Shown: one piece after another, positions 1 to 38,942 of the stretch
How the letters are laid out: every line of letters begins with the position of its first letter
How positions within the stretch are numbered: position 1 is the first letter of the stretch
DNA from: an uncultured Lachnospiraceae bacterium
GTDB lineage: Bacteria; Bacillota; Clostridia; Lachnospirales; Lachnospiraceae
DNA: 38,942 bases
NCBI GenBank assembly: GCA_934385475.1
Contig: CAKRPS010000022.1
Location: 1-38,942 of the forward strand
Direction: 5' to 3'
Translations under genes and position numbers: made by a program
The notes under the pieces: generated by a model
What the model was told of the DNA's origin: nothing
Database searches by the model: none
The model's input: only the letters and a program-made list of their open reading frames with translations

Positions 1-101
1 TTTTTGATCTGCTGGGAAATGGCAGACTGTGAGACATGACACTGTTCTGCTGCCAGATAGAAATTTCCGTTTTCGATAACAGCCTGTATAAAATGTCGCA
101 C
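1..101 (-). CDS. LysR-type regulator, N-terminal fragment (partial)
   Basis: The minus-strand reading frame from 101 to the window edge encodes a LysR-type winged-helix start. It carries the residues FIQAVIENGNFYLAAEQC followed by HVSQSAISQQIK, which match the recognition helix of the HTH_1 family (usual form: F..v.e.gSf..AAe.L..sQsaiS.qI). Only about 33 residues lie inside the window. The start is uncertain: the frame has a GTG at 101-99 but no ATG and no good ribosome-binding site, although the same frame stays open further upstream. It may therefore be an intact gene with a weak GTG start or a decayed copy. It is divergent from the purF-like gene, an arrangement often seen for LysR regulators and their targets, but no target can be assigned here. 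Confidence 0.6.
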   Translation of the reverse strand, partial: MRHFIQAVIENGNFYLAAEQCHVSQSAISQQIK

Positions 102-211
102 GGGGATATTGTGCTGCTTCGCATAACTGTCCGACAGTGATTTCTTCAAAAGATTTCTCGGATAAAAGCATAAACATTTTCCCGGTAAATGCCGACTGTC
201 ATCAATATTCA

Positions 212-241
212 TTGACAGAGTATTCCAAGGAACGATACAAT
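212..241 (+). promoter_or_regulatory. Sigma-A promoter of the purF-like gene
   Basis: TTGACA at 212-217, an 18-base spacer and TACAAT at 236-241. Transcription should start near 248. An inverted repeat TGTGTGCAT / ATGCACACA (249-257 and 265-273, 7-base loop) lies at the expected transcript 5' end. It could stabilise the mRNA or act as an operator. Confidence 0.75.
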
Positions 242-314
242 ATCTTTGTGTGTGCATGTTGTCAATGCACACAAACAGGGAAATCAAAATGAGATAAGGG
301 GACAGGTGACAATT

Positions 315-1718
315 ATGGGTGGATTTTTTGGAGTTGCGTCCAAAGACAACTGTATCTTTGATCTGTTTTTCGGGACGGACTATCATTCGCATCTGGGTAC
401 CAGACGTGCCGGAATGGCTGTATACGACTCAAAAGATGGCTTTGACCGTGCGATTCACAATATCGAAAATGCACCTTTTCGGACAAAGTTCGACAAGGAT
501 GCCAACACAATGCACGGAAATCTGGGAATCGGCTGTATTTCAGATTATGAGCCGCAGCCGCTGATCATCCGTTCCCACCACGGTACTTACGCGATCACCA
601 CGGTGGGGAAGATCAATAATAAGGATGAACTGGTGGAAGAACTGTTTCAGGATGGCCATGGTCATTTTCTGGAGATGAGTGGTGGTGATATCAATGCAAC
701 CGAGCTTGTGGCGGCTATGATCAACCGGAAAGAAAATCTGATCGAGGGCATCCGGTATGCACAGGAGCGGATACAGGGCTCAATGACCATGCTTCTGATG
801 ACGTCGAAGGCAATCTATGCGGCGAGGGACCGCTACGGCAGGACGCCGGTAGCGCTTGGAAAGAAAGAGGGTGCCTGTTGTGTGTCCTTTGAGAGTTTTG
901 CCTATCTGAATCTGGGATATCAGACGGAGAGGGAACTTGGACCGGGTGAAATCGTGGCAGTGACACCGGAAGGCTGTCAGACGCTTGCGGCGCCGGGAAC
1001 TGAGATGAAAATCTGTACGTTTCTGTGGATTTATTACGGATATCCTTCCTCTTCCTACGAGGGCATCAGTGTGGAGAAGATGCGTTATAATTGTGGCGCC
1101 ATGCTTGCAAGAAGAGACGATGCAAAGCCGGATATTGTTGCGGGAGTGCCAGATTCGGGAACTGCACATGCGATCGGGTACGCCAATGAATCAGGGATTC
1201 CGTTTTCCAGACCTTTTATCAAATATACACCTACCTGGCCGCGTTCGTTTATGCCGACCATTCAGAGTCAGAGAAACCTGATTGCCAAGATGAAGCTGAT
1301 TCCGGTACATGATCTTATCAAGGACAGAAGCCTTCTTCTGATCGATGATTCCATTGTGCGGGGAACGCAGCTTCGGGAGACAACGGAGTTTCTGTATCAG
1401 AGCGGGGCAAAGGAGGTACATATAAGACCGGCATGTCCGCCGCTTCTGTACGGATGTAAATATCTGAACTTCTCAAGGTCGACCTCAGAGATGGAGCTTA
1501 TCACGCGGAGGGTCATTGAGGAGATGGAAGGAAACCGTTATCCAAACCTGAATGCCTATGCAGATCCTGAGAGCGTGGAATACAAGGATATGCTGGAAAA
1601 TATCAGGAAGAAGCTCAATTTCACATCCTTGCGGTATCATAGACTGGACGATATGATGGAGTCCGTCGGAATTGAAAAATGCAAGCTGTGTACCTACTGC
1701 TGGGACGGAAGGGAGTAA
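315..1718 (+). CDS. PurF-like amidophosphoribosyltransferase with degenerate glutaminase domain
   Basis: 467 residues. PurF normally transfers the glutamine amide to PRPP, the first step of purine synthesis. The C-terminal phosphoribosyltransferase half is well preserved: VPDSGTAHAIGYA and the PRPP loop IDDSIVRGTQL near residues 342-352. Cysteines at about 234, 381, 456, 459 and 462 correspond to the Fe-S ligands of Bacillus-type PurF. The N-terminal half is odd. The protein begins MGGFFGVAS where active PurF has Cys-Gly at the mature N-terminus, and the usual GHTRYST and NGN motifs are not recognisable (GCISDYEPQ and GKINN in their place). Glutamine hydrolysis is therefore probably lost. ATG 315 is chosen because the promoter would place transcript initiation at about 248, and an upstream in-frame TTG (246) lies inside a hairpin. 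The neighbours are not purine genes, so its substrate is open. The stop is followed at once by the next gene's Shine-Dalgarno. Confidence 0.85.
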   Translation: MGGFFGVASKDNCIFDLFFGTDYHSHLGTRRAGMAVYDSKDGFDRAIHNIENAPFRTKFDKDANTMHGNLGIGCISDYEPQPLIIRSHHGTYAITTVGKINNKDELVEELFQDGHGHFLEMSGGDINATELVAAMINRKENLIEGIRYAQERIQGSMTMLLMTSKAIYAARDRYGRTPVALGKKEGACCVSFESFAYLNLGYQTERELGPGEIVAVTPEGCQTLAAPGTEMKICTFLWIYYGYPSSSYEGISVEKMRYNCGAMLARRDDAKPDIVAGVPDSGTAHAIGYANESGIPFSRPFIKYTPTWPRSFMPTIQSQRNLIAKMKLIPVHDLIKDRSLLLIDDSIVRGTQLRETTEFLYQSGAKEVHIRPACPPLLYGCKYLNFSRSTSEMELITRRVIEEMEGNRYPNLNAYADPESVEYKDMLENIRKKLNFTSLRYHRLDDMMESVGIEKCKLCTYCWDGRE

Positions 1719-1728
1719 GGAGGAGAAT

Positions 1729-2712
1729 ATGCTTTTTAAATGTAAAAACTGTGGGGGAAACGTTGTGTTTGAACCAGAGAGAGGAACCATGTTCTGCCCA
1801 CATTGTGAAGGAGAGGAAAGCCAGGATGTGTTGCAGGGAGGTTCCCTGACGCAGTGTGTGAACTGTGGAGCGCCTCTCGAGGTGGGAGAGTACACCTCGG
1901 CAAGCCGGTGTGAACACTGTGGCAGTTATCTTGTCTTTAACGAGAGAGTGGAAGGAGTCTACGAGCCGCATCTGGTACTACCCTTTAAAATCAGTAAAAA
2001 GGGAGCCGTTGATGCCATGAACAAAGAATTTGGCAAACGGGTATTTACGCCTGCCGGTTTTCTTTCCTCTAAGAGTCTTGAGAAAATGCAGGGTGTCTAT
2101 GTGCCCTTCTGGCTGTATGATTATGATGCCGATTATGACTTCGCAGGAGAAGGAACGAAGGTGAAAACCTGGAGAAGCGGCGACACAGAATATGTAGAGA
2201 CTTCCTACTATGAGGTTGTGCGGAAGATGGAGGCTTCCTTTGATAAGATTCCGGTTGATGCATCTAAAGCAATGGATGATGGGGTTATGGATCTGATGGA
2301 GCCTTATGACTATCAGAAATTGAAGGGATTTGATCCGAAATACATGTCCGGCTTCTATGGTGAGGTATACAACGAGACAGCTCCTGAGCTGGAGGGAAGA
2401 GCGCAGGTCAAGGCGAGAAATTCGTCGGAGGAACTGATGCAAAGCTCACTGAGCGGGTACAATACCATGAAGCCGCATCACAAGAATCTGAACCTGAAAA
2501 GACAGAAGGTACAGTATGCACTGATGCCGGTATGGCAATATCAGTACCAGTATCAGGGAAAGGTATACCAGTATCACGTAAACGGTCAGACCGGCAAGGT
2601 TGTCGGCAAGACACCGGTATCCAGAGGTAAGGTTGCAGCCTACGGAGCATCCTTTTTTGCAGCGGTGACGGCAATCTGCTTTTTTGCAGTACGTTTTCTG
2701 GAAATATTATAG
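1729..2712 (+). CDS. Zinc-ribbon protein with C-terminal membrane segment
   Basis: 327 residues. The N-terminus carries three CxxC-type knuckles (CKNCGG, CPHCEG, then CVNCGA and CEHCGS), so probably two four-cysteine zinc ribbons within the first 75 residues. The middle is a conserved-looking soluble region rich in Tyr and Trp (VPFWLYDYDADYDF, VWQYQYQYQGKVYQY). The C-terminus ends with one hydrophobic helix (about residues 305-325). Homologues are often labelled PriA-like or TFIIB-type zinc-ribbon proteins from the ribbon alone; no helicase motif is present. The start at 1729 has AAGGAGG just upstream, overlapping the end of the purF-like gene, so the two are co-transcribed. The function is unknown. 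Its pairing with a TPM-domain membrane protein suggests a role at the membrane (inference). Confidence 0.75.
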   Translation: MLFKCKNCGGNVVFEPERGTMFCPHCEGEESQDVLQGGSLTQCVNCGAPLEVGEYTSASRCEHCGSYLVFNERVEGVYEPHLVLPFKISKKGAVDAMNKEFGKRVFTPAGFLSSKSLEKMQGVYVPFWLYDYDADYDFAGEGTKVKTWRSGDTEYVETSYYEVVRKMEASFDKIPVDASKAMDDGVMDLMEPYDYQKLKGFDPKYMSGFYGEVYNETAPELEGRAQVKARNSSEELMQSSLSGYNTMKPHHKNLNLKRQKVQYALMPVWQYQYQYQGKVYQYHVNGQTGKVVGKTPVSRGKVAAYGASFFAAVTAICFFAVRFLEIL

Positions 2713-2727
2713 GGGGAAGAAAAAGAC

Positions 2728-3606
2728 ATGAAAGAGTATTTTCGCTATTTTAAATGGCTGTATATCGTGTTGGGAGCCGTGCTTGTGATTTATCTTTTTG
2801 TGCTCGGTGAACATGCGATCAAGGCGAAGCTTACATATTATGACAGGACGAACACGGAGTGTATAACGGATGAGAGGGTGTTCGACTATGCGGATGTCCT
2901 GACGGATCAGGAAGAGGATAAGCTGAGAAAGCTGATCGACAAGAGAGAGAAGCAGACGGGCTGTGATATTGTACTGGTTACACTGGATGAGCCGCTGGAA
3001 GAATATGCAACATCGATTGACCCGTGGGTATCCTCACCGGAGTATGTAAGGATTTATGCAGAACAGTTCTATGAAGAGTGCAATATGGGATATAATGCAC
3101 CGAACGGTGATGGAGTGATTCTGGTAGACAACTGGTCACGGGAGGATGACGGTGAGATCCATACGTGGCTTTGCACAACAGGCCGTGCAAAGGAAACCTA
3201 TTCCTATGATGACAGCTATCATCTTCTGGACATTGTGTATCGCTATATAGAAACCAATCCTTACCGGGCCTATAAGGCTTATGTAAACAGCTTTTACCAT
3301 GGAATGATGGGAACAAGGGCGCTGGATTCTGAGATTCCACAGGGACTTCCTTGGATTGTAGGTTTCATCGCGGCAGTGATTTTCCTGATCGTCAACTGGA
3401 ATTCCAAGAAGGGCGATAAGACGGTGAATGCCGTTACTTACGTAGCAGGGCATAAGCCTGAGTTTACAGTGATGCAGGATCGGTTCCTGCGCAAGAGCGT
3501 GGTCACCCATAAGATTGAGACGAACACCAGCAGTGGCGGCGGTGGCGGTCACAGCGGTGGTGGCGGTGGCGGCGGAAGCCATGGCGGAGCCGGACACAGC
3601 CGATAG
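2728..3606 (+). CDS. TPM-domain membrane protein
   Basis: 292 residues. A membrane helix at about residues 10-26 is followed by an extracytoplasmic TPM (TLP18.3/Psb32/MOLO-1) domain, recognised by VFDYADVLTDQEEDKLRKLI and the following GCDIVLVTLDE. A second membrane helix lies at about 210-228 (PWIVGFIAAVIFLIVNW). The tail is extremely Gly/His-rich (GGGGGHSGGGGGGGSHGG), as is common in TPM proteins. The TPM fold is linked to phosphatase-like or assembly functions in other organisms; none can be assigned here. It is 15 bases downstream of the zinc-ribbon gene with an AGGGGGAAG ribosome site and closes the operon before a terminator. Confidence 0.8.
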   Translation: MKEYFRYFKWLYIVLGAVLVIYLFVLGEHAIKAKLTYYDRTNTECITDERVFDYADVLTDQEEDKLRKLIDKREKQTGCDIVLVTLDEPLEEYATSIDPWVSSPEYVRIYAEQFYEECNMGYNAPNGDGVILVDNWSREDDGEIHTWLCTTGRAKETYSYDDSYHLLDIVYRYIETNPYRAYKAYVNSFYHGMMGTRALDSEIPQGLPWIVGFIAAVIFLIVNWNSKKGDKTVNAVTYVAGHKPEFTVMQDRFLRKSVVTHKIETNTSSGGGGGHSGGGGGGGSHGGAGHSR

Positions 3607-3654
3607 GAAAGTTTGCTCCAACATTCCTGCTGGCGATCTGGCGGCAGGAGACAT

Positions 3655-3693
3655 AAAAAAACAACCCACATGACGGTATGGGTTGTTTTTTTT
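3655..3693. terminator. Bidirectional rho-independent terminator
   Basis: Inverted repeat AACAACCCA (3660-3668) / TGGGTTGTT (3679-3687), with an A-run on the left and a T-run on the right. It can terminate the plus-strand TPM operon and the converging rpsT transcript. Confidence 0.9.
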
Positions 3694-3714
3694 ATAAGTT
3701 TATTTCTCTATGTC

Positions 3715-3978
3715 TTAAGCCATTTTATTAACAGCTACTGTAAGACGGGAAACTTTTCTGGCTGCTGTGTTCTTGTGATAAACACCTTTCTTGGTAGCCT
3801 TGTCGATTGTGGATGTAGCATCAAGCAGAGCGCTCTTTGCAGCTTCCTTATCGCCAGCTTCTACAGCAGCGAGAACCTTCTTAACAGCAGTCTTAACACC
3901 GGACTTGATCGCCTTGTTTCTGTCAGCTTTAGTCTTGTTTACTAAGATTCTCTTCTTTGCAGATTTAATGTTAGCCAT
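3715..3978 (-). CDS. rpsT: 30S ribosomal protein S20
   Basis: 87 residues, the usual length for S20. The protein begins MANIKSAKKRILVNKTKADRN and is lysine/alanine-rich, ending RKVSRLTVAVNKMA, typical of the three-helix bundle that binds 16S rRNA in the small subunit. The start at 3978 has a perfect GGAGGT ribosome-binding site (minus strand, 3989-3984). It is monocistronic on the minus strand, convergent with the TPM operon and divergent from gpr; rpsT next to gpr or lepA is a common arrangement in Firmicutes. Confidence 0.97.
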   Translation of the reverse strand: MANIKSAKKRILVNKTKADRNKAIKSGVKTAVKKVLAAVEAGDKEAAKSALLDATSTIDKATKKGVYHKNTAARKVSRLTVAVNKMA

Positions 3979-4064
3979 GATTACACCTCCATCTAAAGTC
4001 AAGTATTTGGAGCGTGTCTCATTAAAGCCGGACACGGACGTCTTAATGTAAACACACGCATATT

Positions 4065-4093
4065 ATTGTAGAATATGGGATTGTGTATGTCAA
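4065..4093 (-). promoter_or_regulatory. Sigma-A promoter of rpsT
   Basis: Read on the minus strand: TTGACA (4093-4088), a 17-base spacer and TACAAT (4070-4065). This near-consensus promoter leaves a leader of about 80 bases before the rpsT start. Confidence 0.85.
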
Positions 4094-4117
4094 TACATAT
4101 TTTGGACATTTTTTGGA

Positions 4118-4147
4118 AAAATAAAGGTTACAGTTTGAACAATACTA
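4118..4147 (+). promoter_or_regulatory. Possible forespore (sigma-G/F) promoter of gpr
   Basis: AAAATA (4118-4123), a 17-base gap and AATACTA (4141-4147). The geometry matches the better boxes before spoVAD and spoVAE in this window (TGAATA, 17 bases, CATACTA or GATACTA), but the -35 box is weak. gpr is a forespore gene in Bacillus, which fits. Confidence 0.4.
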
Positions 4148-4215
4148 TACAAGGGTAACACAAAAGCACGATTTTGCATATAAAATAGATAAGATAAAAT
4201 GCAGGAGGAGACAAT

Positions 4216-5082
4216 ATGGACGGCTGGTCAACAGTCAGGACGGACCTGGCACTGGAAGCCAGAGAAAGCATCGGAGAAAAAGAGACGGAAGTGCACGGAG
4301 TCAAAGTGGAAAAGGAATACGATGAAGCCAGTGATGTGCATATTACGACTGTGGTGGTAGAAACCAAAAATGGGGCAAGGATTCTTGGAAAACCCATGGG
4401 AACCTATATCACATTGGAGGCACCTGCCATGACGGAACCGGATGATGACTATCATCAGGAAATCTCGGAGATATTGGCACAGGAGATTCGTAAGCTTCTG
4501 CCGGACCCGGAAAAAGAGCAGTCCATTCTTGTGGTCGGGCTTGGAAACCGGGAGGTTACAGCAGATTCTCTCGGGCCGAATGTGGTTGATAATCTCTTTG
4601 TCAACAGGCACATTGTACGGGAATATGGGAAGGTTGCCTATAACTGTACCAAAATGCACATGGTAAGCAGTCTGGTACCGGGAGTAATGGCCAAAACCGG
4701 AATGGAATCTGCGGAGATCATCAAGGGTGTGATCGGGGAGACAACCCCGGATCTGGTGATCGTCATTGACGCGCTGGCGGCGAGATCCACCAAGAGACTG
4801 AACCGCACGATCCAGATTACAAACACAGGGATTCATCCCGGCTCCGGAGTTGGAAATCACCGGAATGCGATCACACAGGAGAGCCTGCAGGTTCCGGTGC
4901 TTGCGCTTGGCGTTCCGACTGTTGTGGATGCGGCTACTATTGTGGGAGACGCGATGGGAGAAAGACCGGTGGCATTAAAGGAACTGAATAATATGTATGT
5001 GACCACAAAGGATGTTGATTTTCAGATACAGCAGATCAGTCATATCCTGTGTGATGGAATCAATCAGGCTTTGCAGATGTAG
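4216..5082 (+). CDS. gpr: Spore germination protease GPR
   Basis: 288 residues. GPR is made in the forespore as a zymogen and degrades the DNA-protecting small acid-soluble proteins during germination. The N-terminus VRTDLALEARE is the conserved stretch around the zymogen cleavage site. The family core is present: ILVVGLGNREVTADSLGP, DLVIVIDALAARS, and GIHPGSGVGNHR followed by PTVVDAATIV. The conserved acidic residues sit in the first two of these. The start has GCAGGAGGAG upstream. It is followed after 44 bases by spoIIP, the same pair as in Bacillus subtilis. A weak forespore-type promoter lies upstream. Confidence 0.96.
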   Translation: MDGWSTVRTDLALEARESIGEKETEVHGVKVEKEYDEASDVHITTVVVETKNGARILGKPMGTYITLEAPAMTEPDDDYHQEISEILAQEIRKLLPDPEKEQSILVVGLGNREVTADSLGPNVVDNLFVNRHIVREYGKVAYNCTKMHMVSSLVPGVMAKTGMESAEIIKGVIGETTPDLVIVIDALAARSTKRLNRTIQITNTGIHPGSGVGNHRNAITQESLQVPVLALGVPTVVDAATIVGDAMGERPVALKELNNMYVTTKDVDFQIQQISHILCDGINQALQM

Positions 5083-5088
5083 GATTTG

Positions 5089-5118
5089 GAATGATGTCCA
5101 TGGGTCAGTGCATATACT
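5089..5118 (+). promoter_or_regulatory. Possible sigma-E promoter of spoIIP
   Basis: GAATGAT (5089-5095), a 15-base spacer and CATATACT (5111-5118) partly match the sigma-E boxes KMATATT and CATACAHT. spoIIP is a mother-cell sigma-E gene in Bacillus. Transcription would start near 5125, only about two bases before the ATG. Confidence 0.35.
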
Positions 5119-5126
5119 GAAAATAT

Positions 5127-6488
5127 ATGGACAGGAAAAAAAAGATTGCAAGGGGAATGCTTATCGTGCTTTTGCTGTGCGGAGGCATTGCTCTTTTCAG
5201 GGAATTTTCAGGATATCAGCAGGAAAAAGGACAGGAAAATGTTCTGGTAAAATGGATGGAACAGTCAACCATGGAGTTATATCTGCCCGCAGTAAAAATG
5301 AGAGAGGGGGCTGCCGGAAACATGGGAGAGGGCAATCTGTGGACGAGATTATTGCTCTATCCATATCCTGTGTTTCTCGGTATTCTGGAGCAGGAGGAGC
5401 AGAAGCCGGATGTCTGTGCAGAAAGCGATTATGAGCAGTTGCTGCTTCTGGAAGGAACGGATGAGGACCGGAAGAACATAGCGCAGGATGATCTGGCCTA
5501 TGAGGAGGACGCGCTTCACCTTGGCAGTGAGATGGAGGATGCCCTGCAAAAAGAAAACGGACTTTATATGGAAAATCAGGCTGCTCTTTCGGAACAGGAA
5601 GCCAGGGAGCGGGAGAGCGCGGAGACAGAAGAGAACAACGGGGAGCAGGAAGAGAACAACGAGGAGCAGGAAGAGAGCAGAGCTTTTGAACGTTCGCAGG
5701 AGAGAAAATACTGCTACCAATGGGACACTTTGCAGTCGTATCAGGAGCTTATCAAAGCCTTCTATGCAGTGGATGCAACGACGGTAGCGGATGCGGAGTA
5801 TATCAATCTGGATTCTTTGCTGCAGAAGGATATGCGGATACAGGGAGACGGAGAACAGCCGCAGATTCTGATCTATCACACTCACTCAAAGGAGGATTTC
5901 GTGGATTCCGTGCCGGGAGATACCTCTACTACGATCGTGGGTGTCGGGGAATATCTGGCACAGATTCTGCGGGATACATATGGCTATAACGTGATCCATC
6001 ATACCGCCTGTTATGATGAGGAGAGAGACTATGCATACAGCAATTCCCTGCCGGAAATGGAAGAGCTGCTTGCCCAGAATCCTTCTGTGGAGGTAGTGAT
6101 TGATCTGCACCGGGATGAAATGCCGGAGGATCGCAGACTGGTGGTGGAGTTAGACGGAAGGCCGACAGCGCAGTTTATGTTTTTCAATGGGATGAGCCGG
6201 ACTACGAAGGGAAAGATCGATCATCTGGAGAACCCATATCTGGCGGACAATCTGGCATTTTCTTTTCAGATGCAGGTTGCAAGCAATGAATATTATCCGG
6301 GGATTGCCAGAAGAATCTATCTGAAGGCGTACCGCTATAACATGCATATCTGCCCGAAAACACTGTTGATCGAACTGGGAGCACAGAACAATACCCTGGA
6401 GGAGATACGAAATGCCTGTGAGCCGCTTGCGCATATTCTGGACCTGGTGCTGAGCGGGCAGGAGCCGGTGAAAGAGGTGCAGGAATAA
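5127..6488 (+). CDS. spoIIP: Stage II sporulation protein P (peptidoglycan hydrolase)
   Basis: 453 residues. SpoIIP is the membrane-anchored amidase/endopeptidase that works with SpoIID and SpoIIM to thin septal peptidoglycan and drive engulfment. A membrane anchor lies at about residues 11-24 (MLIVLLLCGGIALF). A long acidic Glu/Gln/Asn-rich linker follows (repeats of EENN.EQE near 165-185). The catalytic domain starts near residue 240: HTHSKE at about 251-256, followed by GVGEYLAQIL, VIDLHRDEMP and a C-terminal LIELGAQNNT segment, as in the SpoIIP family. No Shine-Dalgarno is visible before ATG 5127, and an in-frame stop at 5118-5120 rules out an upstream start. The next ATG (5157) would cut off the positively charged residues before the anchor. 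Confidence 0.95.
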   Translation: MDRKKKIARGMLIVLLLCGGIALFREFSGYQQEKGQENVLVKWMEQSTMELYLPAVKMREGAAGNMGEGNLWTRLLLYPYPVFLGILEQEEQKPDVCAESDYEQLLLLEGTDEDRKNIAQDDLAYEEDALHLGSEMEDALQKENGLYMENQAALSEQEARERESAETEENNGEQEENNEEQEESRAFERSQERKYCYQWDTLQSYQELIKAFYAVDATTVADAEYINLDSLLQKDMRIQGDGEQPQILIYHTHSKEDFVDSVPGDTSTTIVGVGEYLAQILRDTYGYNVIHHTACYDEERDYAYSNSLPEMEELLAQNPSVEVVIDLHRDEMPEDRRLVVELDGRPTAQFMFFNGMSRTTKGKIDHLENPYLADNLAFSFQMQVASNEYYPGIARRIYLKAYRYNMHICPKTLLIELGAQNNTLEEIRNACEPLAHILDLVLSGQEPVKEVQE

Positions 6489-6515
6489 ATTTGACTGGAC
6501 AAATTTTCAAAACGG

Positions 6516-6544
6516 TGGACACAGTTTCTTCCATTTGTTATACT
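6516..6544 (+). promoter_or_regulatory. Sigma-A promoter of lepA
   Basis: TGGACA (6516-6521), a 17-base spacer and TATACT (6539-6544). The lepA start is 47 bases downstream. Confidence 0.75.
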
Positions 6545-6590
6545 GATTTCCGTGGCAAAATGTTTTTTTCACTTTGACAAGGAGGAAGCT

Positions 6591-8405
6591 ATGGCATCCA
6601 TAGATCAAAGCAAAATAAGGAATTTCTGTATCGTGGCGCACATTGATCATGGCAAGTCGACACTGGCTGACCGTATTATAGAGAAGACCGGTCTTCTGAC
6701 AAGCCGTGAAATGCAGGCACAGGTACTGGACAATATGGAGCTGGAGCGTGAGAGAGGTATTACGATCAAGGCACAGACTGTGCGGATCATCTATCATGCA
6801 AAGGACGGTAATGAATATATATTTAATCTGATAGATACACCGGGACATGTGGATTTTAACTATGAGGTGAGCAGGAGTCTGGCTGCCTGCGACGGAGCAA
6901 TCCTGGTGGTTGATGCGGCGCAGGGAATTGAGGCGCAGACGCTTGCAAACGTCTATCTGGCACTGGATCATGATCTGGATGTATTTCCGGTCATTAACAA
7001 GATCGATCTGCCCAGTGCGGAGCCGGAACGTGTCAAGAATGAAATTGAGGATGTGATCGGAATTGAGGCACAGGATGCGCCTTTGATCTCAGCCAAAAAC
7101 GGAATCGGCATTGAGGAAGTGCTAGAGGCGATCGTGGCGAAGATACCGGCACCCGGAGGAAATCCGGACAACCCTCTGCAGGCGCTGATCTTTGATTCGA
7201 TCTACGATTCCTACAAGGGCGTGATCGTATTCTGCAGGATTAAGGAAGGCAGAGTACACAAGGGAACAAAGATCAAAATGATGGCGACCGGAGCTACGGC
7301 GGAGGTCGTTGAGGTAGGTTATTTCGGGCCGGGACAGTTTATCCCCTGTGAGGAGCTTTCAGCCGGCATGGTAGGATATCTGACAGCTTCGATCAAGAAT
7401 GTGAAGGACACAGCGGTCGGCGACACGGTGACGGATTTGGAGAATCCCTGTGCGGAGCCGCTTCCGGGCTATAAGAAGGTTAATTCCATGGTGTACTGCG
7501 GTATGTATCCGGCAGACGGTGCAAAGTATCCGGATCTGAGGGATGCGCTGGAAAAGCTGCAGCTCAACGATGCTTCACTCAATTATGAACCGGAGACATC
7601 GATTGCGCTTGGTTTTGGATTCCGTTGTGGTTTTCTGGGGCTGTTGCATCTTGAGATCATACAGGAACGTCTGGAGAGAGAATACAATCTGGATCTGGTC
7701 ACAACAGCTCCGGGTGTTATTTACCGGGTGTACAAGACCAACGGAGAGATGATCGAACTGACGAATCCATCCAACCTCCCGGACCCTTCGGAGATTGAAT
7801 ATATGGAGGAACCGATCGTAAGTGCGGAGATCATGGTGACAACGGAGTTTATCGGGCCGATCATGCAGCTTTGCCAGGAGCGGAGAGGCCGCTATATCAG
7901 TACGGAATATATTGAGGCGACCAGAGCACTTCTGAAATATGATCTGCCGTTGAATGAGATTATCTATGATTTCTTTGACGCATTGAAATCGAGATCAAGA
8001 GGATATGCTTCCTTTGACTATGAATTAAAGGGCTATGAGCAGTCAAAGCTTGTGAAGCTGGATATTCTGATCAACCATGATGAGGTCGATGCCCTTTCCT
8101 TTATCGTGCATGCGGACAGCGCGTATGAGCGCGGAAGAAAAATGTGTGAGAAGCTGAAAGAGGAGATCCCGAGACATCTTTTTGAAATTCCGATCCAGGC
8201 GGCGGTCGGCGGCAAGGTAATCGCGCGGGAGACGATCAAGGCATTGCGTAAGGACGTGCTTGCCAAGTGCTACGGCGGTGATATCAGCAGAAAGAAGAAG
8301 CTGCTTGAGAAACAGAAGGAAGGCAAAAAGCGTATGCGCCAGGTAGGAAATGTGGAGGTGCCGCAGAGTGCTTTCATGAGCGTGCTCAAGCTGGATGATA
8401 AGTAA
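6591..8405 (+). CDS. lepA: Elongation factor 4 (LepA)
   Basis: 604 residues, the standard LepA length. It is a translational GTPase that acts on the 70S ribosome and in 30S biogenesis. GTPase motifs: AHIDHGKST (G1, about residues 14-22), DTPGHVDF (G3) and NKIDLPSA (G4). The unique LepA C-terminal domain is complete, ending [23 protein letters not shown] 6591 is chosen over an in-frame ATG at 6552 because it has AAGGAGGA eight bases upstream and matches the family N-terminus. It is followed by hemW, as in many Firmicutes. Confidence 0.98.
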
Positions 8406-8432
8406 CTATAATAATAAGGACAGGAATAGCAG

Positions 8433-9578
8433 ATGAGAGAGTTAAGTCTTTATGTTCACATTCCCTTTTGTGTCAGGAAGTGCCTCTACTGTGACTTCCT
8501 GTCTTTTTCTGTTGCTGATAAAAGGGAAAAGATTAAAAGTTATGTAAACCTACTGGCAAAAGAGATCAGAATGTGGGGGGAAGCCTGCAAGGACAGAACC
8601 GTAGTCAGCATTTTTTTTGGAGGAGGGACACCTTCCCTTCTTGATGAAAATGAAATGGAGCTTCTGATGGAACAGATACGGGAGAACTTTGCACTGACAA
8701 AGGATGCGGAGATCACGATGGAGATGAATCCGGGAACGGTGTCACTGGAGAGTCTTGTGGCCTACCGGAAAGCCGGAATCAACCGGATCAGCATTGGACT
8801 CCAGTCTGCCAGAGATGAGGAACTGAAAGCAATCGGAAGAATCCATACTTATGCGGAGTTTCAGGACAGCTTTGCGTGGGCAAGACAGGCAGGCTTTGAA
8901 AATATCAATATTGATCTGATGGCGGCCCTGCCGGGACAGGACATTGCATCGTACCGGAGTACACTGGAAAAGGCAGTGGCATTTTCACCGGAGCATATTT
9001 CTTCCTACAGTCTGATTCTGGAGGAGGGCACCTTTTTATATGACAGACAGGAGGACTACCGGTTCCCGACAGAGGATGAGGAGCGGGAGATGTATGACCT
9101 CACAGAGGAGATCCTGCAGAATGCCGGATATCATCGCTATGAAATATCAAACTATGCCAAAGACGGGTATGAATGCCGGCATAACAAGGTGTACTGGAGA
9201 AGAGGAGATTATCTGGGTCTTGGCCTTGGGGCCTCTTCCATGATGGAAAACTGGAGGTGGAAGAATCCCTCCGAGCCGGAGAAGTACCGGAGGTATGTGG
9301 AGGGAAAGGAGCCGTTGAAGGGAATTTCCATGCAGACGCTGACGGTGCAGGAACAGATGGAGGAATTTATGTTTCTGGGGCTGCGTCTGACAGCCGGGAT
9401 CAGTGCAAGAGAGTTTGCTGTCTGCTTTGGAACAGACATTGAAAGTGTCTATGGAGAGGTGCTTGAAAGACATTACCTGCAGAAGACGATGCAAAAAAGT
9501 GGCGATAGAATTTGGCTGACAAAGCGGGGAATGGATGTGAGCAACTATGTGATGGCAGATTTTCTGTTTGATACCTGA
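8433..9578 (+). CDS. hemW: HemW-type radical SAM protein (heme chaperone-like)
   Basis: 381 residues. It has the radical SAM cluster motif CxxxCxxC at Cys13, Cys17 and Cys20 (HIPFCVRKCLYCDF), then FFGGGTPSLL and the GINRISIGLQS strand. It ends with the HemN C-terminal domain. The form C-x3-C-x2-C followed by Asp-Phe, without the extra Cys of HemN, points to HemW, which in other bacteria binds and delivers heme rather than decarboxylating coproporphyrinogen. It lies 27 bases after lepA and the two are probably co-transcribed. The label oxygen-independent coproporphyrinogen oxidase is often given to this family but is less likely here. Confidence 0.92.
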   Translation: MRELSLYVHIPFCVRKCLYCDFLSFSVADKREKIKSYVNLLAKEIRMWGEACKDRTVVSIFFGGGTPSLLDENEMELLMEQIRENFALTKDAEITMEMNPGTVSLESLVAYRKAGINRISIGLQSARDEELKAIGRIHTYAEFQDSFAWARQAGFENINIDLMAALPGQDIASYRSTLEKAVAFSPEHISSYSLILEEGTFLYDRQEDYRFPTEDEEREMYDLTEEILQNAGYHRYEISNYAKDGYECRHNKVYWRRGDYLGLGLGASSMMENWRWKNPSEPEKYRRYVEGKEPLKGISMQTLTVQEQMEEFMFLGLRLTAGISAREFAVCFGTDIESVYGEVLERHYLQKTMQKSGDRIWLTKRGMDVSNYVMADFLFDT

Positions 9579-9622
9579 GCCGCTGGCGGTGTCGGATGCG
9601 GAGCCGCTGCTTTTATGAATGG

Positions 9623-9640
9623 TGAGGGCTGAACTGTTAC
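9623..9640 (-). repeat. 18-bp dispersed repeat, copy 1
   Basis: The plus strand reads TGAGGGCTGAACTGTTAC. Its exact reverse complement occurs at 37981-37998. Both copies lie just downstream of a gene (hemW and the DUF5721 gene). The segment before this copy is GC-rich with GAGCCGCTG repeated (9579 region), which may form a local hairpin. Confidence 0.6.
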
Positions 9641-9670
9641 TTTATACAATTATTTACAACTATTTACAAT
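9641..9670 (+). repeat. Three phased 10-bp repeats upstream of the sigK promoter
   Basis: TTTATACAAT, TATTTACAAC and TATTTACAAT follow each other without gaps, one per helical turn. They end 8 bases before the -35 box of the putative sigK promoter, so they could be a regulator binding array. Confidence 0.6.
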
Positions 9671-9678
9671 GTTTTTAG

Positions 9679-9707
9679 TTGAATTTTATAAAAGGGATTT
9701 GTATAAT
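9679..9707 (+). promoter_or_regulatory. Putative sigma-A-type promoter of sigK
   Basis: TTGAAT (9679-9684), a 17-base spacer and TATAAT (9702-9707). About 100 bases of leader separate it from the TTG start. A vegetative-type promoter on a late sporulation sigma gene is unexpected; a sigma-E promoter was not convincingly found. Confidence 0.55.
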
Positions 9708-9808
9708 AGAGGGAAAGGGCTTCAAAGAGCAAGGTTATTTTTAGGTGGAAAGGCACTTCGGGTATCCAGAGTTCATAGAATAGGATAAATGGACTTTGGG
9801 GGCTTCTT

Positions 9809-10444
9809 TTGAAAACATTTAAGCAACCATTATCGGCGAAGGAAGAAGCCATGTATCTGGATCGACTGGAAAAAGGAGATGCTGATACCCGCAGGGAAGC
9901 CAAAGATGTGCTGATCGAGAGAAATTTAAGGTTGGTTGCGCACATTGCCAAGAAATACCAGAATGTCGATGAGGATATGGAGGATCTGATCTCCATAGGA
10001 ACGATCGGTCTGATCAAAGCGATCGACTCTTTTGATGCGGGCAAGGGGAAACTCAGCACTTACGCGTCGAGATGCATTGACAACGAACTTTTGATGCTGC
10101 TGCGAGCCAAAAAGAAGACATCCCGGGAGGTTTCTTTATATGAGCCGATCGGAACGGACAAAGAGGGTAACGAAATCAATCTGCTTGATGTGATCGAGCA
10201 GGAGCAGGTTGACATTGTGGAACGGATGGAAGCGGAAGATCAGATCGGGCATCTGCCGGAATTGATTCGTGGAAGATTAAGCGACAGGGAGAAGCAGATC
10301 ATTGTACTCCGTTATGGACTGGCCGGGGGGCAGGAGGTAACACAGCGTGAGATAGGGAAACGATTGGGGATATCGAGAAGTTATGTTTCCAGGATTGAAA
10401 AAAGAGCCCTGGAAAAATTAAAAAACGGGTATGAAGCAATATAG
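9809..10444 (+). CDS. sigK: Sporulation sigma factor SigK, without pro-sequence
   Basis: 211 residues. SigK is the late mother-cell sigma factor. Region 2 contains [29 protein letters not shown] and [17 protein letters not shown]. The linker [16 protein letters not shown] is the SigK rather than SigE form. Region 4 ends [20 protein letters not shown]. The start is TTG with GGGGGC six bases upstream; an in-frame stop at 9776-9778 leaves no room for the roughly 20-residue membrane pro-sequence that Bacillus pro-SigK carries. The protein begins at the equivalent of mature SigK ([12 protein letters not shown]). The gene is uninterrupted, with no skin-like element. Confidence 0.92.
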
Positions 10445-10480
10445 TGTAAAAGCCACGGAAGGCGTTAGGAGGGACAGAAG

Positions 10481-11617
10481 ATGCTGTTTGTCAAGAAGGA
10501 TGATTTGAAGATTGGAATGAGACTTGCAAGACCGATCTATAATAAGAATGGGGTCCTGCTCTATGAGAGAAATTCCAAGTTGACTCAGCAGGGTATTGAA
10601 AGCATCCGGAATTTTGGATTGATTGGAATGTTTGTGCTGGAGCCGGCAGAACCGGCAATGCCAATGACAGAAGATGATATTGAATTTGAACGGTTTCAGA
10701 CAATGTGCGTCTATTCCATTCAGGAGGAATTGGATAAGATCGTCAAGGCGAAACGTACAAATCGTATGCAGATCATAGCTTCGGATATTATCCGTAATTA
10801 TGGACATTTGGAGAGAAAGATCAACTTTGTGCAGAACCTTCGCAGCAAGGAGGATTACTATTACAAGCACTCTCTGAATGTGGCAATGCTCTGTGCCATG
10901 ATGACGCATTTGATGAATGTCATGGTGGAGGAGCAGCTTGAGACAGTGCAGGCAGCACTGGTACATGATATTGGAAAACTGACCGTGATAGAGTCTATCC
11001 GGGAAAAGGATGTGCTGAACGATGCCGAGAGGGCAGAAATCCGGGCAGCAGAGATCGCGGGCTTTGACTTGATCGAGACGGTCTTTTCCTCAACGCCCAA
11101 TGTCAAGAGGATCTGTGCACAGGCGCAGAAGGCGGTAGACAGTCTGCGCAGCGGGGAAGATATTTCAGCTATGAAGATGGTGGTCGGTGCAAAGGTGCTT
11201 GCCGTTGCTGAAACCTTTGATACGATGACCGCCGTACAGATTGGTGCAGGCCCTGTGTCGGAGGTAGCCGCGTTGAAGCATCTGATGGAGCACCCGGATG
11301 TGTATGACAGGGAGGCTGTACAGGCGCTGATACACTCGATCAATATTCTCACACCGGGAATCAGTGTGGAACTCAACACCGGAGAGAAGGCACTGGTACT
11401 GACAGCCAATGAGGAGAACATCCTGCAACCGATGATCCTGATGTTCAATGATAACAGTATTATTGATCTGAGCAACGATACGGTGTATGGGGATCTGGAG
11501 ATTAAGGATATCATGAAGACCATGGATAACCGGTACATTATGAATGTAGATCTGCTCAGAAAGCAGGGAATCATGGTAGAGGAACCCGTCTTTGTGGAAG
11601 TACCGCAGGAACAGTAA
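10481..11617 (+). CDS. Degenerate HD-GYP domain protein
   Basis: 378 residues. An N-terminal region (1-110) resembles the leader of many HD-GYP proteins (LKIGMRLARPIYNKNGVLL). The HD domain follows: YYYKHSLNVAMLCAMM, then ALVHDIGKL near residue 165, and a late AVAETFDTMTA segment like the conserved A-x-x-FDA-T motif. The His-His-Glu and GYP parts expected after HDIGK are absent (ERAEIRAAEIAGFDLIET instead), so c-di-GMP hydrolysis is doubtful. A C-terminal region of about 90 residues (from LTPGISVEL) is separate and of unknown function. TTAGGAGG precedes the start. It lies 36 bases after sigK and may be read from the same transcript. Confidence 0.75.
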   Translation: MLFVKKDDLKIGMRLARPIYNKNGVLLYERNSKLTQQGIESIRNFGLIGMFVLEPAEPAMPMTEDDIEFERFQTMCVYSIQEELDKIVKAKRTNRMQIIASDIIRNYGHLERKINFVQNLRSKEDYYYKHSLNVAMLCAMMTHLMNVMVEEQLETVQAALVHDIGKLTVIESIREKDVLNDAERAEIRAAEIAGFDLIETVFSSTPNVKRICAQAQKAVDSLRSGEDISAMKMVVGAKVLAVAETFDTMTAVQIGAGPVSEVAALKHLMEHPDVYDREAVQALIHSINILTPGISVELNTGEKALVLTANEENILQPMILMFNDNSIIDLSNDTVYGDLEIKDIMKTMDNRYIMNVDLLRKQGIMVEEPVFVEVPQEQ

Positions 11618-11633
11618 AACAGGAATAACAAAA

Positions 11634-11659
11634 GCGGTCTGCCCTTTGGGGCAGACCGC
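11634..11659 (+). terminator. Strong hairpin after the HD-GYP gene
   Basis: A perfect 11-bp stem GCGGTCTGCCC / GGGCAGACCGC with loop TTTG, 17 bases after the stop. No T-run follows, so termination is plausible but not certain. A second smaller hairpin GGACGAA / TTCGTCC lies at 11678-11694. Confidence 0.55.
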
Positions 11660-11666
11660 CTGAATC

Positions 11667-11720
11667 AAAATCATCACGGACGAATCCTTCGTCCACACTT
11701 CTAATTTAAAATCATCACGG
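11667..11720 (+). repeat. 13-bp direct repeat before comM
   Basis: AAAATCATCACGG occurs at 11667-11679 and again at 11708-11720, a 41-base period, with a small hairpin between. This sits between the HD-GYP gene and comM. It may be a small duplication or a paired binding site. Confidence 0.45.
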
Positions 11721-11778
11721 CAGATCGCTGGAATTATCAGGAAAATGATACAGAAAAGATAAAGGAGGAAATATTTTT

Positions 11779-13326
11779 TTGCTCAGTACAATTACATCAG
11801 GAACTATTTATGGCATGAGCAGCCGTCTGATTCAGGTGGAGGTTGATGTCTCACCGGGGCTGCCCTGTTTTCAGCTGGTAGGACTACCGGGGTCAGAGGT
11901 AAGGGAATCGCGGGAAAGAGTCAAGGTTGCCCTGAAAAATGCCGGGATCAAAATGCCGCCCATGTGCATTAATGTCAATCTGTCACCGGCCAATCTTCCC
12001 AAGAACGGAACATTGCTTGATCTGCCCGTGGCAGTTGGAATTTTGATCGCTATGGAAAAGCTTTCGCAGGAAGGAATAAAGGACACGCTTCTGCTGGGAG
12101 AGCTTGGACTGTCCGGGGAACTCAAGCCCGTAAAGGGAGTGCTCCCCATCGTACAGAAGGCCGCCCGGAAGGGGATAAAACGGTGTCTGCTTCCGGCACA
12201 AAATTCATGGGAAGGCGCACTGATTCCGGAGATAGAGATTATCGGGCTGCATGACATCAAGGAAACTATCGGCTATCTTCAGGCAAGGGAAAAGGGGGAA
12301 GATGCCGGGATATGCAGGACACAGGTGGATGTGAGGAAAATCTTACAGGATGAAAAGGGACAGGAGAAGTTGGACTATGGGGAGATCAGTGGACAGAGAA
12401 GCGCCAAAAGGGCGGCAGAAGTGGCGGCAGCGGGATTTCATCATCTGCTTCTGATCGGGCCACCCGGTTCCGGCAAGACGATGATCGCAAGGAGACTCCC
12501 GACAATTTTGCCACCGCTCTCTGTGGAGGAGAGTCTGGAAGTCTCTTCTGTTTACAGTATCGCGGGACTTCTTCCGGCAGAGCCGCCTCTGATCACTCAC
12601 AGACCCTTCTGGAATCCTCACCATACGATCACCGGCAGGGCACTTGTCGGAAGCGGAAGGGTTCCCAAGCCGGGGATGGTATCCCTGGCTCACAGGGGTG
12701 TCCTTTTTCTGGACGAACTGCCGGAGTTCAAAAGGGAAACACTGGACATTCTGAGACAGCCGTTGGAGGACCGACAGGTGCAGATTGCAAGAAGCAGTGG
12801 AACCTATACCTATCCGGCTGATTTTATGCTGGTGGGAGCCATGAATCCGTGCCCGTGCGGTTTTTATCCGGACAGGGAAAGGTGCCGCTGCTCGGAGCGC
12901 GAGGTGAGACAATATCTGGGGAGAGTGTCCGGGCCGATCATGGATAGAATGGATATCTGTGTGGAAACACAGCCGATGGAGTTTCAGGATTTGGAAAGCG
13001 GCAGGAAAGGAGAAAGCAGTGAGCAGATTCGGAAGCGGATATTGAAGGCAAGGAAACGACAGGAAGAGCGTTTCCGGGAAGATAGAATCACTTTTAATGC
13101 CGATATGGGTGCTGGAGAAATCGAGAAGTACTGCGTGCTGGGCGACAGGGAAAAAGGGTTCATGGCGCAGATGTTCGAGAGCCTGCAGCTTTCTGCCAGG
13201 GGGTATCACAAGATATTAAAGGTGGCGAGAACTATTGCAGACCTGGCGGACAGTGAACAGATAGAAGAGCCGCACCTTGCGGAAGCTATCTGCTACCGGC
13301 AACTGGATAAAAAGTATTGGGAGTAG
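11779..13326 (+). CDS. comM: ComM/YifB-family AAA+ ATPase
   Basis: 515 residues. ComM is a hexameric helicase that promotes branch migration during natural transformation. An N-terminal Lon-protease-like fold (VEVDVSPGLPCFQLVGLPG to about residue 150) is followed by a Mg-chelatase-type AAA+ module: Walker A GPPGSGKT near residue 226, Walker B VLFLDELPEF, and the CPCG-containing MNPCPCGFYPD loop with a nearby CRC forming the family zinc finger. The start is TTG, with AAAGGAGGAA nine bases upstream. The stop is closely followed by dprA, and the comM-dprA pair is common in Firmicutes. Confidence 0.95.
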   Translation: MLSTITSGTIYGMSSRLIQVEVDVSPGLPCFQLVGLPGSEVRESRERVKVALKNAGIKMPPMCINVNLSPANLPKNGTLLDLPVAVGILIAMEKLSQEGIKDTLLLGELGLSGELKPVKGVLPIVQKAARKGIKRCLLPAQNSWEGALIPEIEIIGLHDIKETIGYLQAREKGEDAGICRTQVDVRKILQDEKGQEKLDYGEISGQRSAKRAAEVAAAGFHHLLLIGPPGSGKTMIARRLPTILPPLSVEESLEVSSVYSIAGLLPAEPPLITHRPFWNPHHTITGRALVGSGRVPKPGMVSLAHRGVLFLDELPEFKRETLDILRQPLEDRQVQIARSSGTYTYPADFMLVGAMNPCPCGFYPDRERCRCSEREVRQYLGRVSGPIMDRMDICVETQPMEFQDLESGRKGESSEQIRKRILKARKRQEERFREDRITFNADMGAGEIEKYCVLGDREKGFMAQMFESLQLSARGYHKILKVARTIADLADSEQIEEPHLAEAICYRQLDKKYWE

Positions 13327-13343
13327 AAGGAAAGGAGGATAGC

Positions 13344-14489
13344 ATGAGTGAACAGGATGGAAAAGAGAAGGCATACGAACACTGGCTGCTACAGGCGGCA
13401 GGCACAGGAAACAGAGGTTTCCTGAGGCTCCTCCGGAAAGAGCGCAGTGCCAGGCAAATCTATGAAGAAGTGACGGCAGGAACACTGAAAGAAAACCTGC
13501 CGGAACGGTATCAGAAGAAAGCGGAGAAACTGGAACGGTTTCACCCGGACTATGATATAGAAGCCGGGTATAAGCGACTGTCGCAAAGGGGGATAAAACT
13601 GGTAGTGGAGGGAGAAGAGGAATATCCTGAGCGGCTGCAGAAGATTCCAGACCCGCCGTATGGATTATACTATGCAGGAAAATTACCCGATAAGGAGAAA
13701 AAAGCAGTGGCAATCATCGGGGCAAGAGACTGCTCAGAATACGGCAGATACATGGCAAAACGGTTTAGTACTGCGCTGGCACGGGCAGACATAGACGTAA
13801 TCAGTGGCATGGCAAGGGGAATTGATGGAATCAGCCAGCAGGCGGCATTGCAGGCAGGAGGTTATTCCCTGGCGGTATTTGGCTGTGGAGTGGATGTCTG
13901 TTATCCGGCAGAGCATCGGGATTTATATGATTCCCTGCTGGAAAGGGGCGGTGTCTGCTCAGAATATCTGCCGGGAACCGAACCCAGGGCAATGCTGTTT
14001 CCACCCAGAAACCGGATTATCAGTGGGCTGGCAGATGTGATACTGGTCGTAGAAGCCAGGGAGAAAAGCGGAACTCTGATTACTGTAGATATGGCACTTG
14101 AACAGGGAAAGGAAGTGTATGCCCTGCCCGGGCGTGCTACCGACCCGTTAAGCCGCGGGTGCAACAGACTGATCAAACAGGGGGCAGGATTGGTGGAAAC
14201 GCCGGAAGAACTGATTGGAAACTTACGGGGAAGCCTGTCCCATGCGGAAAAGAATGGGAAAAACTGGACACAGCAGGAGATGGTATTCCTGGAAGGCACC
14301 CAACAGAGGCTGTGGGAGTTATTGGATTTTGCCCCACAGTCAGCAGAACAGCTGCAGCAGCAGTACGAGAAAGCTTATGGGGAACAACTGGAGATTACCA
14401 CCTTGTTCTATGAACTGCTGCAAATATGCGGGAAGGGCTATGGAAAACAGGTAGGGGGCAGTTATTTTGCGAAGAAGGGTGGGGAGTAG
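13344..14489 (+). CDS. dprA: DNA processing protein DprA
   Basis: 381 residues. DprA binds incoming single-stranded DNA and loads RecA. It has an N-terminal helical region, then the Rossmann-like DprA core: AIIGARDCSEYG, VISGMARGIDGISQQAAL, LAVFGCGVDVCYP, FPPRNRIISGLADVILVVEA, SGTLITVDMALEQGK and ALPGRATD. It ends with a winged-helix-like C-terminus. ATG 13344 has AAAGGAGG upstream. In many Firmicutes topA follows dprA; here an unrelated AT-rich block follows, so the junction near 14490 is probably an insertion boundary (inference). Confidence 0.95.
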   Translation: MSEQDGKEKAYEHWLLQAAGTGNRGFLRLLRKERSARQIYEEVTAGTLKENLPERYQKKAEKLERFHPDYDIEAGYKRLSQRGIKLVVEGEEEYPERLQKIPDPPYGLYYAGKLPDKEKKAVAIIGARDCSEYGRYMAKRFSTALARADIDVISGMARGIDGISQQAALQAGGYSLAVFGCGVDVCYPAEHRDLYDSLLERGGVCSEYLPGTEPRAMLFPPRNRIISGLADVILVVEAREKSGTLITVDMALEQGKEVYALPGRATDPLSRGCNRLIKQGAGLVETPEELIGNLRGSLSHAEKNGKNWTQQEMVFLEGTQQRLWELLDFAPQSAEQLQQQYEKAYGEQLEITTLFYELLQICGKGYGKQVGGSYFAKKGGE

Positions 14490-14532
14490 AAAGTAAGGCA
14501 TTTGATTCAACATACAGGAAGCTGGGGGACTG

Positions 14533-14572
14533 TCCATTTCCGGTCACCGTTCTGAAGCACTTCGTAATGAAA
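14533..14572 (-). pseudogene. Remnant of a LytTR-PAS-type regulator gene
   Basis: On the minus strand this segment encodes YEVLQNGDRKW, nearly the same as YEVFQNGDRKW in the intact regulator at 15962-16696. The DNA is about 90 percent identical over 40 bases by eye (plus-strand match at 16117-16156). No further coding homology was seen, so it is a short leftover of a duplicate copy. The remaining 14490-14889 region holds this remnant, promoter-like repeats and the promoter at 14735. Confidence 0.6.
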
Positions 14573-14662
14573 AATAAAACGAAAAAGGCTGTTTGGAGAT
14601 TGCTGATCGAAGATCCATATCTGTATGTAATGCAGTGATTTTGTTGAGATGCAATTAAAAAC

Positions 14663-14681
14663 TGTATTTCGCACAATAAAA
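14663..14681 (+). promoter_or_regulatory. Operator-like copy of the shared promoter motif
   Basis: TGTATTTCGCACAATAAAA closely resembles the core of the promoter at 14735-14763 (TGCATTTCGTACAAAAATG). The spacing of the TTTC cores is regular: 14667, 14718 (degenerate), 14740 and 14791, giving intervals of 51, 22 and 51 bases. Confidence 0.4.
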
Positions 14682-14734
14682 TAGACAATAATGAGTATGC
14701 AAATAAAAAACAAAACCTTTCACAAAAAAATGAA

Positions 14735-14763
14735 TTGCATTTCGTACAAAAATGTGCTAGAAT
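14735..14763 (+). promoter_or_regulatory. Promoter of the secreted-protein gene with shared motif
   Basis: TTGCAT (14735-14740), a 17-base spacer and TAGAAT (14758-14763) with an extended -10 TG at 14755-14756. The spacer contains TACAAAAATG, also seen in related form in the promoters at 16736-16764 and 16852-16880. Confidence 0.7.
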
Positions 14764-14889
14764 CTTCAAAGAAAATGTGAATAAATTGCATTTCTGTAAT
14801 TCCGAAGCCTACACAGAAATCTCTTAATTCATTGTATCAATGAAAAAAGCAGAAAAAGGGAATCGGCAGGAATGGAAAAGGAGAGAACG

Positions 14890-15834
14890 ATGAACAAGAA
14901 GGAATTGAAACGAAGAGGAAAAGGACTGCTGGCACTGATGCTTGCCTTTATGATGATGTTTGGGTCAAGCATGACGGTATTTGCAGGTAATACGTACCGG
15001 TTGGATATCCCGCTTGGAGGGGGGTATGGTGGGTATACTGTTAGTGGAGATCCGACAGGTTTAACGACAGGGCAGACTCTGGAAGGTGGTGATATTATTG
15101 AAATTAACAGTGGAGCTCTGATAGTTACGATTGATGGTGGTGGTAGTCTAGAGGAGAAATATAATGATGTACGTGGCATGCTTTATGTTGAATTGCCGGC
15201 AGGAGGCAAATATCAGGTTGATAGCCATAGTGCACAGTTACCTGATCCAAAATATCCTAGAGTAACTTATAATGTAGCATTAAGTACCATTCCTGCCACT
15301 CCATCCGGCGGCACCGGAAATACCAGCACTGAAAGCAATAGCGACGATACAAAGAGCGGGAATGTCAGCCCCGAACTGTCCGAGGAGGAACAATACATTG
15401 CAAGACTCAGAAGCGAGTATTGGGAAAACCATGTGCACACCTTTTCCTGGGTGACCACGCGGGAGGCAACGGCAGAGCAGGATGGAATACAGGAGAACAG
15501 GTGCTCCTGCGGACTGGTGCAGGATACAACGGTTATTTCCGCAGGTCAGGTCATTCTTCAGAAATTCTATGATATGGTCAGAAATGCCCCTGCGGACGGA
15601 ACAGTTTCCTACGACAGCGGCAGGCTGCATACGATTTCCGATAAGATGCTGGAATGTCTGTCGGAAAGAAGTGATGTTACAGTGGAGGCTTCCTTTGTCT
15701 ATGAGGGAACTGCTTATAAGATGACGATTCCGGCAGGCTGCGATTACTCTGCACTGCTGTCCGATGAGGATGCTTTTTACGGCTATTTCTATTTTGCACA
15801 GCAGACAGGAGCAAAGATAGAGCCGATGGCATAG
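14890..15834 (+). CDS. Secreted protein of unknown function
   Basis: 314 residues. A clear signal peptide (RRGKGLLALMLAFMMMFGSS, then MTVFA) should be cut after Ala near residue 34. A Gly/Thr-rich beta-like region follows to about 140, then a Ser/Thr/Gly linker. The C-terminal domain contains HVHTFSWVTTREATAEQDG and then ENRCSCGLVQ. This HTF-W-T-EAT...C.CG arrangement recurs in secreted Lachnospiraceae proteins that I recall but cannot name a function for; the two cysteines and histidines may bind metal. ATG 14890 is preferred to 14872 because AAAGGAGAG precedes it. It faces a LytTR regulator across a terminator and has a promoter of the same design as the regulator's own, so joint control is likely. 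Confidence 0.75.
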   Translation: MNKKELKRRGKGLLALMLAFMMMFGSSMTVFAGNTYRLDIPLGGGYGGYTVSGDPTGLTTGQTLEGGDIIEINSGALIVTIDGGGSLEEKYNDVRGMLYVELPAGGKYQVDSHSAQLPDPKYPRVTYNVALSTIPATPSGGTGNTSTESNSDDTKSGNVSPELSEEEQYIARLRSEYWENHVHTFSWVTTREATAEQDGIQENRCSCGLVQDTTVISAGQVILQKFYDMVRNAPADGTVSYDSGRLHTISDKMLECLSERSDVTVEASFVYEGTAYKMTIPAGCDYSALLSDEDAFYGYFYFAQQTGAKIEPMA

Positions 15835-15869
15835 GCAGGCAATTATATTTTGAATTGAGGCATTGTATC

Positions 15870-15906
15870 ACAGGTCTCTGCTGCGAAAGCAGCGGGGACC
15901 TGTTTT
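15870..15906 (+). terminator. Rho-independent terminator of the secreted-protein gene
   Basis: Long inverted repeat ACAGGTCTCTGCTGC / GCAGCGGGGACCTGT with GAAA loop, followed by TTTT. It separates this gene from the converging LytTR gene. Confidence 0.85.
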
Positions 15907-15961
15907 GTGAAGGAGATTCCGTTCGCTGTGAGGTACTATTCATATAGCCTGGCACCATGAA

Positions 15962-16696
15962 CTACAGGGGTGTAAGGGGTTCTTCGACCGCTAATATGCA
16001 GGCACAGTATCCGGGTTCCGGCTGATAGCAGTAGATGGTCAGATGCTTGCCAATTTCGGGACTGTAATCATGCAGGACACGTTGCACCCCGTTTAGAGCC
16101 ACATCTGCGTAGGCGACCAGCCATTTCCGGTCACCGTTCTGAAACACTTCATAGAAGGAATGGTTTACCATGGCCTCCACAGGGACGCCTTCCACGATTT
16201 CCATATATTTATTGCAGTAGCGGAAAATGAAATCAATTCCGTGACCGCCCTCGTCAAACACTAACTCAATCACACAGTATGCCATTGGCATATCATCTAA
16301 AAGAGTGCACTTTTCAAGAAGACTTAGGGGAACGGCGGGCTTGCTGAAAAGACTCTTTTCCTGTGTGGAAGAAACAGTCAGTCCAAGCTCCCTTCGGAGT
16401 TTCTTATGCTCGCTCAGATAGCGTTTCCTTCCCTGAAAGGTCTTTCCGTCAATTGTGGTGTAGACACCATCATCGCTGATGGCAAGAATGGCATCCCTGC
16501 GCACAAGAATTCCCCGGCAGATGGAAACAAACGCATCCTCCGGCAAAAAATCTGACACCTCATACATGCTGAGCGTAGTGGATACTTCTTCTCCGGAATC
16601 CAGACTGAGCATGGTATTTCTTCCCTCACGATGGACAGAAAGAACGTGCTTTGGATCAATGCGATGTTTTTTAAAATAACGGTCAATGTTTTTCAT
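15962..16696 (-). CDS. LytTR regulator with C-terminal PAS-like domain
   Basis: 244 residues. The N-terminal 105 residues match a LytTR DNA-binding domain (HVLSVHREGRNTMLSL, FVSICRGILVRRDAI, GRKRYLSEHKK), placed first rather than after a receiver. The C-terminal half (about 125-240) resembles a PAS domain (PMAYCVIELVF, DFIFRYCNKYMEIVEGVP, YEVFQNGDRKW), so a small ligand or redox signal may control DNA binding. There is no receiver domain and no membrane segment. ATG at 16696 follows TGGGGAATTT. It is convergent with the secreted-protein gene and divergent from the SAP gene; shared motifs in all three promoters make it the likely local regulator (inference). Confidence 0.8.
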   Translation of the reverse strand: MKNIDRYFKKHRIDPKHVLSVHREGRNTMLSLDSGEEVSTTLSMYEVSDFLPEDAFVSICRGILVRRDAILAISDDGVYTTIDGKTFQGRKRYLSEHKKLRRELGLTVSSTQEKSLFSKPAVPLSLLEKCTLLDDMPMAYCVIELVFDEGGHGIDFIFRYCNKYMEIVEGVPVEAMVNHSFYEVFQNGDRKWLVAYADVALNGVQRVLHDYSPEIGKHLTIYCYQPEPGYCACILAVEEPLTPL

Positions 16697-16735
16697 GAAT
16701 CAAATTCCCCATTCCGTTTCAAAAGATATATGCTG

Positions 16736-16764
16736 ATTATACAACACATTTGTATGTAATACAA
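16736..16764 (-). promoter_or_regulatory. Promoter of the LytTR regulator with palindrome at -35
   Basis: On the minus strand: TTGTAT (16764-16759), a 17-base spacer containing TACAAATG, and TATAAT (16741-16736). The -35 box is one arm of a perfect palindrome TTGTAT-gta-ATACAA (16750-16764), suggesting autoregulation. Confidence 0.7.
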
Positions 16765-16768
16765 TGGC

Positions 16769-16811
16769 TGTATTGAAATACAATAAAAAATGCATTTTAC
16801 ACAGAAAAATG
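16769..16811. promoter_or_regulatory. Two further palindromic operator-like sites
   Basis: TGTATT-ga-AATACA (16769-16782) and CATTTT-acacaga-AAAATG (16793-16811) lie between the divergent LytTR and SAP promoters. The second closely resembles the spacer of the promoter at 14735. Confidence 0.5.
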
Positions 16812-16851
16812 AGCGCACGAATTGAAAACGCAGTTTTCTTCCTAAAACACA

Positions 16852-16880
16852 TTGCACCTTATACATAAAAATGCTATTAT
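16852..16880 (+). promoter_or_regulatory. Promoter of the SAP-domain gene
   Basis: TTGCAC (16852-16857), a 17-base spacer containing TACATAAAAATG, and TATTAT (16875-16880) with extended -10 TG at 16872-16873. Same layout as the promoter at 14735-14763. Confidence 0.7.
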
Positions 16881-16952
16881 TTCAAAAAGATATGGAAGAA
16901 CGGAGAATGCAGCAGTTTAGGGTAAGTTTTCGGTGAAGATAGGAGCATGATT

Positions 16953-17537
16953 ATGACAGAAAGACCAGCTTTAAGCAGAGAAACAGACAGCAACACTTTT
17001 CGGAGTTTTTATTATTTGAAGGAAGAACTGGTAGACTTTTGCAGGAAAAACGGCCTGCCTACTTCGGGAGGGAAAATAGAAATTACGGAAAGAATTGCCT
17101 ATTTTCTGGACACGGGGGAGATTGCTGCTCCCAAACCGGTACAGAGGAAAAGGGCAGACGTTGCGACGATTACAAGGGAAACGCGGATAGAAACAGATTT
17201 TGTCTGTTCGGAAAAACACAGAGCCTTTTTCAAAGAACAGATAGGAAAGGGATTTTCTTTTAATGTAGCATTTCAGAAATGGCTGAAGGGCAATGCGGGC
17301 AAAACCTATGAGGATGCTATCAATGCATATTATCAGATCCTGGAAGACAAGAAAAAAAGCACAACAAAGATTGACAGGCAATTTGAATACAATACCTATA
17401 TAAGAGATTTCTTCAATGATAATAAAGGGAAGTCCCTGGAGGATGCCATCAGGTGCTGGAAATACAAAAAGCAGCTGCAGGGACACAACCGCTATGAAAA
17501 ATCAGATCTTGTTGCATTGAGTGAGCAGCTGGTGTGA
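16953..17537 (+). CDS. SAP-domain protein
   Basis: 194 residues. Residues about 18-55 form a SAP motif (FYYLKEELVDFCRKNGLPTS, then GGKIEITERIAYFLDTG), a small helical nucleic-acid-binding fold. The rest holds two similar segments, FNVAFQKWLKGNAGKTYEDAI and YIRDFFNDNKGKSLEDAIRC, that look like an internal duplication of a small helical unit (DUF6434-like proteins have this combination). ATG 16953 is preferred to 16947 because it gives a seven-base gap to AGGAG. The function is unknown; DNA or RNA binding is likely from the SAP domain. It is followed by the Fic gene, which has its own promoter. Confidence 0.75.
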   Translation: MTERPALSRETDSNTFRSFYYLKEELVDFCRKNGLPTSGGKIEITERIAYFLDTGEIAAPKPVQRKRADVATITRETRIETDFVCSEKHRAFFKEQIGKGFSFNVAFQKWLKGNAGKTYEDAINAYYQILEDKKKSTTKIDRQFEYNTYIRDFFNDNKGKSLEDAIRCWKYKKQLQGHNRYEKSDLVALSEQLV

Positions 17538-17573
17538 AAAATCACATGGATATGCCGGATTTTATGGTATAAT
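17533..17573 (+). promoter_or_regulatory. Promoter and palindrome upstream of the Fic gene
   Basis: An extended -10 box TGGTATAAT (17565-17573) with no good -35. In its place further upstream is a perfect palindrome TGTGA-aaaa-TCACA (17533-17546), overlapping the stop of the SAP gene, which could bind an activator or repressor. Confidence 0.55.
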
Positions 17574-17628
17574 TCTTAAGGAAAGTACCATATTCAGAGC
17601 AGAAACAGATTGGATAGAGGAGAATTCA

Positions 17629-18357
17629 ATGGCGGAATTTAAGGAATGGCTGCTGGAACGATTTCAGATAGAAAGAAAGCGGTTTGACCGGTCAGGTGTG
17701 TATGCGTACACACAGCGCGTAATGGCATATAACTCAAACAAAATAGAAGGAAGTACCTTGACACCGGAGCAGACGGCTTCGCTGTTTGATAATGGAACTC
17801 TGCCCAAAAGTGACAGCTATTATCGGGCAAAGGATGTTGAGGAAATGAACGGACATTTCCTGATGTTTAATTATATGCTGGATACATTTGACCAGGAATT
17901 ATCACAGGAAATCATTAAGAAGCTGCACTATGAATTGAAATCCGGTGTATTTGAGGATCGGGCAAATGGATATGCGATCGGCGATTACAAAAAGCGGCCG
18001 AATATGATTGGCATGTATCAGACGGTGTTGCCACAGAATGTAGAATTTGAAATGAAAAACCTGTTACTATGGTATAGGGAGCAGAAAAAAAGTATAGAAA
18101 CATTAGCGCAGTTCCATGCGAAATATGAGTCTATCCATCCGTTTCAGGATGGAAACGGCAGAACCGGCCGCATGATACTTTTTCGGGAAAGCTTACGGAT
18201 CCCGGATACGCTGCCTGTTATCATTCTGGATGAAAACCGCAATGATTACCTTGAGGGGTTAAAGCAGTATCGGGAAGAACAAAAGACAGATATATTAACA
18301 AAATTAATGCAAAAGGAAGCAGAAAGCTATTTGAAGCAATGTAAATATTTTATGTAA
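17629..18357 (+). CDS. Fic-domain protein (AMP-transferase type)
   Basis: 242 residues. Fic proteins usually transfer AMP from ATP to a target protein. The catalytic motif is intact: HPFQDGNGRTGR starting near residue 170, with the conserved His, Asp and Arg. A likely inhibitory motif SNKIEG (form S/T-x-x-x-E-G/N) lies near residues 36-41, N-terminal to the Fic core, as in self-inhibited class II Fic proteins. The Fic core is preceded by GDYKKRPNMIGM (the flap region). ATG 17629 is chosen for its GAGGAGA site. No antitoxin-sized gene is directly adjacent, which fits self-inhibition. The target is unknown. It belongs to the accessory block between dprA and the polymerase gene. Confidence 0.9.
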   Translation: MAEFKEWLLERFQIERKRFDRSGVYAYTQRVMAYNSNKIEGSTLTPEQTASLFDNGTLPKSDSYYRAKDVEEMNGHFLMFNYMLDTFDQELSQEIIKKLHYELKSGVFEDRANGYAIGDYKKRPNMIGMYQTVLPQNVEFEMKNLLLWYREQKKSIETLAQFHAKYESIHPFQDGNGRTGRMILFRESLRIPDTLPVIILDENRNDYLEGLKQYREEQKTDILTKLMQKEAESYLKQCKYFM

Positions 18358-18405
18358 TACACTTTTGTGTTACTCAGGCTGGCATGGACCGGTCATCTTA
18401 CTAAC

Positions 18406-18442
18406 AGCGGGCAGTCTGGAAACAGGTTGTCCGCTATGTTTT
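18406..18442 (+). terminator. Probable terminator of the Fic gene
   Basis: Stem AGCGGGCA (18406-18413) / TGTCCGCT (18428-18435) with one G-U pair, followed by ATGTTTTG. Confidence 0.6.
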
Positions 18443-18470
18443 GTGGATAAGAAATTCCAGAAAATTCAGA

Positions 18471-18499
18471 TTGACGAACAAATGTTCCTGTACTAAGAT
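18471..18499 (+). promoter_or_regulatory. SOS promoter with LexA box
   Basis: TTGACG (18471-18476), a 17-base spacer and TAAGAT (18494-18499). CGAACAAATGTTCC at 18475-18488 is a perfect match to the Gram-positive LexA (DinR) box CGAACRNRYGTTYC and lies between the two promoter elements. Confidence 0.92.
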
Positions 18500-18530
18500 T
18501 ACAGTAATATGACAGGCGGGAGGAAGCGTG

Positions 18531-20054
18531 ATGGAAGGACATTTTTATATTGCGATCGATCTGAAATCCTTTTTCGCATCTGTTGAATGCACGGCGCGGG
18601 AGCTGGACCCGCTTACCACAAATCTGGTGGTGGCGGATGAGAGCAGGACAGAGAAGACGATCTGTCTGGCGGTCACGCCTTCCCTGAAGGCTTATGGGAT
18701 TCCGGGGCGGGCCAGACTGTTTGAAGTGGTACAGCGTGTCAGGGAAGTCAATGTGCAGAGAAAGCGCAGGCTTTCCGGGAGAGAGTTTGAAGGGGCATCG
18801 ATTAGCTCAGAGGAACTTTCCGCGCATCCGGAATATGAGCTTGATTTTGTGACAGCGCCTCCCAGAATGGCGCTTTATATGGAATACAGCACCCGGATAT
18901 ACAATATATATATGAAGTATATTGCTCCGGAGGATATCCATGTGTACTCGGTGGACGAAGTGTTTATGGATGTGACGGCTTATCTGGACACCTATGGGAT
19001 GACTCCGAGGGAGCTCGCCAAGAAGATGATACAGGATGTCTATGAGACCACGGGAATCACGGCTACGGCCGGAATCGGAACCAATCTGTATCTGTGTAAG
19101 ATCGCGATGGACATCTGGGCGAAGCATGTTCCGGCGGATCAGGATGGGGTGCGGATCGCGGAGCTGGATGAGAAGTCCTACCGGAGACAGTTATGGTCGC
19201 ACCGTCCGATCACAGACTTCTGGCGGGTGGGGAGCGGCTACGCCAGAAAGCTGGAGGAGAACGGGATGTATACGATGGGAGACGTGGCAAGGTGTTCGAT
19301 CGGTGAACCCGGAAATTATCATAACGAAGACCTTCTGTATAAGCTGTTTGGTGTGAATGCAGAGCTCTTGATCGATCATGCGTGGGGATGGGAACCCTGT
19401 ACCATAGAGGAGATCAAGCGCTACAGACCGGAGAATAACAGTATCAGCTCGGGACAGGTGCTGCAATGCCCTTACGATGCGGAGAAGACAAGGCTCATTG
19501 TCAAGGAGATGACAGACCTTCTGGTGCTGGATCTGGTGGATAAGCATCTGGTGACCGACCAGATCGTCCTGACCATAGGCTATGATATTGAGAACCTTTC
19601 TGATCCAAAGATCCGCGCCTCTTACCGGGGCGAAACGGTGACCGACCGCTATGGAAGGAAAATACCAAAGCATGCACATGGCAGTATCAATCTTTCCAGA
19701 ATGACATCCTCTACCCGGCTGATCATGGATGCCACACTGGAGCTGTATGACCGGATCATAGATGACCGGCTGCTTGCAAGAAGAATTACCGTGGTGGCAA
19801 ACCATGTGAAGGATGAGGCCTGCGAAAAACAGAAGGAATGTTATGAGCAGCTTGACCTGTTCACGGACTTTGACAAGCTGGAGCAGACACGGCAGGAGGA
19901 AGAGAACGAACTGCAAAAGGAGCGCCGGATCCAGCATGCGGTGTTGGATATCAAGAAGAAATATGGGAAAAATGCGATTCTCAAGGGAATGAATTTTGAG
20001 GAGGGAGCGACAGCCATGCAGAGAAACAGCCAGATAGGAGGCCATAAGGCATGA
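18531..20054 (+). CDS. Y-family DNA polymerase (UmuC/DinB type)
   Basis: 507 residues. Error-prone lesion-bypass polymerase, here SOS-controlled by the LexA box in its promoter. The N-terminal palm carries YIAIDLKSFFASVEC (first catalytic Asp). The second site YSVDEVFMD has Asp142-Glu143. The segment TGITATAGIGTNLYLCKIAMD is followed by a helix-hairpin-helix region and the little-finger domain to about residue 420. The tail ends with a charged region (about 425-480), and CYEQLDLFTDFD resembles a beta-clamp binding motif (QLDLF). This form is closer to Bacillus UvrX/YqjW than to DinB. The start is ATG 18531 after GGGAGG. Its stop overlaps the next gene by ATGA. Confidence 0.93.
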   Translation: MEGHFYIAIDLKSFFASVECTARELDPLTTNLVVADESRTEKTICLAVTPSLKAYGIPGRARLFEVVQRVREVNVQRKRRLSGREFEGASISSEELSAHPEYELDFVTAPPRMALYMEYSTRIYNIYMKYIAPEDIHVYSVDEVFMDVTAYLDTYGMTPRELAKKMIQDVYETTGITATAGIGTNLYLCKIAMDIWAKHVPADQDGVRIAELDEKSYRRQLWSHRPITDFWRVGSGYARKLEENGMYTMGDVARCSIGEPGNYHNEDLLYKLFGVNAELLIDHAWGWEPCTIEEIKRYRPENNSISSGQVLQCPYDAEKTRLIVKEMTDLLVLDLVDKHLVTDQIVLTIGYDIENLSDPKIRASYRGETVTDRYGRKIPKHAHGSINLSRMTSSTRLIMDATLELYDRIIDDRLLARRITVVANHVKDEACEKQKECYEQLDLFTDFDKLEQTRQEEENELQKERRIQHAVLDIKKKYGKNAILKGMNFEEGATAMQRNSQIGGHKA

Positions 20055-20278
20055 AGAAACAGGATGGGGATTGCCTAAAAGGAAAATATGATGATATGAT
20101 AGAAATGGTGCATCCACAGTCGAAGACAAGACCACATATGTCCCTGCGGGACAGGGCAGCCCAGTTCGCACCGTTTGCCGCACTGACAGGTCACGAGGAA
20201 GCGATCCGTGAGACGGCAAGGATAGCGGCTGAGAGAGTGGAGCATGAACAGGAACGAGACCCGATCTGGGATGAATAA
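20051..20278 (+). CDS. Small protein coupled to the Y-family polymerase
   Basis: 75 residues, starting inside the polymerase stop codon (ATGA) with TAGGAGG upstream, so translation is probably coupled. The sequence SLRDRAAQFAPFAALTGHEEA is the core of a small family I recall beside UmuC-like genes in Firmicutes, sometimes labelled YolD-like. It is predicted to be helical with a charged tail. A role as a polymerase accessory or regulator is inferred from the position only. Confidence 0.7.
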   Translation: MKKQDGDCLKGKYDDMIEMVHPQSKTRPHMSLRDRAAQFAPFAALTGHEEAIRETARIAAERVEHEQERDPIWDE

Positions 20279-20304
20279 TCGTGGTATGAATGGAGATAAG
20301 AAGT

Positions 20305-21483
20305 ATGCAGTATAGAAATGACCGGTATGGAAACCCGATATCGTTATTGGGCTATGGATGTATGCGCTTTAGCAAAAAGGGAAACGGGATTGATCTTTCA
20401 AAGGCCGAAAAAGAAGTAATGCAGGCAATTGAAAAAGGGGTCAATTATCTGGATACAGCTTATATTTATCCGGGCAGCGAGGCTGCGCTCGGGGAGATCC
20501 TGAAGAAAAACAACTGCCGGGAAAAGGTGTCGGTCGCCACAAAGCTTCCGCAGTATCTGATCAAATCAGAAGCGGCACTTGACAAGTATTTTGAGGAGCA
20601 GCTCAAAAGGTTACAGACAGATTACGTAGATTATTACCTGATGCATATGCTGACGGATATTGCAGCATGGGAGAAGTTATGTAAACTTGGAATCAAGGAA
20701 TGGATACAGAAAAAGAAGAGCGAAGGAAAAATCCGTAATCTGGGCTTTTCCTTCCACGGCAATACGGAGATGTTTTTGCAGATACTGGATGCATATGACT
20801 GGGATTTCTGTCAGATCCAGTACAACTACATGGATGAGAACAGTCAGGCAGGAAGGAAAGGACTGCAGGCTGCCGCCCGGAAAAAGATTCCGGTCATTAT
20901 CATGGAACCTCTGCGCGGTGGCAAGCTGGTAGATCTTCTGCCGGAGAAGGCCAAAGAGCATATCCGCAGGAACCAGAGGGGATGGAGCGCAGCAGAGTGG
21001 GCACTGCGCTGGCTGTGGAATCAGCCGGAGGTCACCTGTGTACTGTCCGGTATGAATTCGATGGAGATGGTGGAGGAGAATACACGGATCGCATCGGAGG
21101 CAAAGGCGGGGGAGTTCACCAAGGAGGATCATGCGCTGATCGAACAGATAAAGGCAGAGATCAATGCAAATATCAAGGTGGGCTGTACGGGCTGTGCTTA
21201 CTGTATGCCGTGCCCGAAGGGCGTGGATATCCCTACGGCGTTCCGGTGCTATAACAGAATGTATACGGAGAATAAGAAGGCGGGCCGCTTTGAATATATG
21301 CAGATCATCAGTCTCCAGAAGGAGATGAGTGATATTTCCAAATGTGTAGAGTGCGGCAAATGTGAGCAGCACTGTCCACAGCATCTGGAGATCCGGGCAA
21401 AGCTCAAGGAGGCACAGAAACAGCTCCAACCGTGGTACTACCGTGTTGCGATCAAGGTAATACGTGTATTTAAGTTCTGGTAG
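20305..21483 (+). CDS. Aldo/keto reductase with C-terminal 4Fe-4S domain
   Basis: 392 residues. An NADPH-dependent aldo/keto reductase barrel: LGYGCMRF, NYLDTAYIYPGSE, VATKLP, YYLMHML and IRNLGFSFHG, carrying the usual Asp, Tyr, Lys and His positions. It is joined to a ferredoxin-like tail with two cysteine clusters (CTGCAYCMPCP near residue 293 and CVECGKCEQHCP near 347). This two-part architecture (COG1453) is common in anaerobes; the substrate is unknown. ATG 20305 (MQYR, the usual family start) has GGAGATAAG upstream and is preferred to ATG 20290. Confidence 0.9.
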   Translation: MQYRNDRYGNPISLLGYGCMRFSKKGNGIDLSKAEKEVMQAIEKGVNYLDTAYIYPGSEAALGEILKKNNCREKVSVATKLPQYLIKSEAALDKYFEEQLKRLQTDYVDYYLMHMLTDIAAWEKLCKLGIKEWIQKKKSEGKIRNLGFSFHGNTEMFLQILDAYDWDFCQIQYNYMDENSQAGRKGLQAAARKKIPVIIMEPLRGGKLVDLLPEKAKEHIRRNQRGWSAAEWALRWLWNQPEVTCVLSGMNSMEMVEENTRIASEAKAGEFTKEDHALIEQIKAEINANIKVGCTGCAYCMPCPKGVDIPTAFRCYNRMYTENKKAGRFEYMQIISLQKEMSDISKCVECGKCEQHCPQHLEIRAKLKEAQKQLQPWYYRVAIKVIRVFKFW

Positions 21484-21514
21484 AAAATGCAGACGGCAGG
21501 AAATGGAGAACGGA

Positions 21515-22471
21515 ATGATAAAGATAGATTTGATCACCGGATTTCTTGGAAGCGGGAAGACGACATTTATCAAAAGGTACGTGTCCTATCTCAAGAGTCT
21601 GGGGCAGAGAATTTGCATTCTGGAGAATGATTTTGGTGCAGTCAACGTGGATATGTTGCTGTTACAGGATGTGATGGGAGAACAGTGTGAGCTGGAGATG
21701 GTGGCGGGAGGCTGTGATGCCGACTGCCACAAAAGACGTTTTAAGACCAAACTGATCTCCATGGGAATGAGAGGATTTGACAGAGTCCTGATCGAGCCCT
21801 CCGGTATTTTTGACGTGGATGAATTTTATGATTCCCTGCGGGAAGAGCCATTAGACCGTTGGTATGAGATCGGGAATGTCATCACGATCGTAGATGCGGC
21901 ACTGCGGGAAGAACTGACGGAGGAATCAGAGTATCTGCTGGCTTCGCAGCTGGCAGGGGCAGGTCAGGTTCTGCTCAGCAAGGTGCAGGAGGCGACCGAG
22001 GAAGAGGAGCAAAGGACGATCGCCCATATGAACCGGGTACTGGAACGGTTTGGGTGTAAGAGGAGATTTGCAAAGGAAAAGCTTCTGATCCGTGACTGGG
22101 ATGCGTTGACAGACGAAGATTTTCAGAGAATCATGAACAGTGGATACCGCTCTGAAAATCTCCAAAAGCTGTGGTTTGACCAGCAGGATGCGTTCCGCTC
22201 CCTGTATTATATGCACGTCAATATGCCGGAAGAGAAGCTTCGGGAACTGACAGGGAAACTTCTGGGGGATGCTTCGTATGGAAATATTATAAGGATCAAG
22301 GGCTTTATGGCAGATGGAAAAGGCGGATGGCTGGAATTAAATGCCACGAAGGAACAGTTCAGCCTGGCACCGGTAGAGAAGGGGCAGGAGGTCCTGATCG
22401 TGATCGGGGAGCAGTTGAATGAGGCGGCGATCAATGCCTGTTTTGATCCCTATATAACGGAAAGAATGTGA
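21515..22471 (+). CDS. CobW/COG0523-type GTPase
   Basis: 318 residues. COG0523 proteins are P-loop GTPases linked to metal insertion or trafficking. Visible: G1 GFLGSGKTTF near residue 8, LENDFGAVNVD, and the Walker B region VLIEPSGIFDVDEF. The metal-binding CxCC found in most members is replaced by GGCDADCHKRR, two cysteines three residues apart. The usual NKxD guanine motif reads LSKVQEA. The C-terminal CobW_C domain is present but short (RIKGFMADGKGGWLELN). ATG 21515 is chosen for GGAGAACGG and the family N-terminus. Metal specificity cannot be told. The next gene follows within 13 bases. Confidence 0.85.
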   Translation: MIKIDLITGFLGSGKTTFIKRYVSYLKSLGQRICILENDFGAVNVDMLLLQDVMGEQCELEMVAGGCDADCHKRRFKTKLISMGMRGFDRVLIEPSGIFDVDEFYDSLREEPLDRWYEIGNVITIVDAALREELTEESEYLLASQLAGAGQVLLSKVQEATEEEEQRTIAHMNRVLERFGCKRRFAKEKLLIRDWDALTDEDFQRIMNSGYRSENLQKLWFDQQDAFRSLYYMHVNMPEEKLRELTGKLLGDASYGNIIRIKGFMADGKGGWLELNATKEQFSLAPVEKGQEVLIVIGEQLNEAAINACFDPYITERM

Positions 22472-22484
22472 GGCAGGAGATAAA

Positions 22485-23912
22485 TTGAAAAAGACAGAAC
22501 ACGTGGTGGAGAAGGTACAGCCCGGCTCCATAGCGGAGGAGATGGAGATCACGCCCGGAGACGTGCTGCTTTCCATCAATGATCAGGAAATAGAGGATGT
22601 GTTTGATTATCGGTATCTCATCAAGGATGAGTATGTGGAAGTCCTGATCCGTAAGCCGGACGGAGAGGAATGGCTTCTGGAGATTGACAAGGATTATGAC
22701 GATGATCTGGGGATCACGTTTGAAAATGAATTGATGAGCGCCTACCGGTCCTGCAGCAATAAATGTATCTTCTGCTTTATCGATCAGATGCCTCCGGGGA
22801 TGCGCCCGGAGCTGTATTTCAAGGACGACGATTCGAGGCTTTCTTTTTTGCAGGGAAATTATATCACGCTGACCAACATGACAGAGCACGATGTGGAGCG
22901 TATCATCAAGATGCAGCTTGCACCCATCAATATTTCCGTACAGACGACGAATCCGGAGCTGCGCTGCAAAATGCTGAATAACCGGTTTGCGGGAGACAAG
23001 CTGAAATTTCTGGACATGCTGTATGAGGGACATGTGGAGATGAACGGCCAGATCGTCTGTTGTAAGGGTGTGAATGACGGCGAGGAGCTTCGCAGGAGCA
23101 TTACGGATCTTATGAAATATCTTCCGTTTATGAGAAGTGTTTCGGTAGTGCCGGCCGGGATCACGAAGTTCCGGGAGGGGCTGTATCCCATAGAGCTGTT
23201 TACCAAAGAGGAGGCCGGTGCTATCATTGATATGATAGAGAGCTATCAGGAAGAATGTTATCAGAACTATGGCCTGCATTTCATTCATGCGAGTGACGAG
23301 TTTTATATTACCGCAGAGAGAAAATTTCCGGAGGAGGAGCGCTACGACGGCTATATCCAGCTGGAAAATGGTGTGGGAATGATGCGCCTGTTCCGGGAGG
23401 AGTTCCGGGAGGCCCTGCAGGCTGTGAAACAGGAACCGGATTATGAGAGACGCAGACAGGCAGAGGAAAGAACCCTGACGATCGCGCCGGGTGTGCTTGC
23501 CTACAGCACCGTGAAAACCTTTGCGAAGGAGCTGATGGAGGCATTCCCCAACATTCATATTCACGTGTATGCGATCCGGAATGACTTTTTCGGGGAGACG
23601 ATCACGGTTTCCGGTCTGGTGACAGGGCAGGATCTGATCGCACAGCTCAGACAGGAGCAGGAAAAGGGGGTTCAGCTGGGAGAAACCCTGTTGATCCCTT
23701 CCACGATGGTGCGCAGCGGTGAGAAGATTTTTCTCGATGACTGCACAATGCAGGAAGTGGAGGATGCGCTGGGAATGCGCCTGGTGGCAGTGGAGTCCGG
23801 CGGCAAGGACTTTGTGGATGCGGTGCTCAGGGAAAGCTACCGTATGGACCGGGTAAATGACACGGTCGGTTATGTCAGGGCCTACGACAGGGAGAAAGAG
23901 CAGGAACGGTGA
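22485..23912 (+). CDS. DUF512 PDZ-radical SAM protein
   Basis: 475 residues. An N-terminal PDZ-like domain (about 1-70: GSIAEEMEITPGDVLLSIND) is followed by a radical SAM-like core with CxxxCxxC at Cys90, Cys94 and Cys97 (CSNKCIFCFIDQMP) and the DUF512 C-terminal region (FFGETITVSGLVTGQDLI, PSTMVRSGEKIFLDD). This family is widespread in Clostridia, often beside the ribosome-assembly GTPase der; its reaction is not established. Here it stands instead before a TetM-like ribosomal GTPase. The start is TTG at 22485 with CAGGAGA just upstream. Confidence 0.9.
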   Translation: MKKTEHVVEKVQPGSIAEEMEITPGDVLLSINDQEIEDVFDYRYLIKDEYVEVLIRKPDGEEWLLEIDKDYDDDLGITFENELMSAYRSCSNKCIFCFIDQMPPGMRPELYFKDDDSRLSFLQGNYITLTNMTEHDVERIIKMQLAPINISVQTTNPELRCKMLNNRFAGDKLKFLDMLYEGHVEMNGQIVCCKGVNDGEELRRSITDLMKYLPFMRSVSVVPAGITKFREGLYPIELFTKEEAGAIIDMIESYQEECYQNYGLHFIHASDEFYITAERKFPEEERYDGYIQLENGVGMMRLFREEFREALQAVKQEPDYERRRQAEERTLTIAPGVLAYSTVKTFAKELMEAFPNIHIHVYAIRNDFFGETITVSGLVTGQDLIAQLRQEQEKGVQLGETLLIPSTMVRSGEKIFLDDCTMQEVEDALGMRLVAVESGGKDFVDAVLRESYRMDRVNDTVGYVRAYDREKEQER

Positions 23913-23942
23913 TTTCCGGGCAACGCTTTGGAGTGAAGGACG

Positions 23943-26648
23943 ATGGAAAAGAAGATTGTTGTGGGTGTGCTTGCCCATGTGGATGCCGGTAAGACAACCC
24001 TGGTCGAAAGCATTATGTTTCAGGCCGGGGAGCTTCAAAAGCCGGGACGTGTAGATCATAGAGATACCTTTCTGGATACCGATGAGCAGGAGCGCGACAG
24101 GGGAATCACGATCTTCTCCAAACAGGCACGCTTTGCATGGAAGGGAATGGAGACGGTGCTGCTTGACACACCGGGACATGTGGACTTTTCGGCAGAGACG
24201 GAGAGAACCTTGCAGGTACTGGACTATGCCATCCTGATCATCAGCGGTGCAGATGGCGTACAGGGGCATACTCTGACGCTCTGGAAGCTTCTGGAGCGGT
24301 ATCAGGTACCTGTATTTCTTTTTGTCAACAAGCTGGATCAGCCCGGAACAGACAGCACAAGGCTGTCTGAGGAGATCAGGCAGAGGCTGGGAGAAAACTG
24401 TATTGCCTTCGGAGGAGATGCGGACTGTGTACCGGAGCAAAGTGAGAAGGAATTCCGGGAGAGAGCCGCGGTCTGTGATGATACCCTGCTGGAGAGGTAT
24501 CTGGAATGGGAAGAAAACGGACAGGGCGGTTGTCCGGTTACGACAGCCGTATTGACGGAGCTGATCGCACAGCGAAAGGTTTTCCCGTGCTACTACGGCA
24601 GTGCCCTGAAACAGAAGGGCATTGCGGAATTTCTGGATGGCCTTGCAGAATATACGCGTATGCCACAGTACGGTCAGGAACAGGGAATCCGTGTCTATAA
24701 GATTGCGAGAGACGAACAGGGAACAAGACTTACCTATGTCAAGCTTACCGGAGGCAGTCTTAAGGTGAAACAGTTTCTGGGTGAGGAGAAGGTTGACCAG
24801 ATCCGTCTGTATTCCGGAATCAGATATGAGGCAGTGCAGGAGGCGGGAGCGGGCGATATCTGCGCGCTGACAGGACTTTCTCATACTTTTTGCGGACAAG
24901 GCTTTGGAATCGAAAAGGAAGGAATCCTTCCGGCACTGGAACCGGTTATGACCTATCGGATAACGCTTCCGGAGGGAAGTGACATTCATCAGAGCTATGT
25001 GAAGTTATGTCAACTGGAAGAGGAAGAGCCCCAGCTTCATATTGTGTGGAATGAGCAGCTCGGAGAAATTCACGCGCAGTTGATGGGAGAGGTGCAGATT
25101 GAGATTCTGCGCCAGATCATCCGGCAGCGGTTTAGTATGGATGTGGAATTTGAGCAGGGAAACGTGGTGTATAAGGAGACGATTGCGGATACGGTAGAGG
25201 GGGTAGGACATTTCGAACCCCTCCGGCATTACGCGGAGGTACATCTTCTCCTTCAGCCGGGAGAGAGAGGAAGCGGCCTGCAGTTTCAAAGCAGCTGCAG
25301 CGAGGATATGCTTGACCGGAACTGGCAGAGACTGATCCTGACGCATCTGGAAGAGAAGGAGCATCTGGGAGTACTGATCGGTGCGCCGCTCACAGATATG
25401 CAGATCACGCTCGTGGCAGGAAAGGCACACCCTAAACATACAGAGGGCGGCGATTTCCGGCAGGCGACCTACCGGGCTGTACGGCAGGGTCTTTGCAAGG
25501 CGCAGAGTGTTCTTCTGGAACCGGTTTACTCTTTTCGGATGGAACTGCCCCAGACGGCTGTGGGGAGAGCCATGACAGATATCCAGAAAAAGGGAGGAAG
25601 GTTTGAACCGCCGGAGCAGGAAGGCGAGCTGGCAGTTCTGACGGGAGTTGTGCCCGTGGCGGCCATGCACGGGTATCAGACAGAGTTTATGGCCTATACC
25701 GGTGGACGGGGGAGAATGTCCACGGTTTTGCGGGGATATGAGCCCTGCCACAACGCGCAGGAGGTGATCGATGCGGCCTGCTATGAGGCAGAGCGCGATC
25801 TGGATAACCCGTGCGGTTCCGTGTTCTGTGCACATGGAGCGGGATTTGTGGTAGACTGGGATCAGGTGGAGGAGTATATGCACCTGGAGCCGGTGCTTAA
25901 CAAAGAGCACAGGGAAGAGGTGCCGGAGCAGGCTGTTATCCGCCGCAGGACGACAAAGAGCAGCAGTGCGGAGGAAGATTTCATCGGACAGGATGAGATC
26001 GAAGAGATTTTTCAGAGAACCTTTGGGACAAGCGCAAGGACAAAGCCCGGCTGGGCGAAACGGATCCGAGCTTCGCAGCCGCAGACAGACAGTGCATACC
26101 GTGGAAAAGCAAGGCCGGAGCAGGAGTATCTTCTGGTAGATGGCTATAATATTATCTTTGGATGGCAGTCCTTGAGAGAGCTCGCCTCATCGAATCTGGA
26201 TGGAGCCAGAGGTGTGCTGATGGATGTTCTCAGCAATTATCAGGGATTTTGTAAAGCGAAGATCATACTGGTCTTTGATGCCTACAAAGTGAAGGGCAAT
26301 CCCGGAAGCACCATGCGCTATCACAATCTGGACGTTGTATACACCAAAGAGGCCGAGACGGCAGACCAGTATATCGAAAAGACGGCGCACCGGATAGCCA
26401 GAGACTCTCATATCCGTGTGGCGACTTCGGACGGACTGGAACAGATGATCATTCTGGGAGCAGGTGCTGTACGGGTGCCGGCCCGGGAATTTGAGCAGGA
26501 AGTTATGACCAGATGCAGGGAGCAGCTGGAGGAATACAGGCAAAAAAGAGAGGATCAGCATGGGGACAAAACCTATCTTCTGGACGGTATGACGAAGGAA
26601 GTGGCTGATTTTCTGGAACAGCATGCACAGGAATGGAGACAGGAATGA
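23943..26648 (+). CDS. TetM-like ribosomal GTPase fused to a Rae1/YacP NYN nuclease domain
   Basis: 901 residues, about 260 longer than TetM. Residues 1-650 are a translational GTPase of the ribosomal-protection (TetM/TetO) group: AHVDAGKTTL (G1), [14 protein letters not shown] (G3), NKLDQPGTD (G4), then EF-G-like domains including TDMQITLVAGKAHPKHTEGG. A charged linker follows (about 655-720). Residues 725-875 form a NYN domain of the YacP/Rae1 type: LLVDGYNIIFGW, KIILVFDAYKV, KEAETADQYIEK and RVATSDGLEQM, which keep the acidic residues of this nuclease family. Rae1 of Bacillus cuts mRNA in the ribosomal A site, so a fusion with an A-site GTPase would tie cleavage to translation (inference). 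Tetracycline resistance is not implied. Its stop overlaps the next start (ATGA). Confidence 0.88.
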   Translation: MEKKIVVGVLAHVDAGKTTLVESIMFQAGELQKPGRVDHRDTFLDTDEQERDRGITIFSKQARFAWKGMETVLLDTPGHVDFSAETERTLQVLDYAILIISGADGVQGHTLTLWKLLERYQVPVFLFVNKLDQPGTDSTRLSEEIRQRLGENCIAFGGDADCVPEQSEKEFRERAAVCDDTLLERYLEWEENGQGGCPVTTAVLTELIAQRKVFPCYYGSALKQKGIAEFLDGLAEYTRMPQYGQEQGIRVYKIARDEQGTRLTYVKLTGGSLKVKQFLGEEKVDQIRLYSGIRYEAVQEAGAGDICALTGLSHTFCGQGFGIEKEGILPALEPVMTYRITLPEGSDIHQSYVKLCQLEEEEPQLHIVWNEQLGEIHAQLMGEVQIEILRQIIRQRFSMDVEFEQGNVVYKETIADTVEGVGHFEPLRHYAEVHLLLQPGERGSGLQFQSSCSEDMLDRNWQRLILTHLEEKEHLGVLIGAPLTDMQITLVAGKAHPKHTEGGDFRQATYRAVRQGLCKAQSVLLEPVYSFRMELPQTAVGRAMTDIQKKGGRFEPPEQEGELAVLTGVVPVAAMHGYQTEFMAYTGGRGRMSTVLRGYEPCHNAQEVIDAACYEAERDLDNPCGSVFCAHGAGFVVDWDQVEEYMHLEPVLNKEHREEVPEQAVIRRRTTKSSSAEEDFIGQDEIEEIFQRTFGTSARTKPGWAKRIRASQPQTDSAYRGKARPEQEYLLVDGYNIIFGWQSLRELASSNLDGARGVLMDVLSNYQGFCKAKIILVFDAYKVKGNPGSTMRYHNLDVVYTKEAETADQYIEKTAHRIARDSHIRVATSDGLEQMIILGAGAVRVPAREFEQEVMTRCREQLEEYRQKREDQHGDKTYLLDGMTKEVADFLEQHAQEWRQE

Positions 26649-27274
26649 CATATTATTTTGTGGATTATGAAAATGTACACAGCGACGGCATCGTAGACTG
26701 TACAGAGCTGGAGCGGGGCGATGTGGTCTGCGTGATCTATACGGAGCAGGCTAAGAATATCACGTTAGATATTATTGAGAAGCTTTCCAGGGCGGGCATT
26801 ACACTGGAGCTGGACAAGGCGGGAACCGGAGCCAAAAACTCACTTGATTTTCAGCTGTCCTCGTATCTGGGCTATGTGATAGCGAAGCATGAGAAAGAAG
26901 ATGCCGCCTATGTGATCGTTTCCAAGGACACAGGCTTCGACCGTCTGGTGGACTTCTGGGGAGAACGCGGAATACGGATTTCAAGGGCAGCAGCGCTTTC
27001 CAAAGAAACCAAGGCAGCTAAGAAAGAAAAGAAATCTGTCCAGAAACGTCCGGTCAAAAATAAAAAGGATTCGATGCTTCTGGTGACCAGGGAAGAGGTG
27101 CTGCAATATCTCTCCGAGGAGGAATATTCGGATGAGATACTGGAGATCGTGAACAGCTTTAAGACAAAGCAGGCGATCAACAATGGGCTGTCCAAGAAGT
27201 ACCGGGACAATAAGAAGAGCAGCGAGATCTACAAGAAATTAAAGCCCCTGATGAAGGAAAAGAAGAAGTCTTAG
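26645..27274 (+). CDS. NYN/PIN-like nuclease-domain protein
   Basis: 209 residues. The N-terminal domain (1-120) has the PIN/NYN pattern: YYFVDYENVHSDG, KNSLDFQLSSYLG and YVIVSKDTGFDRLVDF, with the acidic residues (Asp and Glu in VDYEN, Asp in SLDFQ and SKDTGFD) expected of a metal-dependent ribonuclease. A lysine-rich linker (about 125-145) and a small helical C-terminal domain (VTREEVLQYLSEEEYSDEI onwards) may bind RNA. ATG 26645 is chosen because it overlaps the preceding stop (ATGA), implying translational coupling to the GTPase-NYN fusion. Its position between that fusion and an RNA helicase supports a role in RNA turnover (inference). Confidence 0.82.
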   Translation: MTYYFVDYENVHSDGIVDCTELERGDVVCVIYTEQAKNITLDIIEKLSRAGITLELDKAGTGAKNSLDFQLSSYLGYVIAKHEKEDAAYVIVSKDTGFDRLVDFWGERGIRISRAAALSKETKAAKKEKKSVQKRPVKNKKDSMLLVTREEVLQYLSEEEYSDEILEIVNSFKTKQAINNGLSKKYRDNKKSSEIYKKLKPLMKEKKKS

Positions 27275-27307
27275 AGAAGTCCTCTGAGATGGTACGGATG
27301 GAAAGTA

Positions 27308-29314
27308 ATGAAAAACGAGACACAATCTACAACGGATGAGAAGAATACGGACAGACAGGCAGAGCAGATTCCGGAGAAGATAAAGGAGACCTACCGCAGG
27401 GCATATCTGGAGTTTGATGAGAAGGAAAGACATAAGCTTATCAAAAACTGTGAAAGACAGATCAGCCAGCTTGAGAAGCGGATTGCCCGCAAAAAGAATC
27501 AGGAGAATCATCAGATCCTTGCGGATATGAAGGATCTGCACCGGAAGACCCTGCAGATCGGCTATACGGTCTGTAAAAGGGACACCGGCCTGCAAAGACG
27601 CTTTCAGCGTGCATTGAACAGGCTGATCCGCCTGGATATGAATTTCCTGAAAAAGATGGCAGCTTCGGCACAGGCAGAGAATATTGTGGCAATGCCGGGC
27701 GCGGCAAAGCTGCTGCGGAATAAGTCGCTGTATGAAATTTACAAAGAAGACTACATGCAGTATCTGGTAGGACAGAAGATAGAAGAGTTGATGGAGGCGG
27801 AGCCGGAGAAGCAGTACCCGGAGGCAAGAGGTATGAAACGGCACTTTATCCTGCATGTCGGTCCGACGAACAGTGGCAAGACCTATCAGGCATTGCAGCG
27901 GCTCAGACAGGCGTACCGTGGTATTTATCTGGGGCCCCTGCGGCTGCTGGCACTGGAGGTGTATGACCGGATGATGGCTTCGGGCATCCCCTGCAGCATG
28001 ATCACCGGGGAAGAGGCGATCCGGACACCGGGAAGTTTTGTGCAGGCATCCACCGTTGAGATTCTGGACATCCGGGAAATGTATGATATCGCCGTGATCG
28101 ATGAGGCGCAGATGATGGCGGAGGAAAACCGGGGAAGCTACTGGACGAGAGCGATTTTGGGCATCAAGGCGGAGGAGATCCATGTCTGTTGTTCAATGAC
28201 AGCGCAGGAGCTTCTGGTTGAGATGATCGAGCGATGTGGTGATTCCTATGACATCGTACAGCATGAACGGAATACGAAGCTGGAATTTATACCGCAAAAA
28301 TATGACATGGAAACAGATGTGGAGAAAGGGGATGCACTGATCGCCTTTTCCAAGAAGAACGTGCTCGCCATTGCGGCGGAGCTGGAGAACAGGGGAATCC
28401 ATGCCAGTGTGATCTACGGCAATCTGCCTCCGCAGACAAGACAGGAGCAGGTACGTCTTTTCACTGAAGGCGTGCATGAGGTGGTAGTTGCGACGGATGC
28501 GATCGGTATGGGAATCAATCTGCCCATCCGCCGGGTTGTCTTTATGAATACGATGAAATTTGACGGAACGGACAACCGCAAGCTGCAGGCAGAGGAAATC
28601 CGGCAGATAGCGGGAAGAGCCGGAAGATACGGGTTTTATGATGTGGGCTATGTTCAGTCTGCGATGGATATGGATTATGTGGGGCAGAAACTTGAGGAAC
28701 CCTTCTATCCTCTTCGCAAAGCGAGGATCGGATTCCCAGAAGTGCTTCTGGATATTGATATGGAGCTTGATGAGATCATTGAGGCGTGGGAACACACGAA
28801 GGATCTCCCGATGTATGATAAAATATCCATGGACGAAAGTGTGAAGAAATACCAGAGCCTGAGAAGCTACCAGAAAAGGCTGCCATATCTGGAGGATAAG
28901 AAATTTGTCCTTTCACTGATCACCTGTCCGTTCGATGTCAAGGACCGGGAGGTGCTGCTTCTGTGGCTGCATTATTGCGAAAATCCGGAGAAGCAGAGAG
29001 AGTGCCCGATGCTGCCGAGAGACTTTTCCCTGGAGGGGCTGGAGTCCTACTACAAACAGCTTGACCTTTACACACAGTTCTCAAGCAGGATGAACTGGGT
29101 GATCGACCGGGAAGAGGTGGCAGGCAACCGGGAATGGGCACAGCATGAGATCGGAGAACTGCTCAAGGAGGATAAGGGACAGTTCGAGAAGAAATGCCGC
29201 GTGTGTGGAAGACCTCTTTCCTGGGATTACGGATTTCCGATCTGCGAGAAATGTTTCCGGGAGAGACGCGGCATGGAGCGTAGCCATTACAGAGGCTTTC
29301 GTTCAGGAAGATAG
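27308..29314 (+). CDS. SUV3-like RNA helicase with zinc ribbon
   Basis: 668 residues. Residues 1-170 are helical and highly charged. The helicase core resembles mitochondrial SUV3: motif I HVGPTNSGKTYQAL (about 184-195), motif II VIDEAQMM, IYGNLPPQTRQEQ, motif V ATDAIGMGINLP and motif VI QIAGRAGRYG (about 432). A C-terminal domain (500-620) follows, and the end holds a zinc ribbon: Cys630, Cys633, Cys646 and Cys649 (CRVCG...CEKC). SUV3 unwinds structured RNA for exonucleases in mitochondria. The partner nuclease here may be one of the NYN proteins just upstream (inference). Confidence 0.88.
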   Translation: MKNETQSTTDEKNTDRQAEQIPEKIKETYRRAYLEFDEKERHKLIKNCERQISQLEKRIARKKNQENHQILADMKDLHRKTLQIGYTVCKRDTGLQRRFQRALNRLIRLDMNFLKKMAASAQAENIVAMPGAAKLLRNKSLYEIYKEDYMQYLVGQKIEELMEAEPEKQYPEARGMKRHFILHVGPTNSGKTYQALQRLRQAYRGIYLGPLRLLALEVYDRMMASGIPCSMITGEEAIRTPGSFVQASTVEILDIREMYDIAVIDEAQMMAEENRGSYWTRAILGIKAEEIHVCCSMTAQELLVEMIERCGDSYDIVQHERNTKLEFIPQKYDMETDVEKGDALIAFSKKNVLAIAAELENRGIHASVIYGNLPPQTRQEQVRLFTEGVHEVVVATDAIGMGINLPIRRVVFMNTMKFDGTDNRKLQAEEIRQIAGRAGRYGFYDVGYVQSAMDMDYVGQKLEEPFYPLRKARIGFPEVLLDIDMELDEIIEAWEHTKDLPMYDKISMDESVKKYQSLRSYQKRLPYLEDKKFVLSLITCPFDVKDREVLLLWLHYCENPEKQRECPMLPRDFSLEGLESYYKQLDLYTQFSSRMNWVIDREEVAGNREWAQHEIGELLKEDKGQFEKKCRVCGRPLSWDYGFPICEKCFRERRGMERSHYRGFRSGR

Positions 29315-29321
29315 AAGGAAT

Positions 29322-29993
29322 ATGATAAATACCTATTATGTGGATATCACTCAGCTTGAGGATGAGAAGAAGTATCAGGAAAAACTTCATAGCCTGTCAC
29401 CGTTCCGGCAGACCAAGACTGCGATCCTGCGCCATGACATGGATAAGAGACGGAGTGTAGGGGCAGGGATTGCGCTGGATTACGCCCTGAGGCAGTATGA
29501 CCTGCGGGAGCGGGAGATGGAATACCGGATGGGAGAATATGGGAAGCCCTATCTGAAATATTATCCCGAAATCTTTTTTTCACTGTCACATTCCGGCAGC
29601 TATGCCATTTGCAGCATCGGTGATGAAGAGATGGGGAATGATATTGAGGCTGTCAAAAGTGGGAAGGAGAGGGTTGCCGAACGCTTTTTTACGCAGGAGG
29701 AGCGTGCGTGGGTCTATGATACCGCAGAAAAAGAACATGCGGATCAAAGGCTGTTCCGCGTCTGGACAGTCAAGGAGAGCTTTCTGAAGGCGACCGGGAG
29801 AGGAATGAGCCTGCCACTTACGGATTTTTCGGTGCAGATGGAGACAGAACACGGACGGATACGCATAAAGCAGACGCTGGAGGCAAAGTATTTTCATGTG
29901 CAGGAATACCGGCAGATCGATGGGTATTGTGTGACCGTGTGTGGCAGAGAGTGCCGGGAGATGGCAGACCGGCTGGTACCGGTTTACCTGTAG
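29322..29993 (+). CDS. Sfp-type 4'-phosphopantetheinyl transferase
   Basis: 223 residues. Transfers phosphopantetheine from CoA to a carrier protein. Family motifs: FFSLSHSGSYAICS, then GNDIEAV in place of the usual GIDIE, AERFFTQEERAWV, and the catalytic FRVWTVKESFLKATGRG. ATG 29322 is chosen (AGAAGGAA upstream) over longer in-frame starts that would overlap the helicase gene. No polyketide, peptide or fatty-acid synthase lies nearby, so the substrate protein is elsewhere. It begins 7 bases after the helicase stop and is probably in the same operon. Confidence 0.9.
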   Translation: MINTYYVDITQLEDEKKYQEKLHSLSPFRQTKTAILRHDMDKRRSVGAGIALDYALRQYDLREREMEYRMGEYGKPYLKYYPEIFFSLSHSGSYAICSIGDEEMGNDIEAVKSGKERVAERFFTQEERAWVYDTAEKEHADQRLFRVWTVKESFLKATGRGMSLPLTDFSVQMETEHGRIRIKQTLEAKYFHVQEYRQIDGYCVTVCGRECREMADRLVPVYL

Positions 29994-30014
29994 TTTGACA
30001 GTGATTTAAAAATT

Positions 30015-30044
30015 TGAATAGGGAGCGGTGAAACTGACATACTA
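30015..30044 (+). promoter_or_regulatory. Forespore (sigma-G/F) promoter of spoVAD
   Basis: TGAATA (30015-30020), a 17-base spacer and CATACTA (30038-30044), matching the Bacillus sigma-G pattern (GMATR and CATNHTA). It lies about 58 bases before the spoVAD start. Confidence 0.8.
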
Positions 30045-30101
30045 TCATGTATAAACTTTTTTATGCAAAACCCGGGACAGCGACCGGAAAGGAGATAGTA
30101 C

Positions 30102-31118
30102 ATGGTAGGAAAGCAGAGCCTTATATTTGAAAAAAAGCCATATCTGATCGGAAGTGCTTCCGTTGTGGGAAGTAAAGAGGCAGAAGGGCCGATGGGACAG
30201 CTCTTTGACAAGGTTGGATATGATGATAAATTTGGCGCAGATAACTGGGAAGGCGCCGAGGGGAATCTACAGAGTGAGGCGTTAGAGCTTGCGTTGGAGA
30301 AATGCGGACTGAAAGCGGAGGAGCTGGATATTCTGTATGCGGGAGATCTGCTGGGACAGTCGATCGCCAGCAGTTTTGGACTGGCGGCATATCCGATACC
30401 GCATGTGGGACTTTACGGAGCCTGCTCTACCTGCGGACTGTCGCTTTCCATGGGAAGCATGGCAGTTGCGGCAGGATTTGCAAAGAAGGCAGCCTGTGTG
30501 ACCTCAAGTCATTTTGCCAGTGCGGAGAAGGAGTTTCGCTTTCCGCTTGCCTATGGAAACCAGCGGCCGAAATCGGCGACATGGACGGTTACCGGCAGCG
30601 GTGCCTTTATTCTTTCCGGGGAGCAGGGAGAGCAGGCCAGGGCACAGATCGATGGGATCACGATCGGAAAGATCGTGGACTATGGAATCCGCGATTCGAT
30701 GAATATGGGAGCCTGTATGGCCCCGGCAGCGGCAGATACGATCAGGCAGCATCTGGAGGACTTCGGGAGGACCCCGGAGGATTACGACAAGATCATTACC
30801 GGAGATCTGGGAAACGTCGGCCAGAAGCTTCTGTTTGATCTGTTAAAGGAACAGGGAATTTCGATCGAAAAGCAGCATATGGACTGTGGCATGGAGGTTT
30901 ACGATGCCGAGCGGCAGAATACGGATGCCGGTGGTTCCGGATGCGGCTGCAGCGCGGTGGTTCTTTCTGCCTATGTGCTCAAGAAACTGGAAGAGGGCGT
31001 GTGGAAAAGAGTTCTCTTTGTGCCGACCGGTGCGCTCCTTAGCAAGACAAGCTTTAATGAGGGACAGACAATTCCGGGGATCGCGCATGCGGTGGCCCTG
31101 ACAGCCGTACAGCCATAG
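30102..31118 (+). CDS. spoVAD: Stage V sporulation protein AD
   Basis: 338 residues. SpoVAD is part of the inner-membrane SpoVA channel that moves dipicolinic acid into the spore. It has a thiolase-like fold: SASVVGSKEAEGPMG, LYAGDLLGQSIASSFGLA, YGACSTCGLSLSMG with the Cys at the thiolase position, TGDLGNVGQ and GCGCSAVVLSAYVL. Start with AAAGGAG upstream. It stands alone: spoVAC is not beside it and spoVAE is 3.7 kb downstream, whereas in Bacillus and many Clostridia they form one operon. A forespore promoter precedes it. Confidence 0.96.
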   Translation: MVGKQSLIFEKKPYLIGSASVVGSKEAEGPMGQLFDKVGYDDKFGADNWEGAEGNLQSEALELALEKCGLKAEELDILYAGDLLGQSIASSFGLAAYPIPHVGLYGACSTCGLSLSMGSMAVAAGFAKKAACVTSSHFASAEKEFRFPLAYGNQRPKSATWTVTGSGAFILSGEQGEQARAQIDGITIGKIVDYGIRDSMNMGACMAPAAADTIRQHLEDFGRTPEDYDKIITGDLGNVGQKLLFDLLKEQGISIEKQHMDCGMEVYDAERQNTDAGGSGCGCSAVVLSAYVLKKLEEGVWKRVLFVPTGALLSKTSFNEGQTIPGIAHAVALTAVQP

Positions 31119-31225
31119 AAGGAAGGATCAGTGGCTATCTTAGAGGGAGACAGTTCCAAAAATAATTTTTTTATAGTATACTTAAAGATAAAGTTTATGA
31201 CTGAGGGAACAAGAGAGAAGAGAAA

Positions 31226-33574
31226 ATGAAAATCTATCTGGCTTTATTGTTATTTGGAATAGCGCTTTTTATTTTGATCTGGGGTCTGCGTATCTGGTGG
31301 ATGGACCGGCGCAGCAGACAGAACCGTATGTTTCTCGGGATGTCCTTTGCCGCCTTTGTGTGGGCGGGATCACTTGCGGTGATGTTTTTCTGTCCGCAGA
31401 GACATACGGCATCCTATGCGACGGCAAGCTCCTGGGGAGCGCACCTGTTCTGTGTCTATGTATTTCTTTTCTTTCTGACGTTTTACCGGACGGACAGATT
31501 TTATATGATCATGCGGATACTTGGACCTGTGGGAGTGAGTATTCTGTGTTTTATAAGGTATTTTGAACATTCCTTTGTGATCGTGCCGACTGTCTATGGT
31601 TATTATTACGTGGACAAGATGTGCATGATCAACTACATATCCTACGCGTTATCATTTCTGCTGTGTGCGGTGGCAGCTGGAATTCTGATATATCATCGCT
31701 CCAAAGCAAAGCTTCTTCGGGAAAAATCCTGTCTGTTGATCTGGATATTCCTGATCATAACGTTTACGATCCTGTTGATCGGAACAACGTTTTATAACAT
31801 GATGCATGCGGTTCCGACAACGCCCTATGAAGGATTCGGAGGCTGTGCCGCGGCACTGGTATTTTATTTTATTGCATACTATCTGGATATGATCGATATT
31901 CCCAGCAAAAATGTCAGGATTTATATTACGGAGCATCTGAATGTCCCGGTGGTGTTTGTGGATCACGAAGGCAGGGTTACCTACTGCAACGAGGCCTACA
32001 GGAAATTGTTTTCCCTGGAGGGGGAGGTGGTAGGAACAGACGGATTTTATCCAAACCTGCTTTTGGAGAATGATCTGGATGAGGCAATCCGCTATGTAGC
32101 TGAAAACAAACTGGAAAAGGGCTCTTTCCGGGCCAAAACGCTCGATGGATCAAGAAATCTGGATATTAAGTTTTCCGTGCTCTTTGACAAGTTCGGGGAG
32201 TGCAAGGCTGTTATCAACATCATCAACGATGTTACGGACACGGAGGCACTGCTGAAAAATCTCGAGGACCAGAAGGTTTTTGCGCAGCAGCAGATGACCA
32301 TAGCAGAAGAACAGACAGCCATTGCGGAGGAGCAGACAGACCTCGCTGAGAAGAACAGGCGGGCGGCGGTGCATGCCAATGAGGCAAAGAGTGAATTTCT
32401 TGCCAATATGAGCCATGAGATCCGGACTCCGCTCAATGCGATCCTCGGAATGAATGAAATGGTCATGCGGGAGGAGATTTCCCCGATGGCCCAGAAGTAT
32501 TCTCAGGACATCTTTAATGCGGGCCAGACTTTACTTGCAATCATCAATGATATTCTGGACTTTTCCAAGATTGAATCCGGCAAGCTGGAGATCACACCGG
32601 TTACCTATGAGATGAGTTCTGTGCTGAATGATGTGATCAATATGGTCACGAGAAGGGCAGAGGATAAGAACCTGAAGATCCTTACGGATATTGCAAAGGA
32701 CATGCCAAGTCAGTTGTTTGGAGATGAGGTGCGTATCCGTCAGATCCTGCTGAACCTTGTCAACAATGCAGTGAAGTATACCCAAAAGGGAAGCGTCACA
32801 CTCAAGGTACGGTGGGAGCATCTGGATGATGTCAAAATATATCTGAAAATGTCCGTGATAGACACCGGAATCGGAATCCGGGAGGAAGATCAGAGAAAGC
32901 TGTTCAAAGGCTTCCAGAGAGTGGATATGGTCAATAACCGTAACATAGAAGGAACCGGGCTGGGACTGGCCATCACAAAGAGACTTGTAGAGCAGATGGA
33001 CGGAATCATCAATGTCCGGAGCGTGTATGGGGAAGGTTCTACCTTTACGGTAGTGTTGCCGCAGGTTATCATGGATGATACGCCGATGGGCGATTTTATG
33101 AGTGCCTATCAGAGAATGCGGCACAGCAGACTGGAACGTCCGAAGGTGTTTACAGCGCCGGAAGCAAGGATTCTGATCGTGGATGACAACCGGGTCAACC
33201 TTGCGGTGGCAAAAGGTCTGATCAAGGATACCAAAATTCAGATCGACACGGCAGAGAGCGGCTTGCAGGCACTGGAGATGATCAAGACGAACCGCTATCA
33301 CATTATTCTGCTGGATCATATGATGCCGGAACTCAACGGCATTGAGACAATTAAGAGGATGAAGGCGCAGGAGGAAAACGCAAGCGCGGATGCGGCGGTG
33401 ATCGCATTGACGGCAAATGCAGTATCCGGTTCCAGAGAGATGTATATGGTATCCGGCTTTGACGATTATCTGAGCAAACCGATCGATGTGGTGCGCTATG
33501 TGGAGCTGTTGCGTAAATATCTCCCGCAGGAGCTTGTGAGAGAAAGCGAAGACCAAGAGAATGGAAGTGTGTAA
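31226..33574 (+). CDS. Hybrid sensor histidine kinase / response regulator
   Basis: 782 residues. Seven membrane helices in the first about 225 residues (7TM sensor type), then a PAS-like domain (about 230-340: VPVVFVDHEGRVTYCNEAYR), and a short coiled coil with a QQQMTIAEEQTAIAEEQTDL repeat. HisKA has EFLANMSHEIRTPLNAILG with phospho-accepting His397. The HATPase is intact (NLVNNAVKYT, DTGIGIREED, GTGLGLAI). The C-terminal receiver has VDDNRVN, acceptor Asp697 in ILLDHMMPELNG, and SKPIDV. It lies between spoVAD and spoVAE, and the signal is unknown. An unusual number of helices makes a membrane or hydrophobic signal possible. A weak TATACT box (31177-31182) lies upstream. Confidence 0.93.
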   Translation: MKIYLALLLFGIALFILIWGLRIWWMDRRSRQNRMFLGMSFAAFVWAGSLAVMFFCPQRHTASYATASSWGAHLFCVYVFLFFLTFYRTDRFYMIMRILGPVGVSILCFIRYFEHSFVIVPTVYGYYYVDKMCMINYISYALSFLLCAVAAGILIYHRSKAKLLREKSCLLIWIFLIITFTILLIGTTFYNMMHAVPTTPYEGFGGCAAALVFYFIAYYLDMIDIPSKNVRIYITEHLNVPVVFVDHEGRVTYCNEAYRKLFSLEGEVVGTDGFYPNLLLENDLDEAIRYVAENKLEKGSFRAKTLDGSRNLDIKFSVLFDKFGECKAVINIINDVTDTEALLKNLEDQKVFAQQQMTIAEEQTAIAEEQTDLAEKNRRAAVHANEAKSEFLANMSHEIRTPLNAILGMNEMVMREEISPMAQKYSQDIFNAGQTLLAIINDILDFSKIESGKLEITPVTYEMSSVLNDVINMVTRRAEDKNLKILTDIAKDMPSQLFGDEVRIRQILLNLVNNAVKYTQKGSVTLKVRWEHLDDVKIYLKMSVIDTGIGIREEDQRKLFKGFQRVDMVNNRNIEGTGLGLAITKRLVEQMDGIINVRSVYGEGSTFTVVLPQVIMDDTPMGDFMSAYQRMRHSRLERPKVFTAPEARILIVDDNRVNLAVAKGLIKDTKIQIDTAESGLQALEMIKTNRYHIILLDHMMPELNGIETIKRMKAQEENASADAAVIALTANAVSGSREMYMVSGFDDYLSKPIDVVRYVELLRKYLPQELVRESEDQENGSV

Positions 33575-33808
33575 ATGCGCGAAATGGAGTTTAAGATGGA
33601 GCGCCCTGGTTTGCTGAAAAAGGGTGACAGGATCACAGTAACAGAAGGGGTACTTCCCAGTAACTATTATTACACGATCGATCCGTCCTTAGCCATGTCC
33701 GGCAACTTTCCTTTCCGGGAGAGAATGTTGGAACGGGAAGGAATTGTGACAGACGTAATAGAAAATGCAAGAGGCTTCTATGTCAAGGCCCGCTTTGGCG
33801 AGCCGTAG
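33575..33808 (+). CDS. Small conserved-looking protein of unknown function
   Basis: 77 residues. Its ATG abuts the histidine kinase stop directly, so the two are probably translationally coupled. The sequence (RPGLLKKGDRITVTEGVLPS, then ERMLEREGIVTDVIENARGF) looks like a small beta-barrel (SH3- or KOW-like) with no signal peptide or membrane segment. I do not recognise the family. Confidence 0.6.
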   Translation: MREMEFKMERPGLLKKGDRITVTEGVLPSNYYYTIDPSLAMSGNFPFRERMLEREGIVTDVIENARGFYVKARFGEP

Positions 33809-33846
33809 GGCAATGGACAATAAAAGAGAAAAGAGGAGGACATGTT

Positions 33847-34224
33847 ATGTTAACTAAAGTAGCGACAGACAAGGCACCGGCTGCGATCGGACCGTATTCA
33901 CAGGGAATTATTGCAGGAGGATTTCTTTTTGCATCCGGACAGATTCCGATCGATCCTTCCACAGGAGAAATTCACGGAAAGGATATTACCGAACAGGCTG
34001 AGCAGGTAATGAAGAATATAGGAGAAATTCTGAAAGAGGCTGGAGCAGACTATACGAAGGTAGTCAAGACCACCTGTTTTCTTGCGGAGATGGCTGATTT
34101 TGCGGCATTCAATGCAGTTTATGAGAAATATTTCACAGAGAAACCGGCAAGAAGCTGTGTGGCAGTAAAGCAGCTTCCCAAGAATGTGCTGTGTGAAGTA
34201 GAAGTTACGGCTTTTGTGGGGTAA
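33847..34224 (+). CDS. ridA: RidA family enamine/imine deaminase
   Basis: 125 residues, the usual length. RidA hydrolyses reactive 2-aminoacrylate formed by PLP enzymes. It has KAPAAIGPYSQGII, FASGQIPIDPSTGE, the conserved motif with Arg in PARSCVAVKQLPK, and ends CEVEVTAFVG. ATG 33847 has GAGGAGG upstream; the nearby ATG 33842 is out of frame and hits a stop. It is followed 5 bases later by the shikimate kinase-like gene. Confidence 0.95.
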   Translation: MLTKVATDKAPAAIGPYSQGIIAGGFLFASGQIPIDPSTGEIHGKDITEQAEQVMKNIGEILKEAGADYTKVVKTTCFLAEMADFAAFNAVYEKYFTEKPARSCVAVKQLPKNVLCEVEVTAFVG

Positions 34225-34229
34225 CTTTC

Positions 34230-34736
34230 GTGAAAGACAACATTATCTTAATTGGAATGCCGGGAGCCGGCAAAAGTACCGTGGGAGTCGTTCTGGCCAA
34301 AAAACTGGGCTATGTATTTATGGATTCCGATCTGGTGATCCAAAGCAAGGAAGGAAAGCTTCTCCATGAGATCATATCCGAGAAGGGCGTGGAAGGCTTC
34401 TGGAAGGTAGAGGAGCAGGTCAACGCAGCAATCGATACAGACAGAACCGTCATTGCAACCGGCGGAAGTGTGGTCTATGGGCCTCGCGCCATGGAACATC
34501 TGCATGACATTGGAACGGTGGTGTATCTGAAGCTGTCGCTGAAAGCGATTGCGGACAGGCTCGGAGATCTGAATGAGAGAGGTGTCACGCTCAAGGAAGG
34601 GCAGGATTTACAAGGCCTGTATGAAGAGAGAGTGCCTCTCTATGAAAAATATGCGGATGTGACGATCGATTGTGAAAATCTACAGATCCGCGAAGTGGTG
34701 GATGCAGTCAGCAGACGACTGGAAACCCATGAATAA
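34230..34736 (+). CDS. Shikimate kinase family protein, divergent
   Basis: 168 residues. P-loop kinase of the AroK fold: GMPGAGKSTVG (Walker A) and FMDSDLVIQ with the DxD pair of shikimate kinases. Other conserved positions differ. The GGG of the substrate loop reads ATGGSVVYG, and the Arg of the F-R-x-x-E motif is missing (GFWKVEE). In the lid, LNERGVTLKEGQDL stands in place of RPLL. These sites contact shikimate in characterised enzymes, so the substrate could be different. Similar divergent members occur in Clostridia in my recollection. The start is GTG 34230, preceded by GGGGTAAC. A forespore-type promoter for spoVAE overlaps its stop. Confidence 0.75.
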   Translation: MKDNIILIGMPGAGKSTVGVVLAKKLGYVFMDSDLVIQSKEGKLLHEIISEKGVEGFWKVEEQVNAAIDTDRTVIATGGSVVYGPRAMEHLHDIGTVVYLKLSLKAIADRLGDLNERGVTLKEGQDLQGLYEERVPLYEKYADVTIDCENLQIREVVDAVSRRLETHE

Positions 34737-34759
34737 AAAATAAAAATACGAGGATACTA
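34730..34759 (+). promoter_or_regulatory. Forespore (sigma-G/F) promoter of spoVAE
   Basis: TGAATA (34730-34735) overlapping the end of the shikimate kinase gene, a 17-base spacer and GATACTA (34753-34759). Geometry is identical to the spoVAD promoter. The start of transcription (about 34766) falls inside the left arm of the terminator described next. Confidence 0.65.
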
Positions 34760-34797
34760 ACCGGAAGAGACACAGAAATGTATTTCTTCCGGTTTTT
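34759..34797 (+). terminator. Terminator of the ridA-shikimate kinase transcript
   Basis: AACCGGAAGA (34759-34768) / TCTTCCGGTT (34785-34794) followed by TTT. A perfect 10-bp stem. Confidence 0.85.
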
Positions 34798-34837
34798 CTG
34801 TATAGAGAGTTATGGAGAGAGTAAGGAGGTAGTTGTA

Positions 34838-35194
34838 ATGGATTATTTCAATGCGTTCTGGGTAGGCGGGCTGATCTGTGCGCTGGTGCAGATTCTGATG
34901 GAAAAGACCAAACTGATGCCGGGCAGGATCATGGTGCTTCTGGTGTGCACAGGTGCGGTCATCAGCTTTTTCGGATGGTATGAACCCTTTATGGAGTATG
35001 CGGGGGCCGGAGCCAGTGTTCCGCTTCTGGGATACGGAAACATTCTGATGAAGGGTGTCAAAGAGGCGGTATCCCAAAACGGGTTTATCGGGCTGTTCCA
35101 GGGCGGATTCAAGACCGGGGCAGTAGGCTGTTGCGCAGCACTTGTCTTTGGTTATCTGGGAAGTCTGGTCTTCAAGCCTAAGACAAAGAAATAA
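34838..35194 (+). CDS. spoVAE: Stage V sporulation protein AE
   Basis: 118 residues, all membrane helices as expected for SpoVAE (about four: FWVGGLICALVQILM, GRIMVLLVCTGAVISFF, a central segment, and TGAVGCCAALVFGYLGSLVF). It contains the family features YAGAGASVPLLGYG and the Lys-Gly-Val-Lys loop before a Gly-rich segment. It is a membrane part of the SpoVA dipicolinate channel. ATG 34838 has AAGGAGG upstream. It is separated from spoVAD by four genes and has its own forespore-type promoter. Confidence 0.92.
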   Translation: MDYFNAFWVGGLICALVQILMEKTKLMPGRIMVLLVCTGAVISFFGWYEPFMEYAGAGASVPLLGYGNILMKGVKEAVSQNGFIGLFQGGFKTGAVGCCAALVFGYLGSLVFKPKTKK

Positions 35195-35246
35195 AGATAG
35201 AAAATAAATTTTGGAAAAGTTGAAGACAATAAAAGTCGACACTCGT

Positions 35247-35252
35247 TATAAT
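35247..35252 (+). promoter_or_regulatory. Putative -10 box of the ECF sigma operon
   Basis: TATAAT at 35247-35252, with no clear -35 at normal spacing (TTGAAG at 35220 is 21 bases away). If used, transcription starts near 35259, after the ATG at 35251. Confidence 0.4.
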
Positions 35253-35283
35253 GAATAGAAACACAGGAAAGGAGGCGGATAGC

Positions 35284-35802
35284 ATCACGAATCGGGAAGA
35301 ACAATTATCAGCGCTGATCGATTCTTATCAGAATCTTGTTTTTTCCATATGTTATAAAATGACATCGGACTATTTCGCCTCCGAAGATCTGGCGCAGGAA
35401 ACCTTCCTGTCGGCTTATAAGAATCTCGGTAGCTTTGACGGGAGATACGAAAAGGCATGGATCTGTACGATAGCGGCGAACAAATGTAAGGACTATCTGC
35501 AAAGTGCAGGCAGAAGAAGTATTCCGGTGGAAGAGACAGAGTTTGGAGAGCAGGTCGATTCCAGCAAGACACCGGAACAGGCCTGTCTGGAGGAGGAAGT
35601 TCGGGAGACACTGCTTACACGTTGCAGATCACTGAAGCCTCCGTATGATGAGATTGCAAGGCTGTATTATTACGAGGAACTGGATGCCGGGGAAATTGCA
35701 CAGAGGAAGGATCTGAAATTGAAGACCGTGCAGACCCAGATCTACCGCGCGAGGGCAATGCTTCGCAGAGTCTACGGAAAGGAGAAGGCGCATGATACAT
35801 AA
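35284..35802 (+). CDS. ECF-type RNA polymerase sigma factor, possible ATC start
   Basis: 172 residues from 35284 (183 if ATG 35251 is used). Region 2: LVFSICYKMTSDYFASEDLA, then QETFLSAYKNLGSFDG and AWICTIAANKCKDYL. Region 4: LARLYYYEELDAGEIA-like helix and KLKTVQTQIYRARAML. AAGGAGG (35269-35275) is ideally placed eight bases before ATC 35284, which would give an N-terminus TNREEQLSALIDSYQNLVFS like other family members. ATG 35251 lacks a ribosome-binding site and overlaps a TATAAT box. The start is therefore unresolved. It is followed by three overlapping membrane-protein genes. Confidence 0.8.
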   Translation: MTNREEQLSALIDSYQNLVFSICYKMTSDYFASEDLAQETFLSAYKNLGSFDGRYEKAWICTIAANKCKDYLQSAGRRSIPVEETEFGEQVDSSKTPEQACLEEEVRETLLTRCRSLKPPYDEIARLYYYEELDAGEIAQRKDLKLKTVQTQIYRARAMLRRVYGKEKAHDT

Positions 35803-36256
35803 TCAGGAACAGAAAAACAACATAGACAGGAAACGGACTGACTTCTCCGCAGGGCTGGGAGAGGAACAGATTGCACGGCTGATCGCAGAGGTGGAAGAAA
35901 AGGAGATGCTGTCTGCCCCCAGACATCTGAAGGCAAATGTATTTGAAAGGATCGCAAGACAGAAGAAGGTGGAGCGGGAGAAAAAACTTCTTTCCTACCG
36001 TACACAGGTGCTTGTGACAGTGGCGGCCTCTCTTGCGGTTCTGATCCTGCTCCCGGCAGAAGGACGCGGCTTTGCAAGATACCAGAAGCTACAGGAGCAG
36101 GCGGCCAAGTTCAGGGAAGAAGCTGCGGAGAGCAGCTGGAACAGATACGTGAAACAGGAAGAGCGCAAGTGGCAGAAACAGGAATATAGCGTAGAGACAA
36201 TAATTGATAATTTATTACAGCAGGGAGGATTAAGCGATGAAGAAAAAGAAAAGTAA
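35792..36256 (+). CDS. Single-pass membrane protein, probable anti-sigma factor
   Basis: 154 residues, overlapping the sigma gene end by 11 bases, with AAAGGAG upstream. The N-terminal soluble part (1-70, including EQIARLIAEVEEKEMLSAPR) is followed by one helix (about 73-88: VLVTVAASLAVLILLP) and an outside Gln/Lys-rich coiled tail. The layout (sigma factor, then a cytosol-membrane protein) is that of ECF anti-sigma factors, though I see no recognisable zinc-binding anti-sigma motif. Confidence 0.65.
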   Translation: MIHNQEQKNNIDRKRTDFSAGLGEEQIARLIAEVEEKEMLSAPRHLKANVFERIARQKKVEREKKLLSYRTQVLVTVAASLAVLILLPAEGRGFARYQKLQEQAAKFREEAAESSWNRYVKQEERKWQKQEYSVETIIDNLLQQGGLSDEEKEK

Positions 36257-36881
36257 ATTTTGGTTAGGAGTATTTTCTCTTGTGCCGGGGGCCGGGGAAA
36301 TGTATCTGGGTTTTATGAAAATGGGAGTCAGTCTGATGCTCATGTGCGGATTGTCCATAGCGTTGATGGCTATGACAGAAATTATGGCGCTGTCTGTGAT
36401 CGTGGTTACAATTTACATATACAGCTTTTTTCATGCCAATAACTTAGGAAGAATGGACGATCAGGCATTTCAGGAGATGGAGGACTGCTATCTGTTTGGA
36501 ATGGACGGTTTCCTTTCCGTCAGGGACAGTGTGAAAGGTAGATATAAAAAGATAGTAGGAGGCATACTGGTTCTGTTTGGGCTGGCAATGCTGTGGAATG
36601 CACTTTTCAGCGTGCTGTGTGATATTTTCGGCTGGGAAAATGAGATGCTGCAGGAGATTTACCGCTTTATGAGAGATGAATTCCCGAGAGCCCTGATCGG
36701 GGTAGCAGTTACCTGGGGCGGTATCTGGATGCTCCGCGGAAAGAAGACACAGAGCGCAGCGTACGAGGAGGTCGACAGAATTCCGGAAACAGAGGTTGTA
36801 AGTGTGCAGGAGGCGTATGCCAGAGTGATACAGCAGGAAGAGGGGAAAACAAATGGAACAGAAGATAGTGAAAACGCGTAG
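36237..36881 (+). CDS. Multi-pass membrane protein of the ECF operon
   Basis: 214 residues, overlapping the previous gene by 20 bases; GGGAGG precedes its start. The N-terminal pair of helices (WLGVFSLVPGAGEMYLGF, then MGVSLMLMCGLSIALMA) resembles a TM2-like fold. Two further helices lie in the middle (about 103-120 and 149-168). The cytosolic tail is acidic. No family assigned. It may sense or transmit envelope stress with its neighbours (inference from operon only). Confidence 0.6.
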   Translation: MKKKKSKFWLGVFSLVPGAGEMYLGFMKMGVSLMLMCGLSIALMAMTEIMALSVIVVTIYIYSFFHANNLGRMDDQAFQEMEDCYLFGMDGFLSVRDSVKGRYKKIVGGILVLFGLAMLWNALFSVLCDIFGWENEMLQEIYRFMRDEFPRALIGVAVTWGGIWMLRGKKTQSAAYEEVDRIPETEVVSVQEAYARVIQQEEGKTNGTEDSENA

Positions 36882-37161
36882 AGTCGGGTCTGTAACGCTT
36901 GGGCTTACCATGGTCTGCTTTGGCATCCTGTTTTTGATCCATATTTTCTGCCCGAAGCTGAATTATACTGTTATCTTTCAGTGCTGGCCGGTGACCTTTA
37001 TTATTCTGGGACTGGAGATCCTGATTGGCAGCAAAAAAAACGGAGAAGGAGATACCCGGTACATCTATGACTTTGCGGCGATTACCATGTTGATCCTGAT
37101 GCTGATCTTTGCCATGATCATGGCGGCTGTTGAATTTGCCATAGAGCACAGCATGATGTGA
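36853..37161 (+). CDS. LiaF/LiaI-like small membrane protein
   Basis: 102 residues with three hydrophobic segments (VGSVTLGLTMVCFGILFLIH, FQCWPVTFIILGLEILIG, ITMLILMLIFAMIMAAVEFA). The W-P-x-x-x-I-x-L-G motif is shared with LiaF/DUF5668-type envelope-stress proteins. The gene overlaps the previous one by 29 bases and has GAGGGG upstream. It closes the ECF operon. Confidence 0.6.
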   Translation: MEQKIVKTRRVGSVTLGLTMVCFGILFLIHIFCPKLNYTVIFQCWPVTFIILGLEILIGSKKNGEGDTRYIYDFAAITMLILMLIFAMIMAAVEFAIEHSMM

Positions 37162-37249
37162 TAAGATACCATGTCCGGCAGAAGGCAGAGTGGAGAGAAA
37201 GTGGTTGTCATTTCCCGGATTCCATGCCATGATATACCTATATGATATG

Positions 37250-37446
37250 ATGATGTTGGGGGCAAAAGTCCTCAATCATGATGCCTACGGATTGTTCCGT
37301 GCTTTGCACTCCCACAATCCTACCCAATATTCGCATATCGTGGGATTAGCATCCCACTTTTATGCTCATATCGGGGCGGGTCACAAGGTCTTTCAACCAC
37401 CTATGAGCAAGCTCATGTGGTTTAGACCTTTTGACCCTAGCATCAT
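37250..37446 (+). repeat. 197-nt hairpin-rich inverted-repeat element (MITE-like or structured RNA)
   Basis: The ends (37250-37268 and 37428-37446) form a 19-position helix with one mismatch and two G-U pairs. Inside are three more stem-loops: GGATTGT/ACAATCC enclosing GTGC-ttt-GCAC (37289-37320); GCATA/TATGC enclosing GTGGGAT-tagc-ATCCCAC (37333-37365); and GGTCT/AGACC with AACC/GGTT enclosing ATGAGC-aa-GCTCAT (37387-37428). The whole folds as a four-way junction. No protein-coding signal supports it. It ends seven bases before the ribosome site of the next gene. I could not tell a short mobile element from a non-coding RNA family; target-site duplications are not evident. Confidence 0.65.
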
Positions 37447-37467
37447 GACATTAGAAAGAGGTTGTTT

Positions 37468-37971
37468 ATGGTTGCATTGAAAATTACGGGCGTAAAACAG
37501 TTTATGGGAAAGCTGCTGGCGACAGATACGTTTGATCTGTTTTTATTGGAAGAGGCATCGATCTCGACTTATAATACCTTTTCAATCGATGGACATCAGA
37601 ACCGGGATTTCTATTCTTCCGAGGAATGGGAAGATAGGCAGATCCGCCCATATGGTTTTTCTCTTTGGAAAACGATCCGTCCTATCTGTTTTGATCTGAT
37701 CAAGGGAACTCATACACCGTCCTCTTTCCGGTTTGTCCTGCATCTTTTGCCGGAACATGTGGCGACGATTCTGGAGAAGGGAGACACAGCAGTTACGCCG
37801 GATCAGGTCAAGGCTTTTGTACTCAATATCAAATATGACGGTACAGCGTTGACGCTTGTTACGGGAACTGCCTTTCACACGTTCCTGCCGGACAAGACAC
37901 CTGACCGGCTGTGGGATCAGGCCATGAAGATGTTCCTTACCAGGAATGAAATCAATTATGAAGAATTATAA
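37468..37971 (+). CDS. DUF5721 family protein
   Basis: 167 residues, starting MVALKITGVKQFMGKLLATD. Features LATDTFDLFLLEEASISTYN, EEWEDRQIRPYGFSLWKTIR, and a C-terminal domain ending in NEINYEEL match my memory of DUF5721 proteins in Lachnospiraceae. It is soluble, without known catalytic motif. ATG 37468 has AAGAGG at seven bases; an upstream in-frame TTG (37462) is too close to that site. Confidence 0.75.
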   Translation: MVALKITGVKQFMGKLLATDTFDLFLLEEASISTYNTFSIDGHQNRDFYSSEEWEDRQIRPYGFSLWKTIRPICFDLIKGTHTPSSFRFVLHLLPEHVATILEKGDTAVTPDQVKAFVLNIKYDGTALTLVTGTAFHTFLPDKTPDRLWDQAMKMFLTRNEINYEEL

Positions 37972-37980
37972 TTAAAGTTG

Positions 37981-37998
37981 GTAACAGTTCAGCCCTCA
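37981..37998 (+). repeat. 18-bp dispersed repeat, copy 2
   Basis: GTAACAGTTCAGCCCTCA, exact reverse complement of 9623-9640, again just after a stop codon (10 bases). Confidence 0.6.
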
Positions 37999-38032
37999 TA
38001 GAATGAATTGCAGGCTATCATAGAAATGATGT

Positions 38033-38061
38033 TTGCAATATGAGATTAGATATGTTATTAT
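38033..38061 (+). promoter_or_regulatory. Promoter of the DegV gene
   Basis: TTGCAA (38033-38038), a 17-base spacer and TATTAT (38056-38061) with extended -10 TG at 38053-38054. Confidence 0.7.
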
Positions 38062-38102
38062 AAGTAGCAATAAAAACTACATATAAAAGTTTTGGAGGCT
38101 GT

Positions 38103-38939
38103 ATGAGTTACAAAATCATTGTTGACAGTTGTTGTGAATTGCCTGAAAAATATAAAAAAGACCCGGCGTTTCAGATCGTCCCGTTAGGACTTGAAGTGGG
38201 AGACTACCGGATTGAGGATGACGAAAATTTTAACCAGAAGGAGTTTCTGGAAAAAGTGGCAGCCTATCCGCTCTGTCCGAAGTCGTATTGTCCTTCGCCG
38301 GAGAAGTATCGTGAGGCGTGCCGCACGGAGGCGGATGAGGTTTATATTATCACACTTTCTTCGCACCTGAGCGGAAGCTACAACAGCGCAGAGCTGGGGA
38401 AGGCTCTTTATAATGAAAAGTACGGAGACAAAAAGATCCATGTGATCGATTCCGAATCTGCAAGCTGCGGTGAAACACAGATTGCCATGAGGATATTGGA
38501 ATATAAAAAAAGAGGATATGACTTCGAGGAGACTGTAAAAAGAGCAGAGAGATTCCGAAGCAATCTGAAGACTTATTTTGTGCTGGACAATCTGGAGACA
38601 CTTCGCAAGAACGGAAGACTGACAGGTGTTAAGGCACTGGTTGCCTCCACTTTGAATATTAAGCCTGTCATGGTGGGAAATCATGGAGTGATCCAGCAGA
38701 AAGGGCAGGCGATCGGAATGCATAAGGCACTTGCCAAGATGGCAGACAGTCTGCTCGCGGAGGTGACGAATCCTGAAAAACGAACCCTGATGATCACACA
38801 CTGTAACTGTCCGGAGCGTGCGAAATATACGAAAGAACTGATGGAAAAGCGTGCGACATTCCGAAAGGTAGTCGTTATGGATACAGCCGGTATCAGCAGT
38901 ATGTACGCGAACGACGGCGGTATTATCATGACCCTATAG
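38103..38939 (+). CDS. DegV family fatty-acid-binding protein
   Basis: 278 residues, complete in the window. DegV (FakB-type) proteins bind a fatty acid for phosphorylation by FakA. It has KIIVDSCCELP, PLGLEV, SYCPSPEKYREA, ITLSSHLSGSYNSAELG, VIDSESASCG, the GRLTG loop in NLETLRKNGRLTGVKAL and KPVMVGNHGVI. TTTTGGAGG precedes the ATG. No fakA is in the window, which is usual because FakB genes are scattered. Confidence 0.93.
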   Translation: MSYKIIVDSCCELPEKYKKDPAFQIVPLGLEVGDYRIEDDENFNQKEFLEKVAAYPLCPKSYCPSPEKYREACRTEADEVYIITLSSHLSGSYNSAELGKALYNEKYGDKKIHVIDSESASCGETQIAMRILEYKKRGYDFEETVKRAERFRSNLKTYFVLDNLETLRKNGRLTGVKALVASTLNIKPVMVGNHGVIQQKGQAIGMHKALAKMADSLLAEVTNPEKRTLMITHCNCPERAKYTKELMEKRATFRKVVVMDTAGISSMYANDGGIIMTL

Positions 38940-38942
38940 AGC

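Follow-up and report, generated by a model that had tools for sequence, protein, structure and literature searches.

A gene in the genome of an uncultured Lachnospiraceae bacterium joins a translational GTPase to a nuclease domain of the kind found in the ribosome-associated endoribonuclease Rae1, and it raises the question of whether the product is a resistance factor that has acquired an RNase, the Rae1 of its host in a new setting, or two activities that happen to share a polypeptide. The gene lies in the window, by which we mean the whole stretch of 38,942 nucleotides of contig CAKRPS010000022.1 that was analyzed. Genome-level counts come from relatives, and the class and the family that were sampled are the ones to which Oliverpabstia intestinalis (G001, locus L009) belongs.

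Layout and conservation of the fusion

The fusion is confirmed as a real single frame in which an EF-G-type GTPase is followed by a linker and a YacP/Rae1-type NYN domain. The gene is complete (23943..26648, + strand; 901 aa, ATG start), as indicated by the open reading frame list, Pfam, homologues, and genome loci, and by eye a GGAG lies 9 bases 5' of the ATG. The GTP-binding domain (residues 5–238, 23955..24656, +; Pfam GTP_EFTU, 1.2e-49) carries the motifs AHVDAGKTT (G1), RGIT (G2), DTPGH (G3), and NKLD (G4), which were compared with those of protection proteins and EF-G. Domain II gives a weak Pfam match only (EF-G_D2, 0.0003, below its cut-off), and is followed by EFG_III at residues 333–404, domain IV (EFG_IV, residues 406–521, 25158..25505, +), and domain V (EFG_C, residues 523–605, 25509..25757, +). 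The features expected of an EF2-family translational GTPase, namely G1–G4, the His of DTPGH, and domains III–V, are all present, and the GTPase part aligns with EF-G and TetM chains. A C-terminal extension (residues 606–650, 25758..25892, +) was delimited by alignment with 16 unfused relatives, which end here; a conserved Cys and other residues of this extension (GSVFCAHGAGF...YMH) occur in both fused and unfused members.

Beyond a linker (residues 651–727, 25893..26123, +), the NYN_YacP/Rae1 domain occupies residues 730–893 (26130..26621, +) and contains the aspartates D733, D779, D808, and D830. The PF05991 match is strong (8.7e-47, 159.6 bits against a cut-off of 24.6) and spans positions 1–163 of the 166-position profile. 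By sequence comparison the domain matches the Bacillus subtilis YacP structures 5mq8 and 5mq9 at 3.2e-27, and the four aspartates align with those of B. subtilis Rae1/YacP. Pfam and the alignment thus bear out the initial annotation, made from the sequence of the window, in its description of a GTPase of the EF-G type followed in frame by a Rae1-type NYN domain whose acidic residues are intact.

The AlphaFold2 model of the fusion has a mean pLDDT of 80.9 and a pTM of 0.58. The linker is modeled with low confidence except for a helix at residues 683–694 (pLDDT below 50 at 655–683 and 694–725), and because of this linker and the pTM the model leaves the placement of the NYN domain relative to the GTPase open. 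For the NYN part the comparison was by sequence, for the GTPase part also by fold, and the fold comparison covers residues 1–638 in at least a fifth of its rows. On the opposite strand, an open frame of 852 codons (22431–24989, −) overlaps the beginning of the fusion gene and is probably a by-product of codon composition.

The architecture is widespread. All 120 homologues listed, out of 7989 scored, combine PF05991 with the EF-G domains, and relatives are encoded at 43 genome loci, three or four of which are cut by contig ends; the titles of these 43 contigs name Lachnospiraceae in 18 cases and other clostridial groups in the rest. With 120 listed homologues that carry both parts and 43 loci that encode relatives, a chance join or an assembly error is ruled out. 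Across 60 aligned fusions (the window, 36 of the 120 listed proteins, and 23 of the 43 loci), the NYN aspartates D733, D779, D808, and D830 are invariant, as is the greater part of the G1–G4 residues of the GTPase, among them D14, G16, K17, T18, T56, D75, H79, K130, and D132; N129 is retained in at least 90%. Conservation of the four aspartates reaches at least 97% across the 120 listed proteins and the window, and at least 90% among 23 free forms of the nuclease; in all, 26 NYN positions are conserved to at least 90% among 26 fused rows and also among 23 free ones. Loss of the NYN acidic residues across homologues, which had been named in advance as an outcome that would count against the initial interpretation, did not occur in any of the 60.

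The immediate surroundings of the gene are less constant. The next gene encodes a PIN7/NYN protein (26645..27274, +; its open reading frame is listed from 26633), whose ATG at 26645 would give an ATGA overlap with the stop of the fusion, and it is followed by a gene for a SUV3-like RNA helicase (27308..29314, +; DEXQc_Suv3, 208.9 bits), so that three consecutive genes encode RNA-acting domains. Upstream, a DUF512/TIGR03279-like radical SAM protein that includes a PDZ domain (22485–23912) ends 30 bases before the fusion and scores below the TIGR03279 cut-off. An RNA-related operon was considered and rejected: the PIN7 protein, the helicase, and the DUF512 protein have matches at 1, 3, and 1 of 43 loci, respectively, within flanks of up to 8 kb, many of them shorter, and the sole PIN7 match (30%) lies upstream of the fusion there. 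Of 100 family-sample genomes, 15 contain the SUV3-like helicase gene. All-against-all clustering of the flanking open reading frames of 44 loci found no shared neighbor, the widest cluster besides the fusion itself reaching 12 loci at varied positions. The PIN7/NYN protein and the SUV3-like helicase are local neighbors outside the conserved unit.

Identity of the GTPase half

The architecture itself is not new, as it was published in 2015: in its available excerpts, Atkinson 2015 (PMC4342817) describes a YacP-like NYN RNase domain on Tet proteins from ten clostridiales species, and the same excerpts suggest a resistance mechanism with RNase activity. No other description of the fusion was found in the open-licence literature searched. 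The Tet-NYN proteins of those excerpts share the architecture of the fusion, but are filed there under Tet with a suggested role in resistance, whereas the GTPase analyzed here falls below the curated cut-off for protection proteins. Against the tetracycline ribosomal protection model NF012153, the fusion scores 405.1 bits where the cut-off is 775, and in 20 genomes the fused and unfused relatives score between 407 and 450 bits. Genuine protection proteins, above 775, are present in three of these 20 genomes (639 aa, 834–854 bits), and each of the three also carries the fusion as a separate gene at 415–438 bits. The fusion also falls short of EF-G as curated, with 303.9 bits against a cut-off of 659.4 for TIGR00484.

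As in TetM and TetO, which have EF-G-type domains and the same GTPase motifs, loop I is shorter than that of EF-G, in the fusion by four residues. Domain IV, in contrast to TetM and TetO, has a different loop III and carries the clade-specific loops GHFEPLRHYAEV and AHPKHTEGGDFR; the YSPV tip is missing, and TetM Pro509 aligns with Lys498, which is invariant in the 60 aligned fusions. It should be noted that Tet(M) carrying S508A, P509A, and V510A can be active, in excerpts of one study (PMC4750697), so that a change in the domain IV loop is not decisive by itself.

In two trees the 26 fused rows form one clade (SH-aLRT 98 and 99), and the fusions group with their unfused relatives apart from protection proteins and EF-G. 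The rows were chosen by hand (26 fused, 16 unfused, 3 protection proteins that are closely related to one another, and 9 EF-G, with four further unfused rows in the second tree), and the fused rows comprise the window, 5 of the 120 listed proteins, and 20 of the 43 loci. The nearest rows to the fusion clade are unfused proteins of Clostridia, 16 of which (640–655 aa) were fetched. These share with the fusion the domain IV loops GHFEPLxHYAEV and xHxKHTxGGDFR and, with variations, the C-terminal extension SVFCxxG..., and they stop where the linker of the fusion starts. Few of the 120 unfused relatives listed are named, some as 'translation factor GTPase family protein' and some as TetM family; a search of the literature found no function for them.

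On these sequence comparisons, the GTPase half is a member of a separate clade with unfused relatives and is not a protection protein by the curated cut-off. The 'TetM' label first given to it proved too specific, at 405 bits against 775 and in a separate clade, while the accompanying suggestion that the protein confers no drug resistance agrees with the same shortfall against the cut-off of 775. The proposal in Atkinson 2015, that a tetracycline ribosomal protection protein has had RNase activity added to its resistance mechanism, appears very improbable to us, given that the fused and unfused matches of the window and the 20 genomes all lie below 775, that three genomes bear a separate genuine protection protein, that Lys498 and the missing YSPV tip depart from TetM, that the trees, with their three closely related protection proteins, separate the clade, and that the gene has no conserved neighbors.

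Apparent displacement of free Rae1

NYN_YacP has a match in 249 of 391 class genomes, 248 of them above the cut-off, and the lone copy lies within the fusion frame in all ten fusion genomes looked at. Only two of the 391 class genomes have two passing copies: G143, in which both are fused, and G340, in which one is fused and one is free. Three further genomes (G146, G211, and G252) have a second NYN-like match below the cut-off, at 21 bits, in frames of 163–165 aa. Of the 200 genomes sampled from the family, 180 have an NYN match and five of the 180 have two, one of these five having been inspected. Among the 150 family matches listed, 131 lie in frames of at least 780 aa, 11 in frames of 220 aa or less, and 8 in between; when nine of the 11 genomes with a short NYN frame were checked, six had an unfused GTPase match, which in three of these six contains a stop. 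As a rule, a genome with the fusion has no Rae1 besides the fused NYN domain.

The two halves also occur apart. A hand tally of the class genomes gives 130 with a fusion, 22 with a full-length unfused GTPase, and 13 that are cut, frameshifted, or unclear. NYN without the GTPase (at 1e-90) was found in 92 of the 391, with G258 counted on an NYN match below the cut-off, and since two GTPase candidates were scored per genome some of the GTPase absences may be false. Conversely, 7 of the 22 genomes with an unfused GTPase have no NYN domain. Each half being found alone, neither strictly needs the other. The NYN domain is present in 15 of these 22 genomes as compared with 92 of 226 without the GTPase (Fisher p 0.022), a test that ignores kinship, relies on the hand tally and the two-candidate scoring, and sets aside the genomes with a fusion (130) and those that are cut or unclear (13). 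In the family sample, the GTPase at 1e-90 was not found in any of the 20 genomes that lack NYN. The unfused halves thus associate only modestly, and their association is not the main evidence.

Evidence for displacement comes from the site that free rae1 would have occupied. Among nine genomes examined that have a free rae1, one of them G340 with its additional fusion, the gene directly follows rlmB (by 9–25 bases) and precedes sigH in eight, with G457 the exception; in a check of sigH at four loci, three pass the NCBIfam SigH cut-off and one falls just below it (201.6 against 208). In fused genomes, an intact rae1 at rlmB is absent from 37 of the 38 examined, within about 1.5 kb inspected on each side and less in a few genomes, and G340 retains one. 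Downstream of rlmB, sigH is present in 21 of these 37, with an aligned rlmB–sigH gap of 0 to 594 bases that is 60 or less in G001, G002, G003, G006, and G036. Neither sigH nor rae1 lies beside rlmB in the remaining 16, where the ancestral gap cannot be judged; a gene that replaced rae1 need not keep the rlmB position.

Three of the rlmB–sigH gaps hold rae1-like relics: G035 (53.1 bits, 3 stops), G122 (42.4 bits, 1 stop), and G096 (32.3 bits, 1 stop). In a control scored by bits, 320 shuffles of 16 gaps gave a best score of 25.0 bits, which these three gaps exceed, and the gap of G165 was dropped as a candidate at 24.3 bits. An earlier shuffled-gap control gave no match, with a database 20 times larger and hence a stricter threshold. 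The relic-bearing gaps, with their in-frame stops, are loci L136, L160, and L161. The best match of all three relics is the free Rae1 of G340, which has both forms. In G340 (L070, L137), the fusion is accompanied by a free Rae1 after rlmB, and this free copy sits on a long branch (1.24); it possibly represents the step before loss. A natural reading of these genomes is a series from free only, to both, to fused with a relic, to fused with nothing left, and from the evidence of these sequences the fusion appears to have taken the place of free Rae1 in the majority of the fused genomes that were examined.

The descent of the NYN domain is less simple than that of the GTPase. The fused rows of the NYN tree do not form one clade, and seven free rows fall among them. 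Four genomes that contribute such free rows (G253, G452, G457, and G556), together with G423, have GTPases of the unfused clade, and at loci L060 and L125–L128 (G253, G556, G452, G457, and G423) each has a free NYN together with an unfused-clade GTPase. In the NYN tree, the domains of G253, G452, G457, and G556 group with those of the fused type. A split of the fusion, a replacement, or an ancestral state is each possible for these free domains.

Two alternative accounts of the protein turn on this material. One is that an accessory elongation or recycling GTPase and a Rae1 like that of B. subtilis were merely joined, with no mechanistic coupling. The occurrence of each half without the other fits such an account, as do the modest association of the unfused halves, for which kinship was ignored, and the persistence of both fusion and free Rae1 in G340, but we regard it as unlikely in view of the broad retention of the fusion (the 131 of 150 listed family matches) and of the loss or decay of rae1 at rlmB in genomes that carry the fusion. 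The other is that the protein processes rRNA or tRNA, with the GTPase positioning the NYN nuclease on ribosomes or their subunits. Such processing had earlier been proposed for NYN domains, as the available portions of Atkinson 2015 mention, and the free rae1 lies beside rlmB and a gene resembling mrnC, named by eye from its position. Yet the fusion now lies outside the rlmB cluster in the genomes examined, and the target of Rae1 in the literature, as far as the excerpts extend, is mRNA in the A site, S1025 being one substrate; a processing role seems to us distinctly unlikely.

Proposed action on the ribosome and implications

The reading that we favor, and hold to be probable, is that the gene encodes the Rae1 of these bacteria, a ribosome-associated mRNA endonuclease carried on a tether at the C-terminal end of an accessory, non-resistance EF-G-like GTPase. 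Sequence features on its side are the conserved active sites of both halves, the single fused clade of the GTPase trees, the one NYN_YacP that these genomes usually have, and the rlmB sites without an intact rae1, three of them with relics. Against it count the occurrence of each half alone, the free rows among the fused ones in the NYN tree, the family genomes with two NYN matches, the presence of both forms in G340, the 16 genomes in which the gap cannot be judged, and the open placement of the NYN domain in the model. The domain IV of EF-G-type factors fills the A site, as in EF-G and TetM. With domain IV there, the tethered NYN domain cannot act in the same A site simultaneously, and since one A site cannot hold both domains, action would be sequential or on a neighboring ribosome. 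Rae1 is described in excerpts of two papers as an A-site, ribosome-associated endoribonuclease, and a review, in its available part, places Tet-type proteins and EF-G over the A site when bound. From these relationships we infer ribosome binding, mRNA cleavage, and GTP-gated delivery by the fusion; the open-licence literature searched contained no experiments on the fusion protein.

A sequence of events can be proposed. The GTPase would dock in the factor-binding site, with domain IV entering the A site of ribosomes in which it is empty, and GTP hydrolysis would let the GTPase leave. The NYN domain, on about 75 flexible residues, would then enter the vacated or a neighboring A site and cut the mRNA, the tether concentrating the nuclease locally where ribosomes pause. 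The earlier picture of an enzyme that uses GTP to enter the ribosome and then cuts may be right in outline, if the steps are sequential, the order of GTP first and cut second being a proposal, and the role in translation-coupled mRNA decay that was put forward with it fits the Rae1 kinship that the NYN sequence suggests. A more specific version, in which the fusion serves as a GTP-gated two-step checkpoint for stalls, the factor probing an empty A site and the nuclease cutting on release, and in which free Rae1 decayed after the fused form took over, is advanced only tentatively, as something we would doubt more readily than assume.

A C-terminal tail resembling LExxR is present in 23 of 23 free forms and in 40 of 120 scored fused proteins, by a pattern that is crude, was picked after looking, and leaves 39 of 159 fused rows unscored. 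The excerpts of one study (PMC6613710) interpret R166P, along with other mutations in B. subtilis Rae1, as causing loss of function. Ribosome targeting by the GTPase could explain a relaxed constraint on this tail, and the tether could substitute for the basic tail retained at the C-terminus of free Rae1. Compared with B. subtilis Rae1, the NYN domain of the fusion is joined to a GTPase, lies away from rlmB in 37 of the 38 relatives examined, and often has a diverged C-terminal tail.

With respect to the proteins described in the excerpts of Atkinson 2015, the NYN domain here is usually the sole copy, and the ancestral rae1 site stands empty or shows rearrangement or decay in 37 of the 38 fused genomes examined. 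What this analysis adds is sequence-based evidence that free Rae1 has been displaced in most fused genomes examined and that the GTPase lies outside the curated resistance family. Some fusion-type proteins are named in databases as tetracycline resistance factors, a naming with which the curated cut-off disagrees. How Rae1 chooses its ribosome is so far a matter of hypothesis, one suggestion in the excerpted literature being that stalling raises the access of Rae1 to the ribosome, and the fusion would be a natural experiment on the recruitment of an A-site nuclease. It also gives a testable role to a widespread clade of translational GTPases.
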